The notes beneath the pieces were generated by a model, which worked only from the letters and a program-made list of their open reading frames with translations, did no database searches and had not been told where the DNA came from. 64,000 nucleotides of DNA from Actinomycetota bacterium (GTDB lineage: Bacteria > Actinomycetota > Geothermincolia > Geothermincolales > RBG-13-55-18): assembly GCA_014360655.1 (NCBI GenBank), contig JACIXC010000004.1, positions 1 through 64,000 of the forward strand, given 5' to 3'. The stretch's first letter is position 1; every line of letters begins with the position of its first letter. Position numbers and translations under genes: made by a program. Of the stretch, positions 1 through 64,000 are shown one piece after another.

Positions 1-254
1 AGAACCCCAACGACAGCGAGGTCACCGTGGACCTGACCTTCCAGACCAACGAGGGCAAGAAGAACGGCCCCCAGGGGTTCGTGATCCCCGCGAACTCCCG
101 GCAGTCCTTCCTCTTGAACTCCCTCCACAACAACCTGAAGGACATCTCCACCCAGGTGGTCTCCCACGGCGGGGAGGTCATCTGCGAGCGCGCCGTCTAC
201 GGAGCGGGCAAGGTCTGGGCCCACGACTCCATAGGCTACAGCGGCGCCTTCTGA
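1..254 (+). CDS. Secreted ERAMY-repeat protein, C-terminal fragment (5' end outside window)
   Basis: The reading frame is open from the first bases (codons begin at position 3) and stops at 252-254, so this is the 3' end of a gene that starts before the window. About 83 residues are visible. They make most of one copy of a ~95-residue module also found four times in the next gene and four times at 61.1-62.4 kb: QNP-N-D, then a beta-rich stretch ending GPQGF, an SRQSF turn, and the diagnostic end VVSHGGEVICERAVYG followed by VWAHDS. The ICERAVYG segment corresponds to CERSMYGP and ERAMY in the other copies. I do not know a function for this module. Its context in proteins with signal peptides or glycosidase domains suggests an extracellular binding or adhesion role, which is inference. 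A strong hairpin follows the stop codon. Confidence 0.75.
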   Translation, partial: NPNDSEVTVDLTFQTNEGKKNGPQGFVIPANSRQSFLLNSLHNNLKDISTQVVSHGGEVICERAVYGAGKVWAHDSIGYSGAF

Positions 255-300
255 GAGGAGGTTCAGGGGCGACAGGCGGGGAGAACGGGAAAGAGCGATC

Positions 301-326
301 GAGGGCCGGCCGCCTGGCCGGCCCTC
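301..326 (+). terminator. Perfect 11-bp hairpin after the repeat protein
   Basis: GAGGGCCGGCC (301-311), four-base loop, GGCCGGCCCTC (316-326). The stem is perfect and lies 46 bases after the stop codon. The downstream bases (TGTCTGG) are not a clean T tract, so this could be a factor-assisted terminator or an mRNA-stabilising hairpin. Confidence 0.55.
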
Positions 327-330
327 TGTC

Positions 331-539
331 TGGGGTCACATCTTCGGTCTTCGGTTGCCCGACCCTTAGGGCTCACTCATATCCGCATCCTCGCCCTTCC
401 GGCGCGGGGTTGCCTTGCCGCGCCAGGCCGGGCGGAAAAGTCATAAGGGGCCGGTGATCGAAGATGTGACCCCATTAGCGCCGTTAGGTCCGTGGCCCCC
501 TTAGCGACCCTTCGGCCGAAGATCGAAGATGTGACCCCA
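331..539. repeat. Three-copy 16-bp inverted/direct repeat
   Basis: The 16-mer TGGGGTCACATCTTCG at 331-346 recurs as its exact reverse complement at 459-474 and again at 524-539. The first and second copies could pair as a long-range stem around ~112 bases, and the second and third are direct repeats 65 bp apart. No open frame is convincing here. The arrangement resembles REP/BIME-type intergenic elements. Confidence 0.6.
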
Positions 540-701
540 CTATATAACCAAGTGTTTGGCGATGGGGGGGTTAACGCACGCACGAATTCTCGCGAAAACC
601 CCGAGAACGCGCTCTCCCGGTGAAGTCATAAAACGCCGCATGATCATGCGGGCTGCGATTAACCGTGAGAGCTCACGAACGCAAGGTGCAACACCCCCGG
701 A

Positions 702-750
702 ATGCCTTATCGTTTCGGCGGGCGCTATTGGTTGAGAAGGTCGAGAGACC
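702..750 (+). repeat. Dispersed upstream element, copy A
   Basis: This is the first of five related intergenic segments (others at 6638, 27610, 46961 and 56641). Core blocks are CGTTTCG, then GCGCTATTGGTTGAGAAGG, then GAGAGACC. Copy B shares CGTTTCG, GCGCT, TTGA-AAGG and GAGAGACC with the same spacing except for a one- to two-base shift. It lies ~350 bp upstream of the next plus-strand start codon. Confidence 0.55.
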
Positions 751-798
751 ACCCTCTCGCCCTTTGCGTCAAATTAAGTCTACTCGAAAGCCCATTCG

Positions 799-828
799 TT
801 GACGCGGGCAAGAGCGTGATAATATCAT
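799..828 (+). promoter_or_regulatory. Sigma-70-type promoter for the secreted repeat protein
   Basis: TTGACG (799-804), an 18-base spacer, then TATCAT (823-828); each hexamer matches the consensus at five of six positions. Transcription would begin near 835, leaving a 5' UTR of ~265 bases before the ATG at 1100. The rest of the 255-1099 gap holds only the repeats listed separately and no supported gene. Confidence 0.55.
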
Positions 829-1099
829 GGGATTGCATGCGGAAAAGCGGAAGGTTTGTGGGCGGCTAGTCGGATGTTCTCAGGCAAGTAGCTTTGGAAA
901 CATTCGGTAACTGTCCCGGATCCCATCCTGATATTTGCGGGTGAAAAGAGGGGGTGATGAATCGCTGCTGCTACCACCGCAGGCCTTTTCGCATGCATGC
1001 GCTTGCAGGGGTTTCCCGCGGCGTTCCCTCGCCGAAGCGCGAAAAGATCAGAGGACGCGGGGAAAAGTGATCGCGCCTGGATGTGAAGGGGGTATCGTC

Positions 1100-2635
1100 A
1101 TGAGTCCAAGGGTCCATCTCAAGCGCCCGGCAAAGCCTTTCATGCTTGTTCCGGTGGCGCTGCTTCTCGTGGTTTTGACATGTTCCCCGGGTACGTTGTC
1201 CCTTTTCGGAGGGGCGGTGGCCGTGGCCGAGGGGGAGCAGGGGACCCGGGAGGCCGACAACCCACTTTCCCGCTTGCTTTCCGAATACGGCACGGCGACA
1301 AATGGCGAGAACGGATACCTTGAGAGCTTATACCTGGCCGAGGGCTGCACCGCGGAGGGCATGGAGACCTGGCTGGTGTTCCAGAACCCCCTTGATGATG
1401 GGCCTGCCGTACTGGACATCGACTTTCTCACCGCGACGGGGCGCGTGGAGGGGCCCCGCGGCTTGGAGGTTCCCGTGCTCTCCCGACGCACTCTCCTGGT
1501 GAATACCTACCTGCCGGGCTGCTACGACCTTTCCATCGAGGTGAAGTGCAAGGAGAACGTGGTCTTGTGCGAGCGCTCCATGTACGGTCCGGGAAGGGCC
1601 TGGGGGCACTGCAACACGGCATCCTGGGGCCCTTTCGAGGTATGGCTCTTCCCCGAGGGCTGCACCGCGGGGGGCATGGAGACCTGGCTTGCCATCCAGA
1701 ACCCCGATGATGAGGAGAAGGCCGTACTGGACATCGATTTCCTCACCGCGACGGGGCGCGTGGAGGGGCCCCGCGACGTGGAGGTGCCCGCGCTCTCCCG
1801 CCGCACCCTGCGCCTCAACGACTACCTGCCGGGCTGCTACGACCTCTCCGTTGCGGTTTACTGCAACGAAGGAGTGGTGGTCTGCGAGCGTTCCATGTAC
1901 GGCCCGAATAAGACCTGGGGGCATTGCAGCTCTCTGAACATGTACATGATGGTAGCCGACGCTCCCGATGAAGTTTATCCATACTGGCTCTTCCCCGAGG
2001 GCTGCACCGCGGGGGGCATGGAGACCTGGCTTGCCATCCAGAACCCCGATGATGAGGAGAAGGCCGTGGTGGACATCGACTTCCTCACCGCGACGGGGCG
2101 GGTGGAGGGGCCCCGCGGCTTGGAGGTGCCCGCGCTCTCCCGCCGCACCCTGCGCCTCAACGACTACCTGCCGGGCTGCTACGACCTCTCCGTGGTGGTT
2201 TACCGCAAGGAGGGTTGGGTGGCCTGCGAGCGCTCCATGTACGGTCCGGGGGGACTCTGGGCGCACTGCGGGCAGGGAACCCCCACTTTATGGTGGGCCA
2301 GCCAAAACGGCGATGATTTATCCGGTGTCTTCGCGGAGGGCTGCACCGCGGCGGGCATGGAGACCTGGCTGGTACTGCAGAACCCGCTGGAGGAGAAGGC
2401 CGTGGTGGACATCGATTTCCTCACCGCGACGGGGCGGGTGGAGGGGCCCCGCGGCGTGGAGGTGCCCGCGCTCTCCCGCCGCACCCTGCGCCTCAACGAC
2501 TACCTGCCGGGCTGCTACGACCTCTCCGTGGCGGTTTACCGCAAGGAGGGTTTGGCGGTGAGCGAGCGTTCCATGTACGGCCCGGGAAGGGCCTGGGGGC
2601 ACAACACCTCCGGGATCCAGTTATTCGGCATTTGA
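1100..2635 (+). CDS. Secreted protein of four Cys-rich ERAMY-type repeats
   Basis: The frame is open from 935, but the ATG at 1100 is preferred. It follows a GAAGGGGG ribosome-binding site and begins a normal signal peptide (basic MSPRVHLKRPAKP, then a hydrophobic run to about residue 45). The 511-residue product is then almost entirely four tandem units of ~95-115 residues (roughly nt 1330-1615, 1642-1930, 1981-2275, 2326-2610). Each reads EGCTA, GMETWL, QNP, DIDFLTATGRVEGPR, LSRRTL, LPGCYDLS, ERSMYGP, WGH. The units carry paired cysteines (EGC, PGC, and in most copies VxC, CERS and GHC), suggesting disulfides outside the cell. Such cysteines are scarce in the related repeats at the window edges. 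The units are nearly identical even at DNA level, which implies recent duplication or gene conversion. The protein ends shortly after the fourth repeat with no anchor. Function unknown; extracellular adhesion or binding is a guess. Confidence 0.85.
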   Translation: MSPRVHLKRPAKPFMLVPVALLLVVLTCSPGTLSLFGGAVAVAEGEQGTREADNPLSRLLSEYGTATNGENGYLESLYLAEGCTAEGMETWLVFQNPLDDGPAVLDIDFLTATGRVEGPRGLEVPVLSRRTLLVNTYLPGCYDLSIEVKCKENVVLCERSMYGPGRAWGHCNTASWGPFEVWLFPEGCTAGGMETWLAIQNPDDEEKAVLDIDFLTATGRVEGPRDVEVPALSRRTLRLNDYLPGCYDLSVAVYCNEGVVVCERSMYGPNKTWGHCSSLNMYMMVADAPDEVYPYWLFPEGCTAGGMETWLAIQNPDDEEKAVVDIDFLTATGRVEGPRGLEVPALSRRTLRLNDYLPGCYDLSVVVYRKEGWVACERSMYGPGGLWAHCGQGTPTLWWASQNGDDLSGVFAEGCTAAGMETWLVLQNPLEEKAVVDIDFLTATGRVEGPRGVEVPALSRRTLRLNDYLPGCYDLSVAVYRKEGLAVSERSMYGPGRAWGHNTSGIQLFGI

Positions 2636-2662
2636 TAAATGCGTCATGCATATTTCTTGAAA

Positions 2663-2689
2663 GGGTGCGGGCCCTGGGGGCCCGCACCC
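2663..2689 (+). terminator. Rho-independent terminator after the repeat protein
   Basis: A perfect 12-bp stem, GGGTGCGGGCCC (2663-2674) and GGGCCCGCACCC (2678-2689), with a three-base TGG loop, followed by ATTCCTTCTC. It sits 28 bases after the stop codon. Confidence 0.75.
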
Positions 2690-2829
2690 ATTCCTTCTCG
2701 GAGCCTCCCTGAACCCCGCTTTCTTCTGCGTGGGAGAGGCAAGGATGCCCCTAACATGGGCTTATGCCATGAATCAACACGATGGGGATATCGCCGGGCC
2801 CGCAATCGTACGGCGCCCACGTCCCATCA

Positions 2830-4216
2830 AGTGGTGTAATAAGCTCCATCGTGCCATCCCTTTGACGACGACGCCCTAGAAGGCCGCCGGCTCTAGCGAC
2901 TTCACCTCCTTTTCTGAACCTAAGACCTCACCCTCGATCACGTTTATCCTCGCCTTGGCGAGCGTTTCCAGGCTCATGTAACGCCGGGTCACCTGCCACT
3001 CGTCGTCCTGCTCGGCCGGGACGGCACCGACCAGCCGGATGATGGCCTGCCGGTTGGGAAAGATGCCAACGACGTCGGTGCGCCTGCGCACCTCGCGGTT
3101 CAGCCGCTCCAGGGGGTTGTTGGACCAGACCTGACGCCACTGCGCCTTGGGATAGGGGGCGAAGGCCAGGATATCGTCGCGGGCCTCCACGGTCATCTCC
3201 GCCGCCTCCGGGAAGCGCGCCTCCAGCTGCTCCACCATGGCAGCGTGCTGGCAGAAGACGCTCTTTTTGTCGGGCTGAGCGAAGATGGTGCGCACGCAGG
3301 TGGCGACCAGGTCCTGGGAGGCCTTGGGGACCTTGCAAAGGAGGTTGCGGGCGAAGTGGGTGCGGCACCTCTTGAAGGAAGCTCCCGGCAGGCGAGCTGC
3401 GATGGCCTCCTTGAGGCCGGGGTGGGCGCCCGCGATGACCAAAGACACCCCGGAGAGCCCGCGGGACAGGAGGCCCCGCAAGAACGCCGTCCAGCCCGCG
3501 CCGTCCTCTGAGGTTATGAGGTCTACCCCCAGCACCTCGCGGTGCCCGCCGGAATTCACCGCGATGGCGATGACACACACTACATTCACCACCCTGACGC
3601 CCTCGCGCACCTTCTCATGTGAGCGCATCGAGCCAGAGGTAGGTGTAGGGACCTGAGGTCAGGGGGCGGTTCCGGAAGGCCTCCGCCATCTCGTCTAGGG
3701 CTTTGGCCATACGGGATACCTGGGAGCGGGATATACCCTCTATGCCCGGCGTCTTCACCGGTTTGTCCATCCTTCGGGTGGAGACGCCGGCCAGATAGCA
3801 GTCGGAGATGACGTTGATGAGCGCCTGCTCCGCCCGCCTACGGGGCTCGAGCAGCCAGGCGGGAAAGCAGGAGTCCTGCCTGAGCTTGGGGATCTCTAGG
3901 TCGATGGTCCCCACCCGCGTGTCCCGGGGTCGCTGCCGGTGACCGTTGCGCGAGTTCACGCGCTCCACCGATCTCTCCCGGTACTCCGCCCCGCAGATGG
4001 CGGCCACCTCGGCATCCATGAGCATGCCCGCCATCAGAGTCATCATCTCCCTGAGCAGGTCCGTATCCGCTTCCTCCAGCTGCTTGCGCAACCACTCCAT
4101 AAGGTCCATAGTAGGGTTGACCATCGCGCTTCTCCTTTGTCTCTCGGCTTACACTTGAGAAAAGGATGGCACGTTGGTCCTTGCTTTGCTAGGGGGTTTT
4201 CGGTTTATACACCACT
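2830..4216 (-). mobile_element. IS256-family insertion sequence, decayed
   Basis: The element is bounded by imperfect terminal inverted repeats. The left end reads AGTGGTGTAATAAG (from 2830), and the right end, read inward from 4216 on the other strand, reads AGTGGTGTATAAAC. A second matching block further in (GTGCCATCCCTTT left, GTGCCATCCTTTT right) supports these limits. GTGTAA-type ends are usual in the IS256/mutator family. No 8-9 bp target duplication is visible at the flanks, so insertion is old or the ends have changed. The single transposase frame lies on the minus strand. No passenger genes are present. Confidence 0.8.
2876..4124 (-). pseudogene. IS256/mutator-family transposase, frameshifted and lacking a catalytic Asp
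   Basis: Two overlapping minus-strand frames together make one ~419-residue IS256 transposase. The first (4124 to 3615, 169 aa) has the N-terminal DNA-binding part and ends at YLWLDALT, which holds the first catalytic Asp. The second (about 3628 to 2876) continues with KVREGVRVVNVV and carries SNNPLERLNREV, RRTDVVGIFPN and the final Glu. One extra base near 3615-3628 separates them. In addition the segment that should read ISDAH, with the second catalytic Asp, reads VIAGAHPGLKEAI, so Asp is replaced by Gly. A programmed +1 shift cannot be excluded from sequence, but the lost Asp argues for an inactive copy. Confidence 0.85.
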
Positions 4217-4529
4217 GCCGGAGACTCTAACGGCTTGCGGCTCGAGAGCGAGGGGGAACAAGCGCATCTCGTATCGGGAGAAACCGCCCGGGCCTGCGCC
4301 CATGGGCACGGGGAGCCGGGGTGGGACGCGCGACCTCGGACGTCTCAAACGCGAGGTCCTCCGCACCCCTCAAGGTTTCGGCGGAAGCCTCCGTTAAAAA
4401 CCTTGTGGACGATATGGCGGCGGGCGGCCCGTTCGCCTCCCGTGCGCGGAGCCCGCTTCGCCGCAGGCAGGATGTCCTTGTCCTTGCGCGCGCCGCGCGC
4501 GGGGGTCGACGTACAAAGGAGGAGTCAAA
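4217..4529. other. Intergenic region before the hydrolase gene
   Basis: No gene is supported. A 7-bp inverted repeat (GACCTCG 4332-4338, CGAGGTC 4352-4358) could form a leader hairpin. The ribosome-binding site AAAGGAGGAG of the next gene is at the end. I see no clear promoter hexamers. Confidence 0.4.
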
Positions 4530-5741
4530 ATGGCCGAGGAGTTCAAGCGCGCCGGATTGAGGCTCAACCTGTTCCAGAACGAGGAGTTCGACTTCCAGGT
4601 GGTGAGGAGCCTGGGCGCCTCCTGCCGGGGCGGCGCCACGCTGGGAGAGTGCCTGGCCACGGCAGGCCGCATCGAGGACGGCGACGTGCGCGGCTGGGCG
4701 CGGGAGTGGGCGGCCACCGCGGGGATGGTGGAGGAGCGCGCGGAGGAGTTCGCCGCCGCCGGGGCGAGGAGCGCGGCCCGCGACGCCTACCTGCGGGCCT
4801 CCATGTACTGGCGCGCCGCAGAGTACTACGGCTTTTTCTCCGAGCCCGAGCGGCGCGCCCACTGGGAGAACAGCGTGCGCTGTTTTCGCGCCGCGGCCGG
4901 GCTCTCGGGGTATAGCTGGGAGGTACTGGAAATACCCTTCGGGGATCTGAGCCTGCCCGGTTATTTTTTCTCGCCCGGCGGCGGAGGAGGGCGTCTCCCC
5001 ACCCTGATGGTCCTGTCGGGCTTCGACGGCACCATGGAGGAGTCCTATTTCGGCGTCGCCGCCTACGCCCTGGAGGACGGATACAACGTGATGATGTTCG
5101 AGGGTCCCGGCCAAGCGGCCATGTGCCATCTCCATCCCGACCGTCCCTTCATGCCCGATTTCGAGAAGCCGGTGGGCGCGGCGGTGGACCTCGCGCTCTC
5201 GAGGCCCGACGTGGACCCGGACCGGCTGGCCCTCATGGGCATCAGCCTGGGAGGGTACTTCGCCGCCCGGGCGGCGGTCCACGACCGCAGGATAACAGCG
5301 TGCATCCTCAACTCCCCCATCATAGACATGCACGCCTATTTCGCCGGCTCCGCGCTGAAGAACCTGGTCGAGCTGCCGGAGGAGGATTACGAGGCGGCCA
5401 TGCAGGCGGTGCCGGTCATCCGCTGGGTGATCGAGACCTTCGGCCGGCGCTTCGGGGCGAGGACCGTGCCCGCCATGCTGGAGAGGATGAAGGAGTTCAA
5501 CATCCTGGGGCGGGAGGGCGAGATCGCCTGCGCCACCTTGTCCCTGGTGGGGGAGGGGGAGGGCGAGGAGGCCCGCAGGCAGGCCGAGCTCTTCCACGCC
5601 AGGGTATCGGGGCCCAAGGCCATGCACGTGTTCAAGGCGGCGGAGGGGGCGGACGCGCACTGCCAGGTGGGCAACCTGCCCCTGGCGGCCGGCGTGATCC
5701 TGGCCTGGCTGAAGAAGGTCGACTGGGGAAGCCGGGCCTAG
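4530..5741 (+). CDS. Alpha/beta hydrolase of the FrsA / 2,6-dihydroxypseudooxynicotine-hydrolase type
   Basis: A 403-residue cytosolic serine hydrolase. An all-helical N-terminal part (about 1-130) precedes an alpha/beta-hydrolase core. The nucleophile elbow is GISLGG with Ser239, the family-typical FEGPGQ segment is at 190-195, the base is probably His377 in DAHCQ, and an acidic residue near 342-344 would complete the triad. The helical cap followed by the hydrolase fold is the layout of DUF1100/FrsA and DHPON hydrolases, which cleave C-C or ester bonds in small substrates; the substrate here cannot be read from sequence. The ATG follows a textbook AAAGGAGGAG. The gene stands alone between an insertion sequence and a terminator-like hairpin, so it is probably monocistronic. 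Confidence 0.8.
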   Translation: MAEEFKRAGLRLNLFQNEEFDFQVVRSLGASCRGGATLGECLATAGRIEDGDVRGWAREWAATAGMVEERAEEFAAAGARSAARDAYLRASMYWRAAEYYGFFSEPERRAHWENSVRCFRAAAGLSGYSWEVLEIPFGDLSLPGYFFSPGGGGGRLPTLMVLSGFDGTMEESYFGVAAYALEDGYNVMMFEGPGQAAMCHLHPDRPFMPDFEKPVGAAVDLALSRPDVDPDRLALMGISLGGYFAARAAVHDRRITACILNSPIIDMHAYFAGSALKNLVELPEEDYEAAMQAVPVIRWVIETFGRRFGARTVPAMLERMKEFNILGREGEIACATLSLVGEGEGEEARRQAELFHARVSGPKAMHVFKAAEGADAHCQVGNLPLAAGVILAWLKKVDWGSRA

Positions 5742-5798
5742 CCGGTTTCAGGGTCAACCCCGGACATGGGACGTTTGGTGCTGCCCGGTCGTGTTGAT

Positions 5799-5816
5799 CG
5801 GCGCGGTTCCGCGCCG
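5799..5816 (+). terminator. Terminator hairpin after the hydrolase
   Basis: CGGCGCG (5799-5805), loop GTTC, CGCGCCG (5810-5816), followed by the pyrimidine-rich GTTTCCTTCTTCC. It lies 58 bases past the stop codon. Confidence 0.6.
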
Positions 5817-5859
5817 GTTTCCTTCTTCCGGCCCGGGCCGCCTGGAATAGTGGAATAGG

Positions 5860-5943
5860 GGTCGTGTCTTCGCTTTTTCATTCCGTCGTTTCGTCTTTTG
5901 GGTGCGCGCCGTCTCCTCGGAACGAAAAAGTGAAGACACGAAC
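5860..5943. repeat. Long imperfect inverted repeat, 26-bp arms
   Basis: Arms at 5860-5885 and 5918-5943 match at 23 of 26 positions after reverse-complementing (shared cores CGTGTCTTC and CTTTTTC), separated by 32 bases. The rest of 5742-6057 holds no supported gene. The organisation is like the 331-539 repeats but the sequence differs. Confidence 0.55.
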
Positions 5944-6057
5944 CTCATCTCCGCTCCGCAACGCCTGGCACCGTTGCGCCTCCGGCGCGATCGCTTCCGC
6001 GATGCAGGCTGTCGGGTGGGGGAGGGAAATCCCGGCGTGCATATCCGGACGGGTGCT

Positions 6058-6381
6058 TCAGCGGCGGAACCGTCCGGCGAAGCGGGCGGCGCGCAGCAGG
6101 GGGTGGGAGCGCATCTCCTCCAGGAAGTCCCGGATGTCGTCGACGGTCTCCCGCGTGTTGCGTCCTTCTGCTGAGATGTTGCGAACCCGCTCTTCCATGG
6201 AGCGGATAGAATCGCCGAGGCTCGCGGAATAACGCGAGAACTCGCGGCCCCAGGCCTGGCCGTCCTTCCAGGCGTAACGGAAGGCGCGGTAGAGGAGCAG
6301 GCCCGTCCTGACCAGCAGGGCCAGGGACAGGAAGAGAAGGGCCAGGGACGCGAGAACCGTCATCCAGGCGGCGAAACCCAT
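6058..6381 (-). CDS. Small single-span membrane protein with helical cytosolic tail
   Basis: The product has 107 residues from the ATG at 6381, which follows AAGGGAG on the minus strand. An ATG ten codons upstream has no ribosome-binding site. One hydrophobic span (about residues 7-30: leucine/alanine-rich, VLASLALLFLSLALLV) is followed by an amphipathic, charged helix region (SIRSMEERVRNISAEGRNTRETVDDIRDFLEEM) that could be a coiled coil. This is the layout of small DUF948-like proteins, but no family can be assigned. It faces away from its neighbours, so no operon context helps. Confidence 0.65.
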   Translation of the reverse strand: MGFAAWMTVLASLALLFLSLALLVRTGLLLYRAFRYAWKDGQAWGREFSRYSASLGDSIRSMEERVRNISAEGRNTRETVDDIRDFLEEMRSHPLLRAARFAGRFRR

Positions 6382-6519
6382 GCAGTCTCCCTTCCAGTCC
6401 CAGGTCATCACTTATGTCATCTCGCCGGTGGTGATAGCATATCCCTCGCCTGGGAGGGGCGGCAAGATTCGTTTCGCGTAGCGAGGCGACATCTTCCTCC
6501 CGAGGCCCGCACGCACGAT

Positions 6520-6561
6520 ATTCTTGCGGACGCCCGGAGAATTCTTGCGGACGCCCGGAGA
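6520..6561. repeat. Perfect 21-bp tandem duplication
   Basis: The 21-bp unit at 6520-6540 (starts ATTCTTGCGG, ends CGCCCGGAGA) is repeated exactly at 6541-6561. It lies in the 6382-7060 intergenic region, where a later small open frame is reported only with low confidence. Confidence 0.8.
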
Positions 6562-6637
6562 AGGGCAGCCCGGTTTCCCCGGATCCCGTATCATTTCAGC
6601 AGGAGATTCGGGCGGAAGAAGGTGAAGGGGCCCGCGC

Positions 6638-6690
6638 GATGCTGTAACGTTTCGGTAGGCGCTTTCCGGGTTGAAAAAGGTTGAGAGACC
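6638..6690 (+). repeat. Dispersed upstream element, copy B
   Basis: The most complete copy: GATGCTGTAACGTTTCG, then GGCGCTTTCCGGGTTGAAAA, then GGTTGAGAGACC. It shares its first 17 bases exactly with copy D (46961), and TTCCGGGTTGAAAAAGG with copy C (27610). It lies ~370 bp upstream of the valS start. Confidence 0.65.
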
Positions 6691-6701
6691 GCGCGGGGCG
6701 T

Positions 6702-6731
6702 TTGACAAAAAGGGAGGCCGCTTCTTACCAT
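6702..6731 (+). promoter_or_regulatory. Candidate valS promoter
   Basis: TTGACA (6702-6707), an 18-base spacer, and TACCAT (6726-6731). The -35 is perfect and the -10 is weak (four of six). No T-box antiterminator signature (GGTGGNACCGCG) occurs between here and valS. Confidence 0.45.
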
Positions 6732-6929
6732 GCATTTTGACGCCTTGCGGGGGCGGCGTTCCGCTTGCGGGCTTATCACGACGGCGCGGACGCATGTGGC
6801 ATGGTCCATGGGCGGGACGGTAGCCTCGCGGGCGGGGAAGGGGTGGGTGGAGGAAGGAGAGCGTCGGCAGGGTTCCACGCTGCGGACCGGAATGCGGCCT
6901 GCATACGCCCGGGGCAGGCAGGGAGAACC

Positions 6930-7016
6930 ATGGAAGAACCGTGGGGATGTATGCCGGGTATGGGAATGGCAGGACCAGGCATGGGAAGTGGCGGGAAGGA
7001 AAGACGGCGGAGGTGA
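6930..7016 (+). CDS. Possible 28-residue Met/Gly-rich peptide upstream of valS
   Basis: A short frame with GGGAG five bases before its ATG encodes MEEPWGC followed by a stretch with five Met and seven Gly, ending KERRRR. It stops 44 bases before valS. It has no valine codons, so it is not a classical valS leader peptide. Met/Gly/Cys composition may simply reflect purine-rich DNA. No family recognised. Confidence 0.25.
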   Translation: MEEPWGCMPGMGMAGPGMGSGGKERRRR

Positions 7017-7060
7017 AACCCGAGGTGCCAGGTAAGGCCGCACGCGCGGAAGGATGCGAC

Positions 7061-9685
7061 ATGCCCAAGGCCTACGACCCGGGCGAGGTGGAGGAGAAAT
7101 GGTACTCCTTCTGGGAGGAGAAGGGGTACTTCCACGCCGAGGTGAACCCGGAAAGGGAGCCCTTCACCATCGTCATACCCCCTCCCAACGTGACCGGTTC
7201 CCTGCACCTCGGGCACGCCCTCAACAACTCCCTGCAGGACTTCATCGTGCGGCGCAAGCGCATGCAGGGCTACGAGACCCTGTGGCTGCCGGGCACGGAC
7301 CACGCGGCCATCGCCACCCAGGCGGTGGTGGAACGCAACCTCGCCCGTGAGGGCAAGACGCGGTGGGAGATAGGGCGCGAGGCCTTCCTGGAAAGGGTCT
7401 GGCAGTGGGTGGAGGAATACGGCGGCACCATCATCAGGCAGCTCAAGCGCATGGGCTGCTCCTGCGACTGGGAGCGGGAGCGTTTCACCATGGACGAGGG
7501 CTGCTCGCGCGCCGTGCGCGAGGTCTTCGTGCGCCTCTACGAGGAGGGCCTCATCTACCAGGGATACTACATCGTGAACTGGTGCCCGCGCTGCCTCACC
7601 GCCATCTCGGACATCGAGGTGGAGCACGAGGAGGTGGAGGGAAAGCTCTGGTACATCCGCTACGATCTCAAGGACTCCGATGAATGTTTCTACGTGGCCA
7701 CCACCCGGCCGGAGACCATGCTGGGCGACACCGGGGTGGCGGTCAACCCGCGCGACCACCGCTACCGCCACCTGGTGGGGAAAACGGCCGTCCTCCCCCT
7801 GCTGGGGCGGGAGCTGCCCATCATAGCCGACGATTTCGTGGACCCCGAGTTCGGCACCGGCGCGGTGAAGGTCACCCCCGCCCACGACCCCAACGACTTC
7901 GAGATGGGGAAACGGCACGGCCTGCCGGAGATCAACATCTTCACCCCCGAGGCGGTGGTGAACGAGAACGGCGGCCCCTACGAGGGGCTGGACCGCTACG
8001 AGGCGCGCAACGCCGTGGTGCGCGACCTGGAGAAGATGCACTACGTCCAGAAAGTGGAAAACCACCTGCACGCGGTGGGGCACTGCTACCGCTGCCACAC
8101 CGTCATCGAGCCCTACCTATCCAAGCAGTGGTTCGTGAGCATGAAGGAGCTGGCGGAACCGGCTATCAAGGCGGTGGAGGAGGGGAGGACGCGTTTCGTG
8201 CCTGCCCGCTGGGAGAAGATCTACTTCGACTGGATGTACAACGTGCGCGACTGGTGCATCTCGCGCCAGCTCTGGTTCGGGCACCGCATCCCCGCCTGGT
8301 ACTGCCGGGAATGCGGGCGGGTCATCGTGTCGCGCGAGGACCCGGACCGCTGCCCGTGCGGCGGGGAGCTGGAGCAGGACCCCGACGTGCTGGACACCTG
8401 GTTCTCCTCCGGCCTGTGGCCCTTCTCCACCCTGGGCTGGCCCGAGGACGTGCCCGAGCTCGGTTACTTCTATCCCACCTCGGTGCTGGTGACGGCCTTC
8501 GATATCATCTTCTTCTGGGTGGCGCGCATGATGTTCCTGGGCATCCACTTCATGGGCGACGTGCCCTTCCGCGAGGTCTTCGTCACCGCCCTCATCCGCG
8601 ACGAGTCGGGGAAGAAGATGAGCAAGTCGTCGGGGAACGTCATCGACCCCCTGGACGTCATCGAGCGTTACGGGGCCGACGCCCTGCGCTTTACCCTTGG
8701 GCACATCGCCGTGCCCGGGAGGGACGTCTTCCTCTCGGAGGAGCGCATCGCCGGCAGCCGCCATTTCTGCAACAAGATCTGGAACGCCTCCCGCTTCACC
8801 ATCATGAACCTGGAGGACTTCGACCCGCAGGAGGTCGGGGAGGAAAAACTGGAACTCACCCTGGCCGATCGCTGGATCCTCTCCAGGTTGAGCGGGCTCA
8901 TAACGTCCATGGACGAGTTCTTCGGATCCTACAACTTCAGCGAGGCCTGCCGTGCGCTCTACGAGTTCTTCTGGGGCGACTTCTGCGACTGGTACGTGGA
9001 GCTCTCGAAGCTGCGCCTCTACGGCGGGGACGGCACGGCCAGGCGCACGGCCCAGCACGTGCTGTGGACGGTGCTGGAGCAGGCCCTGCGCCTGCTGCAC
9101 CCTTTCATGCCCTTCATCACCGAGGAGATATGGCAGCGCTTGCCACACGAGGGCGAGTCGCTGGTGGTGGCGCCCTGGCCGCGGCCGCGGGCTGAGCATC
9201 GCGACGCGCGTGCGGAGGAGGAGATGGCCGTACTGCAGGAGATCATCACCTGCCTGCGGCGTCTGCGTTCCGAGATGGGAGTGCGCCCCAACGTGCAAGT
9301 GGAGGCGATGGCGGTTCCCCTGGTCGAGGGCAGGCGCGAGCTCTTGCTCGAGCACGCGCTTTACGTGACCTCGCAGGCGCGGCTCTCCTCGCTCCGGCTG
9401 GTGGAGGGCGTGGAGGACCCGACCGCCTACGCGCGGGGGGTGGCGGCCGGCGTGGAGGTCTTCATCCCCCTGAAGGGGGAGGCTTTCTCGGAAGAGGCGG
9501 AGAGGATAAGGCGCGAGATCGCGCGGCTGGAGGAGGAAGCCCGCCGTTTCCAGGCCAAGCTGTCCAACGACCAGTTCCTGGCCAAGGCGCCTCCCGAAGT
9601 GGTGCGCAAGGAGCGGAAGAGGCTGGCCGAAAACCGGCTCAAGGTGGAACGCCTCAGCGAACAGCTGAGACTTTTGGGGGAGTAG
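7061..9685 (+). CDS. valS: Valyl-tRNA synthetase
   Basis: This class Ia synthetase charges tRNA-Val. The product has 874 residues, normal for bacterial ValRS. The frame is open for 40 codons further upstream, but the ATG at 7061 follows GGAAGGA and starts the usual MPKAYDPGEVEEKWYSFW. The HIGH motif is HLGH (residues 49-52, in PPNVTGSLHLGHAL) and KMSKS is at 519-523. Between them lies the CP1 editing domain with TTRPETMLGDT and the Asp of AVKVTPAHDPND. Two zinc-binding-like Cys clusters are visible (WCPRCL near 190; CRECG and CPCGG near 425-450). The C-terminal coiled coil (about 800-874) is the tRNA-binding arm typical of ValRS. It starts a run of plus-strand genes with folC 98 bases downstream. 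Confidence 0.97.
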   Translation: MPKAYDPGEVEEKWYSFWEEKGYFHAEVNPEREPFTIVIPPPNVTGSLHLGHALNNSLQDFIVRRKRMQGYETLWLPGTDHAAIATQAVVERNLAREGKTRWEIGREAFLERVWQWVEEYGGTIIRQLKRMGCSCDWERERFTMDEGCSRAVREVFVRLYEEGLIYQGYYIVNWCPRCLTAISDIEVEHEEVEGKLWYIRYDLKDSDECFYVATTRPETMLGDTGVAVNPRDHRYRHLVGKTAVLPLLGRELPIIADDFVDPEFGTGAVKVTPAHDPNDFEMGKRHGLPEINIFTPEAVVNENGGPYEGLDRYEARNAVVRDLEKMHYVQKVENHLHAVGHCYRCHTVIEPYLSKQWFVSMKELAEPAIKAVEEGRTRFVPARWEKIYFDWMYNVRDWCISRQLWFGHRIPAWYCRECGRVIVSREDPDRCPCGGELEQDPDVLDTWFSSGLWPFSTLGWPEDVPELGYFYPTSVLVTAFDIIFFWVARMMFLGIHFMGDVPFREVFVTALIRDESGKKMSKSSGNVIDPLDVIERYGADALRFTLGHIAVPGRDVFLSEERIAGSRHFCNKIWNASRFTIMNLEDFDPQEVGEEKLELTLADRWILSRLSGLITSMDEFFGSYNFSEACRALYEFFWGDFCDWYVELSKLRLYGGDGTARRTAQHVLWTVLEQALRLLHPFMPFITEEIWQRLPHEGESLVVAPWPRPRAEHRDARAEEEMAVLQEIITCLRRLRSEMGVRPNVQVEAMAVPLVEGRRELLLEHALYVTSQARLSSLRLVEGVEDPTAYARGVAAGVEVFIPLKGEAFSEEAERIRREIARLEEEARRFQAKLSNDQFLAKAPPEVVRKERKRLAENRLKVERLSEQLRLLGE

Positions 9686-9783
9686 CGGCAAACGGGACCT
9701 GTTCCCACGGCATCGCCGGCAATAAACGGTCCCTGGCCCCAGGGCGTGGTCCATGGTGTTGACGGTGAAGGGAAGGTTGCGCG

Positions 9784-11097
9784 GTGGATTTCAGGGAGGC
9801 GGAGGAATACCTCGACCGCAGGTCGCGCTTCGGCATAAAACCGGGGCTGGACCGCATCCGCCCGCTCCTCGAGCGGCTGGGTAACCCCCAGCTCGCTTAC
9901 CCTTCCATCCATATAACAGGCACCAACGGCAAGACCTCCGTCGCGCGCATGGTCTCCTCCATCCTGGGGGTGGGAGGGAGGAGGGTCGCACGTTATACCT
10001 CCCCCCATCTCCAGAGCGTTACCGAACGCATATGCGTGGACGGACGGCCCGTGAGCGAGCGGGAGTTCGCCGCGCTGCTGGAGGCGGTCATCCCCGCGGT
10101 GGAGGAGACGGACGCGGAAACGGGCGACCCGCTCACCTACTTCGAGGTCACCACGGCCATGGCCTTCCTTCATTTCGCGCGGCGGAAGGTCGACCTGGCG
10201 GTCGCCGAGGTGGGGCTGGGCGGACGGTGGGACGCGACGAACCTGGTGCGTTCGCGGGTGCAGGTGATCACCAGGGTCGCCTACGACCACATGGACGTTT
10301 TGGGGGACACGCTGGAGGAGATCGCCTTCGAGAAGGCGGGGATCATCAAGGAGGGAAGCGTGGTGATAACGGCGGTGGATCACCCCGGGTCCTTCAGGGT
10401 GATCGAGGAGGCGTGCCGGGAGAAAGGGAGCGACCTGAAGATATTTGGAAAAGATTTCCATCTACTTTATAATCTTACCTACGGCGTGGAAACGGGCAAG
10501 ATCGGGCAGGTTGTGGGCGTACGGGGCCTGCTGCGGGAATACGGCGACCTCTACCTCCCCCTGCTGGGCGAGCACCAGGGGGTGAACGCCGCCTGCGCGG
10601 TGGCGGCCTGCGAGGCCTACGCCGGATCGGCGCGGGACCTTTCCCTCACGGAAGTGGAGGCGGGCCTGCGCCGCGTCACCTCGCCGGGGAGGCTGGAGGT
10701 GGTCTCGCTGCACCCACTGGTGCTCCTAGACGGCGCCCATAACCCCGACGGCGCGGAGCGCCTGGCGCAGGTGATTGCGAACGACCTCGATTTCGAGAGG
10801 CTGGTGCTGGTGATCGGGATCCTGGAGGACAAGGACATGCGCCGCATTCTGGAGGTGCTGCTCCCCCTGGCGGACACCGTGGTGGTGACGCAGAGCTCGG
10901 AGGAGAGGGCCGCTCCCGCCCGCAGGCTGGCGGCACTGGTGCGGGAGATGGGCCGCGATTGCGTGGTGGTGGAGGATCTGAGGGAGGCGGTGAAGTTCGC
11001 CCGCACCCTGGCCGCGGTCACGGACATGGTCTGCGTCACCGGGTCGCTCTACACGGTTGGGGAGGCGAGGGCGGCCATGGGCCTGCGCCCGGAGTAG
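9784..11097 (+). CDS. folC: Folylpolyglutamate synthase / dihydrofolate synthase
   Basis: A 437-residue Mur-ligase-family enzyme adding glutamate to (dihydro)folate or dihydropteroate using ATP. The P-loop is GTNGKT (46-51), followed by the family's TSPHL segment and the [13 protein letters not shown] motif that marks FolC. The second domain has [11 protein letters not shown], the Mur-ligase C-terminal signature. The start is a GTG at 9784 with GGAAGG upstream. The valS-folC order is common in many bacteria, and the short gap suggests co-transcription. Whether both DHFS and FPGS activities are present cannot be decided from sequence. Confidence 0.95.
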
Positions 11098-11296
11098 GTG
11101 TAGGGGTATCGCTCACCCCGTTATCGCTTCGCGGATGAGGTACGGGATAGAAGGTGATCGGAAGGAGGATAAGGCAGGAGGGGCGAAAAGGCGTAACGAG
11201 GAATCGCGCGAGGTAACATGGCGGAAGAGGCATGCAAAACACGGGAGCAAGAAGACGGCGTGGAACCGTAAGGGAGGACGGAGGAGCAAGAAAGAC

Positions 11297-11710
11297 ATGG
11301 AAAAGGAGAGGACCCTGGTCCTGGTCAAGCCCGACGGGGTGGAGAGGGGACTGGTGGGAGAGGTGATCTCCCGCTTCGAGAGGCTGGGCATGCGCATCGT
11401 GGCCATGCGCATGCTGAGGATGGACGAGGAGCTCGCCTCGCGGCATTACGCGGAACACGCGGGAAAGGATTTCTACGCGGAGCTGGTATCCTTCATAACC
11501 TCGGGCGACGTGGTGGCCATGGTGCTGGAAGGGGAGGCGGCCGTATCTCAGGTGCGCAAGGTGATGGGGGAGACGGACCCCCGCAAGGCGGCTCCCGGGA
11601 CCATCAGGGGGGATTTCGCGGTGGAGATCACCCGCAACATCGTGCACGGTTCCGACAGCCCGGATACCGCCGCCAGGGAGATCGACCTCTTCTTCCCCGG
11701 GCTCGCATGA
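11297..11710 (+). CDS. ndk: Nucleoside diphosphate kinase
   Basis: Transfers phosphate from ATP to other NDPs through a phosphohistidine. The 137-residue length is exact for the family. The active-site His117 is in NIVHGSDSP, and the N-terminal [16 protein letters not shown] and C-terminal FFPGL are typical. The frame is open far upstream, but the ATG at 11297 begins the conserved protein and follows a GGAGG run. valS-folC-ndk upstream of mreB is a familiar order in Gram-positive-type genomes. Confidence 0.97.
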
Positions 11711-12040
11711 GAAGCTCTTCCCCGGACTCACCGTGAACGTGGGTGACGTGGGCCGGGTAACGGGCGGCGCGGCACCCGCCGGGATACGCGGCGTTTCGGG
11801 CGGCGTGCCGGCCCATGGAGCCGGACGGGGGTGCGGCCCTCGCCGGGTTGAGGGAACCGGGGGATGCCCGCTTCCGTCTACGGAACGGTGGGGCCGTGCC
11901 TACGGCATGCCGGGCATCCGCACCTCTTTGACCTGCTGAAAGGAGCGGGAAAGGGTATTGACGGCGTCCCCATGTGATAAAATGTTTGGTGCAGCAAGCG
12001 GCCTTCGGGCCGTTAAAAATATGAGGGAAAGGTGATAGGT
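11711..12040. other. Intergenic region with possible mreB promoter
   Basis: No gene is supported. TTGACG (11958-11963) and the AT-rich TAAAAT (11978-11983) stand only 14 bases apart, shorter than a standard promoter spacer, so the promoter call is weak. GAGGGAAAGG at 12022-12031 is the mreB ribosome-binding site. Confidence 0.35.
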
Positions 12041-13072
12041 ATGTTCTCCTCCTGGGAGATGCTGGGAAGGGACATGGCCATCGACCTGGGGACGGCGAAC
12101 ACCCTGGTCTACGTGCGCGGGAAGGGCATCGTGCTCAACGAGCCCTCCGTGGTGGCCATCAACACCAGCAACGGCGCCATCCTCGCGGTGGGGGCGGAGG
12201 CGAAGAGGATGATCGGCCGTACCCCGGGCCATATCGTCGCGGTGCGCCCCCTCAAGGACGGGGTGATCGCCGATTTCGACGTCACGGAGAAGATGCTCCG
12301 CTACTTCATCCAGAAGGTGCACAAGAGGCGCCTCTTCGCCAGGCCCCGGGTGGTGGTCTGCGTGCCCTCGGGGACCACCGGGGTGGAGCAGAGGGCGGTC
12401 GAGGAGGCCTGCATACAGGCGGGAGCGAGGGCCGCCTACATCATCGAGGAACCCATGGCGGCGGCCATCGGGGCGGGACTTCCCATCCACGAGCCCACCG
12501 GAAACATGGTAGTGGACGTGGGCGGCGGCACCACGGAGGTGGCGGTGATCTCCCTGGGGGGCATAGTGACCAGCGAGTCCATCCGCATCGGCGGGGACGA
12601 GCTGGACGAGGCGGTGGTCAACTACATAAAGAGGGAGTACAACCTCATGATCGGGGAGCGAACGGCGGAGGAGCTGAAGATCCAGATCGGATCCGCTTTC
12701 CCCGTGGATGACGAGATCAACGCGGAGATAAGAGGGAGGGACCTGGTCACCGGCCTGCCCAAGACCATCGTGGTGCTGGCGGAGGAGATCAGGGAGGCCA
12801 TAGAGGAGCCCGTCTCCTCCATCGTGGAAGCGGTCAAGACCACCCTGGACAAGACTCCCCCGGAGCTGGCCTCCGATATCATGGACCGCGGCATTTACCT
12901 CACGGGTGGGGGATCCCTGCTCACCGGGCTGGACGAGAGGTTGCGGCACGAGACGGCTATGCCGGTGGTGGTCACCGCCTCGCCCCTGTCCGACGTGGCC
13001 ATAGGATCGGGGAAATGCCTCGAGGAGTTCGATATCATGAAAAAGGTGTTGATCTCCTCATCCCGGCACTGA
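12041..13072 (+). CDS. mreB: Rod-shape determining actin homologue MreB
   Basis: Membrane-associated bacterial actin that positions the elongasome. 343 residues from the ATG at 12041; a GTG nine bases earlier is too close to the ribosome-binding site. Actin-fold signatures are visible: phosphate 1 ([13 protein letters not shown]), phosphate 2 ([19 protein letters not shown]) and the adenosine loop ([16 protein letters not shown]), with the MreB-typical [15 protein letters not shown]. It opens a five-gene cluster mreB-mreC-mreD-mrdA-rodA in which every gap is under 30 bases, so the whole lateral-wall machine is probably one transcript. Its presence says the cell is, or descends from, a rod that grows by lateral insertion. 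Confidence 0.97.
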
Positions 13073-13089
13073 TCCGGGGTTGAGCGATC

Positions 13090-13953
13090 ATGATGGAGAG
13101 AGAGAACCGGCGCCAGCGCACGCTGCTGATCATCCTCGTCGTCATCTGCGTCCTCCTGGTCACCGTCTATTCACGCGAGAGCGACGACGGGCTCTTCCAC
13201 CGCCTGCAGCGCTTCTCCATGGACGTCGTCTCCCCCCTCCAGAAAGGGATGAAGAAGGTGTTCGGCCCGGTGCGGGACGGCATCGCTTTCCTGCTGGACC
13301 TGGGGAGGGCGAGGGGGGAACGCGACCGCCTGAAAGAGGAGGTCAAGGACCTGGAGGAGAAGGTGCACGAGCTGGAGGAGACGAAGCGGGAGAACGAGAT
13401 GCTGCGGGAGATGATCTCCGTCAAGGAAGCCAACCCGGAACTGGAATTCCTGGTCGTGGACGTCATCGGCGCCAACCCGGACGCGTGGGAACAGACCATC
13501 CTCATCGGGGCGGGCTACTCCGACGGCCTGAAGGAATACATGGCGGTGCTGAGCGAGGACGGGAGCCTGGTGGGGAGGATCATTCTCTGCACCTCGCAGT
13601 CCTCCGTAGTCCAGCTCATCACCGACGAGGAGAGCGCGGTGGGGGCGAAGCTGCAGCGCAACTCGGAGATGGGCGTGCTGCGCGGCGAGGGGGGCGGAAA
13701 GGTGCACCTGGAGCTTCTCAACCAGGACGCGGACGTGCGCACGGGAGACATGGTCGTCTCCTCCGGCCTCGGGGGCACCTGCCCGGCCGGCATTCCCATA
13801 GGCGTCATCACCGAGATAGGGGAAAAGCAGGCGGACCTTTCGGTGGGCATCATCATCCAGCCCCGGGCCAACATGACCCGCCTGGACAAGGTCATGGTGG
13901 TGATGTCGCCACAGCCTTCCACCGCCCCGGGAGTGGCGGAAGGAGGTCGTTGA
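13090..13953 (+). CDS. mreC: Rod-shape determining protein MreC
   Basis: Bitopic scaffold linking MreB to the periplasmic enzymes. The 287-residue product has a short cytosolic N-terminus, one transmembrane segment (LLIILVVICVLLVTVY, about 12-27), a coiled coil (about 70-115, ERDRLKEEVKDLEEKVHELE), then the beta-barrel domain with the family pattern VIGANPDAWEQTILIGAG-SDG and the VVSSGLGGTCPAGIPIG turn. Spacing to mreB is 17 bases and to mreD three bases. The ATG at 13090 is followed at once by another ATG. Confidence 0.95.
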   Translation: MMERENRRQRTLLIILVVICVLLVTVYSRESDDGLFHRLQRFSMDVVSPLQKGMKKVFGPVRDGIAFLLDLGRARGERDRLKEEVKDLEEKVHELEETKRENEMLREMISVKEANPELEFLVVDVIGANPDAWEQTILIGAGYSDGLKEYMAVLSEDGSLVGRIILCTSQSSVVQLITDEESAVGAKLQRNSEMGVLRGEGGGKVHLELLNQDADVRTGDMVVSSGLGGTCPAGIPIGVITEIGEKQADLSVGIIIQPRANMTRLDKVMVVMSPQPSTAPGVAEGGR

Positions 13954-13956
13954 GAT

Positions 13957-14463
13957 ATGATGTCCGCACACCGCCGCCTCCTTTTCGCCATCATCCTTCT
14001 GGTCTTCCTGCTCATACAGGTGGGGGTGGCGACGGAGATAAGCGTGGGAAGGGTGAAGCCGGACATCCTGCTGGTGGCCACCATATGCTGGGCGCTGCTG
14101 GAGGGGCCGAGCCGGGGCGCGCTGTTCGGGTTTTTCGGCGGCCTGCTCGAGGACGCCTTCACCACGGCCGTTATGGGGGTGGGGGCGTTCGCCAAGACCA
14201 TCCTGGGCTACGCGGGCGGGGAACTGCGGCAGCGCGTCATATCGAAATCCGTCGTCTGGCCGGCCGTCATCGTCTTTTTCGGCTCCATCCTGCACGAGCT
14301 CATCAAGTTCGCGACCTGGGCCATGGTGGGCATGGAGGAGAGGCCCGCCTTCAATTTCGGCATCATAGCCGGGATGGCGCTTTACAACGCCCTCCTCACC
14401 CTGGTGGTGTATCCCGTGCTGGCGAGGTTCAGCACCGGCGAGGAAAGGGCGTTGATGTTCTGA
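13957..14463 (+). CDS. mreD: Rod-shape determining membrane protein MreD
   Basis: A 168-residue integral membrane protein with about five hydrophobic spans. The family pattern VGRVKPDILLVATICWALLEGPSRGALFGFFGGLLED is recognisable near residues 30-66. It sits directly between mreC and the PBP2 gene, with GGAGG at 13940-13944 serving as ribosome-binding site. MreD has no enzymatic activity; it stabilises the MreC-PBP2 assembly. Confidence 0.93.
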   Translation: MMSAHRRLLFAIILLVFLLIQVGVATEISVGRVKPDILLVATICWALLEGPSRGALFGFFGGLLEDAFTTAVMGVGAFAKTILGYAGGELRQRVISKSVVWPAVIVFFGSILHELIKFATWAMVGMEERPAFNFGIIAGMALYNALLTLVVYPVLARFSTGEERALMF

Positions 14464-14475
14464 TGGGGGGTGTAG

Positions 14476-16428
14476 ATGATGCCGGTTAACCCGCAGCAGA
14501 AGGGCGCCATGGTCCATCGCTACACCCTTTTCGTGATGTTCGTAGGGGTCATGGTAGCGGTGCTCGTGGTGAGGTTGTGGTTCCTGCAGGTGGTGCAGGG
14601 GGACCGCTACCGCGTAATGGCCGAGGGCAACCGCATACGCGAGGTCCCCCTCGAGGCCTCGCGGGGCAAGATCCTGGACAGGAACGGTCAGATGCTGGTG
14701 GGCAACCGCTGGGCCCTATCCATTTTCGTCCTTCCCACCGAGTTCGAGAAGCTGGAGGACAAGGAAGGGGAGGCGGCGAGGCTGGCGGAGATGCTGGGCA
14801 TGAGTGCCGAGGAGGTCCTGGAAAAGGTGCAGGGGGAGGAGGTGCAGCCCCACAAGCCGGTGCTGATCCGCAAGGACGTGGACCCCCGCGTCTACTTCTA
14901 CATCGCCGAGCGGCAGGTGGATTTTCCCTGGGTGCTGGCGGAGAAGATGCCGGTGCGCGAGTACCCCGAGGGGGACGAGAGCCTGGCCGCCCACGTCCTC
15001 GGTTACCTGGGCGAGATATCGGAGGAACAACTGGAGAAGCTGAGCGAGAAGGGGTACAAGGCGGGGGACATCGTGGGCACCTCGGGCGTGGAGGCCTATT
15101 ACGAGGACATCCTGCGCGGCGTGGACGGCAAGATGATCATGGAGGTGGATGCCCAGGGGAAGCCGCTGCAGGAGCTGGGAAAGGAGGAGCGCAACCCCGG
15201 GAAAACCCTGGTCCTGACGCTTGAAAAGGAGCTGCAGAGGGAGGTGGAGAGGAGCTTGCGCGACGGCATGGCAAGGGCGCGCACCTATTTCGACAAGGAG
15301 AGGGGTATGAGCTACGTGGCTCCGGCGGGGGCTGCCGTGGTGCTCGACCCCCGCAACGGCGAGATACTGGCCATGGCCAGCGAGCCCACCTTCAACCTCG
15401 AGGATTTCGTGGGCGGCATCGACGAGGAGGAGTGGCGCAAGCTCAACGACCCCGCGAATAACTACCCCCTGAACAACAGGGCCATCGTAGGGCAGTATCC
15501 GCCGGGTTCCACCTTCAAGGTGGTGACCGCCATGGCCGCCCTGCAGGAGGGGATGGTGGCCGCCCGTTCCCCCTTCCGCTGCAACCACGTGTTCAACCGC
15601 GGGGAGTTCGAGCAGTTCCCCAAGACGTGCTGGGGAACGCACGGCTCCATCGATTTCATCGACGGGATCATCCAATCCTGCGACGTGGTCTTCTACGAGT
15701 TGGGGTACGCCTTCTACGAGAACCGTAACCGGGAAGGCTGGGTCACGCGCCTGCAGGACTACGCTCTCCTGGCCGGCCTGGGCCACACCACGGGGGTGGA
15801 CCTGCCAAACGAGTTCGAGGGGAGGGTCCCGACCCCCCAGTGGAAGTGGGAGTTCAACCAGGGAAACCCGGATTACCAGAGGTGGTACCCGGGGGATACG
15901 GTGAACATGGCCGTGGGCCAGGGGGATATCCTGGTAACCCCGCTGCAGCTGGCGAACCTCTACGCCGCCATCGCGAACCGCGGGCCTTTTTACCGGCCTC
16001 ACGTGGGCAAGGAGATCCTCACCTACCTGGGCGAGACGGTGGAGACCATTCAGCCGCAGCGCCTGGGCGATATCACGGAACCCCGGAACGAGCTGGGCAT
16101 ATACGTGGGGAAAGACAAGCTCGACGTGGTGCGTTCCGCCCTCACCGGCGTGGTGGGCGGCGGGGGCACGGCGGCGGGCGCTTTCGCCGGCTTCCCCATA
16201 AGCCAGATACCCGTGGCGGGAAAGACCGGGACGGCCGAGGTGCAAGGCAAGCAGCCCTGCGCGTGGTTCGCCTGCTATGCGCCCGCGTACGATCCCCGCT
16301 ACGTGGTGGTGGTCATGGTGGAAGAGGGTGGGCACGGAGGCCTGGTGGCTGCACCGATCGCGCGCCACATACTCGAATACATCTTCGGCCTGCCCCAGGG
16401 CCAGCCCGAAGTGACGGTGACGGAGTAG
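14476..16428 (+). CDS. mrdA: Penicillin-binding protein 2 (class B transpeptidase)
   Basis: The elongation-specific DD-transpeptidase partner of RodA. 650 residues. One N-terminal anchor (about 17-38) is followed by the dimerisation domain (EVPLEASRGKILDRNG) and the transpeptidase domain. The catalytic Ser345 and Lys348 are in PPGSTFK, the second motif is SCD (401-403), and KTGT is at 583-586. The SCD variant is normal for PBP2. VNMAVGQGDILVTPLQ before KTGT is typical of PBP2. The ATG at 14476 begins 12 bases after mreD. Inhibition by mecillinam-type beta-lactams is expected from the family, not from the sequence. Confidence 0.96.
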   Translation: MMPVNPQQKGAMVHRYTLFVMFVGVMVAVLVVRLWFLQVVQGDRYRVMAEGNRIREVPLEASRGKILDRNGQMLVGNRWALSIFVLPTEFEKLEDKEGEAARLAEMLGMSAEEVLEKVQGEEVQPHKPVLIRKDVDPRVYFYIAERQVDFPWVLAEKMPVREYPEGDESLAAHVLGYLGEISEEQLEKLSEKGYKAGDIVGTSGVEAYYEDILRGVDGKMIMEVDAQGKPLQELGKEERNPGKTLVLTLEKELQREVERSLRDGMARARTYFDKERGMSYVAPAGAAVVLDPRNGEILAMASEPTFNLEDFVGGIDEEEWRKLNDPANNYPLNNRAIVGQYPPGSTFKVVTAMAALQEGMVAARSPFRCNHVFNRGEFEQFPKTCWGTHGSIDFIDGIIQSCDVVFYELGYAFYENRNREGWVTRLQDYALLAGLGHTTGVDLPNEFEGRVPTPQWKWEFNQGNPDYQRWYPGDTVNMAVGQGDILVTPLQLANLYAAIANRGPFYRPHVGKEILTYLGETVETIQPQRLGDITEPRNELGIYVGKDKLDVVRSALTGVVGGGGTAAGAFAGFPISQIPVAGKTGTAEVQGKQPCAWFACYAPAYDPRYVVVVMVEEGGHGGLVAAPIARHILEYIFGLPQGQPEVTVTE

Positions 16429-16453
16429 GAAGCCTTGTAGAGGGAGAGAACAT

Positions 16454-17629
16454 ATGCCGCAACGGCTGGGAAGGGTACTGGCTCCCAAGGTCACGGAGCG
16501 GAAGAGGAGCGACGAGCTGGCACGGCGGCTGGGCGAGCTCCCCGTCCGTCACGTGGACTGGACGCTCCTGGCGATAACCCTCTTCCTCGTGGTCTTCGGC
16601 ATGATCATCCAGTATAGCGCCACCCGCGGCGACAACCCGGACCACCCGACCTATTACGTGCTGCGCACGGCGCTGAACCTCCTGCTGGGCCTGGTGGCGA
16701 TGGGCCTCATCCTCAGCTTCGATTACCGCCGGCTGAAGGTGGCGACGCCCTTCATCTACGCGTTCTTCCTCCTGGCCCTGCTGGCGGTGTTCATCGCGGA
16801 GGAATCCATGGGCTCCCAGCGGTGGATAACCCTGGGCCCGCTGAGCTTCCAGCCCTCGGAGTACTGCAAGCTGGTGCTCATACTGACCCTGGCCAATTAC
16901 CTCTCCGACAACCGCTCCGACCCGGAATCGTTCCGCAGTTTCTTCATCCCCGTGCTGTGGACGATGCCCTTGATGGTGCTCGTCTTCCTGCAACCGGACC
17001 TTGGGACGACCATGGTTTTCGCGGCCATCCTCCTGGGTATGCTCTATCTCGTGGGATGCCGCATGCGCTACTGGCTCGGCTTCCTGGGGTTCGGGGTGCT
17101 GGGATTCGTGCTGGGTTTCGCCTTCCATTTCTTCAAGCCTTACCAGGTGGAGCGCTTTACGGCTTTTCTCAAGCAGGGGGCGAGCATACAGGGTGCCGGT
17201 TACCAGCTCATGCAGTCGAAGATAGCCATCGGGTCCGGCCAGCTGGTGGGTAAGGGCCTGCTCAAGGGCACGCAGACCAACCTGAAGTTCATCCCCGCCC
17301 ACCATACCGACTTCGTCTTCGCCGTGGTGGGGGAGGAGCTTGGCTTGCTGGGAGCCCTCCTCCTCATCGCCGCCTTCTGTTACCTGCTCTGGCGCGGGGT
17401 GCGCATCGCCAACAACGCGCGCGATTTCTATGGCACCATGATCGCCTTCGGCGTCGTGGTCATGTTCGCCTTCCAGATGATCGTGAACATCGGGATGACC
17501 ATCGGGATCATGCCCATCACCGGTATACCCCTACCCTTCATCACCTACGGAGGGTCCAACCTGGTGGTCAACCTCATGGCCATAGGCCTGCTCACCAACG
17601 TCTACATGCGCAGGTTTTCCCAGATATAG
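16454..17629 (+). CDS. rodA: SEDS peptidoglycan glycosyltransferase RodA
   Basis: Polymerises lipid II together with PBP2. 391 residues and about ten membrane spans. SEDS signatures: WITLGPLSFQPSEYCKLVLIL (near 136), FLQPDLGTTMVF (near 178, with the catalytic-site Asp), and the C-terminal TGIPLPFITYGGSNLV. A ~30-residue hydrophilic, Arg/Lys-rich cytosolic N-terminus precedes the first span. The ATG at 16454 follows AGGGAGAG. It is the last gene of the shape cluster; era begins 58 bases later, so read-through is possible. Confidence 0.96.
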   Translation: MPQRLGRVLAPKVTERKRSDELARRLGELPVRHVDWTLLAITLFLVVFGMIIQYSATRGDNPDHPTYYVLRTALNLLLGLVAMGLILSFDYRRLKVATPFIYAFFLLALLAVFIAEESMGSQRWITLGPLSFQPSEYCKLVLILTLANYLSDNRSDPESFRSFFIPVLWTMPLMVLVFLQPDLGTTMVFAAILLGMLYLVGCRMRYWLGFLGFGVLGFVLGFAFHFFKPYQVERFTAFLKQGASIQGAGYQLMQSKIAIGSGQLVGKGLLKGTQTNLKFIPAHHTDFVFAVVGEELGLLGALLLIAAFCYLLWRGVRIANNARDFYGTMIAFGVVVMFAFQMIVNIGMTIGIMPITGIPLPFITYGGSNLVVNLMAIGLLTNVYMRRFSQI

Positions 17630-17687
17630 GCATTTCGCGATCTATTGGAATATATTGGTAAGAACCTGGGGAGCGGGAAGGAGGAAC

Positions 17688-18596
17688 ATGCAAGGGGAAA
17701 CGGAAGCGGACCGGCCCTTCCGGTCCGGGTTCGTCGGCATCATCGGGCGGCCCAACGTGGGAAAGTCGACCCTCCTCAACAACCTCATGCACCGCAAGTT
17801 GGCCATCATCTCCGACAAGCCGCAGACGACGCGAAACAGGATACGCTGCGTGCTGACCCGTGACGACGCGCAGGTGGTCTTCATCGACACCCCCGGTTTT
17901 CACAAACCGCGCAATGCCCTGGGGGAGCGTTTGAACAAGGCGGTGCGCGAGACCCTCTCCGAGGTGGACGTGGTGGTGTTCATGCTCGACGGTACCCAGA
18001 CCATAGGCAAGGGGGACCTCTTCATCGCCAGGGAACTGGAGGAGCTGGAGACGCCGGTGGTGGCGGTTCTCAACAAGATAGACCGCCTTAACGCCGACCA
18101 GGTGGAAGCCCAGCTGGCCGTTGTCGAGAAGCTGGGCGAGTTCCGCGATATCATCCCCCTCGCGGCCAAGACGGGGGAGAACGTGCATGCCCTCGTGGAG
18201 CGCATAGTAGAATTGCTCCCCGAGGGCCCCAAGTACTATCCGGACGACATGGTCACCGACCAGCCGGCCTCCTTCATCGTGGCCGAGATCATCAGGGAGA
18301 AGGTCCTGCAGCTGACGCGGGAGGAGGTGCCTCACAGCGTCGCCGTGGTGGTGGAGGAGATGAAAAAGCGCGAGGAGAGCGACCTCGTGGATATCGATGC
18401 CGTGATCTACGTTGAGAGGGATTCCCAGAAAGGCATCATCATCGGCAGGGGAGGCAGGATGCTCAAGGAGATCGGCACGCGGAGCCGGCAGGAGATCGAG
18501 CCCCTGCTGGGGGAGCGGGTTTACCTGCGCCTGCAGGTCAAGGTGGAGAAGGACTGGTCAAGGCGGCCGCAGCTGGTCAGGAGGATGGGTTACTGA
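17688..18596 (+). CDS. era: GTPase Era
   Basis: Ribosome-assembly GTPase that binds 16S rRNA. 302 residues from the ATG at 17688, preceded by GGAAGGAGG; an upstream in-frame start has no such site. G1 is GRPNVGKS (20-27), G3 is DTPG (67-70), and NKID follows. The TTRNRI switch segment just before G3 is Era-specific. The C-terminal KH domain has IIIGRGGRMLKEIG and the final RRPQLVRRMGY. Placement between rodA and mgtE gives no additional functional hint; recO lies a few genes downstream, as in many genomes. Confidence 0.97.
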   Translation: MQGETEADRPFRSGFVGIIGRPNVGKSTLLNNLMHRKLAIISDKPQTTRNRIRCVLTRDDAQVVFIDTPGFHKPRNALGERLNKAVRETLSEVDVVVFMLDGTQTIGKGDLFIARELEELETPVVAVLNKIDRLNADQVEAQLAVVEKLGEFRDIIPLAAKTGENVHALVERIVELLPEGPKYYPDDMVTDQPASFIVAEIIREKVLQLTREEVPHSVAVVVEEMKKREESDLVDIDAVIYVERDSQKGIIIGRGGRMLKEIGTRSRQEIEPLLGERVYLRLQVKVEKDWSRRPQLVRRMGY

Positions 18597-18634
18597 ATGC
18601 CCCGGTTCGTAAATGAGGGTATGGTGACAGGCAC

Positions 18635-19981
18635 ATGGAGGAGAGGAACCGCGTACTGGGCGAGAGCCTGAGCGAGCTTCTTGAGCAGGGGAGGATGGGC
18701 GCGGCGCTCGCCCTGCTCGACGGGCTGCACCCGGCGGACGCCGCCGAGGTCCTGGAGAGCGTGCCCTACGAGGCGAGGTTGCGCATCTTCAAGGCATGGG
18801 ATGCGGAGGAATCCTCCGAAGCCCTGCTCGAGATGTCCGAGGGCGGGCAGGTGGAGGTGGTCCAGGGCCTGGCGCGTAACCTGGCGGTGCGCATCATCTC
18901 CGAGATGCCCCCGGATGACGCCGTGGACCTGCTGGCGGACCTTCCGCCCAAGCTGGCGGAATCCATCCTTTCCGGTATCAACCCCGTTCACGCCGGCAAG
19001 CTGCGGCGGCTTCTCGCCCACGGCGAGAACACCGCCGGCGGGCTGATGACCCCCGAGGCCGTGCGGCTGCCCGATTCCCTTACCGTGGGGGAGATCCTGG
19101 AGGAATTGCGCGGGGCTCCGGAGAGCATAGAGATGATCTACTACGTTTATCTCCACGACGAGAACGACCGCCTCACGGGGGTGATATCGTTGCGCGAACT
19201 GATCGTCGCCGCTCCCGACCTGCCCGTGCGCGATATCATGCACCGCGACCTCATCACCGTGGGGCCGGGGGAGGACCAGGAAATAGTCGCCTCCCTCATC
19301 GACCGCTACGACCTGCTGGCGTTGCCGGTGGTGGACGAGCAGGGCAGGCTTCTCGGCATCGTGACCTTTGACGACGTGATGGACGTCATCGAGGAGGAGA
19401 GCAAGGAGGATATCTACGGCCTGGCGGGGACCTTCGAAGCGGAGGAAGGGAGGGAACGCCGTCCCTTCCTGGCGGCCTTCCTGGGAAGGCTCCCCTGGGT
19501 GCTCGTGGCGCTCGCCCTCGAGCTGCTGCTGGCGGGAGGGATACTCAGGGCGTTCTCCGGCGTGCTCAGGGAACACCTGGCGGTGATGTTCTTCATACCC
19601 GCCATCCTCTCCATGGGAAGTACCGTTTCGCTGCAGAGCGCCGCCCGCATCTCCGTGGATATCGCCCACGGGGGGGAGAGGCGCGGGAGAGCAAGGGGCA
19701 TCCTGGGGGAGGCGGGCGTGGGACTCCTGGTGGCCGTTTTCGCCGGAGGGGCAATGGCCCTGGTGGCATGGTCCATGCGGGAAAGCGCTCGACTGGGAAT
19801 GGTGGTGGGCCTGGCCATGGCGTGCAGCGTGGTCTTCGCTGCCCTGGTGGGAGCCGCGCTTCCCCTCACCCTGCGGGCCATGGGGAAGGACCCGTCGCGG
19901 GCGGGGGAGCCGCTGCTGGCGACCCTGATGGACGTCCTCTGCCTGGCGGTTTACATGGCGATCAGCCTGGCCCTCGTGTGA
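18635..19981 (+). CDS. mgtE: MgtE-family magnesium transporter, divergent pore motif
   Basis: A 448-residue protein with the full MgtE layout: N-terminal alpha-superhelical domain (about 10-125, LHPADAAEVLESVP and PPDDAVDLLADLP), two CBS domains (about 130-255, HRDLITVGPGEDQEI and VVDEQGRLLGIVTFDDVMDVI), a connecting helix, then five membrane spans (about 280-448). The family's pore signature, normally a GGN-G-Q sequence after P-A, is replaced here by IPAILSMGSTVSLQSA, so the GGN triad is not present. The conserved Asp of the last span (LLATLMDVLCLAVYMAI) is kept. The call as an MgtE-type divalent-cation channel is safe; Mg2+ selectivity is less so. It is tightly followed by deoC. Confidence 0.88.
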   Translation: MEERNRVLGESLSELLEQGRMGAALALLDGLHPADAAEVLESVPYEARLRIFKAWDAEESSEALLEMSEGGQVEVVQGLARNLAVRIISEMPPDDAVDLLADLPPKLAESILSGINPVHAGKLRRLLAHGENTAGGLMTPEAVRLPDSLTVGEILEELRGAPESIEMIYYVYLHDENDRLTGVISLRELIVAAPDLPVRDIMHRDLITVGPGEDQEIVASLIDRYDLLALPVVDEQGRLLGIVTFDDVMDVIEEESKEDIYGLAGTFEAEEGRERRPFLAAFLGRLPWVLVALALELLLAGGILRAFSGVLREHLAVMFFIPAILSMGSTVSLQSAARISVDIAHGGERRGRARGILGEAGVGLLVAVFAGGAMALVAWSMRESARLGMVVGLAMACSVVFAALVGAALPLTLRAMGKDPSRAGEPLLATLMDVLCLAVYMAISLALV

Positions 19982-19999
19982 GAGCGGGAGAGAAGCGGC

Positions 20000-20728
20000 G
20001 TGGAGAAGGAGTACCTGGAATTATTTCCCACAGCAGGCCACCTGGCTTACCTGCTTGACGCCACCCTGCTGCGTCCCGAGGCCACGGAGTCGGATTATCT
20101 CGCTTTCCTGAGGGAGGCGGCGGACGGGCGCTTTCGGACCGTCTTCGTCCCCCCCTGCTATCTCCCCATGGCGCGCCTGGAGCTGCAGGGAAGCGGTGTG
20201 GCCCTGGGGGCCCCCGTCGCCTTCCCCTTCGGTTATGCCTCCACGGACGCCAAGAAGGCGGAGGCGGTCTTCGCGCTGCAGCAGGGCGCGACGGAGCTGG
20301 ACATGGTGATAAACATCTCGGCCCTCAAGTCGGGGAGATTGCAGCGGGTGAGGGAGGATATCGGCGCGGTGGTGGGGCTGGCCCGACGTTATGACGCGGG
20401 CAGGGGGGAAGGCCACGTGGTGGTGAAGGTCATCCTCGAGACCTGTTACCTCACCCGCGAGGAGATGCGCCAGGGCGCGCTGCTCTCCATGGAGGCGGGC
20501 GCGGATTTCGTCAAGACCTCCACCGGTGTCGCCGAGCGGGGAGCCACCGCCGAGGACGTGGCCTTCCTGCGCGAGGTGGTGGGGCCGGGTTTCGGGGTGA
20601 AGGCCAGCGGCGGGATAAGGACGCTCCGCGACGTGGTGGAGATGGTGAGGGCCGGGGCCAACCGTATCGGCACCAGCGCGGCCTACACCATACTCCAGGA
20701 ATACCTCCACATGTTCCCCTGGAGATGA
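20000..20728 (+). CDS. deoC: Deoxyribose-phosphate aldolase
   Basis: Class I aldolase that splits 2-deoxyribose-5-phosphate into acetaldehyde and glyceraldehyde-3-phosphate. 242 residues. Catalytic residues align well: Asp101 in TELDMVIN, Schiff-base Lys172 in FVKTSTG, and Lys201 in GVKASGG. The start is a GTG at 20000, 19 bases after mgtE. The N-terminus (LLDATLLRPEATESD) is the usual first helix, with the common HTLL replaced by ATLL. A long repeat cassette begins just after the stop. Confidence 0.94.
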   Translation: MEKEYLELFPTAGHLAYLLDATLLRPEATESDYLAFLREAADGRFRTVFVPPCYLPMARLELQGSGVALGAPVAFPFGYASTDAKKAEAVFALQQGATELDMVINISALKSGRLQRVREDIGAVVGLARRYDAGRGEGHVVVKVILETCYLTREEMRQGALLSMEAGADFVKTSTGVAERGATAEDVAFLREVVGPGFGVKASGGIRTLRDVVEMVRAGANRIGTSAAYTILQEYLHMFPWR

Positions 20729-20760
20729 GGGAGAGAGCTGCGCCCGCTCAATTGACCCTT

Positions 20761-21430
20761 TCCTTACTGCTTCCGGCCCGGGGCCTCAGGGTAACGGTCT
20801 CGCTCGCAGGCTCGCTGCGACCGACCCGGTCGTTCCCGGCCTCAGCAAGGTGCGTTTCCTTCCTTCTTCCGGCGGCCGGGCCGCCGGGTAACGGTCTCGC
20901 TCGCAGGCTCGCTGCGACCGACCCGGTCGTTCCCGGCCTTAGTGGTTGCGTATAAGGAGGCCGGGCCGGGGTTTCGTGCTCGCTCCGCGACGCGCGGCCT
21001 CGCGATGGTTTCCCCTCTTCATGCAGGAGCTCCATCCATGCAAGGGTTTATCACCTACCTTCCTCGTCCGGAGGCCGCTTGCGATGTCGCTCGCCCGACC
21101 CCCGGACCCGGCCTTGGTGGGTGGTTCAGTAAAGGCTCGCTGCGACCGACCCTGTAGTTCCCGGCCTTGGTGGGTGGGAATCGGGAGGCCGCTTGCGATG
21201 TCCCTCGCCCGATCCCCGGACCCGGCCTTGGTGGGTGATTCAGCAAAGGCTCGCTGCGACCGACCCTGTAGTTCCCCGGGCTGGGTGGTTGCGTGTCCGT
21301 ACTGCTTCCGGCCCGGGGCCTCAGGGTAACGGTCTCGCTCGGCGCCGCGCGCCTTTCCCGTGCATGCGAAACACGGGGTAGGCGTCCTCGCTGCGACCGA
21401 CCCTGTAGTTCCCCGGGCTTCGCACCTCGC
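20761..21430. repeat. Compound repeat cassette, copy 1
   Basis: About 670 bp of nested repeats with no credible gene. Two hairpin units (about 20788-20842 and 20886-20939) contain GGGTAACGG, TCGCTCGCAG, CTGCGACCGA and GGTCGTTCCCGGCCT. Between them is a GCAAGGTGCGTTTCC linker. Then come an ATAAGGAGGCCGGGCCGGG block, two ~97-bp units beginning GAGGCCGCTTGCGATGT (21071-21166 and 21184-21282), and a last hairpin unit (21301-21419) interrupted by an extra ~40 bp. The same order of blocks recurs at 33713-34110. Confidence 0.85.
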
Positions 21431-21614
21431 TTGCCCGTGTGATAGCATTCACTTATGGCGATATCCCGGTGAAGAACCGCGGTAACGCGGCTTGCGAGGG
21501 CTCGTGAGGTTTGGTCAGCGCGAAAGGTGGCGGGAAGAGCGATCTTGAGGGATAGCCGAGGGGCTTCCCTGTGGCGGTCGGCCTCGTCGGGGAAGGAAGG
21601 AAAGGGAGGCATGT

Positions 21615-21830
21615 ATGGGAAACGTCGCCGGGGCGTATTGCCCCTTCAGGGTGTCCGCCATCGCGGGCGCGCTTTCGCCGTGCAACGATGAGTGCGCGCT
21701 CTACATTCCAACCTCCAAGATGCCGCCGCAGAAGAGCTGCGCGCTTTCCATACTCGGCGTCTACGCCCTGCAGAGGATCATCTTCAAGCAGCAGGAGGGG
21801 GCTGGAGAGGCCGGGGAACGGGAGGAGTGA
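21615..21830 (+). CDS. Small conserved-looking Cys protein upstream of uppS
   Basis: A 71-residue frame with strong GC3 bias. It begins MGNVAGAYCPFRVSAIAGALSP, then CNDECALYIPTS, SCALSILGVYALQRI and an acidic tail. Four cysteines (YCPF, PC, EC, SC) could bind a metal or Fe-S cluster. GGGAGG lies ten bases upstream; an ATG at 21611 is in another frame and gives an implausible product. It is unlike the neighbouring repeat translations and looks like a true gene. No family is recognised. It sits 116 bases before uppS and is probably in the same transcript. Confidence 0.6.
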   Translation: MGNVAGAYCPFRVSAIAGALSPCNDECALYIPTSKMPPQKSCALSILGVYALQRIIFKQQEGAGEAGEREE

Positions 21831-21946
21831 GCCCGCGGCACCCCCGTGGGAGTGATGCCGGCCGCGACGGAGGCGGCACGGGCGAGAGGCGGCGTAAGGT
21901 GCCGCTCGAAAGGGAATGGGAGGTAAGGTCGAGCGTGGAGGGACCC

Positions 21947-22672
21947 ATGGTAGAAAAGCCGCAAGGGGCGCTTCCCCGCCACGTGGCCATCATCATGGAC
22001 GGAAACGGCCGGTGGGCAAAAAGCAGAGACCTACCCCGCATAGCCGGCCATAAGGCGGGGGAGAAGTCCATCACGGATGTCGTGCGGGCCGCCTCGGAGT
22101 GGGGGATCGAGGCGCTCTCGCTCTTCGCCTTCTCCACGGAGAACTGGAACCGGCCGGAAAACGAGGTCAGTTTCCTCATGAGCTTCAACCGCAACCTCCT
22201 GAACAAGCGGGTGAAGGAGTTTCACGAGCGCAACATACGCATCCGCCACCTCGGGCGGAGGGATCGCATCCCCCCCTCGACCCTGCAGGCCATCGACAAC
22301 GCCGTGGAGATGACCAGGGACAACACCGGCATGAGCCTTAACATCGCCTTCAACTACGGGGGCCGGACGGAGATCATGGACGCCGTCCGCGCGCTCTGCG
22401 GGGACGTGGCGCAGGGGAGGGTAAGCCCGGAGGAGGTGGACGAGGAACGCTTCCGCTCCTACCTCTACCTCCCGGACATGCCGGATCCCGACCTGCTGAT
22501 CCGTACCGCGGGAGAGATGCGCATCAGCAACTTCATGATCTGGGAACTGGCCTACACGGAGCTCTACGTCACCGAGGTCCTCTGGCCCGACTTCGACCGC
22601 CGGCAGCTGGCGGAGGCGATAAAGGACTTCCAGCGCAGGGAAAGGCGCTTCGGCGCCATCCGGGAGGAGTAA
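21947..22672 (+). CDS. uppS: Isoprenyl (undecaprenyl) diphosphate synthase
   Basis: Cis-prenyltransferase that makes the polyprenyl diphosphate lipid carrier for cell-wall synthesis. 241 residues from the ATG at 21947. A GTG at 21935 with GGGAGGTAAGG better placed upstream is an alternative start adding only four residues. Signatures: HVAIIMDGNGRWA with catalytic Asp18, the WGIEALSLFAFSTENWNRP segment, and the C-terminal DLLIRTAGEMRISNFMIW. The usual SGE-R-SNFLLWQ reads AGEMRISNFMIW, a minor variant. Chain length cannot be decided from sequence. recO follows after seven bases. Confidence 0.95.
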   Translation: MVEKPQGALPRHVAIIMDGNGRWAKSRDLPRIAGHKAGEKSITDVVRAASEWGIEALSLFAFSTENWNRPENEVSFLMSFNRNLLNKRVKEFHERNIRIRHLGRRDRIPPSTLQAIDNAVEMTRDNTGMSLNIAFNYGGRTEIMDAVRALCGDVAQGRVSPEEVDEERFRSYLYLPDMPDPDLLIRTAGEMRISNFMIWELAYTELYVTEVLWPDFDRRQLAEAIKDFQRRERRFGAIREE

Positions 22673-22679
22673 GGGGTCC

Positions 22680-23453
22680 TTGGCCACCTACAAGGAAGAG
22701 GCCATAGTGCTCCACGCGCACGATCTCGGGGAGGCCGATCGCATCGTCTCTCTCATCACCTCCGGACGCGGGCTGCGCCGTGCCGTGGCCAAGGGGGTGA
22801 AACGCACCGCGAGCAGGTTCGGCGCGCGCCTGGAACCCTTCACCCACCTGCACGTGGTTCTCCACGAGGGGAGGAACCTCGATACCGTGACCCAGGCCGA
22901 TATCATCACCTCCCACGCGCCGCTGCGGGACGATTTCACGGCGTTCCTCTTCGGGGAGGCCATGCTGGAGGTCATAGAGAAGTCCATGCAGGAGAACCAG
23001 AGCATCCCGCGCCTTTTCGACATGCTGCGCGTCTCCCTGGACGCCCTGGAAAGGGGACCCCGGGACCCCGCCCTGCTCCTCGCGGCCTTCCAGCTCAAGG
23101 TCTGCGCGCTCGTGGGCTACCGTCCCCACCTGGAGAGATGTCTCCACTGCCAGCGTGAGGCGAGGGGGGAAGGGATACGCCTGGACCTCGCGGGGGGCGG
23201 CGTGTTCTGCCCCGCGTGCCGCGGCGAGTCGGGTTCCGCCGTCCCCCTAAGCCCGGAGTGCCTGGAACTCATGCGCCGCGTTATGAACGAGGTCATGTCG
23301 AGGATCGCCGGGATGGATGCGGGCAAGAGGCTCAGTCGCGAGCTTTTGGGCGTTTCCTACCTCTATGCGGAGAATTTCCTGGAAAGACAGCTGAGGTCCC
23401 GCCCCATCGTCCTTGGCTACCTGGACGCCATGTCCCGCGAAAGGCCCGCATAA
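22680..23453 (+). CDS. recO: DNA repair protein RecO
   Basis: Loads RecA with RecR in recombinational repair. 257 residues from a TTG at 22680, preceded by AGGAGTAAGGGG overlapping the uppS stop. The N-terminal OB fold (YKEEAIVLHAHDLGEADRIVSLIT, with the KGVKR turn) and a four-cysteine zinc site (CLHC near 155 and CPAC near 180) are visible, as in Deinococcus and actinobacterial RecO. A hairpin with GTCCAC/GTGGAC arms (23462-23476) follows the stop but has no T tract. Confidence 0.93.
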   Translation: MATYKEEAIVLHAHDLGEADRIVSLITSGRGLRRAVAKGVKRTASRFGARLEPFTHLHVVLHEGRNLDTVTQADIITSHAPLRDDFTAFLFGEAMLEVIEKSMQENQSIPRLFDMLRVSLDALERGPRDPALLLAAFQLKVCALVGYRPHLERCLHCQREARGEGIRLDLAGGGVFCPACRGESGSAVPLSPECLELMRRVMNEVMSRIAGMDAGKRLSRELLGVSYLYAENFLERQLRSRPIVLGYLDAMSRERPA

Positions 23454-23481
23454 TGCCCGTCGTCCACGAGGTGGACCAGAC

Positions 23482-23497
23482 TAATACCACGGTATTA
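23482..23497. promoter_or_regulatory. Perfect palindrome, candidate operator
   Basis: TAATACC, two bases, GGTATTA. It lies 70 bases upstream of a promoter-like sequence that itself contains GGTATT and AATACT, so the two may bind the same regulator. Confidence 0.45.
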
Positions 23498-23552
23498 GGA
23501 ATATTCACCGGTAGAAGGAAGGCGTTCTTATAAAATCCCTGCTAAAAAGGTA

Positions 23553-23581
23553 TTGACGTTTTAATACTTCGGTGGTACTTT
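23553..23581 (+). promoter_or_regulatory. Promoter-like sequence with nested inverted repeats
   Basis: TTGACG (23553-23558), a 17-base spacer and TACTTT (23576-23581), overlapped by an ATACTT/AAGTAT inverted repeat (about 23564-23586). It points into 23600-23940, where no convincing gene lies. Confidence 0.4.
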
Positions 23582-23599
23582 AAGTATGGCCCCAAGGAG

Positions 23600-23940
23600 C
23601 TGATGGAAAGTCCGGAAGGGGTCCCGGAGGGAAGAACCGGAAGGCGCAAGCCGGAAGGGGAGGCCGGAAGGGAAATCGGAAGGGCGGACCAAAGGTTACT
23701 TGGGGCCACTCCTTTCCCGCTTTCCCCTCAGCCTTTGCCGTCTTTCCGATCGGCTCCCCTGCGATCGGGCAACCCGCCGCGGAAGGTCTTTATGGCGACC
23801 GGAACGCACGACGGGAAGCGGGGGACAAGCGCACCAGGTCACCGGTGAGGTCGCTCCCGCCCACGCGGCCGCGGCAACGTGCGGGCACGCTGTGGGGGAC
23901 GAGGCACGCGGGCGGTGGAACGGGAGGGGCGTGCCGTAAA
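23600..23940 (+). other. Purine-rich then pyrimidine-rich intergenic segment, possible transcript
   Basis: After the promoter-like sequence, AAGGAGCTGATGG could start an 81-residue frame, but the translation is low-complexity (PEG/GR-rich) and derives from five or more CCGGAAGG-type short repeats at 23610-23690. A pyrimidine-rich stretch (about 23705-23770) follows and could pair with them. I see no known RNA family. Confidence 0.3.
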
Positions 23941-23941
23941 C

Positions 23942-23969
23942 TTGCTGTAAGCATGGTCCGTGATATACC
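23942..23969 (+). promoter_or_regulatory. Candidate promoter of the sigma-factor operon
   Basis: TTGCTG (23942-23947), 16 bases, TATACC (23964-23969). A second AT-rich box TATAAA is at 23978-23983, and TATAAT is at 24037-24042. If the last is used, the sigma factor must start at 24083 or 24119. Confidence 0.4.
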
Positions 23970-24118
23970 CATAAAGGTATAAAAGCCGGGGCCTATGCCC
24001 GAAGGCGCCGGGTAACCATGTCCGGCTGCATGTGTTTATAATGTGCGAAAATACCGAAAATACCGAACACAACGCGGCGGATATGGTTGCGGCGGCAGAA
24101 AGGGAGGCCGGTTTCGCC

Positions 24119-24694
24119 ATGAGCGGCGACGGGAACCAGGGAACCTGCCACGAGGACGGAGTCCTGGTGCGCAAGGCGCAGGAGAAGCGCGAGGACTTCG
24201 ACGCTCTCTACAGGAAGTACCTCAAAAAGGTATACACGTATGTCTTTTACCGGGTGGGAAAGGCGGAGGATGCCGAGGACATCACCGAGAGCGTGTTCCT
24301 GCATGCGTTGCTGCACCTCGACCGCTACCAGGACAGGGGCATACCCTTTTCCGCCTGGTTGCTGCGCATAGCCCACAACCTGGTGGCCAACTGGCACCGG
24401 GACACCGGCCGGCACCGTTCCGTGAACCTGGAAACCGCGGAGGGCCTGAAGGACATGTCCCCCTCGCCGGAGGAGAGCGCGGAAAACAGGGAGGAGATAC
24501 GGCGCCTGAGGGAGGCCTTCTCTTCCCTGCCCGAAGACAGGCAGCAGGTACTCATCCTCCGTTACGCGGAGGGGATGAAACATCGCGAGATCGGAGAGGT
24601 GATGGGAAAGAGCACGGGGGCGGTCAAGGTCCTCGTGCACCGCTCCCTGATAACCCTGCACAGGCGCCTTTCCGAAAAGGAGGAAGAGGGATGA
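24119..24694 (+). CDS. ECF-type RNA polymerase sigma factor
   Basis: An alternative sigma factor with region 2 (EDFDALYRKYLKKVYTYVFYRVG, then EDITESVFLHALLHLDRY and FSAWLLRIAHNLVANWHRD) and region 4 (LPEDRQQVLILRYAEGMKHREIGEVMGKSTGAVKVLVHRSL), and no region 3. The frame is open from a GTG at 24032, but only the ATG at 24119 has a ribosome-binding site (GGGAGG, 11 bases upstream). Its codon use also fits the rest of the gene better than the 24032-24118 stretch. The product has 191 residues. The stop overlaps the next ATG (ATGA), so it is coupled to a small membrane protein that may be its regulator. The target regulon is unknown. Confidence 0.88.
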   Translation: MSGDGNQGTCHEDGVLVRKAQEKREDFDALYRKYLKKVYTYVFYRVGKAEDAEDITESVFLHALLHLDRYQDRGIPFSAWLLRIAHNLVANWHRDTGRHRSVNLETAEGLKDMSPSPEESAENREEIRRLREAFSSLPEDRQQVLILRYAEGMKHREIGEVMGKSTGAVKVLVHRSLITLHRRLSEKEEEG

Positions 24695-24996
24695 TGGAGA
24701 AGGGGATGCAAGGAGAGAGGAAGCGTGGTTACCGCCACACGGTGAGGCTGCTCCAGGAGTACCTGCGCCCCGTGGACCCCAGGCCGAGCTTCTCACGCCA
24801 CCTGGAAGACCTATGCCGCAGCATGGGGGCGGACGAGTTCGTGATGGCGGAGGCCGTGGAGCGGGGGGAAAGCGCCTCGCGGCGCAGGATGATCCTGGGC
24901 GGCGCCGTCTTTTCCGCCCTTCCCTTTCTCGGGGTCGCGGCTTATGCTATAGGCAGACATCTGCAGAGGCGTAGGGTCGTGGCCATGGGCGTCTAA
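24691..24996 (+). CDS. Small membrane protein coupled to the sigma factor, possible anti-sigma
   Basis: 101 residues starting at overlapping ATGATG codons. The N-terminal ~70 residues are cytosolic and charged (TVRLLQEYLRPVDPRPSFSRHLEDLC), a motif common at the start of proteins encoded beside ECF sigma factors. One membrane span near the C-terminus (MILGGAVFSALPFLGVAAYAIG) is followed by a basic tail. There is no HxxxCxxC zinc motif, so it is not a standard ZAS anti-sigma factor. A role as membrane anchor or antagonist of the sigma factor is inferred from coupling alone. Confidence 0.7.
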   Translation: MMEKGMQGERKRGYRHTVRLLQEYLRPVDPRPSFSRHLEDLCRSMGADEFVMAEAVERGESASRRRMILGGAVFSALPFLGVAAYAIGRHLQRRRVVAMGV

Positions 24997-25008
24997 GGGA
25001 AAGGAGCC

Positions 25009-25254
25009 ATGAGGAGGGAAGAGGTTTTCGCGGTGGTGCGCGCCGCGCTGGCAGAGGCTTTGGAAATACCGGAGGACGAGATCGGGGAGGATTCGCGCTT
25101 CAAGGAGGACCTGGAAGCGGATTCCCTTGACCTGGTGGAGCTCCTCCTGGAGATGGAAAGCGAGTACGGGTTCAAGGTCGACGACGAGGAGGCGGCGGAG
25201 ATCCTCACCGTGGGGGACGCGGTGGACCTGATACTGCGCAAGACAGCCGCTTGA
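25009..25254 (+). CDS. Acyl carrier protein
   Basis: 81 residues, acidic, with the phosphopantetheine site Ser39 in EADSLDLVELL. Length and the four-helix pattern (EEVFAVVRAAL, LVELLLEMESEYGF, ILTVGDAVDLIL) are those of AcpP. It is not beside fatty-acid synthase genes. Instead it lies between a sigma factor and two activase-like Fe-S proteins, so it may be a dedicated carrier rather than the housekeeping ACP. The gap of 12 bases to the preceding gene and 27 to the next suggests one operon. Confidence 0.9.
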   Translation: MRREEVFAVVRAALAEALEIPEDEIGEDSRFKEDLEADSLDLVELLLEMESEYGFKVDDEEAAEILTVGDAVDLILRKTAA

Positions 25255-25281
25255 ACGATCGAGTCTGGGGTTGGTCTGGCG

Positions 25282-26271
25282 ATGAGAGTGGGCATCCCCG
25301 GCGGGCTGCTCTACTACCGCTACGGAAAGCTGTGGACTTCCTTCCTGCAAGCCCTGGGAGCCGAGGTGGTGGAATCCGGTGAGACCACCCGTTCCATCCT
25401 GAGCTCCGGGGTGAGCAAGGCGGAGAACGAGAGCTGCCTGCCGGTCAAGGTATTCTACGGGCACGTGCTGGCCCTGCGGGACAAGGTGGACGCCATCTTC
25501 GTGCCCCGCCTGGTGAGCGTGCGCAAGGGTACCCATACCTGTCCCAAGATGCTGGGGTTGCCCGACCTGGCGCGCGTGGCCGTGGAGGACAGGACCCCCA
25601 TCATAGCACCTACCATTAATTTCCAGGAAGGCATGTGGGCCAATTACAGGGCGGTCTATTCGCTGGGTCGTCTCTTCACCCACAACCCCTGGCGCATTAT
25701 ACGGGCGGGGATCAGGGCCTGGAGGGAGCACCGCCTCTACCTGGAGAGGCTCACCCTGGGCCTCGACCACCGCAGCGCCCTGCGGGGGGAGGCGGAGAAC
25801 CTGCTCTGCGAGGGAAGGGAACTGCGCATAGCGGTCATCGGCCACCATTACAACGTCTACGACACCTTCACCACCATGTCGCTGCTGGACCGCCTCAGCT
25901 CCATGGGGGTGGACGTGGTCACCGCGGACATGGTGCCGGAGGACCTGCGCAAGAAGGAGCTCAAGCGCCTTCCCAAGGACATCTACTGGAGTTACGAACA
26001 GGAGATAGCGGGCGCCATCCTCGCCTGCACCCGGCACCGCCTGGTTGACGGGATAATCTTCATGATCTCCTTCCCCTGCGGTCCCGACTCCATCGTGCGC
26101 GTGCTGTGCGAACAGGAGAACAAGCGCATGGGAGGGGTGCCCCTCCTCGCGCTGGTCATCGATGAGCACACCGGCGAGGGAGGTTTCCTCACCCGCATCG
26201 AGGCTTTCGTGGACATGCTGTGGAGGAAGAAGGGAGAGGCGGCGAGGGAGAGGGAGGCGGTGGCGGTATGA
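25282..26271 (+). CDS. Acyl-CoA dehydratase activase-related protein (DUF2229), paralogue 1
   Basis: 329 residues of the DUF2229 / 2-hydroxyacyl-CoA dehydratase-activase-associated family. The signature start MRVGIPGGLLYYRYGKLWTSFLQALGAEVV, C52 in ESCLPVKVFYGH, C87 in GTHTCPKMLGLPDL and C266 in MISFPCGPDS are visible. Three such cysteines can ligate a [4Fe-4S] cluster, as in the related dehydratase subunits. The ATPase-type activator domain itself (the ASKHA part of HgdC/FldI) is absent. The next gene is a paralogue and overlaps by ATGA, so the two probably form a heteromer. The substrate is unknown; the adjacent ACP raises the possibility of a carrier-bound one. Confidence 0.85.
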   Translation: MRVGIPGGLLYYRYGKLWTSFLQALGAEVVESGETTRSILSSGVSKAENESCLPVKVFYGHVLALRDKVDAIFVPRLVSVRKGTHTCPKMLGLPDLARVAVEDRTPIIAPTINFQEGMWANYRAVYSLGRLFTHNPWRIIRAGIRAWREHRLYLERLTLGLDHRSALRGEAENLLCEGRELRIAVIGHHYNVYDTFTTMSLLDRLSSMGVDVVTADMVPEDLRKKELKRLPKDIYWSYEQEIAGAILACTRHRLVDGIIFMISFPCGPDSIVRVLCEQENKRMGGVPLLALVIDEHTGEGGFLTRIEAFVDMLWRKKGEAAREREAVAV

Positions 26272-27380
26272 GGATAAGCTGGCCCCACATGGGCAGCCTC
26301 GAATTCGTGCTCAGCAGCGTCTTCGAGGAACTGGGGCTGGAGTACGTGCTCCCCCCGCCCAGCTCGCAGCGGACCCTGGAGCTGGGCGCGCGTTACGGTC
26401 CGGAGTTCGCCTGCTTCCCCCTCAAGACCACCCTGGGGAATTTCATCGAGGCCATAGAGGCGGGGGCGGACACCCTCATCATGGTGGCGGGAAGGGGACC
26501 CTGCCGCTTCGGCTTCTATGCCGAGACGCAGCGGCGCATCCTGGAGGAGGCGGGCTACGAGTTCCGCATGGTGCCCCTCGAGTTCGAGCCGGCAAGGATC
26601 CCGACCACCGTGCGCAGGCTGCGTGAGCTCAAGCAGGGGAGGTCATGGTCCTCGCTGTTCAGGGCCATAAAGTTCGCCTTGAGCAAGGCCTATCTCATAG
26701 ACCGCCTGGAGCAGCAGGCGCTGCACCAGCGCTGCCTGGACCGGGAGAGGGGCGCCACGACGAAGGCCCTGGAGAAGTGCTACCGCATGGTCTGGAAGGC
26801 GGATTCCTATGCCTCCCTGCGCAGGGTCGAGGAGGAGGCGTTCGCCCTCCTTCTCTCGCTGCCCCGCGCGGAGCGGGAGACGGTGAAGGTGGGTATCGTG
26901 GGAGAGTTCTACCTCGTGCTCGAGCCCTTCTTCAACCTGGGGGTGGAGGAGCAACTGGGAAACCTCGGCGCCTACGTGGAGCGCAACATCTACCTCACCG
27001 ACTGGCTGCGGCCCTCGGGGAGGAACCCGGTGGCCGGCCACCACGACCGCGAGTCGGAGGAGGCGGCACGCCCCTACCTCACCCACTTCGTGGGAGGAGA
27101 GGGGCTGCATTCCGTGGGGGGTACCGTGCTTTACCGGCGCCATGGCTTCGACGGCGTGGTGCACATCATGCCCTTCACCTGCATGCCCGAGACCATCGCC
27201 AAGAGCATCCTCCCCCAGGTCTCCCGCGACCTGGGCATCCCCGTCCTCTCCCTGGTCATCGACGAGATGACCGGGAAGGCCGGCGTGGCCACGCGCCTGG
27301 AGGCCTTCGTGGACCTGGCGCGTTTCCGCCGTCGCGCGGGGGAACGGGGGCTGGACCTTTCCCTGCAGCCGGCGTTCTGA
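26268..27380 (+). CDS. Acyl-CoA dehydratase activase-related protein, paralogue 2
   Basis: 370 residues. The frame is open before it, but the ATG at 26268 overlaps the preceding stop and begins MRISWPHMGSLEFVLSSVFEELG. It has the same three-cysteine plan as its neighbour: C49 in FACFPLKTTLGNF, C79 in GRGPCRFGFYAE and C305 in IMPFTCMPETIA. The C-terminal VLSLVIDEMTGKAGVATRLEAFVD matches ALVIDEHTGEGGFLTRIEAFVD in paralogue 1, which shows common ancestry. It has a helical insert (about 115-200) that paralogue 1 matches only partly. Likely function is a low-potential Fe-S electron-transfer or radical-generating unit. Family membership is solid, the reaction is not. Confidence 0.85.
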   Translation: MRISWPHMGSLEFVLSSVFEELGLEYVLPPPSSQRTLELGARYGPEFACFPLKTTLGNFIEAIEAGADTLIMVAGRGPCRFGFYAETQRRILEEAGYEFRMVPLEFEPARIPTTVRRLRELKQGRSWSSLFRAIKFALSKAYLIDRLEQQALHQRCLDRERGATTKALEKCYRMVWKADSYASLRRVEEEAFALLLSLPRAERETVKVGIVGEFYLVLEPFFNLGVEEQLGNLGAYVERNIYLTDWLRPSGRNPVAGHHDRESEEAARPYLTHFVGGEGLHSVGGTVLYRRHGFDGVVHIMPFTCMPETIAKSILPQVSRDLGIPVLSLVIDEMTGKAGVATRLEAFVDLARFRRRAGERGLDLSLQPAF

Positions 27381-27609
27381 ACGGGAGGACACCTTCCGAA
27401 GGCCCTTTTTCGCATGGCGCTGTACGCGCCTTTCCCGCCTGACGCGGTAAGGATGCCCCCGGGAGCGTGACGGTAGGCGAAGGGCGTGGGAGGAGCGTTT
27501 TTCGCGCCGCCCCGCCGGAAGACGCCCCCCTCTCCAGGGCTAGGGGAAAGGAGAGTTCGCGGCGAGGAGAGAGGGAAAGGGGCTATCTTGCCCGGGCTTG
27601 CGGCCTTCT

Positions 27610-27660
27610 GCCGTATCTTTGCATCGTGCGCCTTCCGGGTTGAAAAAGGCAGAGAGTACG
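27610..27660 (+). repeat. Dispersed upstream element, copy C
   Basis: The core GCCTTCCGGGTTGAAAAAGG is followed by CAGAGAGTACGCCGTGCC. The left block (CGTTTCG in A, B and D) is eroded. It shares GTGCGCCTTCCGGG with the D form GTGCCTTCCGGG. It lies 210 bp before the next start codon. Confidence 0.55.
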
Positions 27661-27825
27661 CCGTGCCATCCCGGCAAGGTGGGCGGTTCCGACTTGAGGA
27701 GGGGAATCGCCTCCCGGACCTCCTCTTCGGGGACCGTGGTGCCGCATACGGTGCGCGAGGCGGGAAAAGGGTGTGGATAGCGGATGCGTATGCGCGGTGC
27801 GTGTGGCGCGAGGTGCGGGTTCGGG

Positions 27826-27831
27826 TATAAT
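27826..27831 (+). promoter_or_regulatory. -10 box of the miniprotein gene
   Basis: A perfect TATAAT in GCGGGTTCGGGTATAATG. No good -35 is seen at 16-18 bases. Transcription would start near 27838, giving a ~32-base leader with GGAAGGAGG before the ATG. Confidence 0.5.
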
Positions 27832-27869
27832 GTATAGGACGTTCGGCTTAACGGGAAGGAGGTAAATCG

Positions 27870-28100
27870 ATGGCGGACGAAAAAGAGGAGTTGTTGAACA
27901 AGGAAATCGGCGCCTACGAGGAGGAGCTCAAGGTGCTCGCGGGCAAGCTCCAGGAGCTGGCCGGAGTCGACTGCTCCTTCGGGGCGTGTGTGTTCGATCC
28001 CGAGATGCAGGACGTGGAGGCCAAGCTGGCCGAGATCGAGAAGAGGAAGAAGGTCCTGGCCGAGGTGATGGACGCCCTCAAGCAGTGCGGCATAGAGTGA
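27870..28100 (+). CDS. Small coiled-coil protein with central Cys pair
   Basis: 76 residues: two heptad-rich helices (about 5-30, EELLNKEIGAYEEELKVLAGKLQEL, and 45-70, MQDVEAKLAEIEKRKKVLAEVMDAL) joined by GVDCSFGACVFDPE, giving an antiparallel hairpin with C-x5-C at the turn and a third Cys near the C-terminus (QCGIE). It has an excellent ribosome-binding site, its own promoter and a strong terminator, so it is a monocistronic, probably well-expressed gene. No family recognised. The Cys pair at the tip could be redox-active or metal-binding. Confidence 0.85.
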   Translation: MADEKEELLNKEIGAYEEELKVLAGKLQELAGVDCSFGACVFDPEMQDVEAKLAEIEKRKKVLAEVMDALKQCGIE

Positions 28101-28127
28101 GCGGTTCCCGATACCGGGGAAAAACGG

Positions 28128-28165
28128 GAGGAGGTCCTTCCGGACCTCCTCTCTTTATCTCTTTC
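28128..28165 (+). terminator. Rho-independent terminator after the miniprotein
   Basis: GAGGAGGTCC (28128-28137), loop TTCC, GGACCTCCTC (28142-28151), followed by TCTTTATCTCTTTC. It begins 27 bases after the stop codon. Confidence 0.9.
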
Positions 28166-28189
28166 ATATTTTTACTTTCATATTTTTAC

Positions 28190-28375
28190 GCCCCCGGGAA
28201 TCATTACGGCCCGGGGATGACACCGCCTTTGCCCATCACGCCCCGGGAATCATTACGCCCCCGGGAATCATTACGGCCCGGGGATGACGCCGCCTTTGCC
28301 CATCACGCCCCGGGAATCATTGCGGCCCGGGTAATCATTACGGCCCGGGGATGACGCCTGCGGCTTCGCAGCAAC
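28190..28375. repeat. Alternating 49-bp / 18-bp tandem array
   Basis: A long unit (GGCCCGGGGATGAC, then CGCCTTTGCCCATCAC, then GCCCCGGGAATCATTAC) alternates with a short unit made of its last 18 bases. The order is partial, long, short, long, short, then a diverging long unit. The CCCGGG cores make every junction palindromic. Just before it TTTCATATTTTTAC is repeated twice (28161-28189). The array lies between a plus-strand terminator and the 3' end of a minus-strand gene. Confidence 0.8.
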
Positions 28376-28492
28376 GCCCCCTGTTGTTTTTTGCCCGCGA
28401 GAGGGCATCGGGTCTTTCCACCGGCGGGCAGGGGCCGCTTGATCCCTCCCGCCACACAAGTATCCCGCGGTACACTCTGCGCGGAAGGGCTC

Positions 28493-28990
28493 CTATTCCA
28501 CCTCGAAGAACTTCTCCTCCGGGGCGCCGCAGACGGGACATTTTTCGGGCACGACGTCGTCGGCCACGTAGCCGCACACGCCGCATACGAAGTAGGACGG
28601 GATCCTCTCGGCCACCAGGTGCTGCAGGGCGCCCTCGTAGAGCCTGGCATGCCGCTCCTCGACGTCGCGCGCGTAGGCGAACATCATCGCCGCCGCCCTC
28701 TCGCCCTCCGCCTCGGCGTCGGCGATGAAGGAGTCGTAAGCCACCTGGGCGATCTTCTGCTCGGAGGCCAGGGCCTCCTCAAGGTTCGTCTCCGTGTCCT
28801 TTATCTCGCGCAGGAGGCGCAGGTTGTTGAAGGCATGCACGCTCTCCGATTCGGCCACCGCCCGGAATAGCCTGGCCACCCCCGGGTATTCCTCCTCCTC
28901 GGCCTTGGCGGCGAAGGCCTTCAGGCGCACCACGGCCTTCGACTCGCCCGTATAGGCGTCGTAAAGGTTCTTCCTCGTCTTGTCGCCCAT
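28493..28990 (-). CDS. rbr: Rubrerythrin
   Basis: 165 residues. An N-terminal ferritin-like four-helix bundle carries a diiron site (ExxH-type motifs in YTGESKAVVRL, ESESVHAFN, ASEQKIAQVAY and VEERHARLYEGAL). A C-terminal rubredoxin-like domain (YFVCGVCGYVADDVVPEKCPVCG) binds one iron with four Cys. It reduces hydrogen peroxide in anaerobes using NAD(P)H-derived electrons. This order (bundle then rubredoxin) is the classical one. It is probably transcribed alone on the minus strand; the sulfur operon upstream starts a separate series. Confidence 0.94.
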   Translation of the reverse strand: MGDKTRKNLYDAYTGESKAVVRLKAFAAKAEEEEYPGVARLFRAVAESESVHAFNNLRLLREIKDTETNLEEALASEQKIAQVAYDSFIADAEAEGERAAAMMFAYARDVEERHARLYEGALQHLVAERIPSYFVCGVCGYVADDVVPEKCPVCGAPEEKFFEVE

Positions 28991-29198
28991 GCTTCCCCCT
29001 TTCCTGTCTTTTCTCCGTCCTTCGTGATGCTTCGGGTGTCGCGAGGCCCCGACATGTCTTCAGGTTCAAGGTTCGGCGCCTCTCCCTTCCCTGCCGCACA
29101 GAACAGGGCGACCCTTTGCGGAAGAGGGTCCGGTGCAAAAGCCTGTCCCGATGACCGCGGCCGCTCCGATGCCGTGAGGCGGGACGTCAGCGACCTCA

Positions 29199-29438
29199 TC
29201 AACCGCCTCTCTTGCGCACGAAGACGTGGTATTCGCCGTCCCTCTCCTCGAGTCCCAGGAATTCATGTCCCGTCTTCGCGCACCAGGCGGGCATGTCGCT
29301 CACGATGCCCTTGTCGTCGGCGACGACCTCCAGCACCTCCCCCTCCGCGAGCTCGCCTATCTCCTGGGAGGTCTTGACGATGGGCATGGGGCAGTAGAGG
29401 CCCACGCAATCCACCACCCTGTCCGCCTGCAAGGACAT
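29199..29438 (-). CDS. TusA-family sulfur carrier
   Basis: 79 residues with the family's Cys-Pro-x-Pro: VVDCVGLYCPMPIVKTSQEIGELAEGEVLEVVADD. The active cysteine accepts persulfide sulfur. AAAGGAGG is only two bases before the ATG at 29438 but eight before a TTG at 29432, so the true start may be the TTG. A longer frame to 29495 has no ribosome-binding site. The last gene of a minus-strand set with dsrE-like, zinc-ribbon, iscU, iscS and thioredoxin genes, it is the expected acceptor in a persulfide relay. Confidence 0.9.
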   Translation of the reverse strand: MSLQADRVVDCVGLYCPMPIVKTSQEIGELAEGEVLEVVADDKGIVSDMPAWCAKTGHEFLGLEERDGEYHVFVRKRGG

Positions 29439-29566
29439 CACCTCCTTTATCCACGTTGCGTGCCTTATCATACTCCAGAACCGCTTTCTCGCCACCTGCC
29501 GCGGCGGTCATGTGTTCCGGCGCTGACCGCGGCCCGCCGCCCCCCTGCCCCGAAGCCCGCCGGACA

Positions 29567-30064
29567 TCAGATGAAGAGGTTTATCGCGGAGCGGGAAGCC
29601 TTTTCCACGTAGGTGGCGGCGCCGGCGAATTCGTCCACCTCGGGGATGAAATCCTCCTCCGTGAGGCCCATGAGGGCCATGGAGGTGGTGCAGGCGATGA
29701 AGCGCACCCCCAGCTCCCCGGCCAGGGATATCATCTCCCCGAGGGAGGGCATGCGGAACTCGCGCATGAGCACCTTCATGGCCGCCTTGCCGCCACCCAG
29801 CATGTGTAGGCGGGAGAGGGGCAGGCGGGCGGCGCCCCCGCGGTTCAGAAGGCCCAGCATGCGTTGCAGAAAGGTCTTGCCGCCCCCGCTTCCCCGTTCC
29901 TTCCGGATGACGTTGAGGCCCCAGAAGGTGAAGAACATGGTCACCTCCATGCCCATGGACGCGGCAGCGGTGGCGATGTTGAAGGCGGCAAGGGCCCGGT
30001 CCAGCTCGCCGCTGAAGACCACGATGGTCGCTACCTCTTCCCTGTCGCTCACGGTACTGTTCAC
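29567..30064 (-). CDS. DsrE/DsrF-like (DsrE2) sulfur-relay protein
   Basis: 165 residues of the DsrE2 / peroxiredoxin-like family: ATIVVFSGELDRALAAFNIATAAASMGMEVTMFFTFWGLNVI, a central helical LGLLNRGGA segment, and FIACTTSMALMGL with the conserved cysteine. Family members move persulfide sulfur and often sit beside tusA, as here. The gap to tusA is 128 bases, and the zinc-ribbon gene is 36 bases upstream. Confidence 0.9.
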   Translation of the reverse strand: MNSTVSDREEVATIVVFSGELDRALAAFNIATAAASMGMEVTMFFTFWGLNVIRKERGSGGGKTFLQRMLGLLNRGGAARLPLSRLHMLGGGKAAMKVLMREFRMPSLGEMISLAGELGVRFIACTTSMALMGLTEEDFIPEVDEFAGAATYVEKASRSAINLFI

Positions 30065-30100
30065 CCCCCTTGCGAATCGTGCGCCCCGGGGTGTCCGCGC

Positions 30101-30289
30101 CTACAGGGGCTGCCCGCAGTGGGGGCACTTCTCGGCGCCTTCCCGCACCGCCTCTCCGCAGTGGCTGCAGGCGACGATGACGATCCTGCAGGGCTGGCAG
30201 AAGGCGGGAAGGTCCACGGCGGCCTCGATCTCCGCCTCGCAATACGGGCACTTGCAGACGGTGCCCTTTTCCCTGTGCTCCTCTTGCAT
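30101..30289 (-). CDS. Small double zinc-ribbon protein
   Basis: 62 residues from the ATG at 30289, which follows GGAAGGAAG. The metal ligands are CKCPYC, FCQPC, CSHCGEAV and KCPHCGQPL: two ribbons in tandem. It begins one base after the iscU stop, so it is translationally linked to the Fe-S genes. No further family call is possible. It may be a metal or protein-binding adaptor for the relay. Confidence 0.75.
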   Translation of the reverse strand: MQEEHREKGTVCKCPYCEAEIEAAVDLPAFCQPCRIVIVACSHCGEAVREGAEKCPHCGQPL

Positions 30290-30290
30290 C

Positions 30291-30674
30291 TCACTTCCTT
30301 CCTTTCTTTTCCAGGTAATCCTCGATGGCCTTGTGCAGGGCATCCGCTCCCAGGTTGGAACAGTGCATCTTGTTGGCCGGCAGGCCGCCCAGCTCCTCGG
30401 CCACGTCGTTGCGGGTGATCTTCAGGGCCTCCTCCAGGGTCTTTCCCTTGGCCATCTCGCTCACCATGCTGGAGACGGCTATGGCGGCGCCGCATCCGAA
30501 GGTCTTGAACTTGACGTCGGAGAGGCGGCCCTCGTCGTCCACCTTGATGTAGAAGGTCATCATGTCCCCGCACACGGGGTTGCCCACCTCGCCAACCCCG
30601 TCGGCGTCCTCGATCTCACCCACGTTGCGCGGGTTGGTGAAGTGGTCCATGACCACGTCGCTGTACTGCACCAT
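30291..30674 (-). CDS. iscU: Iron-sulfur cluster scaffold IscU/NifU
   Basis: 127 residues, length as IscU. The three cluster cysteines are in GNPVCGD (with the assembly-modulating Asp), KTFGCGAAIAVSSM and MHCSNLG. MVQYSDVVMDHFTNPRNVGEIED is the usual N-terminus. The LPPVK motif bound by HscA is replaced by LPANKMHC, as in many NifU-type and archaeal scaffolds, so no dedicated HscAB chaperone is expected. It lies four bases after the iscS-like gene. Confidence 0.94.
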   Translation of the reverse strand: MVQYSDVVMDHFTNPRNVGEIEDADGVGEVGNPVCGDMMTFYIKVDDEGRLSDVKFKTFGCGAAIAVSSMVSEMAKGKTLEEALKITRNDVAEELGGLPANKMHCSNLGADALHKAIEDYLEKKGRK

Positions 30675-30678
30675 GCTC

Positions 30679-31857
30679 TCACCCCCTTTCCTTGAGGTAC
30701 TTCGCGTATAGCGGCGACATCTGCCGCAACCTCTCCACGATGGGAGGAAAGACCTCCAGGACGTAGTCGACGTCCTGCATGGTATTATGCGGCCCGAAGC
30801 TGAAGAGGATGGAACCCTGGGCCCTCTCCGGCGGCACCCCCATGGCGGCGAGCACGTGGGAGCCCTTGAGGGCCCGGGAGGTGCAGGCCGATCCGCTGGA
30901 TACCGCCACGCCCTGCTGGTCCAGGAAGAGGAGCATCCCCTCCCCCTCTATGAACTCCACGGCAAAGCTTGCGTTCCAGGGCAGGCGCTCCACGGGATGG
31001 CCGGTGAGGTGCACGTGCTCCACCCTGCGCGGCAGGCCCTCGATGAGGGCGTCACGCAGGCCGCGCAGGTAGGCGCTCCTTTCCGTCATGCGCTCGCGGG
31101 CCAGCTGCGCCGCCACGCCCATGCCCACTATGCCGGGGACGTTTTCCGTGCCGCCCCTCCTGCCGCTCTCCTGCACGCCGCCGTCGAGAAGGGGGATGAG
31201 GCGCTGGCCGCGTTTCACCCACAGCGCCCCCGCGCCCTGCGGGCCGTAGAGGAGGTCCGAGGATAGGGAGAGGGCCTGCACTCCCAGTTCCCCGACATCG
31301 ATGGGGATGTGGGCGGCCGCGGCCACGGCGTCCGTGTGGAAGGGTACCTCCCTCTCCGCCGCCAGGCGGGCCGCCTCGGCGACGGGCTGGACGGTGCCCA
31401 CCTCGCCGTTGGCCAGCATCACCGAGACCAGGACGGTGTCGTCCCGGATGAGGGAGCGCAGCTCGTCGAGGTCTATGCGGCCGTGCTCGTCCACGGGGAC
31501 CAGGTCCAGCTCGTATCCCTGCTTTTCCAGGGAGCGCGCCGCGTGCAGGACGGAGAAGTGCTCCACCGCCGAGACCACGACGTGCCTGCCCTTGCGGCGG
31601 GAACCGGCGACCATGCCCTTCACCGCCAGGTTGTTGGCCTCCGTGCCGTTGGAAGTGAAGATGATCTCCTCCGGCGCCGCCCCGATGAGGGCCGCAACGC
31701 GCTCCCGCGCCTCCTCCACCGCCTCCCTCGCAGCGTCCCCCCTGCCGTGCAGGGAAGAAGGGTTCCCGTAGCGCTCTCCGAGGAAGGGGAGCATGGCATC
31801 CCTTGCTTCCGGAAGAAGGGGAGAGGCCGCGTAATTGTCCAGGTATACCTCTCTCAT
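30679..31857 (-). CDS. iscS: Cysteine-desulfurase homologue (IscS/NifS) lacking the PLP lysine
   Basis: 392 residues with the class V aminotransferase fold. Kept: YLDNYAASP start, SNGTEANN, His100 in VEHFSV (ring-stacking His), HTDAV and RRGGTENVPGIVGMG, and the catalytic-loop Cys325 in SSGSACTSRAL. Changed: the Schiff-base motif, normally SAHK-YGPKG, reads SSDLLYGPQG (199-208), so His and Lys become Asp and Leu. The Gln that contacts PLP after HTDAV is Ala179. A known parallel is Archaeoglobus fulgidus IscS, which also lacks this Lys. The start ATGA overlaps the stop of the thioredoxin-like gene, and iscU follows at four bases. It may act as a platform or cysteine/persulfide binder rather than a normal desulfurase, or it may need free PLP. 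Confidence 0.9.
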   Translation of the reverse strand: MREVYLDNYAASPLLPEARDAMLPFLGERYGNPSSLHGRGDAAREAVEEARERVAALIGAAPEEIIFTSNGTEANNLAVKGMVAGSRRKGRHVVVSAVEHFSVLHAARSLEKQGYELDLVPVDEHGRIDLDELRSLIRDDTVLVSVMLANGEVGTVQPVAEAARLAAEREVPFHTDAVAAAAHIPIDVGELGVQALSLSSDLLYGPQGAGALWVKRGQRLIPLLDGGVQESGRRGGTENVPGIVGMGVAAQLARERMTERSAYLRGLRDALIEGLPRRVEHVHLTGHPVERLPWNASFAVEFIEGEGMLLFLDQQGVAVSSGSACTSRALKGSHVLAAMGVPPERAQGSILFSFGPHNTMQDVDYVLEVFPPIVERLRQMSPLYAKYLKERG

Positions 31858-33674
31858 CTCTCACACCTCCCGGGTCGCTTTTCCTTGATTATTCCCGACT
31901 TGACCCCCAGGTAAGCGGCGAGCTCTTCGTGCTTCTCGCTGCGGAGAAAACACGCGTCCTCCCCGCATACCTCGGCGTAAGCGGGTCCTTCCGGCGGCGT
32001 GCGCGTCGCGGGCTTGGAAAGGAGTATGACCCGGTGGTCGGGGGAGAGCAGGGCGGCGGCGAGGAAGGGGCCGCGCCCGTGGGGGCCATCGCCCTCCACC
32101 CTCACCAGAAGGGGGCCCTGCAGTAAAAGGTCGAGGGCGAGCGCAAGGGGCGCGGCGAAGAGGGAATGGGAAGAGACCGCTTCCGCCTGCGAGGCGAGGA
32201 CGGCTTCCGCCGCGGTCTTCCATTCGGACCCGCCGCCCAGGTGCCACTGGCGGAGCATGGCCTCCGCCGCCCGCGCCGCGCTTCCGGGCCCCGCCGCCTG
32301 GGGTTGCAGGCCCGGTGGGGAGAAAGCGGCAGCGACGTCGAGGAGCACGCCCCTTTCCCGCTCCCAGAAGGCGTCCAGTACGAAGCGCAGCAGGATTTCG
32401 GCTCTGTCGAGGTAGAGGGGATCTCCGGTGATGCCGTAGGCGCCCTGCATGGCAAGGGCCGCCTCCACCTGGTCTTCGAGGAGCCCCCGGCGGCGTGGGG
32501 AACCGTCGTGGTAATGGGCCATGCCCTCTCCGGCACGGTAGATTTCCTCCCACGCGAAGGCGAGGAAACCAAGCGCCAGCTCGCGGTATTCCTTCCTGCC
32601 CAGCACCGTCCCCGCCTCCAGTAGGGAGGAGGCGGCGAGGGACGAGGTGTCCGTGTAGGTGGTGCCGTCCACGGGAGGAGGCGACTTTCGTCTGCGCGCG
32701 TCCGCCGGCAACGTGTAATACCCCTCGTCCGCGTCCTGGCTCCCGAAGAAGCGCCGCTCCCCGTCGCTCAGTGTATGGAAGATATAGGAAGCCGTCTCCG
32801 CGGCCGTGGCGAGGAAGAGCGGTTCGCCCGCGGCACCGTAGGCCCGCAGGAGCAGGGTGAGCAGCGCGGCGTTGTCGCCGAGCATCTTCTCGTAATGGGG
32901 GAGGGACCAGTCGCGGGTGGTGGAGTAACGGAAGAAGCCTCCCTCCACGTCATCCCTGAGGTTCCCCTCGATCATGGCCCGCAGGGATTGCGTCACCAGG
33001 GCGAGGTATTCCTCCCCCCCTCCGCGGCGGTGGAGATGCAGGGCTAGCGCGAGGGCATCCGCGAAGGGGAACTTGGGTTCCAGTCCAAGTCCGCCGAACT
33101 CACGGTCCCAGGCGGCGAGCACGCTTTCTCCCACCGCATGCACCAGCGAGGCGTCCGGAGGGGGCACGTTTCCGGAGGCGGGACGGAGCCCGGAGGCGCC
33201 CCCGGCCGTGAAGCCCCGGCCTTCCGCGCCCTCAAGCTCGAGGCGGTTACGCCGGTAGAGCTCGGATATCCGGGCGAGCGCCCTGCGCATGGTCTCGGGA
33301 GGGATATAGGTCGCTCCGGCAAGGAGTGTACCCCGCGAGGAGAGAAAGGCGGTTGTAGGCCACCCTCCCTGGTTGTAGCGGCGATTGATGTCCGGGTTGC
33401 GATCGTTGTCCACCCTCACCGGCACATAGTTGCGGTTGACCAGTTCGATGACCTCCGGGTCGGAATAGGTGGTCTCGTCCATCACGTGGCACCAGTGGCA
33501 CCACACGGCGGAGATAGAGAGGAGGATCGGCTTCTCCTCCCTTGCGGCCCTGGAGAAAGCCTCTTCGCCCCAGGGCAGCCATCCTATCTCGTGGGCCCGG
33601 TTGGGTCGCGGCGAGAAACGAAAATCACCCCGCACCTCGCGCGCGTCCTCCCTTGCGGCATCGTTCTCTTTCAT
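31854..33674 (-). CDS. Thioredoxin-domain DUF255 (YyaL/spermatogenesis-associated 20-like) protein
   Basis: 606 residues from the ATG at 33674, preceded by GGGGGGAGG. The frame stays open 157 codons upstream, but that part is only a translation of the repeat cassette. An N-terminal thioredoxin-like domain (about 25-150) has the conserved EIGWLPWGEEAFSRAAREEKPILLSI, the CHWC site in VWCHWCHVMDETT, and NRRYNQGGWPTTAFL. A six-hairpin, glycosidase-like helical domain follows (about 180-500, DDVEGGFFRYSTTRDW, PHYEKMLGDNA, FFGSQDADEGYY). Usual family length is 600-700. The biochemical role of the family is not settled. Its stop overlaps the iscS-like start, so it leads the sulfur operon and may provide a thiol-redox step. 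Confidence 0.9.
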   Translation of the reverse strand: MKENDAAREDAREVRGDFRFSPRPNRAHEIGWLPWGEEAFSRAAREEKPILLSISAVWCHWCHVMDETTYSDPEVIELVNRNYVPVRVDNDRNPDINRRYNQGGWPTTAFLSSRGTLLAGATYIPPETMRRALARISELYRRNRLELEGAEGRGFTAGGASGLRPASGNVPPPDASLVHAVGESVLAAWDREFGGLGLEPKFPFADALALALHLHRRGGGEEYLALVTQSLRAMIEGNLRDDVEGGFFRYSTTRDWSLPHYEKMLGDNAALLTLLLRAYGAAGEPLFLATAAETASYIFHTLSDGERRFFGSQDADEGYYTLPADARRRKSPPPVDGTTYTDTSSLAASSLLEAGTVLGRKEYRELALGFLAFAWEEIYRAGEGMAHYHDGSPRRRGLLEDQVEAALAMQGAYGITGDPLYLDRAEILLRFVLDAFWERERGVLLDVAAAFSPPGLQPQAAGPGSAARAAEAMLRQWHLGGGSEWKTAAEAVLASQAEAVSSHSLFAAPLALALDLLLQGPLLVRVEGDGPHGRGPFLAAALLSPDHRVILLSKPATRTPPEGPAYAEVCGEDACFLRSEKHEELAAYLGVKSGIIKEKRPGRCER

Positions 33675-33712
33675 GCAACCTCCCCCCTGGCAGGCTTCCC
33701 TTGTCTTTCTTG

Positions 33713-34110
33713 CGATGGCCGGGCCGCCGGGTAACGGTCTCGCTCGCAGGCTCGCTGCGAGCGACCCGGTCGTTCCCGGCCTCCGCAAGGTGCGTTTCCG
33801 TCCTTCTTCCGACGGCCGGGCCGCCGGGTAACGGTCTCGCTCGCAGGCTCGCTGCGAGCGACCCGGTCGTTCCCGGCCTGGGTGGTTACGTATAAGGAGG
33901 CCGGGCCGGGGGCTCGTGCTCGCTCCGCGACGCGCGGCCTCGCGATGGCTACATCCCTTCCTTAGGGCAAGGCCTTTCTCAAACGGGGACATTTCGACGG
34001 GGCCATGATGGAGGCCGCTTGCGATGTCCCTCGCCCGACCCCCGGACCCGGCCTGGGTGATTTGTTCAGTAAGGGAGTTTGCGAGCGACCCGGTCGTTCC
34101 CGGCCTCCGT
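33713..34110. repeat. Compound repeat cassette, copy 2
   Basis: Same block order and orientation as 20761-21430. Hairpin units at 33729-33782 and 33835-33879 are joined by the GCAAGGTGCGTTTCC linker, then comes the TATAAGGAGGCCGGGCCGG block with CTCGCTCCGCGACGCGCGGC (to about 33948), then unique sequence, then a GAGGCCGCTTGCGATGT unit (34011-34106). Here the hairpin arms are perfect: TCGCTCGCAG, five bases, CTGCGAGCGA. In copy 1 one base of the arm differs (CTGCGACCGA). The whole 33675-34288 gap has no credible gene. Confidence 0.85.
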
Positions 34111-34288
34111 GGTGCCCTACGGCAAGTCCCGTGCCCTTCGTTCACCCCTGGCCTTCGATGCCTCCTCCCGTCATCCGGAGAAACGCGAACCCGGCACCGG
34201 TTAAAAACAAGGAGCGTTTTACCGCCCCTTGCAAGCGTCCGTTCTTACGTCTTCGCGGGATCTTGATGCCCGACTTACGCCTCGACGG

Positions 34289-34429
34289 TCAACCCTCGCC
34301 GTTCTTCTCCTCGGTCTCGGCGGGAGCATCCTTGCGCATCTGCTTCTCCATGGTAACGCAGGGATACTTTGAATCCGCGCAATGGGGGCAGCAAAGGCCA
34401 CCCTTTTCCCTGTCCTTCTTCTTGCTCAT
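34289..34429 (-). CDS. Tiny Cys-rich zinc-binding-like protein
   Basis: 46 residues from the ATG at 34429, with GGAGG five bases upstream on the minus strand: MSKKKDREKGGLCCPHCAD, then SKYPCVTMEKQ and an acidic tail. The CCPHC...C cluster is a likely single metal site. It is flanked by the repeat cassette and the Crp/Fnr gene. No family recognised; the good ribosome-binding site and Cys pattern make it more likely real than not. Confidence 0.6.
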   Translation of the reverse strand: MSKKKDREKGGLCCPHCADSKYPCVTMEKQMRKDAPAETEEKNGEG

Positions 34430-34675
34430 GGCGCCTCCAGGAGTCTTACCGTTTCCGTGTCCCGTCCAAATCACCGTCTTTTAATAACATAGCGGGCAGG
34501 CGGTTTCCGGGGAATGATCCAAATCAAAACCCCTCCTGCCTTTACCGCGGGTTTACCGCGGGAATATCCGCGCCCTCCCTTACGCCGTCCGTTATTCCCC
34601 GGAGAAGGGCAAAGGAGTGCCGCGAGGTCGCGTCCTCCGACACGGGCTTCCGCCGATCGTCAGCGCAACGGGGTG

Positions 34676-35389
34676 CTAGATGGTTTCGAAGTAGGAGAGA
34701 AGGGCCCGCTTGTCTTTGACCACCAGGAGCTTGCCCTCCGTGGTGAGTATCTCCTGCTTCTTGAGGCGGCTCATCACCCGCGACACCGTTTCCTCGGTGG
34801 AACCGACCAGGCCCGCGATGTCCCGGTTGGTGAGGGGGGTGTCGATGACCAGGCCGCACTTGTCGGTGATGCCGATCTCGTCGGCCATCTTCAGGAGTAT
34901 GCAGGCGATGCGTTTTTCCACCCTCTCGCCGGCGATGCAGCGCTCCTTGTAATACGCCTGGTCCAGCTTCATGACCACCCGCCGCGTGAGGTAGAGGGCG
35001 AAGAGGGGATCGCGGGAAGCCAGCCATTGCAGGTCGTCCCAGCTTATGCGCCATACCCGGGAGTCGTCGCGGGCCACGGCGGAGTAGGAATAGACCCCTT
35101 CCTCGTAGAGCGCTCCCTCCCCGAAAAGGTCCCCGGGGTAAAGAAAGCCCAGGATGTACAGCCTGCCGTCCCCGTGCACTATGTTGGCCTCCACCACGCC
35201 CTCCTCCACCACGTAGAGGTGGGCGGCCTCGTCCTGGTCTATGAAGATGTACTGTTCCCGGTCGTATCTTTCGGGCTGGAAGAGGTCGCGGGCCTCCTCC
35301 CGCAACCCTTCCTCCAGGTGGTTGAGGAACTCCCGCAGCGCACCCTCCTCCAAGGCGAGCCTCCCTTCCTCAGAAGCAGGTATTGCCAT
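34676..35389 (-). CDS. Crp/Fnr-family transcriptional regulator
   Basis: 237 residues. A cyclic-nucleotide-binding beta-roll (about 40-155) contains the phosphate-binding-cassette region LYPGDLFGEGALYEEG; a hinge helix follows, and then a winged HTH (about 165-230) with TNRDIAGLVGSTEETVSRVMSRLKKQEIL, the Crp-type recognition helix. There is no N-terminal Fe-S cysteine cluster, so it is not an oxygen-sensing FNR. The PBC lacks the R-S/T pair that binds cAMP (GALYEEGVYSYSA), so the ligand may differ. The ATG at 35389 has no ribosome-binding site and an extended -10 ends ten bases upstream, so the mRNA is probably leaderless. Confidence 0.9.
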   Translation of the reverse strand: MAIPASEEGRLALEEGALREFLNHLEEGLREEARDLFQPERYDREQYIFIDQDEAAHLYVVEEGVVEANIVHGDGRLYILGFLYPGDLFGEGALYEEGVYSYSAVARDDSRVWRISWDDLQWLASRDPLFALYLTRRVVMKLDQAYYKERCIAGERVEKRIACILLKMADEIGITDKCGLVIDTPLTNRDIAGLVGSTEETVSRVMSRLKKQEILTTEGKLLVVKDKRALLSYFETI

Positions 35390-35398
35390 TTCAGGATG

Positions 35399-35404
35399 AT
35401 TATA
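35399..35404 (-). promoter_or_regulatory. Extended -10 promoter of the Crp/Fnr gene
   Basis: On the minus strand TTGCTATAATC contains TGCTATAAT, a perfect extended -10. The start point predicted 6-8 bases downstream (about 35392) lies zero to five bases before the ATG. Confidence 0.65.
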
Positions 35405-35516
35405 GCAACCGAGGCGCCCACCTGGACAGGAAACGCCCGCCCGGACGCCACGAGCCGTGCCGCGTGCCCCGGGCAGACGGCGGGGGGCTCAGTCAGGCGA
35501 GATCGCCGCCTTCCTC

Positions 35517-35559
35517 CCCTGCCGTTCCGCGGCTTGCGGGAACGGGAAGAGCGGCAGGG
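35517..35559 (-). terminator. Structured terminator after the antiporter operon
   Basis: Arms CCCTGCCG (35517-35524) and CGGCAGGG (35552-35559) enclose a second inverted repeat (GTTCCGC / GCGGGAAC). On the minus strand it lies ~110 bases after the CBS gene and before the Crp/Fnr promoter. Confidence 0.5.
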
Positions 35560-35671
35560 CCCGTGAACATGTAATTACCATAATATGGATAAGAGGCCGG
35601 ATTGCCGGTGCGGACAAGGGGCATGGGGCGTATCCGCGGCAAGGGCGGCTCGTGGGGCAGGGGGGGCTCCT

Positions 35672-36097
35672 TCAGCCTCCGCTTCCTTCCCTCTCGCAGC
35701 GGATGCCGCCGACGAGGTCGATGCGGGTGACGAGGCCCACCGGCTTCCTCTCCTCGTCCACGACCACCAGGAGGCGCGTCTGGTCCGCGAACATCTTCAT
35801 GACCGCATTCTGTATGGATTCCTTCAGCCCGATGGTGGGTGGCGGGGTCTGCATGATGTCCTCCACCCTGCTGTAGGCACGCGAGGCGGGGTCGCGGCGC
35901 GCGAAGATGGAGATGACATCCGTGTCCCGCACGATCCCCACCAGCCTGCCCTCGGCGTTCAGTACGGGGAAGCCGTGGAATTTGTGGGTCTTGATGAGGT
36001 CCACCAGGACATCCAGCCCGTCGCCGGCGCGCACGCAGACCGGATGCCAGGTCATCACGTCCTCGACCTTTCCCTCCAGGTAGAGACGCAGTTCCAC
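35672..36097 (-). CDS. Tandem CBS-domain protein
   Basis: 141 residues making one Bateman module of two CBS motifs (about 10-65, VEDVMTWHPVCVRAGDGLDVLVDLIKTHKFHGFPVLNAEGRLVGIV, and 78-135, VEDIMQTPPPTIGLKESIQNAVMKMFADQTRLLVVVDEERKPVGLV). CBS pairs bind adenosine nucleotides and gate transporters or enzymes. It lies 15 bases after the antiporter gene, so it is likely a detached regulatory subunit of that antiporter. Confidence 0.9.
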   Translation of the reverse strand: MELRLYLEGKVEDVMTWHPVCVRAGDGLDVLVDLIKTHKFHGFPVLNAEGRLVGIVRDTDVISIFARRDPASRAYSRVEDIMQTPPPTIGLKESIQNAVMKMFADQTRLLVVVDEERKPVGLVTRIDLVGGIRCEREGSGG

Positions 36098-36112
36098 TTC
36101 CCTTACACCTCC

Positions 36113-37339
36113 TCAGACCCTGGCTTCCCCCGCCTTTATTATCGCATGCCGGGTGCAGGGTGGGCCCACCAGCTGGAAAAAGAGGGTGGTGGCGGCGATG
36201 ACGCTTATGGCCATCATTCCCAGCTCCACCCCGGCTTCCCCGAACCTCCCACCCCCGAACTCGAGCATGGTCTGGATGGAGAGGCCGATGGCCACCCCCG
36301 CCTGGGAAAAGAGGCACAACCCCAGGTATTTGCGCACGCTTTCCGGTGCCCTGGATATCATCCCGCCCAGGGAGGCCCCGCCCTGCTTCCCCAACGAGCG
36401 GAACACGATGTAGAGCAGGCCTATCCATCCCAGGCTGAGCAGTTTACCCGCCTGCAGCTGTGATCCCACCACCACGAAGAAGATGACGAAGAGGGGGGGA
36501 GTGCTCCCGCGCATGATCTCGAAGAGGTCTTCCCGCCGCCACCTGGTGAGGTTTACCACGGTCATCCCCATGGCCATGTTGGCCAGGATGAGGGAGAAGT
36601 GCAGGGCGTTGGCCAGACCGGTGGTGAGGGCTATGGCCCCCCAGGTTAGAACCAGGAGCCCCCTACGTGCGGTGTAGCCGCGGATGAGGAGGAGAAAGAG
36701 CAACCCGACCGCCGCTCCCAGCATCAGGGAGCCGAGTATTTCCAGCAGGGGGCGGAGCACGGCCTCTGCCACGCGCACCTCGCCTCCGGCGAGGAGGGTC
36801 TTGGCCAGGAAGATGGCGAAGGCGTAGATGATGATGGCGATCCCGTCGTCGATCCCCACCACGGCGAATGCGGTGGTGGTGAGCGGACCCGATGCCTGGT
36901 ACTCGCGCAGCACGTCCACGGTGGCCGCGGGGGCGGTGGCCGAGGCCAAGGCGCCGAAGACCAGGGCGACGTAGAGCTTGCGCGTATAGAGATAGACGGC
37001 TATGGTCACCAGGATGGTGGCGGCCGCGGACTCGAGTATGGAGATCCAGAGGATGGACTTCCCCAGGTGGCGGAGCTTGCGGAAGGCCAGCTCGCCGCCG
37101 ATGTCGAATCCGATGCATGCCAGCGCCAGGTAGGTGAAGAAGACCAGGCCGCCGAAGTTATCGTCGTTGAAGATGGAAAGTAGCGACTTGCCCATGATTA
37201 TCCCCACGATGATGTAGCCCACCACCATGGGTACCTTGAGGCGACGGCAGAGGAGACCCGCGCCCCAGCCCAGAAGAAGGGCCAGGCCCACCATCATCAT
37301 GACGACGTGCGGGTTGGCGGGAAGGATCTCCTTGAGCAT
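36113..37339 (-). CDS. CPA2-family cation:proton antiporter
   Basis: 408 residues with about 12 membrane spans. Family landmarks: KVPMVVGYIIVGIIMG in span 2, FFTYLALACIGFDIGGELAFRKLR, FGALASATAPAATVDVLREY, and the ion-site pair in VVGIDDGIAIIIYAF (two adjacent Asp). It exchanges Na+ or K+ for H+ across the membrane; the ion cannot be fixed from sequence. There is no fused TrkA-N domain, and regulation is probably through the separate CBS protein downstream. The MarR gene starts the operon four bases upstream. Confidence 0.92.
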   Translation of the reverse strand: MLKEILPANPHVVMMMVGLALLLGWGAGLLCRRLKVPMVVGYIIVGIIMGKSLLSIFNDDNFGGLVFFTYLALACIGFDIGGELAFRKLRHLGKSILWISILESAAATILVTIAVYLYTRKLYVALVFGALASATAPAATVDVLREYQASGPLTTTAFAVVGIDDGIAIIIYAFAIFLAKTLLAGGEVRVAEAVLRPLLEILGSLMLGAAVGLLFLLLIRGYTARRGLLVLTWGAIALTTGLANALHFSLILANMAMGMTVVNLTRWRREDLFEIMRGSTPPLFVIFFVVVGSQLQAGKLLSLGWIGLLYIVFRSLGKQGGASLGGMISRAPESVRKYLGLCLFSQAGVAIGLSIQTMLEFGGGRFGEAGVELGMMAISVIAATTLFFQLVGPPCTRHAIIKAGEARV

Positions 37340-37343
37340 CCCT

Positions 37344-37799
37344 TCAGCCCCCCTCCTCTTTCATGTACAGGTATGCCCGGTTGAATTCCGCGAGCGAGGA
37401 GGCGAGACGATCCCTCGCCGGGTCGTCCATCCTGCGCAGGATAGACTGCAGCAGGCGCCTTCTGCGCGTGTTGACCCTGCGCACGAGGTCGGCCCCCTCT
37501 TCCGTGAGGGCTACTTCCACCCGGCGCCGGTCCGAGGTCAGCGGTTCGCGGCGCAGCAGCCCCTTCGCTTCCAACCGTTCCAGGAGAAAGGTAACCGCGG
37601 GCGGGGATACGCTGAGCATGCGGGCTATCTCCGCCGGCTTGCCGGTCAGGTTGGCGACCATGTCAAGGATGCGGAACTGCGGCACGGTTATCTGCTCGCC
37701 GCCTTCCCGCAACAGCGCCTCCGCTAGGATGTTCACCATGATGCGGGCGGCGTTGAGGATGCGGTCCTCGAGCACGTCCGCCGCGGCCTTTCCCCTCAT
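37344..37799 (-). CDS. MarR-family regulator
   Basis: 151 residues: winged HTH with GKPAEIARMLSVSPPAVTFLLERLEAKGLLRREPLTSDRRRVEVALTEEG (about 53-103) between dimerisation helices. It leads the antiporter-CBS operon, with a four-base gap to the antiporter gene, and a palindrome overlaps the -10 of the putative promoter. Autorepression released by a small ligand is the usual MarR mode and is inferred here. Confidence 0.92.
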   Translation of the reverse strand: MRGKAAADVLEDRILNAARIMVNILAEALLREGGEQITVPQFRILDMVANLTGKPAEIARMLSVSPPAVTFLLERLEAKGLLRREPLTSDRRRVEVALTEEGADLVRRVNTRRRRLLQSILRRMDDPARDRLASSLAEFNRAYLYMKEEGG

Positions 37800-37954
37800 C
37801 TGCCAGGCCTCCTTTCCCGCAGGAAGGTCGCGCCGTTTCCCGCACCCCTCGGGCGTTCGGTAAGGCAGCGTTTCCGGGCAGCGCGCCCACGTGGAGGCGG
37901 GAAACGGTTCCCGATATACCGCAACAGCCCCCGAAAGGTTATTAAGATAATTAA

Positions 37955-37983
37955 ATATTAATATACTTTACTGAATTTGACAA
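37955..37983 (-). promoter_or_regulatory. marR-antiporter promoter with palindromic operator
   Basis: Reading the minus strand: TTGTCA (37983-37978), a 17-base spacer, TAATAT (37960-37955). The perfect 10-bp palindrome ATATTAATAT (37955-37964) covers the -10. The whole 37935-37980 stretch is strikingly AT-rich in a GC-rich genome. The leader would be ~150 bases. Confidence 0.6.
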
Positions 37984-38195
37984 CCCGGGGCGGGTTGCCG
38001 CCTTCGATTATTGCGCGCAGCGTTCGGGGTGGGGTCCCGTTGGAAGAATATGAGATGCCGGATCGGGCATATCGGGCATATACTGCATATGGCGTTCGGA
38101 GTCCGGGTTCCGCGGCTCGTCGTCGAGGGGCGCGCGAAAGGAACTACGTTTTCACCGCGGAACGATCACCTCGGAGGGGGGATCTTGAGCCCCGC

Positions 38196-38223
38196 TTGAA
38201 ACACCTCTTTCTTCATGTATAAT
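38196..38223 (+). promoter_or_regulatory. Promoter of the acyl-CoA synthetase gene
   Basis: TTGAAA (38196-38201), 16 bases, perfect TATAAT (38218-38223). The leader is ~185 bases before the GTG at 38413 and ends with AAGGAGG. The rest of 37800-38412 contains no gene. Confidence 0.65.
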
Positions 38224-38412
38224 CATGACCTACATGTGACGCTTTCGGTGCACCGGCCCCGCGCAGACCGGTACGCCTTTCCCCTTCCTGTATTATGTAG
38301 AGCGGAGCGCGTGATCGGTTGTCGGTAACCGTAAAGACGGCAAACGTGCGATGCGTGTGCAGGCGGATCGCGCCCGGTGTGCAAGGCTTGCGAGCGCGTG
38401 TAAGGAGGAAGC

Positions 38413-39996
38413 GTGGACGGTTTCCCCAGGGATTTCGACAGGCTCTTCAACCCGTGTTCCGTGGCCGTGGTGGGGGCCTCCAACCTGCCCGGCAAGTGGG
38501 GCTTCAACATGCCCCTGAACATAATCGGGGGCGGGTACCGCGGCGAGCTCTTCATGGTCAATCCCCGCGAGAAACGCGTCCTCGGCTTTCCGGCCTATCC
38601 CTCTCTGCGGGACATACCTTGCGAGATCGACCTGGTGGTGATCGCCATCCCCGCGCGCAAGGTTGCCGCCGTCCTGGAGGACGCGGCGGAGAAAGGGGTC
38701 AGGAACGCGGTCATCGTCTCCTCCAACTTCAGCGAGGCGGGGGAGGAAGGCGCGAGGCTGGAACGCCGCGTGGCGGAGATAGCCGACGGGGCGGGCATCA
38801 CCATAGTAGGCCCCAACACCATGGGCATCTACAGCAGGACCAGCTCCCTGTGCTGCCTGGGGGCGCCGGTCTTCCCCCTGCCGGGGGGAGTGGGCTTCGT
38901 TTCGCAGAGCGGGAACCTGGGTGTGCAGCTCATGACCTGGGGTTACCGCAAGGGAGTCGGCTTCAGCCGCTTCATCGGCAGCGGCAACGCCGCCAACACG
39001 GACATCAGCGACTGGCTGGAGTTCCTGGGCGAGGACCCGGAGACGGAGACCATCATCCTCTACATCGAGGGAGTCAAGGACGGCAGGAAACTTCTGGAAG
39101 TGGCACGGCGCATCACCCCGCGCAAGCCGGTCATCGCCCTCAAGGCGGGGAAGGGGCGCCAGGGGGAGCAGGCGGTCGTCTCCCATTCCGGGTCCCTGGC
39201 CGGCCCCTACGAGCTCTTTCGGGGGGCCATGGAGCAGTCGGGGATAATCGAGGCGGAGAGCACCGAGGAGCTGGTGGACCTGGCCGCCGCCTTCTCCTCC
39301 CTGCCCGTGCCCCGCGGGAACCGGGTGGGGGTGATGACCCTGGGGGGCGGCTGGGGGGTGGCCGCCGCGGACGCCTGCGACCGCGAGGGGCTGCAGATGG
39401 CCATCCTGCCGGAAGCCGTCATCCGGGAACTGGACGATCACCTCCCGGCGTTCTGGAGCCGGCGCAACCCGGTGGACATCGTGGGCAACGTGCGGCGCGC
39501 CAACCACTTCCGTGTCCTCGACGCCCTCGCCCGCTGCGAGGAGGTGGACGTGGTCATCAACATGGGCACCCTCATGGGGCGGGACTTCTGGCTGGAGAAC
39601 ATGTTCAAGACCGCCGTGCGCCCCTTCCTGAGCATGCTCCTGCGGCGCCCCCGCCTCCTGCCGCACTTCCAGCTGTCGGTGTGGAGGGGATTCCGGGAAT
39701 CCCTCAGGAAACGGGGGGGACAGAGCAGGGAGGGGAGCGGGGGCATAGACCCCGCCGAGACCCTGCAGTGGTCGGACATGGCCGTGGTGCGCCGCATCAA
39801 GCGCCTCATGGAGGAGGAAGGGAAACCCGTCATCGCCGTGGCGGTCAACGAGGGGGAGAGGTCCGCCTCCTTCCGCATGCGCAGCGCCGGCGTCTTCACC
39901 GCCTCCACCCCGGAGCGCGCGGTGCGCGTGGCGGGCAAGCTGGCCTGGTACGCGCGCTGGAAGGCGAGGTCGCACGGGGGCGGGAAGGCTCCCTGA
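38413..39996 (+). CDS. NDP-forming acyl-CoA synthetase, alpha-subunit-type protein
   Basis: 527 residues from a GTG with AAGGAGG upstream. Domains in order: CoA-binding Rossmann domain (about 10-135, RLFNPCSVAVVGASNLPGKWG), a succinyl-CoA-ligase-like domain (about 140-300) with the phosphohistidine His258 in VVSHSGSLAG, and a second flavodoxin-like ligase domain (about 300-500). The ATP-grasp beta part is absent, so it must pair with a subunit outside the window or have changed function. Enzymes of this family make ATP (ADP-forming) from acyl-CoA in fermenting archaea and bacteria. It has its own promoter and no operon partners. Confidence 0.88.
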   Translation: MDGFPRDFDRLFNPCSVAVVGASNLPGKWGFNMPLNIIGGGYRGELFMVNPREKRVLGFPAYPSLRDIPCEIDLVVIAIPARKVAAVLEDAAEKGVRNAVIVSSNFSEAGEEGARLERRVAEIADGAGITIVGPNTMGIYSRTSSLCCLGAPVFPLPGGVGFVSQSGNLGVQLMTWGYRKGVGFSRFIGSGNAANTDISDWLEFLGEDPETETIILYIEGVKDGRKLLEVARRITPRKPVIALKAGKGRQGEQAVVSHSGSLAGPYELFRGAMEQSGIIEAESTEELVDLAAAFSSLPVPRGNRVGVMTLGGGWGVAAADACDREGLQMAILPEAVIRELDDHLPAFWSRRNPVDIVGNVRRANHFRVLDALARCEEVDVVINMGTLMGRDFWLENMFKTAVRPFLSMLLRRPRLLPHFQLSVWRGFRESLRKRGGQSREGSGGIDPAETLQWSDMAVVRRIKRLMEEEGKPVIAVAVNEGERSASFRMRSAGVFTASTPERAVRVAGKLAWYARWKARSHGGGKAP

Positions 39997-40189
39997 CGTA
40001 ACGGGGCAAGCGGCGTGGGCAATGCGCGCGGTTCCTCGCGTGCGCCGCGTGAAACCAGGAGACGGCCCGCGGGCGGTTTCCCGCAGTCTGGATCCGACCG
40101 CCGCTTCCCGTCGTCCCGGGTAGCGGCCTCGCGGGGCGGTCTCGGCGGGCAGCCCCCGGTAGCCCCCGGTAGCCAAGCCGGCCGGCCCG

Positions 40190-40218
40190 TTGACACCCGA
40201 AGGCGCGGGGTTTAATCT
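40190..40218 (+). promoter_or_regulatory. Candidate promoter of the P-type ATPase
   Basis: Perfect TTGACA (40190-40195), 17 bases, TAATCT (40213-40218). The predicted start is near 40225, ~70 bases before the ATG. Upstream, CCCCCGGTAG is duplicated (40152-40171). No gene is seen in 39997-40295. Confidence 0.5.
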
Positions 40219-40295
40219 CAATTTTCATAGCTGGACGAAATGACTGGATGACTTTGCGGGGCGTCGTTGCGGGTTAAAACGATGCGAGGAACGGC

Positions 40296-43097
40296 ATGCG
40301 GGACATCGCGGAGATATATCGCCTGAACCCCGAGGAGGTCTACTCCGCGTTAGACACCACGCCCCAGGGGCTCAGCCAGGAGGAAGCCGTAAGGCGCCTG
40401 GAGGAGTACGGCAGAAACGAGATCCGCGAGATCAAGGGCGTTCCTCTCTGGAAGAAACTGATAGTTCACTTCACCAATTTCTTCGCCATCCTCCTGTGGG
40501 TCGGGGGTGCGCTGGCCTTCATCGCCGACCAGGCGCCCCTGGCCTGGGCCATCTTCGGGGTCATCGTGATCAACGCCGTCTTCACCTTCATCCAGGAGTA
40601 CAAGGCCGAGAAGGCCACCGAGGCCCTGAAAAGGCTGCTGCCCCCCATGGCCACCGTCATCAGGGGCGGCGAGGAGAGGGAGATCGAGGCCACGCAGCTG
40701 GTCCCCGGGGACCTCATGGTCCTGCGCGAGGGGGACCACATATCCGCGGACGCGCGCCTGGTGGCCAGTGCCGACATGCGCACCAACAACTCCGCCCTCA
40801 CCGGCGAGTCGGAGCCGGTGCGGCGTACCTCCGCTCCCGTGCTCGAGGAGGACCTGGCCTTGAGCGACGTCCTCAACCTGGTCTTCATGGGGACCACCGT
40901 GACTATCGGCAGCGGGCGGGCGGTGGTCTACGCCACGGGGATGAATACCGAGTTCGGCAAGATCGCGCAGCTCACCCAGGCGGTGGAAGAGGAGGAATCC
41001 CCCATCCAGGTGCAGATGAAGCGCATCACCAAGTTCGTGGCCGTGCTGGCGGTGGGCCTGGGCGTGGTCTTCTTCCTCCTCGGGCAGTACGCGGTGAAGC
41101 TCCCCTTCACCGAGAACCTCATCTTCGCCATCGGCATCATCGTGGCCAACGTCCCCGAGGGGCTGCTTCCCACCGTGACACTGGCGCTGGCCATGGCCAC
41201 GCAGCGCATGGCCAGGCGCAACGCGCTGGTGAAGAAGCTCTCCAGCGTGGAGACGCTGGGTTCCACCACCGTGATCTGCACGGACAAGACCGGCACCCTT
41301 ACCCAGAACGAGATGACCGTGCGCTCCCTGTGGACCCCGTGGGTGGAGGTGGAGGTGAGCGGCGTGGGCTACGCGCCGGTGGGGGACCTGTTGAAGAGAG
41401 GCAACGGTAACGGGAAAGGTCACGGGAAGAAAGGCGAAGCCAGGAAGCTGTCCGCGGAGGAGATAGGGCGACTCGAGAAGCCCCTGCTGGCATGCGTGCT
41501 TTGCAACAACTCCCGCCTCGTGGAGGAGGAGGGCAAGTGGCGGATAATCGGTGATCCCACCGAGGGAGCCCTGGTGGTGCTGGGCAGGAAGGGAGGCCTG
41601 GATGTCGCCAAAGTGAACGAGGAGCGCAGGCGCGTGGCCGAGCTCCCCTTCGACTCCTCGCGCAAGATGATGAGCGTCGTCTGCGAGGAGGGGGGGAGAA
41701 GGGTCGCTTACGTGAAGGGCGCTCCCGGCGAGGTGGTGAAACGGTGCACCGGCATCCTGACGCCGGACGGGGTGCGCGAGATGCTTCCCGAGGACCGCGA
41801 GCGCATCCTGGGGGTCAACGACCGCTACGCCCGTTCCGCCCTGCGCGTGCTTGCCCTGGCCGCGAGGGAGCTGCCGGTCGGGCTGGAGCGCTACGAAGTG
41901 GAGAACACGGAGGCGGACCTGACCTTCCTGGGGCTGGCGGCCATGATGGACCCCCCGCGCCCGGAGGTGGAGGAGGCGGTAAACAAGTGCCGCACCGCGG
42001 GCATCAGGGTGATCATGATCACCGGCGACTACGGCCTCACCGCCGAGTCCATCGCCCGGCGCATCGGCATGGTCAAGGGGCAACCGGCCATCGTCACCGG
42101 CGGGGAGCTGGAGGATATGGACGACGGGGAGCTCAAGTCGCGCCTGCGCGAGGAGGAGATAATCTTCGCCCGCGTGTCCCCCGAGCACAAGATGCGCATC
42201 GCCCAGGCACTCAGGGACATGGGCGAGGTGGTGGCCATGACCGGGGACGGGGTGAACGACGCCCCGGCGCTGAAGACCGCCGACATCGGCATCGCCATGG
42301 GCAGGGCGGGGACAGACGTGGCCAAGGAGGCGGCGGACATGATCCTCATCGACGACAACTTCGCCTCCATAGTCGCCGCCGTGGAGGAGGGGCGGGCCAT
42401 CTTCGACAACATCCGCCGCTTCATCACCTACATCCTGGCCTCAAACATACCGGAGATCGTGCCCTTCATACTCATGGTCGTCTTCAAGATCCCCCTCCCC
42501 CTGACCATAATCCAGATACTGGCAGTCGACCTGGGAACCGACCTCCTGCCCGCCCTGGCCCTGGGCACGGAGGCGCCGGAGCCGGGGATCATGGAGAGGC
42601 CGCCGCGTCCCATGGAGGAGAGACTCCTCAACCTGCGGGTGCTGCTGCGCGCCTACGGCTTCCTGGGCCCCCTCGAGGCCCTGGTGTGCATGCTCGGCTA
42701 CCTTTACATGTTCGGATGGAGGTGGGGGGAGGAGCTGCGAGCCTTCAGCGATGCCAATCCCCTCACCTACGTCAAGGCCACCACCATGTCCCTCACGGGC
42801 ATCGTCATGACCCAGATCGGCAACGGATTCGCCTGCCGCACCACCCGGGAGTCCATCTTCCGGGTGGGGTTCCACACCAACCGCCTCTACCTGCTGGGCA
42901 TCGCCAGCGAGGTGTCCCTGCAGGTGCTCATAGTATACGTGCCCTTCCTCAACCGCGTCTTCGAGACGGCACCCATATCCTTCAGTGACTGGCTGTTCCT
43001 GGTACCCTTCATCCCCACCTGCCTGCTGGCGGACGAGATAAGGAAGGCCCTGCTGCGCGCCCATCTTCGCAGGAGGAAGAAGGGGGACGAAGGATGA
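40296..43097 (+). CDS. Na,K-ATPase-like P-type (P2) cation pump
   Basis: 933 residues. The cation-ATPase N-terminal domain precedes the transmembrane core. The actuator loop has TGES (169-172). IVANVPEGLLPTVTLALAMATQR is span 4, followed by the phosphorylated Asp330 in CTDKTGT. The N domain has KGAPGEV, and the hinge has MITGDYG and MTGDGVNDAPALK. Spans 5-6 read SNIPEIVPFILMVVFKIPLPLTIIQILAVDLGTDLLPALALG; both PEGLL and IPLPL...DLGTDLLPA are the Na,K-ATPase (P2C) forms, including the two Asp of span 6, rather than the SERCA forms. It therefore probably moves Na+ and/or K+, with Ca2+ as alternative. It precedes four KTN genes by ~210 bases. Confidence 0.9.
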   Translation: MRDIAEIYRLNPEEVYSALDTTPQGLSQEEAVRRLEEYGRNEIREIKGVPLWKKLIVHFTNFFAILLWVGGALAFIADQAPLAWAIFGVIVINAVFTFIQEYKAEKATEALKRLLPPMATVIRGGEEREIEATQLVPGDLMVLREGDHISADARLVASADMRTNNSALTGESEPVRRTSAPVLEEDLALSDVLNLVFMGTTVTIGSGRAVVYATGMNTEFGKIAQLTQAVEEEESPIQVQMKRITKFVAVLAVGLGVVFFLLGQYAVKLPFTENLIFAIGIIVANVPEGLLPTVTLALAMATQRMARRNALVKKLSSVETLGSTTVICTDKTGTLTQNEMTVRSLWTPWVEVEVSGVGYAPVGDLLKRGNGNGKGHGKKGEARKLSAEEIGRLEKPLLACVLCNNSRLVEEEGKWRIIGDPTEGALVVLGRKGGLDVAKVNEERRRVAELPFDSSRKMMSVVCEEGGRRVAYVKGAPGEVVKRCTGILTPDGVREMLPEDRERILGVNDRYARSALRVLALAARELPVGLERYEVENTEADLTFLGLAAMMDPPRPEVEEAVNKCRTAGIRVIMITGDYGLTAESIARRIGMVKGQPAIVTGGELEDMDDGELKSRLREEEIIFARVSPEHKMRIAQALRDMGEVVAMTGDGVNDAPALKTADIGIAMGRAGTDVAKEAADMILIDDNFASIVAAVEEGRAIFDNIRRFITYILASNIPEIVPFILMVVFKIPLPLTIIQILAVDLGTDLLPALALGTEAPEPGIMERPPRPMEERLLNLRVLLRAYGFLGPLEALVCMLGYLYMFGWRWGEELRAFSDANPLTYVKATTMSLTGIVMTQIGNGFACRTTRESIFRVGFHTNRLYLLGIASEVSLQVLIVYVPFLNRVFETAPISFSDWLFLVPFIPTCLLADEIRKALLRAHLRRRKKGDEG

Positions 43098-43309
43098 CTT
43101 TATGGCGGCGGGTGCGAAAGGAAACCGACAGGTGATACTATCGAAAATGAAGAAAGGGAAGAGCGACGCCGCGAGCTCCGCTGCGCCGGGTTCGGCGCCG
43201 CGTCGGATGATGGATGCCGGGGAGCCGAGGATGCTTATTGAGATTTCAGGCACATGGGGACGGCGCGATGCATAACAACGGGGAAAGCTGAGAGGCCGGG
43301 GGTGAGAAG

Positions 43310-43960
43310 ATGCACGTGGTCATAGGCGGATGCGGCCGGGTGGGTTCCTACCTCGCCTACATGCTGGAGCGGGAAGGCCACACGGTAGCGGTCATCGACA
43401 AGGACGAGCAGGCCTTCGAGAACCTCTGGGAGGGGTTTTCCGGCAAGAAGGTCAAGGGAGTGGTCTTCGACCGCGACGCCCTCATCGAGGCGGGGATAGA
43501 GAAGGCTGACGCCTTCGCCTCCGTCACCAGCGGCGACAACAGCAACATCGTGAGCGCCCGCCTGGCCAAGGAATACTTCCGCGTTCCCAGGGTGATCACG
43601 CGCATCTACGATCCCAGGAGGGCGGAGATCTACCGCCGCCTCAGGATCCCCACCATCGCCACCGTGGCCTGGGCTGGTCACCGCATCCTCAGCTTCATAT
43701 CCCACGGTGAGCTGGACAGCGAGTTCCAGTTCGGGAGCGGGGAGGTGGACCTGGTGCGGCTGGAGATCCCCCTGCACCTGGCGGGCAGGAAGGCGGCGGA
43801 CGTCAACGTCCCGGGTGAGGTTCACGTGATCTCGGTGGTGCGCGAGGGGAGCGCCAGGCTGGCCACGCCCGGGACCATCTTCCGGGAGGGGGATATCCTG
43901 TACATCGCGGTGGCCAAGGAGAGCCAGTCCAAGCTGGAAAGGCTGTTGGGTCTGAGGTGA
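43310..43960 (+). CDS. TrkA/KTN potassium-uptake regulatory protein 1
   Basis: 216 residues: an RCK-N Rossmann domain (MHVVIGGCGRVGSYLAYMLEREGHTVAVIDKD, then GVVFDRDALIEAGIEKADAFASVTSGDNSNIVSARLAK) and an RCK-C domain (about 140-216) with DILYIAVAKES. Such proteins bind NAD(H) or ATP/ADP and gate K+ channels or transporters. It is the first of four consecutive KTN genes, with ten bases to the next. No TrkH/KtrB membrane subunit is in the window, so the partner is elsewhere or is the P-type ATPase upstream. Confidence 0.9.
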   Translation: MHVVIGGCGRVGSYLAYMLEREGHTVAVIDKDEQAFENLWEGFSGKKVKGVVFDRDALIEAGIEKADAFASVTSGDNSNIVSARLAKEYFRVPRVITRIYDPRRAEIYRRLRIPTIATVAWAGHRILSFISHGELDSEFQFGSGEVDLVRLEIPLHLAGRKAADVNVPGEVHVISVVREGSARLATPGTIFREGDILYIAVAKESQSKLERLLGLR

Positions 43961-43970
43961 GGGGGTAAGG

Positions 43971-44633
43971 ATGCGCATCATCGTGCTGGGCGGCGGCATG
44001 GTCGGCCGCTACCTGCTGGAATCCCTGCGCCGGGACCACCAGGTGGTGGTGGTGGAGAAACGGCCGGAGAGGGTGCGGGAGTTGAGGGAATGGTTTCCGG
44101 AAGCGGACATCATCCACGGCGACGCCTGTGAGCCCCATGTCCTGGACGCGGCGAGGGTGGCGGGCGCCGACGTGGTGGCCGCGGTGACCGGCGACGACGA
44201 GGACAACCTGGTCATCTCCTACCTGGCCAAGTTCGAGTACGGCGTGCCCCTGGTGTTCTCCCGGGTGAACAACCCAAAGAACGAGTGGATGTTCACGTCG
44301 GAATGGGGCGTGGACGAGGCCGTCTGCAGCGCTTCCATCATCGTGCAGCTGGTGCAGGAGGAGATAACCCTGGGGGAGATGGTCACCCTGCTCAAGTTGC
44401 GCCGCGAAAACCTGGTGGTGGAGGAGGTGCTCCTGGAGGAGGGCAACGCGGTCATCGGGAAGTCCATCGGCGAGCTGGGATTGCCCGCGCAGACGCTGGT
44501 GGCCACCGTCCTGCGCGACCGCCATATACTGGTGCCCCGCGGAGACCTGGTCCTGCAGAAGGGGGACAAGGTCCTCTTCCTGTCGGAGGTGGAGAAGGCG
44601 GACGAGTTAAAGAGGGCACTCGGCCTCTCTTGA
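43971..44633 (+). CDS. TrkA/KTN protein 2
   Basis: 220 residues. RCK-N starts MRIIVLGGGMVGRYLLESLRRDHQVVVVEKRPERV and has the GDACEPHVLDAARVAGADVVAAVTGDDEDNLVISYLAK ligand-binding pattern. RCK-C (about 140-220) has GKSIGELGLPAQTLVATVLRDRHILVPRGD and KVLFLS. The FSRVNNPKNEWMF stretch matches RVNNPKNERIF in KTN protein 4, so 2 and 4 are the closer pair. The ribosome-binding site is in GAGGGGGTAAGG. Confidence 0.9.
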   Translation: MRIIVLGGGMVGRYLLESLRRDHQVVVVEKRPERVRELREWFPEADIIHGDACEPHVLDAARVAGADVVAAVTGDDEDNLVISYLAKFEYGVPLVFSRVNNPKNEWMFTSEWGVDEAVCSASIIVQLVQEEITLGEMVTLLKLRRENLVVEEVLLEEGNAVIGKSIGELGLPAQTLVATVLRDRHILVPRGDLVLQKGDKVLFLSEVEKADELKRALGLS

Positions 44634-44648
44634 GAAGGGAGGCAAGCC

Positions 44649-46049
44649 GTGCACGTCATCATCGCCGGTTGCGGGAGAGTAGGCTCCCAGTTGGCCACGC
44701 TGCTTTCCAGCGAAGGCCATAACGTGGTGGTCATCGACAAGGACCCTGGTTCCTTCCAGAGGCTGGAGCTTCCCTTCAACGGGTTGACCCTGACCGGGGT
44801 GGCCTTCGACCTGGACGTGCTGAGGGAGGCGGGTATAGATAGGGCGGACGTTTTCGCGGCCCTCACCAACTACGATAACACCAACCTCATGGCCGCGGAG
44901 ATAGCCACCGACATCTTCAAGGTTCCCAGCGTCCTGGCCAGGGTCTACAATCCCGACAAGGAGCTGACCTATCGAAGCATGGGTATCTCGTACCTCTGCG
45001 GGAGCACTCTTTTGGCGGAGGCCTTCCACCGCATGCTGACCTGGCACGATATCATGGTCCACGTGGAGAGAAGGGTAGGTTGCCAGGTGGTGGAGCTGGA
45101 GGCAAATGCCGCCGGAGGCGATCTGGCCGTCGCGGAACTGAAAGAGCTCGGGCGGGTCAGGCTGATGGGCCTGCTGCGGAACGAAAGGCCCGTCTTTTTC
45201 ACCCGGGACACCCGTATCTGGCCGGGTGACCATCTCATACTGGCGGTGGACCTCAGGGAGGCTTCCCTCGGGAAACTGTTCCGCTCGGGAGGCGCCGGTG
45301 CGGTGAGCGCGTCCGACCGGGATGCGCTCAAGCCTGGGAGCGCGGCGAGGGAGGAGAGGGGAAACTGGAAAGTGGTCGTCGCCGGCTGCGGTCGCGTGGG
45401 GGCCAACCTCGCGGAGATGCTCTCCCTCGACGGCTACCGGGTGGCGGTTGTCGACCGTGAAGAGGATGCCTTCAGGAAATTGAGCAAGACCTACCAGGGG
45501 GAGTTTGTCCATGGCATGGCCTTCGACCTGGACGTGCTGGAGGAGGCGGGAATCGAGGAAGCCGACGCCTTCGCTGCCCTCACCAATTACGACAACACGA
45601 ACCTCATGGCGGCGGAGGTGGCCAGGGGCATTTACGGGGTGAAGAGGGTGGTCTCCCGTCTTTACAACCCCGACAAAGGGGAGACGTACCAGGCCCTGGA
45701 TATCGATTACATCTGCGGGACCTCCCTCCTGGCGGAGTATTTCATGCAGCGCATGGTGCCTGACCGCCTGAAGGTGCTTTCCTGGACGGCCAACAACCGG
45801 GTGCTGCTGGTGGAGTTCACCTGCCCGCGGCGCTATCACGGCAAGCCAGTAGGAAGGCTGGAGCGGGAGGAGATGCTCCGGGTAGGCATGATCACCAGGG
45901 GAGAGGAGGCCAGCGTGGCCTCGGCGGATAAGGTGCTGCGGGAAAAGGACGTCATCGTCGCAGCCATCCTCGCACCGCGCCTGCACAGGATAAGGAAGAT
46001 GACGGATCATGAAAGAGTCTTGGCTGGAGCACGGAGAAGGGGCGCCTGA
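44649..46049 (+). CDS. Double TrkA/KTN protein (two fused modules)
   Basis: 466 residues from a GTG with GGGAGG upstream. The first module (1-225) is MHVIIAGCGRVGSQLATLLSSEGHNVVVIDKD with FDLDVLREAGIDRADVFAALTNYDNTNLMAAEIA. The second (about 238-450) is WKVVVAGCGRVGANLAEMLSLDGYRVAVVDRE with an almost identical FDLDVLEEAGIEEADAFAALTNYDNTNLMAAEVA. This is the TrkA-type head-to-tail fusion. ALTNYDNTNL replaces the AVTGDDEDNL of the single-module neighbours, so ligand preference may differ. It probably arose by in-frame duplication. Confidence 0.9.
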   Translation: MHVIIAGCGRVGSQLATLLSSEGHNVVVIDKDPGSFQRLELPFNGLTLTGVAFDLDVLREAGIDRADVFAALTNYDNTNLMAAEIATDIFKVPSVLARVYNPDKELTYRSMGISYLCGSTLLAEAFHRMLTWHDIMVHVERRVGCQVVELEANAAGGDLAVAELKELGRVRLMGLLRNERPVFFTRDTRIWPGDHLILAVDLREASLGKLFRSGGAGAVSASDRDALKPGSAAREERGNWKVVVAGCGRVGANLAEMLSLDGYRVAVVDREEDAFRKLSKTYQGEFVHGMAFDLDVLEEAGIEEADAFAALTNYDNTNLMAAEVARGIYGVKRVVSRLYNPDKGETYQALDIDYICGTSLLAEYFMQRMVPDRLKVLSWTANNRVLLVEFTCPRRYHGKPVGRLEREEMLRVGMITRGEEASVASADKVLREKDVIVAAILAPRLHRIRKMTDHERVLAGARRRGA

Positions 46050-46188
46050 GAGAGGGCGCAGGGGCGGGCCCGTGCGGGATCTGCGTGCGGCGCCCCGGGG
46101 TAAGGGCGGCGGCCTTGCCGGTAAACGGTGGGCGCGGCTTACCGGCAAGAGCGGAGGATGTACGGAAGACGGGGGCAGGTGAGTAAAG

Positions 46189-46848
46189 ATAAAGATAGTG
46201 ATCATGGGGGGCGGGAAGGTAGGGTCCTTCCTGGCCGAAGCCCTGGAGGCCAAGGGTCATAAGGTGACGGTGATCGAGCGCAACCGCGAGCTCTGCGAGA
46301 GGATAGCCATGCGCACCGCGGCGACGGTCATCGAGGGTGACGGCTGTGACCTCCGCTTCCAGGAGGAGGCCGAGGTGGATAAGGCCGACGTCTTCGCGGC
46401 CGTGACCGGAGACGATGACGACAACCTGGTGGCCTGCCAGCTGGCCCGGACGCATTTCCAGGTCCCGCGCGCCGTGGCACGGGTGAACAACCCCAAGAAC
46501 GAGAGGATATTCAACAAGCTGGGAGTGGACGCCATATCCAGCACGACCGTGATCGCGCAGCTCATAGAGGAGCGCACCACGGTGGGCGACATCATCACCC
46601 TGCACACCCTGAAGAAGGGAAAGCTGGCCGTGGTGGAGCTCGACCTTCCGGAGGACCGCTGCCGTTCCTGCGACGTCCCTCTCAGGAACCTCGGACTACC
46701 TCAGGGCTGCGTGCTGGTCTCCATCATCAGGGGAGAGGAGGTCATCATCCCCCAGGGCGGATCGATGCTGCAGCCAGGTGACACGGTGATTGCGGTCACC
46801 GAGCCGGAGAAGGAAGGCGAGTTGAAGAGGGTTCTCAAGGGGGAATGA
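46189..46848 (+). CDS. TrkA/KTN protein 4, probably starting at AUA
   Basis: The RCK-N start in this family is M-K/R-I-V-x-x-G-x-G-x-V-G. Here the codons ATA AAG ATA GTG ATC ATG GGG give I-K-I-V-I-M-G-G-G-K-V-G with ATA exactly where Met belongs, and AGGTGA (46177-46182) is six bases upstream. The first standard starts, GTG 46198 and ATG 46204, would cut into the first beta strand and lie 15-21 bases from the ribosome-binding site. There is no in-frame ATG/GTG/TTG between the stop at 46180-46182 and 46198. From ATA the product has 219 residues. Contains TGDDDDNLVACQLART and RCK-C. Otherwise an ordinary KTN protein, 139 bases after the fused one. Confidence 0.8.
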   Translation: MKIVIMGGGKVGSFLAEALEAKGHKVTVIERNRELCERIAMRTAATVIEGDGCDLRFQEEAEVDKADVFAAVTGDDDDNLVACQLARTHFQVPRAVARVNNPKNERIFNKLGVDAISSTTVIAQLIEERTTVGDIITLHTLKKGKLAVVELDLPEDRCRSCDVPLRNLGLPQGCVLVSIIRGEEVIIPQGGSMLQPGDTVIAVTEPEKEGELKRVLKGE

Positions 46849-46960
46849 CCGGCGTCCCGCCACCGGTCGCCACCGGTTGCCCGCACAGGCGAAGCGGGGC
46901 TTGGTAGGCAGCTGGCTCAGGTTGTGCAAGCGTCTCCGGATTTTCAGATCCCCACAACAT

Positions 46961-47010
46961 GATGCTGTAACGTTTCGACACGTGCCTTCCGGGAATTGAA
47001 AAAGATCGAC
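46961..47010 (+). repeat. Dispersed upstream element, copy D
   Basis: GATGCTGTAACGTTTCG (46961-46977) is identical to copy B. CCTTCCGGG then AATTGAAAAAG follows, with two inserted bases relative to B and C. The downstream CACGCCGTCGTCCGGGCA resembles the tail of copy C. It lies ~435 bp before the first ATPase gene. Confidence 0.65.
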
Positions 47011-47300
47011 GCGCCACGCCGTCGTCCGGGCATGCCGGGTAGACGCGACGGGAGAAAAGGGGCGATCTCCCCGACGTTCGGCCCGGGACCGCAGCAGGTG
47101 CCCCCGGGGCAGGTACCCCCGCGGCCTTGAACCCTGCGTCGCAAAGAAATAGACTAATATGTTTGGGCGTGCTCGGCAGGGCATGGGCATGGGCTGGCGC
47201 GGAGGGAGGAAGCCGATGGAGGGGATCGGTGGAAGGGAAGGGCGGTAAATACGGTGAGGCGCCTTGTCAAGTCGCCGGTGAAGGAGTAGTATGTGATGGG

Positions 47301-47335
47301 TCCAAAATTAAAATTTTGGAACCTCGAAATATAAA
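47301..47335 (+). promoter_or_regulatory. Palindrome and promoter-like sequence of the ATPase operon
   Basis: TCCAAAATT (47301-47309), two bases, AATTTTGGA (47312-47320) is a perfect 9-bp inverted repeat. TATAAA (47330-47335) follows 9 bases later. The position fits an operator overlapping the -35 region of the operon promoter. Confidence 0.45.
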
Positions 47336-47443
47336 TTGCGTTAACATGAAAAAATCATCTTGGCCATGCGGGGTGAAAAAGCGGCCTCGCCAGGATCTTC
47401 GCTGCCCGGGGAGAGGGCCTTTCCGGAAGGAGAGGAGTCAACG

Positions 47444-47764
47444 GTGAGTACGGCGACGGAAAAGTTGAAGCGGGTCAAGGAAGCTGAGGATCGTGCCGCG
47501 GAGGTCATCGCTGCTTCCCAGGCCCAAGCGGAGGAGATCCTGCGCGGGGCCCGTGAGGAAGGCGAGGCTTTGCGGGAGAGCGAGAGGGAAAGAGCGCGGG
47601 AGAAGGGCGAAAAGGACCTGCGGGGAAGGGTGGAGCAGGCCGAGAAGGAGGCCGAGGAGATACGCCGCGCCTACCGGGAGGAAAAGGAGCGGATCCTCGG
47701 CGTCGCCCGGGGAAAATCAGGTGAGGCGGTAGCCTACCTGCTGCGGAAGATGGAAGAGGTCTGA
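47444..47764 (+). CDS. V/A-type ATPase subunit H (G-like peripheral stalk)
   Basis: 106 residues from the GTG at 47444, with AAGGAGAGGAG upstream. Almost entirely one charged coiled coil (EKLKRVKEAEDRAAEVIAASQAQAEEILRGAREEGEALRES...), with alanine-rich right-handed-coil spacing, typical of AhaH/NtpF that pairs with subunit E in the peripheral stalk. First gene of the operon H-I-K-E-C-F-A-B-D. Identity rests on composition, size and position. Confidence 0.82.
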   Translation: MSTATEKLKRVKEAEDRAAEVIAASQAQAEEILRGAREEGEALRESERERAREKGEKDLRGRVEQAEKEAEEIRRAYREEKERILGVARGKSGEAVAYLLRKMEEV

Positions 47765-47797
47765 CGGGCCTCTCTTTTTTATCGCGAGAGGTTGACG

Positions 47798-49777
47798 ATG
47801 GCGGTCGCCAGGGTGTCAAAGACCACCATACTGGCTCCACGCGACCGGCGCGAGGAGCTGATCGAGCGACTCTACCACCTGGGAGCCATGCACGTGGTCG
47901 ACCTTTCCTCGGCCCTGGACGAGGAAGAGGAGCTGCGGGACCTGGTAAGACCCTGCGAGCTCGACGTGCGCGACCTGCGCCTTGCCCACTCCCGGTGCGA
48001 ATTCCTCCTCGACCTGCTTGAACGCTACGAGGAGAAGAAGGGCGGCCTTCTTTCCGGTTTCCTGCAGGAGAGGATCCATCTTACCTACGAGGAATTCTGC
48101 GCCGTGGAGCAAGAGATCGATCTTCCAGCTATTTACCAGGAAATGGTAGAAATGGCCACCCGGCTCCGCCACGTCGAGAGCCGCATCACCGAGATGGGGC
48201 GGGAACTGGAAGCCTTGCGCCACTGGCGCGACCTCGCCTTTCCCCTTGGCGCGCTGCGGGATATGAGTTGGTGCGATGCCAGGCTGGCGGTCATGGGGGT
48301 CAGCTCCCTCGAGGCATGGTCGCGGGAGATGTCGGAGGCCTGTCCCTGCTCCGCCTGGGAGGAAGTACGCAGGGAGGGGGAGAGGGTTTACCTGGTCGTC
48401 CTGGTGCACCGCGATTGCCGCGAGGAATACCAGGCCCTGGCCCAGCGCTACAACCTGGAAGAGGTGCAGTTCCCCGGGAAGGAGGGAACGCCGCACGAGG
48501 AGATGGAACGGCTGGAGGAGCGCCTGGCGGCGGAAAAGGCGGATAAGGAGACGCTGGAGGAGGGGATAAGGGAGAGGCTCCCCCTCAAGCCCAAGCTGTT
48601 GGCGCTCGACGATTACCTGCGCAACCTGCTCATGAAGGAGGAGGTTAAGGAGAGCTTCCTCCACACCGAGCGGGTGGTGGCCGTGGAGGGATGGGTGGAG
48701 GAAGCCCGGCAGGAGGAGGTCCAGCGGGAGCTGCAGGAGCTGGGCCCGGAGCTCGAGATCTCCTTCTCTCCGCCGGGGGAGGATGACGTTCCCCCCACCC
48801 TGCTCCTGAACCGCAGGCGGATCAAGCCGGCGGAGAGTCTTATCAACCTGTTCGGGCTGCCCAACCACGCGGAGACCGACCCCACGCCCTTCGTGGCGCC
48901 CTTCTTCATCTTGTTCTTCGGTATGTGCATAGGGGACGTGGGTTACGGCGCCATCCTGACCCTGGCTGCCTGGTGGGCGCTGAGGAAGCTGGACCTCTCG
49001 GAAGCCGCCAGGCGTTTCTTCCGCCTCATCATGTATTGCGGGATAGCCGCCATGGTGGTGGGCATCTTCACCCGGGGATATTTCGGGATCGAGAGCGAAT
49101 CCCTGCCCGCATTCCTCAGGTTTCCGGGCTCCCTGGACGTGCTCCTCAACCCCATCCCCATGATGCTCATCTGCGCCGCCCTGGGGCTCATGCACATCTC
49201 CCTGGGGGTGGCCATCGAGATGTACGACAACATCCGCCAGAACTCGCTTTGGATGGGCTTCTGCGAGCAGGGGACCACCCTCGTCATGTGGCTGGGGCTG
49301 GCGGTGCTGGCCCTGGGGGCTGGCGTCAAGGTGGCGGCCGTACAGACGGCGGGAATGATCGTCTTGGCCGCGGGGGCGGCGGGAGTGGTGCTGCTCTCCA
49401 ATGTCTCCAGCAAATCCATCCTGGGCAAGTTCTTCGGCGGCCTCTACAACCTCTACGGGCTGTTCGGGGGGACCATCGGGGACGTGGCATCCTACCTGCG
49501 ACTCTACGCGCTGGGCATGGCCACGGTGGCCATAGGGAGCGTGGTGAACCGCATGGCGGGAATGGTCTTCGGGATCCCGGTTCTGGGAGTCATCGCCATG
49601 ATCGTCATCCTGGTGGGCGGCCATCTCTTCAACCTGCTCATCAACCTGCTGAGCGCCTTCGTCCACCCCCTGCGTTTGCAGTATGTGGAATTTTTTGGCA
49701 AGTTTTACGATGACGGGGGGCTGCCCTTCGAGCCCTTCACCATAAGCACGCGAAGAGTGGTCATAGATGAGCGTTAA
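47798..49777 (+). CDS. ntpI: V/A-type ATPase subunit I (a)
   Basis: 659 residues from the ATG at 47798 (GAGAGG six bases upstream; a TTG two codons earlier is less likely). The N-terminal ~340 residues are cytosolic and helical, the part that bridges the peripheral stalks. The membrane half has seven to eight spans, starting ETDPTPFVAPFFILFFGMCIGDVGYG and including LSNVSSKSILGKFFGGLYNLYGLFGGTIGDVASYLRLYALGMATVAI. The Arg of YLRLYALG is the essential ion-pathway Arg. It ends with LSAFVHPLRLQYVEFFGKFYDDGGLPFEPF, the normal C-terminus. Confidence 0.95.
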   Translation: MAVARVSKTTILAPRDRREELIERLYHLGAMHVVDLSSALDEEEELRDLVRPCELDVRDLRLAHSRCEFLLDLLERYEEKKGGLLSGFLQERIHLTYEEFCAVEQEIDLPAIYQEMVEMATRLRHVESRITEMGRELEALRHWRDLAFPLGALRDMSWCDARLAVMGVSSLEAWSREMSEACPCSAWEEVRREGERVYLVVLVHRDCREEYQALAQRYNLEEVQFPGKEGTPHEEMERLEERLAAEKADKETLEEGIRERLPLKPKLLALDDYLRNLLMKEEVKESFLHTERVVAVEGWVEEARQEEVQRELQELGPELEISFSPPGEDDVPPTLLLNRRRIKPAESLINLFGLPNHAETDPTPFVAPFFILFFGMCIGDVGYGAILTLAAWWALRKLDLSEAARRFFRLIMYCGIAAMVVGIFTRGYFGIESESLPAFLRFPGSLDVLLNPIPMMLICAALGLMHISLGVAIEMYDNIRQNSLWMGFCEQGTTLVMWLGLAVLALGAGVKVAAVQTAGMIVLAAGAAGVVLLSNVSSKSILGKFFGGLYNLYGLFGGTIGDVASYLRLYALGMATVAIGSVVNRMAGMVFGIPVLGVIAMIVILVGGHLFNLLINLLSAFVHPLRLQYVEFFGKFYDDGGLPFEPFTISTRRVVIDER

Positions 49778-49789
49778 AGGAGGTAAGGC

Positions 49790-50302
49790 ATGAATGCTAC
49801 TTTCGGAGGATTGTCCGGCCTGCACTGGGCATTGCTGGGAGCCGCGGTGGCGGTGATCGGGGGAGGATCCGGGTCCTCCATGGGCATCACCTACATCGCC
49901 AACGTGGCCGGCGGCATCCTCACCGACTTGCCCGATAGATTCGGACCACTGCTCCCCCTGGTGGTCATCCCCGGCACCCAGGGCATCTACGGATTCATCA
50001 CCGGGGTCCTGGTGGCCTTCGTCATGAAGCCGGGATCGGGCTGGGAGGCCCTGCCCGGATGGGTGGGCTTCCAGATCTTTCTGGCCTGCCTGCCGGTGTG
50101 TTTCGTCTGTTTCGTCTCCGGGGCCTACCAGGGGTTGACCTCCGCGGGAGCGGCGGGGATGGTGGCCAAGCGGCGCGAGGAGATGGGGCGGGCACTGGTG
50201 CTCCCCGCCCTGGTGGAGACCTATGCCGTGCTCTCCCTCATCATCACCATCCTTTATTTCTTCGTGGTGATTAGGCCCTTCTATACCACTCTGGGGATCT
50301 GA
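49790..50302 (+). CDS. ntpK: V/A-type ATPase subunit K (proteolipid c), sodium-type residues
   Basis: 170 residues making two fused hairpins (four spans), as in Enterococcus hirae NtpK. Hairpin 1 has VVIPGTQGIYGF with T63 and Q64 and no carboxylate. Hairpin 2 has AYQG with Q114 and the ion-binding Glu143 in LVETYAVLSL. E. hirae NtpK uses T64, Q65, Q110 and E139 (with L61) to hold Na+; the residues and the 29-residue Gln-Glu spacing match. One carboxylate per two hairpins halves the ion number per ring and favours pumping over ATP synthesis. It follows subunit I after 12 bases. Confidence 0.94.
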   Translation: MNATFGGLSGLHWALLGAAVAVIGGGSGSSMGITYIANVAGGILTDLPDRFGPLLPLVVIPGTQGIYGFITGVLVAFVMKPGSGWEALPGWVGFQIFLACLPVCFVCFVSGAYQGLTSAGAAGMVAKRREEMGRALVLPALVETYAVLSLIITILYFFVVIRPFYTTLGI

Positions 50303-50323
50303 GGCCCCGGCGGGGAGCGCGAG

Positions 50324-50926
50324 ATGTCCCTGGAAAAGCTGCTGGAAAAGATAGAGAGCGACGCCCGGGAAGAAGGGGAACTCATCATCGCCCGGGCGGA
50401 GGAGGAGGCTGCCCGCATCAGGCGGGAGGCCGAGGAGAAGGCGGCGCGAGAAGGTGAGGCCATCGCCAGGTCCTTCCACGCCCGGGCGGAGAGCGAGCGC
50501 CTGAAGATACTCAGCCAGGCCCGCCTGGAGAGCCGCATCGAGCTCCTTGCGGCCAAGGACGAGCTGGTCGAGGAGGTCTTCCGCGAGGCGAAGCGCTCCT
50601 TCCTGGAGCTTCCCCAGGAGAGGTACCGCAAGTGGCTGAAGGATATCATCCTGAAGAGCGTGGTAAGCGGCGACGAGGAGCTGGTGGCCTCCGAGCACGA
50701 CCGTGAGCTGCTGGCCGCCGGACTCCTGGAGGAGCTGAACGGAGAACTGCGCGTGCGTGGCTCTCGGGGAGGACTGAAGCTCTCGCCGGAGACGGCCCCC
50801 TGCGAGCGGGGGGTGATCCTGCGGGGAGACAAGACGGAGAGCAACCTCTCCGTGGAGGCGGTGCTGCAGAGGGTGCGGGTGCAGGGCGAGGAGGAGGTCT
50901 CGCGCATCCTCTTCGGCAAAACGTAA
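50324..50926 (+). CDS. ntpE: V/A-type ATPase subunit E
   Basis: 200 residues. A long N-terminal coiled coil (about 1-85, EKLLEKIESDAREEGELIIARAEEEAARIRREAEEKAA) is followed by a globular C-terminal domain ending VLQRVRVQGEEEVSRILFGKT. It forms the peripheral stalk with subunit H. The position between K and C is canonical. Ribosome-binding site GGGGAG at 50313-50318. Confidence 0.92.
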   Translation: MSLEKLLEKIESDAREEGELIIARAEEEAARIRREAEEKAAREGEAIARSFHARAESERLKILSQARLESRIELLAAKDELVEEVFREAKRSFLELPQERYRKWLKDIILKSVVSGDEELVASEHDRELLAAGLLEELNGELRVRGSRGGLKLSPETAPCERGVILRGDKTESNLSVEAVLQRVRVQGEEEVSRILFGKT

Positions 50927-50987
50927 GTGTAGGAAAGAGGAAGGCCGGCAGCCGCGGGACGGCGGCTGGAGAGCATCGAGGAGACGG

Positions 50988-52100
50988 ATGTACCGCAAGC
51001 ACAGACTGGAGGTGGACCCCCTACGGGAGCAGCCTTCCCCCCGCGACGAGGGTCGGAGGCTGAGGAAGCCGCCCCGCTTCCTGCGCATTGACCTGGCGGC
51101 CATCAAGCCCTTCCACGAGACCCTCCGCTACGGCCACGCGGTGGGGAGGATAAAGGCGCAGGAGATGAAGCTCCTCCTCTCCCACCACGTGGGAAGGCTG
51201 ATCGAGGCCGATTTCGAGGAGGCCCTACACATCCTGGACGAGGTGGAGATGGGGGATTACCTGGCGGGGGCTCAGACGGCGCGGGAGGTGGACGACGGCC
51301 TTACCGCCTACCTCCACGACGTGTACGATTTCCTGCGGGAAGCCTTGCCCGCGGACTCCGTGCTCTTCGAGTTCTTCCACTGCCGCTACGACTTCCACAA
51401 CCTGAAGGTGCTGCTCAAGGCGGCGAAAGAGGGTGCGCCGGAGGAGGCCCTGCTGCCGCGACTGGGAAGCATGGACGTGGAAAGCCTGCGGCGGGGCGTG
51501 GAACATCCCGTGGAGCTTCCGTCTCCCTACAAGGAGCTGGTCCTCGAGATGGAGGGCAGGGAGCTATCCCCCCAGGAACTGGAAACGCTGATCGACGCGT
51601 ATTTCCTGAGATACAGGCTCTTCCTCGCCCGTCGCGAGGGAAACGCCTTCATGGAAGAGCTGGCGCGCGCCGCCATCGACCTCTCCAACCTGAAGGCGAT
51701 CCTCCGGGCGCGGAGACTGGGTAAAGAGCGAGAGAAGGTACAGAAGGGCCTTGTGGAGGGCGGCTACATCCCCACCGGGTACCTCCTCGAACTGTACGGG
51801 GACACGGACGACGTCATAGTGAAGAAGCTGGAGAGGACGCGGTATCCTTCCCGGCTCCTGGATTTCCTGGTCGAGGAGGAGAAGCCGAGCCTGAGCGACT
51901 TCGACCGCCGCAGCGACGACTACATCATGGACCTGCTGCGGGCAAGCCGCCGCATCTCGGTGGGAGTGGAGCCGGTCTTTTCCTTCGTGCGGGCGCGGGA
52001 GAACGAGGTGACCATGGTACGCATGATCCTCATGGCCAAGCTGCACAACCTCGCGCCAGAGGCCATCGAGAAGATGCTCAGGAAGCTATACATCGAGTGA
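50988..52100 (+). CDS. ntpC: V/A-type ATPase subunit C (AC39/d)
   Basis: 370 residues of the vacuolar subunit-d/AC39 family, the socket that joins the central shaft to the K ring. Helical throughout, with the three-fold repeat of YxxA/VGRIKAQEMKLL-type segments (about 48-62), VLFEFFHCRYDFHNLKVLLKA and LARAAIDLSNLKAILRARRL. It ends SVGVEPVFSFVRARENEVTMVRMILMAKLHNLAPEAIEKMLRKLY, the family signature. A ~40-residue basic N-terminal extension (MYRKHRLEVDPLREQPSP...) precedes the usual start. That could be real or indicate a later start, though no better one is obvious. Confidence 0.93.
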   Translation: MYRKHRLEVDPLREQPSPRDEGRRLRKPPRFLRIDLAAIKPFHETLRYGHAVGRIKAQEMKLLLSHHVGRLIEADFEEALHILDEVEMGDYLAGAQTAREVDDGLTAYLHDVYDFLREALPADSVLFEFFHCRYDFHNLKVLLKAAKEGAPEEALLPRLGSMDVESLRRGVEHPVELPSPYKELVLEMEGRELSPQELETLIDAYFLRYRLFLARREGNAFMEELARAAIDLSNLKAILRARRLGKEREKVQKGLVEGGYIPTGYLLELYGDTDDVIVKKLERTRYPSRLLDFLVEEEKPSLSDFDRRSDDYIMDLLRASRRISVGVEPVFSFVRARENEVTMVRMILMAKLHNLAPEAIEKMLRKLYIE

Positions 52101-52133
52101 CGGCGTGATGCCCGGGGAAGACAGGGGCGGAAG

Positions 52134-52454
52134 ATGGAAGGATTGAAGGTGGCCATGCTGGGGGGGCGGACCTCCACCCTCGGGTTCAAGGCGGTGGGGG
52201 TGGAGGCCTTCGTGGCGCCCCTTCCCGCTGACGGGCCCCGCATCTGGCAGGAGATGGACCTCAGCCGCTACGCGGTGGTCATGGTGACCGAGCCGGTCTA
52301 CGAAGTCCTGGAGCGCGAGGTGCCGGGTTTTCCTCCCCACGGGGGACTGCCGGTGGTCATGGTCATCCCCGCGGTCACCGGCTCGCGCGAGATGGCGGCG
52401 GCACGCATGCGCGAGCGGGTGCAGAAGGCGGTGGGCGCCGACCTGGAGAAGTGA
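52134..52454 (+). CDS. ntpG: V/A-type ATPase subunit F
   Basis: 106 residues. A Rossmann-like alpha/beta protein: MEGLKVAMLGGRTSTLGFKAVGVEAFVAP, YAVVMVTEPVYEVLE, and LPVVMVIPAVTGSREMAAARMRERVQKAVGADL. Subunit F sits on the central shaft with D. The usual LGFRLAGV motif appears as LGFKAVGV. Ribosome-binding site is GGGGCGGAAG. Confidence 0.92.
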   Translation: MEGLKVAMLGGRTSTLGFKAVGVEAFVAPLPADGPRIWQEMDLSRYAVVMVTEPVYEVLEREVPGFPPHGGLPVVMVIPAVTGSREMAAARMRERVQKAVGADLEK

Positions 52455-52477
52455 GAAGGGACCGTCCCGGCGACGGG

Positions 52478-52517
52478 TATATGGAAATATATGGAAATAT
52501 ATGGAAATATATGGAAT
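52478..52517 (+). repeat. Four-fold 10-bp repeat between subunit F and A genes
   Basis: TATATGGAAA repeated four times (last copy ends AT). The 10-bp period equals about one helical turn. A related TATGGAATTTTATGGATAAT lies at 54341-54360 before the subunit B gene. Confidence 0.8.
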
Positions 52518-52557
52518 TGCTGTCGTAAGCGGCAGCGAAAGAGACGAGGAGCGTTAA

Positions 52558-54321
52558 ATGGAAGCGGGAGTAGTGGTAAAGGTTTCCGGGCCCCTGGTGG
52601 TGGCCAGGGATCTTCCCGATCCCAAGATGTACGACCTGGTCAAGGTGGGGAAAGACCGCCTCATGGGGGAGATCATAGAGCTGCGCGGCAACCGGGCCTC
52701 CATCCAGGTTTACGAGGAAACGGCGGGCCTGGGTCCGGGTGACGAGGTCATCTCCACCGGGGAGCCCCTCAGCGTGGAGCTGGGACCGGGCCTCCTCACC
52801 TCCATCTACGACGGCGTGCAGCGTCCCCTGGACGTCATCCGCGCCAAGTACGGCAATTACGTGACGCGTGGGGTGGAGGAACCGGGCCTCTCCCGTGAGA
52901 GGAGGTGGCCCTTCCAACCCGCGGTGAAGGTGGGGGACGAGGTGGTTCCCGGGGACGTGCTGGGGACGGTGCAGGAGACCGCCGTCATCGTCCACAGGGT
53001 CATGGTACCCGTGGGGGTGGAGGGCAGGATCTCCGAGATACGTGATGGCGATTTCACGGTGGAGGAGACGGTGGCGGTGGTGGAAACGGACGCCGGCGAG
53101 GTGCCCGTGACCATGATGCAGCGCTGGCCGGTGCGCCGGCCGCGCCTCTACAGGGAGAAGATGGCGCCCGCGGAGCCCCTGGTCACGGGCCAGAGGATCG
53201 TGGACACCCTCTTTCCCATATCCATGGGCGGCACCGCCTGCGTCCCGGGTCCATTCGGCTCGGGGAAGACGGTGCTGCAGCACGCCATCGCCAAGTGGGC
53301 CAACGCGCAGATAGTGGTCTTCGTGGGATGCGGGGAGCGCGGCAACGAGATGACCGACGTGCTCCTGGAGTTCCCGGAGCTCACCGACCCCTACAGCGGG
53401 GAGCCCCTCATGCTGCGCACGGTGCTCATCGCCAACACCTCCAACATGCCGGTGGCGGCCCGCGAGGCCTCCGTGTACACGGGCATTACCATAGCCGAGT
53501 ACTACCGGGACATGGGCTACCACGTGGCCCTGCAGGCGGACTCCACCTCCCGCTGGGCGGAGGCCCTGCGCGAGATCTCGGGCCGCCTGGAAGAGATGCC
53601 CGGCGAGGAAGGGTATCCCGCTTATCTGGGCACCCGTCTGGCCGCCTTCTACGAGCGGGCGGGACGGGTCATCTGCCTGGGCAGGGAGGGCCGGGTGGGC
53701 TCGGTGAGCGCCATCGGTTCAGTCTCGCCCCCGGGAGGCGACCTCTCGGAGCCGGTGACCCAGGCCACCCTGCGCGTGGTGAAGGTCTTCTGGGGGCTGG
53801 AGGACCGCCTGGCCTTCGCCCGCCACTTCCCCGCCATAAACTGGTTGAACAGCTACAGCCTCTACCAGGAGAAGGTGCAGGAGTACTGGAACCAGGAGGT
53901 GGACGAGGCATACGGCGAGCTGCGCGAGGAGGCCATGGGCATCCTGCAGCGGGAAGCGGAGCTGCAGGAGGTGGTGAGGCTCATCGGCATCGAGGCCCTC
54001 TCCGACCAGGAAAGGCTGATCATGGAGACGGCGAAGTCGTTGCGCGAGGACTTCCTGCAGCAGAACGCGTTCGACGACGCCGATGCCTTCACCTCCCTCA
54101 TGAAGCAGTTCCGCCTGCTCAAGCTGATCATGACCTATCACCGCCTGGCCACCCGGGAACTGGAGAAGGGCAGGCCCGTGGAGGAGCTCATCGACCTCCC
54201 CGTACAGGAGGAGATCGCGCGCGCCAAGTTCATCCCCGAGGAGGAGATGGAGCGCTTCGACCGCCTGGAGGAGAAGGTGGCGGAGCAGCTGGCGGGGGAG
54301 GCCTCGCAGGTGAGGGCCTGA
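52558..54321 (+). CDS. ntpA: V/A-type ATPase catalytic subunit A
   Basis: 587 residues. Walker A is GPFGSGKT (231-238), with the A-subunit-specific non-homologous insert (about 110-200) and the [34 protein letters not shown] segment near 325. The Walker B/catalytic region has [17 protein letters not shown] with the catalytic Glu of GERGNE. The A3B3 hexamer hydrolyses ATP to drive the shaft. The ATG at 52558 lies 103 bases after subunit F, a gap filled by the 10-bp repeats. Confidence 0.97.
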
Positions 54322-54429
54322 GACGCGACGGGAAACGGGATATGGAATTTTATGGATAATAATGGCCGGAGAAGGAGTGCCCGCTTCAGCGGGAGGACAT
54401 ATCCATAACCGGGGAAGGAGTCGGAGAAG

Positions 54430-55812
54430 ATGCTCAAGGAATACCTGACGGTCAAGGAGATCGTGGGGCCTCTCATCCTCCTGGAGGGGGTGGAGGGCGC
54501 CAAGTACAACGAGCTGGTGGAGGTGGAGTTCCCCGACGGCTCCGTGGGCCTGGGGAACGTGCTGGAGGTGGAGGATGACCTCGTGCTCCTGCAGTCCTTC
54601 GAGGCTACCAGCGGCCTGAACATCGCCCAGACCAAGGTGCGCTTCACCGGGCGCGGGCTGGAGCTCCCGGTGTCGCGGGACATCCTGGGAAGGGTGTTCG
54701 ACGGGCTGGGGAGGCCCATCGACAACGGCCCCCGCATCATCCCCGACGATAGGCTGGATATAAACGGCAACCCCATTAACCCTTACGCCCGCGACTTCCC
54801 CACCGACTTCATCCAGACCGGCATCTCGGCCATCGACGGGCTGAACCCGCTGGTGCGCGGCCAGAAGCTGCCCATCTTCTCGGGCGCCGGCCTGCCCCAT
54901 TCCCGCCTGGCGGCGCAGATCGCCCGGCAGGCGGGCGTGCTCGGCCAGGAGGAGGAGTTCGCCGTGGTCTTCGCGGCCATGGGCATCACCTTCGAGGAGG
55001 CGGAGTTCTTCATCCAGGAGTTCCGCTCCACCGCCGCCCTGGAGAGGGCGGTGCTCTTCATCAACCTGGCGGACGACCCGGCCATCGAGCGTATCGCCAC
55101 CCCGCGCATGGCGCTCACGGCGGCGGAGTACCTGGCCTTCGAGCTGGACATGCACGTGCTGGTCATCCTCATAGACATGACCTATTACTGCGAGGCCCTG
55201 CGTGAGATCTCCGCCGCGCGCAAGGAAGTGCCGGGACGGCGCGGTTACCCCGGCTACCTCTACACCGACCTGGCCACCATCTACGAGCGCGCGGGGAGGA
55301 TCAAGGACGCCAGGGGGTCCATAACCCAGATCCCGGTGCTCTCCATGCCCGACGACGACAAGACCCATCCCATACCGGACCTCACGGGGTACATCACCGA
55401 GGGGCAGATCATACTCTCGCGGGACCTGCACCGCCGGGGCATCTACCCGCCCATCGACGTCCTGCCCTCGCTATCCCGCCTCAAGGAGAAGGGCATCGGG
55501 GTGGGCAAGACGCGAGAGGACCACTCGCCCCTCTCCAACCAACTCTTCTCTGCCTACGCCCGCGGCAAGGAGGCCAAGGAGCTGGCGGTCATCCTGGGCG
55601 AGGCGGCCCTCTCGGACGAGGACAAGCTCTTCGTGCAGTTCAGCGACGCCTTCGAGGACCGCTTCATCAGGCAGGGAGAATACGAGGACCGCTCCATCGA
55701 GGAGACCCTGGCCATCGGCTGGGAGCTCTTGCGCATCCTCCCCCGCGCCGAGCTGAAGAGGGTCAAGGAGGAACACATAAGGAAATACATGGAAGGTGAG
55801 GGCCGGGCTTAA
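54430..55812 (+). CDS. ntpB: V/A-type ATPase regulatory subunit B
   Basis: 460 residues. Same fold as A without a Walker A: the equivalent segment reads [21 protein letters not shown]. Typical stretches: [70 protein letters not shown], and [29 protein letters not shown]. The ATG at 54430 follows GGAAGGAGTCGGAG. The 108-base gap to A has a TATGGA motif. Confidence 0.97.
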
Positions 55813-55875
55813 GCGGGGCAGGGTCCCGTTCACGCTTGAGCGAGGAACGACCGCGGGAGGAAAGGGAGAGAGGAT

Positions 55876-56508
55876 TTGGCGCGCGTACAGGTGAACCCAA
55901 ACCGCATGGAGCTCCTCAAGCTCCGCAAGCGGGCGGCCATCGCCCGGCGCGGGCACAAGCTTCTCAAGGACAAGCTGGACGAGCTCATGAAGCAGTTCCT
56001 GACCCTGGTCAGGGAGAGCCGGGAGCTGCGCCGCGACGTGGAGGCGAGGCTGGCCGATGCCCACCTCATCTTCGCCATCGCCCGTAGCGAGGTGACCACC
56101 GAGGAAGTGGAGGGCTCACTCTCCGTTCCCACCATGGACCTGGAGGTCACGGTGGAGCGCGCCAGCATCATGGGCGTGCGTGTACCCCATTTCGACGTGC
56201 GCATGGGGGGCGACTTCGACTGCTACAGCCTCATCGCGACACCATTCTCACTGGACGAGGCGCTCATGAACTACCGTGAGCTGGTGCCGGAACTTGTGAG
56301 GCTGGCGGAGATGGAGAACAACGTCTCCCTCCTGGCACAGGAGATCGAGCGCACCAGGCGCCGGGTGAACGCACTGGAGCACGTGCTCATCCCCTCCCTC
56401 ACGGAGACCATCACCTACATCACCATGAAGCTGGACGAGATGGAGCGCTCCTACCGCACCCAGCTCATGAAGATCAAGAGCATGCAGGAGGAGGCGGCCG
56501 GCAGGTAA
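55876..56508 (+). CDS. ntpD: V/A-type ATPase subunit D (central shaft)
   Basis: 210 residues from a TTG at 55876. Two long helices form the rotor: NPNRMELLKLRKRAAIARRGHKLLKDKLDELMKQFLTLV at the start, the family's hallmark, and RRVNALEHVLIPSLTETITYITMKLDEMERSYRTQLMKIKSM at the end. It closes the operon, 63 bases after B. GGGAGAGAGG provides the ribosome-binding site. No clear terminator follows. Confidence 0.94.
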   Translation: MARVQVNPNRMELLKLRKRAAIARRGHKLLKDKLDELMKQFLTLVRESRELRRDVEARLADAHLIFAIARSEVTTEEVEGSLSVPTMDLEVTVERASIMGVRVPHFDVRMGGDFDCYSLIATPFSLDEALMNYRELVPELVRLAEMENNVSLLAQEIERTRRRVNALEHVLIPSLTETITYITMKLDEMERSYRTQLMKIKSMQEEAAGR

Positions 56509-56640
56509 ACGCCCGCGCCGCGACCGACCGCTAAACCCCTTCCATCATCTTGCCGCGAGGCGCTATCCCGGAAGGCCGACGCGGGCATTGCTCCTCCTGG
56601 GCGCAGGCTGCGTGTTTCCGGAGGCGCGGCGGGAAAAGGT

Positions 56641-56686
56641 GTCGGAGCGCTCGTTTGGCCTTTTCCGGGTTGAAGATGGATGGTAG
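56641..56686 (+). repeat. Dispersed upstream element, copy E (degenerate)
   Basis: CCTTTTCCGGGTTGAAGATGG matches the TTCCGGGTTGAAAAAGG core of copies B and C with two changes; the left and right blocks are largely lost. It lies ~240 bp upstream of the next start codon. Confidence 0.4.
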
Positions 56687-56718
56687 GCAATTACATCATC
56701 CCCAAGACACATGCCATT

Positions 56719-56748
56719 TTGACATCCCTTTTCCGCGGCTTCTATACT
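56719..56748 (+). promoter_or_regulatory. Strong sigma-70-type promoter of the PP2C phosphatase gene
   Basis: Perfect TTGACA (56719-56724), an 18-base spacer, TATACT (56743-56748; five of six). Start near 56755, a ~170-base leader. The 56509-56924 gap has no gene. Confidence 0.7.
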
Positions 56749-56924
56749 TTTCACAAGGGAGCCTTTCCGGCAGCCTGCCCTGCTGCAGCATTGCCCGGAA
56801 GGGTCGGACAGGAACGCACGGGCGCGGCGCACATACACCCATCCCTTGGCTGATGAGCGGCGGAAAGGCGGGGAAGCACCAGCGGCCCCGGTCCGCAGGG
56901 AACCCTGCAAGAGAGGTCCAGGAA

Positions 56925-59549
56925 ATGCTCGATGAGCCGTCCACGAGGACAACCCCGAGCTTCGACGACCTTATACGTGAGATAGGGGGGGCGCTGGATC
57001 GCAGCCTCCCCACCTACGCCGGTCTTTCGCAATCCGTCAAGGACGAGATCAGGGGGCAGGTGACCGAACTCATCCAGCGCACCGCCGAACACGTGACCGG
57101 CGCGCGGATGAACCGCGAGGAGCTCTACGCCTTCGCCCGGCGCATGGGCAGGAGCCGTGCACTGCAGGGCATCCCCCTGGGGGATCTCATACGTGCCTTC
57201 TTCCTGGTGGAATCCATAGTTTGGGGCCGCCTGGTGGCGGTTTTCCTGGACAGGGAGCTCTCGGCGGAGGAATGGCTCGCCTTCTTCAGGTCGCGGGGCG
57301 AGATCAACGCCGAGCTCGTAGCGGCCCTTTCCGCCTCCTACCTGGAGACCAGGGACGCCTTGATAAACCGGCAGCTGCGCGAGCTGCACGGCCTCCTGGA
57401 GGTGGGACGCACCATCTCCTCCACCATGGACCTCGACCGCGTCTTTATCCAGATACTGGAAGTCGCGACGGAGATCATGCAGGCCCCCATGGGCGCCGTC
57501 TATCTCCTGGAGGGTGGAGAGCTGGAGCTGGTGGCCCAGATCGGCCTCTCGTCCCCCTGGACCAAGGGAAGGAAGGTGGACCTGCGGCGCTCGCTGCTGG
57601 CGCGTGCCATCGAGGAGAAGGCCCCCGTGAGCGGGTTGGACGAGCACCTGCGGGGGCTGGCGCTGCCCGCTCCCGCCAGGGGAGGCAGGGTGCGCTCCGC
57701 CATCTCCTGTCCCATCATGAAGGATGACGCTCCCATCGGTGGCCTGGAACTCTACGACGTCGAGGCGCGCAACTACCACCGCCTGGACCTGGCGCTGCTG
57801 GCGGCATTCGCTCCCCAGGCGGGGGTGGCCATCGAGAACGCACGACTATTCTGGCTGGAGAGAAGGCGCAGCCGCCAGATGGAGCTCATGAAGGAGATGG
57901 CGGAGGAAACGGCGGGAGCGGTGAGCTTCGGCCAGGCGGTGGCGGCGGTGCTGCGCAAGATAGCGGAGGTCGCCTCCGTCGACAAGTGCCTCCTCTTCCT
58001 CTATCACCGCGAGGAGGACAAGCTGGAGTTCGTGCGCGGTCATGGGCTTACCGTACCCGTGAACAGGAAGATGCGGGGAGTGCGCTGGAGCCCGGGGGAG
58101 ATCGACGAGATGACCGTGCAGGCCCTGCGCAAGGGGGAGACCGTCATCGTCGAGGACGCGGAGAGGGACCCGCGCGTGAACCGCGAGCACCTCGGAAGTT
58201 TCAAGATAAAATCCTGCATGGCGCTTCCCCTCGTCTCCGAGCGGGAGGTCACGGGGATCATATACCTGGGGGACTCCCGCAGGCGCAGGATCTTCGACAG
58301 GGACGAGGTGGAGATGATCGAGGCCATGGCCGCGCAGGCGGGGGTGGCCATCCTCCAGGCCCAGCTGCGCCAGCGCATACGAGTGCGCGAGAAGAGGCTG
58401 CAGGAGCTGGAGGCGAGCGAGAGGGTCTTCCACGAGAGGGAGCGCAGCGAGGCCATCGTTTCCGCGAACCCCGATGCCATCGTGGTGGTCGACCGCCAGC
58501 GCAACGTCGTCCTCTTCAATCCGGCGGCGGGGGAGCTCTTCGGCTGGCGCGAGGAGGAGGCCCTGGGAAGGCACGTGCACGAGATACTCTACGGGGAAGA
58601 GAACCCGCTTCCCGGTGCCTGCATGCGCAAGGACTGCCCGGTGGAGGCCGCTTTCCGGGGCGAGAAGGTCACCATGGGGGAGATGGAATACCGTAGGCGG
58701 GACGGCGGTAGGGTATGGATCAGCGGCTCCTTCTCCGTGATCAGGGACCGCAAGCGCCAGATAGTGAGCGTCATCTGTACCTTCCGCGACATCAGCGAGC
58801 AGAAGAGGTTGCAGCACCTGGCCCTTGTGGAGAAGGAACTGGATATCGCCGCGCATATCCAGGGGGCGCTCCTGCCCGAGGGGATGCTTGAGAACGAGAC
58901 GGTCAGGGTGATGGCCCACATGGAACAGGCGCGCATCGTGGGGGGCGACTGGTACGATTACTGGGAAGAAGGGGGACGGCTGGTGTTCGTCGTCGGTGAC
59001 GCCGCCGGCAGTGGCGTACCCGCCGCGCTCCTGGCCACCCTGGCCATGAGCGCCATCCGCGCCGAGGCCAAGTACCGCGTGGACGTCCTGGACGTGGTGA
59101 GGAAGGCGAACCTGGCCATCTTCCCCCACCGCCTGGAGGACCGCTTCATAACCATCATCTACGGTGAACTGGACCTCGAGACGCTGCAGTTGCGTTACGT
59201 CAACGCCGGACATAACGACCCCTACCTCATCCGCGGCGGCGGAGAGGTCATCACTCTCTCCTCCGGCCAGAGGTCGATACTGGGGGCCTTCGAGGATATC
59301 CAGCTCCAGGTGGAAACGGTGCATCTGGAGCCGGGCGACCGGCTTTTCCTCTACACCGACGGCGTCATCGACTGCCGTGACGCGAAGAGGCGGCAGTTCG
59401 GGGAGAAGCGCCTGCGACGCTACCTGAGGCGCTCCGGATCGCGGGCCGCCGCATCTTTCCTCGAGGGCTTGGTGGAGGAACTGCGTTCCTTCTGCGGGGG
59501 GAGGATGGAGGACGACTTCACCGTCATGGTATGCGACGTCAAGAGGTGA
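56925..59549 (+). CDS. RsbU/SpoIIE-type PP2C phosphatase with RsbR-like, GAF and PAS domains
   Basis: 874 residues from the ATG at 56925 (GAGAGG upstream; the frame is open earlier but untranslatable as a sensible protein). Order: RsbRD/RsbT-antagonist-like helical domain (about 10-150), GAF 1 (about 170-310, ISSTMDLDRVFIQILEVATEIMQAPMGAVYLLEGG), GAF 2 (about 345-490, KCLLFLYHREEDKLEFVRGHGL and MALPLVSEREVTGIIYLGD), PAS (about 510-630, SANPDAIVVVDRQRNVVLFNPAAGELFGW), and a metal-dependent phosphatase domain (about 640-874) with GGDWYDYW, VVGDAAGSGVPAALLATLAMSA and LFLYTDGVIDCRD. It should dephosphorylate an anti-sigma-factor antagonist (RsbV/SpoIIAA type) in response to small molecules. No such target gene is adjacent. 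Confidence 0.92.
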   Translation: MLDEPSTRTTPSFDDLIREIGGALDRSLPTYAGLSQSVKDEIRGQVTELIQRTAEHVTGARMNREELYAFARRMGRSRALQGIPLGDLIRAFFLVESIVWGRLVAVFLDRELSAEEWLAFFRSRGEINAELVAALSASYLETRDALINRQLRELHGLLEVGRTISSTMDLDRVFIQILEVATEIMQAPMGAVYLLEGGELELVAQIGLSSPWTKGRKVDLRRSLLARAIEEKAPVSGLDEHLRGLALPAPARGGRVRSAISCPIMKDDAPIGGLELYDVEARNYHRLDLALLAAFAPQAGVAIENARLFWLERRRSRQMELMKEMAEETAGAVSFGQAVAAVLRKIAEVASVDKCLLFLYHREEDKLEFVRGHGLTVPVNRKMRGVRWSPGEIDEMTVQALRKGETVIVEDAERDPRVNREHLGSFKIKSCMALPLVSEREVTGIIYLGDSRRRRIFDRDEVEMIEAMAAQAGVAILQAQLRQRIRVREKRLQELEASERVFHERERSEAIVSANPDAIVVVDRQRNVVLFNPAAGELFGWREEEALGRHVHEILYGEENPLPGACMRKDCPVEAAFRGEKVTMGEMEYRRRDGGRVWISGSFSVIRDRKRQIVSVICTFRDISEQKRLQHLALVEKELDIAAHIQGALLPEGMLENETVRVMAHMEQARIVGGDWYDYWEEGGRLVFVVGDAAGSGVPAALLATLAMSAIRAEAKYRVDVLDVVRKANLAIFPHRLEDRFITIIYGELDLETLQLRYVNAGHNDPYLIRGGGEVITLSSGQRSILGAFEDIQLQVETVHLEPGDRLFLYTDGVIDCRDAKRRQFGEKRLRRYLRRSGSRAAASFLEGLVEELRSFCGGRMEDDFTVMVCDVKR

Positions 59550-59617
59550 CGGGTCGGGGTTGCCGGCCGTCGCGATGCGCCCGATCCCTTCCCCGCCGCT
59601 CCGGTACCGTTTGGGTT

Positions 59618-59623
59618 TATAAT
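59618..59623 (+). promoter_or_regulatory. -10 box of the CoA-ligase gene
   Basis: Perfect TATAAT in TTTGGGTTTATAATC, 56 bases before the ATG. No -35 hexamer is recognisable. Confidence 0.45.
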
Positions 59624-59678
59624 CATGGACGGCAGGTGTTGGCCGGGCAAGCCGTGAGGGGATGCGCTGCATGAGGAG

Positions 59679-61106
59679 ATGAGGAAGGAAGACATCACCC
59701 CAGAGAAGGTAAGGCGCTTTGTCGGCTCGTGGAGCATATACTCCCGGGACCGCGGGAACCCGCTATGGATGAAACCGGACGAGCTGCGCGGGCTGCAGGA
59801 ACGCAACCTGCGGCGCCAGCTGGAGCTGGCGGCCTCCTTCAGCCCCTACTACCGCGAGGCATTCCGCCGCGAGAAGGTGGACCACGAGAAGGTGCGCGGC
59901 CTTGCCGACCTGGAGAGGATACCGGTCACCCCCAGGGAAGCCTACGCCGAGAGGCCGCTCTCCTTTCTTCTGGCTGTCGACCCGCCCGACGTGCTGGACG
60001 TTACCTACGAGATCACCTACACCTCTGGGACCACCACCGGCGCGCCGTCCCCCTTCTTCAACACCGCCTACGACATGTTCCGCATCAGCCTGGCGCTGCG
60101 TCGCATGGCCGAGATATCCTGGATGACGCCCCAGGACACGGTGCTCAACCTCTTCCCTTACGGCAACCTCCCGCACATCGGCTTCTACCGCACTATGCAC
60201 TTCGCGTCCTCGGTGGGCATGAAACTGGTGAACGCGCTTCTGGGCAGGGACGTCCCCGGTTTTCCCCTTCACCGCTCCCTGGACGAGGCGCTGGAGCTGG
60301 CGGTGATGCACCGCGTCAGCGTCCTCTCGGGCATGGGCCGCCAGGAGCGCCGCTTCATCCTGCGCGGCGAGCAGATCGGCGCGGACCTCTCCGGCCTGCG
60401 CGTCATCCTCTCCCTGGGGGACACGGTCACGGAGGGCATGCGCGAGGAGATGCGGGCCCACCTGCCCGGCGAGGCTTCGCAGGCCTTCATAAACAACGGC
60501 TACGGTTTCACGGAATGCCAGGGGACATTCGTGGAATGTTGCGAGTTCGGCGGCTGCCACAATCCCGCCCCCGATCTTTACCATATAGAGATCCTCGACC
60601 CCGAGACCCTGCGGCCCCTCCCCGACGGTGAACTGGGACTGCTGGCCATCACCCACCTCGACCGTCGGGGCACGGTGCTGCTGCGCTACCTGGTGGGCGA
60701 CCTGGCGGCGCAGGAGAGCGGTACGTGCCCCCACTGCGGCCGTTCCGGGTGCCGCCTGGTGGTGCGCCTCGGCTCCACCTACGCGGTACGGGCTGAGAGG
60801 GTGATACGCGTGGAGGGAAAGCTGGTGAACCCGGAGGCGGTGAAGAGCCAGCTGGCGGGGATCGAGGGCGTGGTGGAATACCAGCTGGTGGTGGAGAAGG
60901 AAGACCCCGGCGATCCCCGGAGCCCCGACGTCCTCACCATCCGCCTCTCGGTGGCGGGAAGGCTGCGCCGGGACCTCGAGGAGGAGGTGGTGAGGAAGGT
61001 GAGGGAAGCGGTGGGGATCACGCCGCGCGTGCAGTACGTGCAGTCGCCGGAGATTTACGACCCGTCGCGGATGCTCAAGGCCACCCGCTTCGTGGACAAC
61101 CGTTGA
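59679..61106 (+). CDS. Phenylacetate-CoA-ligase-family AMP-forming ligase
   Basis: 475 residues, cytosolic. PaaK-type signatures: N-terminal LRGLQERNLRRQLELAASFSPYYREAFR, the P-loop TYTSGTTTGAPSPFFNT, the A4 region VLNLFPYGNLPHIGFYRTMH, INNGYGFTECQG for the adenylate motif, and LRYLVGDLAA for the hinge Asp. A Cys set (GTCPHCGRSGC) inserted after the hinge and two more (VECCEFGGCH) could bind zinc, as in some PaaK relatives. It activates an aromatic or acyl acid to its CoA ester through an adenylate; the substrate is undetermined. The 2-hydroxyacyl-CoA enzymes and the NDP-forming synthetase elsewhere in the window suggest acid fermentation. The ribosome-binding site GAGGAG abuts the ATG. Confidence 0.88.
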   Translation: MRKEDITPEKVRRFVGSWSIYSRDRGNPLWMKPDELRGLQERNLRRQLELAASFSPYYREAFRREKVDHEKVRGLADLERIPVTPREAYAERPLSFLLAVDPPDVLDVTYEITYTSGTTTGAPSPFFNTAYDMFRISLALRRMAEISWMTPQDTVLNLFPYGNLPHIGFYRTMHFASSVGMKLVNALLGRDVPGFPLHRSLDEALELAVMHRVSVLSGMGRQERRFILRGEQIGADLSGLRVILSLGDTVTEGMREEMRAHLPGEASQAFINNGYGFTECQGTFVECCEFGGCHNPAPDLYHIEILDPETLRPLPDGELGLLAITHLDRRGTVLLRYLVGDLAAQESGTCPHCGRSGCRLVVRLGSTYAVRAERVIRVEGKLVNPEAVKSQLAGIEGVVEYQLVVEKEDPGDPRSPDVLTIRLSVAGRLRRDLEEEVVRKVREAVGITPRVQYVQSPEIYDPSRMLKATRFVDNR

Positions 61107-61138
61107 CGAAGAGGGCCTCCCCCACCCTTTCCACGTGC

Positions 61139-64000
61139 TTATTCGATGGCCCCGATGGAGCAGTGCCCTCCCGACCTCCCCAGGAAGTACATGGCCCTCT
61201 CCGCCACCACGGGGTAGCGCGAGCTGACCTTCACGCTCACCTCCCGAGCACCCACTGCGGAGCCCACGTTCAGCGTGAAGCGCGAACGCGGCTTCACAAA
61301 GGCGTATAGGGTGCTGCTCCCTCCGTCGGGGAACATGAAGGTCACCTGAACGCGGCTCTCCCTCTCCCAGGGATTCTGGAGGACGACCCATTCCTCGAAC
61401 CCCTCCGCTGTATAGCCCTCGGCGAAATACCAGGTGTACTCGGGGCAGGGTGATGCCAGGGTGGCGTGACCGTCGCTGCGTCCCTTCCAGTACATGGCGC
61501 GCTCGACCACCACCGGAAGGTCGGAGAGAACGGAGGTGGCCAGCTCCCTTCCGGGAAGGACGGAATGGGCGGCCACCGTGTAGCGGCTGCGGGGGGCGAT
61601 ATAAAAGCTGAGCTTGCTGTTGGTTCCGTCCGGTTGCATGAAGGTGAGGACGGCCTTTGCAGCGGCGTCCTGGGGGTTCTGGATGCATATCCATTCCTCG
61701 AACCCTCCCCCCGTGTACCCCTCCGCCAGGTACCAGGTGGTTGATGCGGAGCGGGCTCCAAGGGAGCAGCTCCCGCTGCGCATGTGGTTCAGGTACTGCG
61801 CCCTTTCCACCACCACCGGCAGGTAGCTGCTCACGAAGGTGCTCACCTGGGCGTCGGGCAGCAGCGCGTCCACGTGGATGGTGAAACGGGAGCGCGGCGG
61901 GAGCGGGAACGACCTGACGGTTTCACCCTGCCCCTGGGTCTGGAAGCGCACAAATACTTCGGCGACCGCGTCGTTGGGGTTCTGTATGAGCACCCATTCG
62001 TCGAAGTCGCCCCCCGTGTACCCCTCCGCCAGGTACCAGCGGGTGGAGAGGGCGTCGGCCCCCACGGAGCAGTGCCCGGCGCGGCGGCCGCTGAAATACA
62101 TGGCCCTCTCCGCCACCACCGGGCGGTCGGTCTCGATCATGGTGGACACCTCGGCCTGGGGGAGGACGGCGTCCACGCTGAGGGTGAAGCGGGAGCGCGG
62201 TGAGAGGAGGTAACGGCGCTCCGTGTTCGTCCCGCCCGGCTGCATGAAGACCACCCTGGCGTTCACCGCCTGGTCGTTGGGGTTCTGGATGGTTATCCAG
62301 GTCTCGAAGTCTCCCCCTGTGGGGTTGCTGCCCGTGTACCCTTCCGCCAGGTACCAGCGGGTGGAGGGGGAGGGGACGTTGACGTTCACACCCACCTCGA
62401 CCAGGGCGGGGGGCACGAACAGGGAGGGGTCGGCGCCGTCCGTCTTCAGGTAGACGGTATATACCCCGTCGGGCAGGGGTTGCCCGTGATCGTCCCTGCC
62501 GTCCCAGGAGAACCCCGAGGAGCCCGGGGCGACATGCCTCACCACCCGCGTTCCCTGCAGGACCAGCGCCTCGCTGACGGAGCCGGGAGGGGCGCTGTAG
62601 GAGACCTGCGCCGCGGGGCGGGTGCTGCCCTCCCTGGGGGAGCAGGAGAAGGGCCTGGTCTCCAGGCCGCTTATGGTGGATACCCTGGACCTCGCGAGGG
62701 TGGAGGGGAGGAGTTGCCGGTTGACCGTCTCGACCAGCGCGCCGCCGGCATCGAAGACCAGCACGGGGATGCGCGCCGCGGGGTCCGCGGCGCCCCAGTC
62801 GGCGCAGGCGAGGACGGGGACGCGGCCGGGAAGGTGAGCCGGGTCGTAGAGGAGCCGGTCGCCGGGAAGGTCCACGCGCAGGCGCGCCAAGGCCTCCAGG
62901 AGGCAGAAGACCGTGGTGCCCCGCGGGTAGTAACCCAGTGACTGGTGGTAGGCGGAGTCAAGGGAATAGGCGCCGCGCACCCCGCCCGCCTCCAGGCGCG
63001 CCTCCGCCAGGTAGGAGGTGGCCGACGCCGCGTCTGCGAAACCCAGCCCCACCGCCTCGCTGGTGCCCAGGAAGTAGAAGTCGCCGTAGTCGCAGACGTC
63101 CCAGAAACCGCCGTTCTTCTTGGTGGCGAAGTAATACTGCAGGTCGCGGTAGCGCGTGAGCCTGCCCTCCTGGCCTGCGGGCCACCCGTCCGAACCCAGG
63201 TAGTAGCCCAGGGCGTCGCGCCACAGGTCCTGGGAGACCCACTGGTTCTCGTTGTTCACGCTGGTATGGACGTGGCCGTACCTTCTCTCCGTGGCGGCGG
63301 CGGAGGAGAGGATATCCTGCCGCAACCGCTCCAGGTTCGTGGAGGTGATGCCGGCGTCCAGTCCCGAGGCCAGCAGGTAGAGCAGGCCGTTGGAGGCGTA
63401 GATGGAATAAGCCTCCCTCTCCTCCTTGGGGATGTCGGGGTCGCTGCAGACGACGAAATGGTCCCCGGTCCAGAGCTCCTTCTCCATGGTGAGGTTGATG
63501 GTCACCACGCGGCCGTCGCAGGCGTCGATGAAGCCCTGGTCGGGGGAGGCCTGGGCCGCTGCCATCTCCGCCGCCGCCCGGTAGGCGGCGAGCGCCTTCA
63601 CCCCCAGGTAGGTCTGGTTGCTCGCGTGCTGCACGGCGTCGGAGCCCTGGTCGATGGTATTGGAGGTGTTGATGTCGGGGAGGCCGTCGGAGTCGGTGTC
63701 GCAGGCCATCACGAAGGCGACGTAGTCCCTTACGCGGGGGAAGAGCTCGCGCATGAGGGCGGTGTCCCCGGTGTGTTTCCAGTAGCCGTGGAGGAGCAGC
63801 ACGTAATTGGTATTTTCTTCCACGGGCATGTCGTGGGGGTAGGCCATGCCCGTGACCTGGGTGGCCACGCCCATGTCGTGGGAGAGGTACTTTCCCTGCG
63901 CGTTGCTCTTTTCGAAGAGGGGCCACTCCCGCAGCAGCTTGCCCAGGAGGTCCGGCCAGAAGGTGAGGTAGAACCACGCGGCGTTGTACTCCAGGTCGAT
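61139..64000 (-). CDS. Secreted glycosidase-like protein with FlgD-like and four ERAMY repeats (5' end outside window)
   Basis: The minus-strand frame enters at the right edge (first codons IDLEYNAAWFYLTFWPDLLGK) and stops at 61139; about 953 residues are visible. The N-terminal part is an (alpha/alpha)6 six-hairpin glycosidase-like domain (YVLLLHGYWKHTGDTALMRELFPRVRDYV, TDSDGLPDINTSNTIDQGSDAVQHASNQTYLGVKALAAY), most like GH52/GH116/DUF4965 enzymes. A FlgD-type Ig domain (SGFSWDGRDDHGQPLPDGVYTVYL) follows. The C-terminus (nt 61139-62370) is four ~98-residue units, each WYLAEGYTG, FEEWI-IQNP, PRSR-T, LP, PVVxERAMY, GHCS. It is convergent with the CoA ligase, 32 bases apart. Secreted and probably polysaccharide-active; the exact GH family is not certain. 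Confidence 0.85.
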   Translation of the reverse strand: MDLEYNAAWFYLTFWPDLLGKLLREWPLFEKSNAQGKYLSHDMGVATQVTGMAYPHDMPVEENTNYVLLLHGYWKHTGDTALMRELFPRVRDYVAFVMACDTDSDGLPDINTSNTIDQGSDAVQHASNQTYLGVKALAAYRAAAEMAAAQASPDQGFIDACDGRVVTINLTMEKELWTGDHFVVCSDPDIPKEEREAYSIYASNGLLYLLASGLDAGITSTNLERLRQDILSSAAATERRYGHVHTSVNNENQWVSQDLWRDALGYYLGSDGWPAGQEGRLTRYRDLQYYFATKKNGGFWDVCDYGDFYFLGTSEAVGLGFADAASATSYLAEARLEAGGVRGAYSLDSAYHQSLGYYPRGTTVFCLLEALARLRVDLPGDRLLYDPAHLPGRVPVLACADWGAADPAARIPVLVFDAGGALVETVNRQLLPSTLARSRVSTISGLETRPFSCSPREGSTRPAAQVSYSAPPGSVSEALVLQGTRVVRHVAPGSSGFSWDGRDDHGQPLPDGVYTVYLKTDGADPSLFVPPALVEVGVNVNVPSPSTRWYLAEGYTGSNPTGGDFETWITIQNPNDQAVNARVVFMQPGGTNTERRYLLSPRSRFTLSVDAVLPQAEVSTMIETDRPVVAERAMYFSGRRAGHCSVGADALSTRWYLAEGYTGGDFDEWVLIQNPNDAVAEVFVRFQTQGQGETVRSFPLPPRSRFTIHVDALLPDAQVSTFVSSYLPVVVERAQYLNHMRSGSCSLGARSASTTWYLAEGYTGGGFEEWICIQNPQDAAAKAVLTFMQPDGTNSKLSFYIAPRSRYTVAAHSVLPGRELATSVLSDLPVVVERAMYWKGRSDGHATLASPCPEYTWYFAEGYTAEGFEEWVVLQNPWERESRVQVTFMFPDGGSSTLYAFVKPRSRFTLNVGSAVGAREVSVKVSSRYPVVAERAMYFLGRSGGHCSIGAIE

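Follow-up and report, generated by a model that had tools for sequence, protein, structure and literature searches.

With a probability of roughly 0.4, the five genes at positions 24119-27380 (+ strand) of the window, i.e. the whole stretch of 64,000 nucleotides that was analysed, form a conserved operon encoding the split halves (A and B) of a PlsA/Ger-type radical enzyme, which would act on lipid acyl (thio)esters, together with an acyl carrier protein (ACP) of its own. The gene set given in the preliminary description is confirmed: in order, an ECF sigma factor, a membrane protein with a single span, the ACP, A and B. Together with an element upstream, the features are:

24012..24042, + strand: promoter-like element GTAAC-N15-GTGTTTATAAT, conserved, 5' of the sigma gene
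24119..24694, + strand: ECF sigma factor (Pfam Sigma70_r2 60 bits, r4 55 bits; NCBIfam sigma70-ECF above cut-off)
24691..24996, + strand: 101-aa protein with one hydrophobic segment (hydropathy peak 1.8)
25009..25254, + strand: acyl carrier protein with DSL serine (PF00550 49 bits; TIGR00517 above cut-off)
25282..26271, + strand: A, a Red1-like DUF2229 subunit with Cys 52/87/266 (PF09989 151 bits, full length)
26268..27380, + strand: B, a Red2-like subunit with Cys 49/79/305 (PF06050, HGD-D, 28.7 bits versus a cut-off of 28.4)

In gene order, the junctions are a 4-nt overlap, a 12-nt gap, a 27-nt gap and a 4-nt overlap, so the spacing described earlier (overlaps or gaps of less than 30 bases) holds. 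The ORF of the sigma gene could begin as early as 24032, but a start there would fall within the promoter-like element, and 24119 is the likely start. B also matches DUF2229 in part (profile positions 18-73, 41 bits). The family-library tests (Pfam and NCBIfam) were limited to a listed subset of proteins, the genes of the locus included, and gave no family match for the 101-aa membrane protein, which is probably the anti-sigma partner of the ECF sigma factor. The two would probably act as a switch of the operon, responding to the state of the membrane or to redox state. The element GTAAC-N15-GTGTTTATAAT occurs once in the window and in none of 100 shuffles. Counted per genome, it is present in 13 of the 15 genomes of the window's family, and its strict form was not found in the three remaining genomes of the order, which lie outside that family.

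The sigma factor, the ACP and A occur together in all 18 genomes of Ca. Geothermincolales, an order of uncultured bacteria, and B in 17 of them, the exception being a B cut by a contig end. Homologues of the membrane protein are found at the locus in 18/18 genomes, and in each of them the ACP follows the sigma pair and precedes A-B, from which it is never separate. The unit that had been proposed (sigma factor, membrane protein, distinct ACP and three-Cys pair) is therefore co-conserved in the order and, on the neighbourhood check suggested with it, the genes are not scattered in relatives. This recurrence is more than chance.

The matching three-Cys patterns of A and B, also reported earlier, proved to be invariant: C52/C87/C266 of A are kept in 19/19 aligned proteins and in 46/46 of a wider set, and C49/C79/C305 of B in 17/17 and 45/45, respectively. 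The predicted models of A (pLDDT 93.3) and B (pLDDT 90.2) match BCR/HAD/DCCP chains with Z scores of up to 15.3 and 15.7; structurally aligned residues are identical to those of BCR/HAD superfamily chains at roughly 10-17%. Sequence searches against solved structures gave weak matches only, and tblastn in plasmids gave nine records, all below 60% identity. The models show the fold of catalytic subunits and an activase is encoded elsewhere, so the former label 'activase-like' does not suit A and B. The pair instead matches the two reductase halves, Red1 and Red2, of the fused PlsA/Ger, the plasmalogen/ether-lipid enzymes, which convert ester lipids to ether lipids.

No activase gene was found inside the five-gene run. 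A search for the activator elsewhere in the genome, as had been recommended, located ACT3, an ATP-type activase of family PF01869, at C3:177355-178335, unlinked to the A-B pair on C4. Outside the order, the usual form of the locus is an A-B-activase triad (57/73 loci). Against these 57 triad activases ACT3 scores 427-540 bits, and two other activases of the window's genome score 102-154 bits. ACT3 also carries a Cys4 motif, Cx2Cx3Cx18C, that is present in 57/57 triad activases, in 24 of the 27 class loci examined and in 5/6 fused PlsA/Ger-like proteins (loci L197 and L255 were left out of the scan). Five other activases of the window's genome are without it (0/5) and were rejected as partners of A-B. 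ACT3 was not found in three genomes having A, one of which is 96% complete.

Apart from the operon ACP, no protein of the window's genome matches PF00550, and the DSL serine is kept in 18/18 operon ACPs. An ACP synthase (PF01648) is encoded at C4:165895-166221, so that both the serine and the enzyme expected for a functional ACP are at hand; PlsX is present as well. A profile search of the same genome gave no match to FabA/FabZ and no strong match to a ketoacyl synthase (PF00109 weak only, 20-32 bits), and a housekeeping role as FAS II ACP was rejected on these grounds. The preliminary description had held that an ACP which is the only one in its genome would be a housekeeping protein. The first half is literally true here, but the second is weakened by the search results just given for FabA/FabZ and ketoacyl synthase and by six sister genomes in the order (6/18), where a second, different ACP lies inside a FAS II cluster and the operon ACP is retained too. 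A housekeeping role together with PlsX is still plausible. The 12 order genomes without a second ACP also keep the operon ACP. Like a FAS II ACP, it has the PP-binding fold and the DSL serine. It differs in lying outside any FAS II cluster, in having no strong ketoacyl synthase match in the window's genome, and in its mean identity, which is 76% among the 18 operon ACPs but 43% to the order's six FAS II ACPs. It is a distinct type of ACP.

Based on these parts, a mechanism can be proposed. ACT3 would use ATP to load a low-potential electron into A-B, as expected from its family, and A and B would each bind an Fe-S cluster via the three invariant Cys. The electron would then pass to an acyl (thio)ester, whose carbonyl would become a ketyl radical. 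The acyl group may be a membrane-lipid chain that the dedicated ACP either carries or hands over; through PlsX, this ACP could trade acyl groups with the acyl phosphate pool. The product would be a reduced chain of the ether or alcohol type. Both the substrate of A-B and the contact of the ACP with A-B are inferred here. The PlsA/Ger-like build and the nearby lipid genes make it more likely that a lipid acyl (thio)ester is reduced than that an ACP-bound acyl group is dehydrated.

The main rival is an ACP that only serves PlsX. It would be an ordinary carrier kept after the loss of FAS II for PlsX/PlsC, to make phospholipid from scavenged fatty acids, while A-B, like PlsA/Ger, act on the glycerol ester of a completed phospholipid and never meet the ACP; they would share an operon as lipid genes under one sigma factor. 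Such an arrangement agrees with a sole ACP in a genome having PlsX and ACP synthase, with the general ACP equivalog that NCBIfam assigns to the operon ACP, and with nine genomes of the class that have no ACP match and are without PlsX and ACP synthase as well. A is present in seven of these nine, and the A-B pair as such therefore needs no ACP. However, the rival is somewhat unlikely given that 6/6 genomes with a FAS II ACP still keep a different ACP beside A-B, that the ACP never leaves its place between the sigma pair and A-B, and that the PlsX gene is not near the operon ACP. At the other end, the lipid-reductase reading has a bolder form in which A-B are the first carrier-protein-dependent radical enzyme of the BCR/HAD superfamily, forming a ketyl radical on acyl-ACP so that a cell without FAS II makes an ether-type chain before it reaches glycerol. 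This form is rather doubtful. In the open-licence literature searched, no paper was found that joins a ketyl radical with an acyl carrier protein, nor one that joins an acyl carrier protein, 2-hydroxyacyl-CoA dehydratase and activase.

Of the 80 loci scanned, 73 (L121-L193) were counted as relatives outside the order, some of which repeat class genomes that also have a G handle (L166 = G008; L160 mirrors the G005 contig). An ACP adjoining A-B is found only in Ca. Geothermincolales and at 0/73 of these loci; L166 has a FAS II-type ACP about 3 kb upstream of A-B. In 5/9 genomes of the sister family f4, GpsA (glycerol-3-phosphate dehydrogenase, Pfam-checked) lies directly upstream of A, and in G008 the run sigma-GpsA-A-B is preceded upstream by a FAS II cluster. 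In a tree built by a quick method from 95 of 114 rows, near-copies being dropped, A of the window nests among Actinomycetota triads, and A and B of the Bacillota triads are direct relatives. In the window's order, the operon has lost the activase and gained the sigma factor, the membrane protein and the ACP.

In Bacillota, many triads have sporulation-like genes close by (at 17 to 21 of the 73 loci), triads also lie near an oxidoreductase pair (8/73 loci for each half, one pair confirmed by Pfam), and triads also occur in Promethearchaeota and Heimdallarchaeota; in such rows the names FAS II, NfnA/NfnB, sporulation, NifU/NifS and BioY were assigned by eye or by phmmer. These settings, DCCP among the best fold matches of A and B, and a match of ACT3, well under the cut-off, to the model for methanogenesis marker 15 would agree with A-B-ACT3 as an ATP-driven electron device that either activates another metalloenzyme by reduction or, as has been suggested for DCCP, reduces a small molecule, with the ACP as an accidental passenger. 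We consider this improbable, as it leaves the ACP and GpsA partners unexplained and as either subunit, A or B, offers only three invariant Cys versus the six Cys ligands listed per subunit for the double-cubane cluster of BzdN, for which reason they were also rejected as DCCP/BzdN-type subunits. Least probable is the earlier reading that A-B dehydrate an ACP-bound hydroxyacyl group as 2-hydroxyacyl-CoA dehydratases do CoA esters: the heterodimer-type pairing with three Cys per subunit, the fold match to 3o3n_B (Z 14.9 and 15.4) and the absence of FabA/FabZ agree with it, but without a ketoacyl synthase no chain elongation supplies hydroxyacyl-ACP, the nearest architecture is PlsA/Ger, and the dehydratase genes that were to be looked for turned up as separate dehydratase-like pairs beside other activases (C11 and C3, read by eye).

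For other genomes, the Cys4 motif offers a way to pick out the matching activase of A-B-type pairs that have none beside them. Two lineages have placed genes for different lipid precursors, ACP and GpsA, beside the same A-B pair. Should the ACP prove to carry the substrate, the chemistry of the superfamily would widen from CoA and phospholipid esters to protein-bound thioesters. The locus also raises the question of how membranes are made in those Geothermincolales that have no FAS II, and the pairing of ACP and A-B may reveal what bacteria that do not synthesise fatty acids do with their membrane lipids.

Compared to known systems, A and B share their fold, and the PF01869 activase, with 2-hydroxyacyl-CoA dehydratase, class I benzoyl-CoA reductase and DCCP. 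Like 2-hydroxyacyl-CoA dehydratase, the system pairs two subunits that share the fold and bear three Cys apiece; for HadB, such a three-Cys site has been described (PMC11971306). A and B differ in that their neighbours are ACP or GpsA and not CoA-pathway genes, and in having no six-Cys subunit. The characterised relatives PlsA and Ger reduce glycerol esters, according to the available accounts. ACT3, A and B have the same parts as the PlsA/PlsR plasmalogen synthase and Ger, namely a Cys4-motif activase, a three-Cys Red1 and a B-like part (Red2), here spread across three genes, and the three Cys of A are kept in 6/6 fused PlsA/Ger-like rows. In the searched genomes these fused forms, PlsA/Ger-like by architecture, are about 1,420-1,470 aa long. 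They score 55-110 bits in profile searches versus 300-544 bits for triad A, and in the tree they do not cluster with A of the window, from which they are parted by a branch 3.7 changes per column long. The substrate of PlsA/Ger can therefore not be transferred to A-B and, with the activase neither fused nor co-operonic, A-B were rejected as members proper of that group. According to PMC13274423, many Bacillota have homologues of PlsA that lack the activation domain and whose role is unclear; these may be the triads found here. The system of the window differs from PlsA/Ger in keeping A, B and ACT3 as three separate genes, with the activase unlinked and with an ACP and a sigma factor of its own.

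We find the five genes of the run placed as the preliminary description had them, with junctions that overlap by 4 nt or leave gaps of 12 and 27 nt. The run, the other features of the window and the separately encoded activase ACT3, on contig C3 of the same genome, are listed below (triad stands for an A-B-activase gene set).

20761-21419: intergenic direct repeats rich in GC (33-nt unit, five copies, plus longer partial ones)
24119-27380, plus strand: ECF sigma factor, one-span membrane protein, ACP (25009-25254), A (DUF2229 Red1-like subunit, 25282-26271), B (Red2-like subunit, 26268-27380)
27870-28100: 76-aa ORF with two Cys (DCSFGACVF), no Pfam match over the cut-off
within 28493-31857, minus strand: rubrerythrin, TusA and DsrE-type genes (Pfam)
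within 28493-31857, minus strand, after the DsrE-type genes: NifU-like and cysteine-desulfurase-like ORFs (by eye)
C3:177355-178335: ACT3, this genome's triad-type activase

The minus-strand genes form a sulfur/Fe-S group just downstream of B. The repeat at 20761-21419 seems to be dispersed in the genome, since peptides resembling it occur in spurious ORFs of other contigs. Although the sigma ORF extends back to 24032, that position falls within a conserved promoter-like element, which makes the start proposed earlier, 24119, likelier. Of the 15 genomes in the window's family, 13 have this element, GTAAC-N15/16-GTGTTTATAAT, upstream of sigma; the window contains it once, and 100 shuffles gave none.

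The operon is conserved. Sigma factor, ACP and A occur together in all 18 genomes of the order Ca. Geothermincolales, as does the membrane protein, and B is found in 17; in the remaining genome, G019, the stretch examined ends early, so a contig end presumably truncates B. Across the class, 29 of the 31 genomes searched have a match to A. The match in G027, one of the 18 order genomes, has the same coordinates as that of a Candidatus Solincola tengchongensis contig (NCBI: Candidatus Geothermincolales). A genome scan gave 512 loci, and among the best 80 the ACP adjoins A-B in the seven loci of the order and in 0 of the 73 outside it, where a triad-type activase is present in the stretch examined in 57. 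L166 (genome G008) does have an ACP of the FAS II type, about 3 kb upstream of A-B.

The cognate activase, ACT3, is unlinked to the operon. It matches the 57 triad activases with 427-540 bits, versus 102-154 for two other activases of its own genome, and is found in 26 of the 31 class genomes. The five in which it was not found are G012 and G013, both without A, and G015, G019 and G024, all with A; G024 is 96% complete. A C-terminal Cx2Cx3Cx18C motif is present in 57/57 triad activases and 24 of the 27 class loci examined (of the three exceptions, two are incomplete matches and one is a distant second match), and in none of five other activases of the genome. The motif also occurs directly before the A-like part in five of six fused PlsA/Ger-like proteins (activase, Red1 and Red2 in one chain), a stop interrupting the sixth, and the three Cys of A are kept in all six; therefore, ACT3-A-B has the build of a split PlsA/Ger-like protein. 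A tree built from 95 of the 114 A sequences separates the fused rows by a branch 3.7 changes per column long and gathers the ACP-linked rows, with support 100, into a single clade nested among the triads of Actinomycetota. The genome also holds a second pair, A' and B' (C6:20907-23167, L013:7907-10167, minus strand), 35-37% identical to the first and with no ACP adjoining; A' groups with other class members outside the ACP-linked clade. A-B pairs were also observed at L179, L183, L188 and L192, whose contigs carry the names Candidatus Prometheoarchaeum and Heimdallarchaeota; two of these four stretches, as examined, include the activase.

The operon ACP is the sole PF00550 match in the window's genome, the only one searched for FabA/FabZ, of which it has none. 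One ACP match is found in 12 of the 18 order genomes and two in six, all six second ACPs lying within a FAS II gene cluster (by eye and phmmer). Ketoacyl synthase is strongly matched (E up to 1e-20) in five order genomes; the other genome with a FAS II cluster, G015, gave no synthase, and there 224 bases separate the ACP from the start of the contig. Operon ACPs share a mean identity of 76% among themselves versus 43% with the order's FAS II ACPs. In the other 13 class genomes, four have an ACP and the same four a ketoacyl synthase; the nine without ACP also lack matches to ACP synthase and PlsX and any strong match to ketoacyl synthase, and seven of them have A. The ACP is therefore a distinct type, tied to the operon and retained where FAS II is missing, yet the A-B pair as such can exist without it. 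FAS II is patchy across the class, with a strong ketoacyl synthase match in 9/31 genomes.

In family f4, GpsA lies directly upstream of A in five of nine genomes (one identified by Pfam), preceded by a sigma gene at all three GpsA loci with enough sequence (L094, L095 and L110). Thus, two lineages place genes for two different lipid precursors at the same spot. G008 has a FAS II cluster with a PlsC-like gene and an ACP upstream. PlsA and Ger, the relatives that have been characterised, convert glycerol esters to vinyl ethers and ethers (PMC12838417, PMC8788747, PMC13274423, PMC9702350); PMC13274423 terms the role of PlsA homologues without an activation domain unclear. Ether lipids would not be odd in this phylum, since a Black Sea study reports Mss and ElbD homologues in nine MAGs of the class Humimicrobiia (PMC11868695).

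Our best reading, held tentatively (probability about 0.40), is an ATP-driven radical reductase of lipid acyl (thio)esters with its own carrier ACP. A and B would bear Fe-S clusters and act by a radical mechanism on an acyl (thio)ester carried by the ACP, and the sigma factor may control the operon. Somewhat doubtful is that the ACP serves PlsX and merely sits beside a lipid enzyme: PlsX, which offers it another job, is present in 15/18 order genomes, as is ACP synthase, the window's genome included in both cases. That A-B-ACT3 is a non-lipid electron device is unlikely, though in its favour many Bacillota triads adjoin sporulation-like genes (spoIIA/sigF/spoVA look-alikes; 17 to 21 of the 73 loci outside the order per cluster among the best 80 of 512, one neighbour confirmed as GerA family by Pfam), and each half of an NfnA/NfnB-like oxidoreductase pair is near triads in 8 of these 73 (one pair by Pfam), neither being a lipid context. 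Carrier-bound dehydration, suggested in the preliminary description, is about equally unlikely.

The AlphaFold2 models (pLDDT 93.3 for A, 90.2 for B) show A and B as two predicted subunits of the BCR/HAD fold: their best Z scores against BCR, HAD and DCCP chains are 15.3 and 15.7, and unrelated rows begin at 9.0 and 9.7. By sequence, a search against solved structures matched the 2-hydroxyacyl-CoA dehydratase beta subunit only weakly (E 0.44 and 0.12). C52, C87 and C266 of A are invariant in 46/46 aligned relatives, and C49, C79 and C305 of B in 45/45. With three Cys per subunit, both resemble the superfamily's single-cluster subunits, such as BzdO (Cys95/128/380), and differ from the double cubane of BzdN, which has six (PMC11971306).
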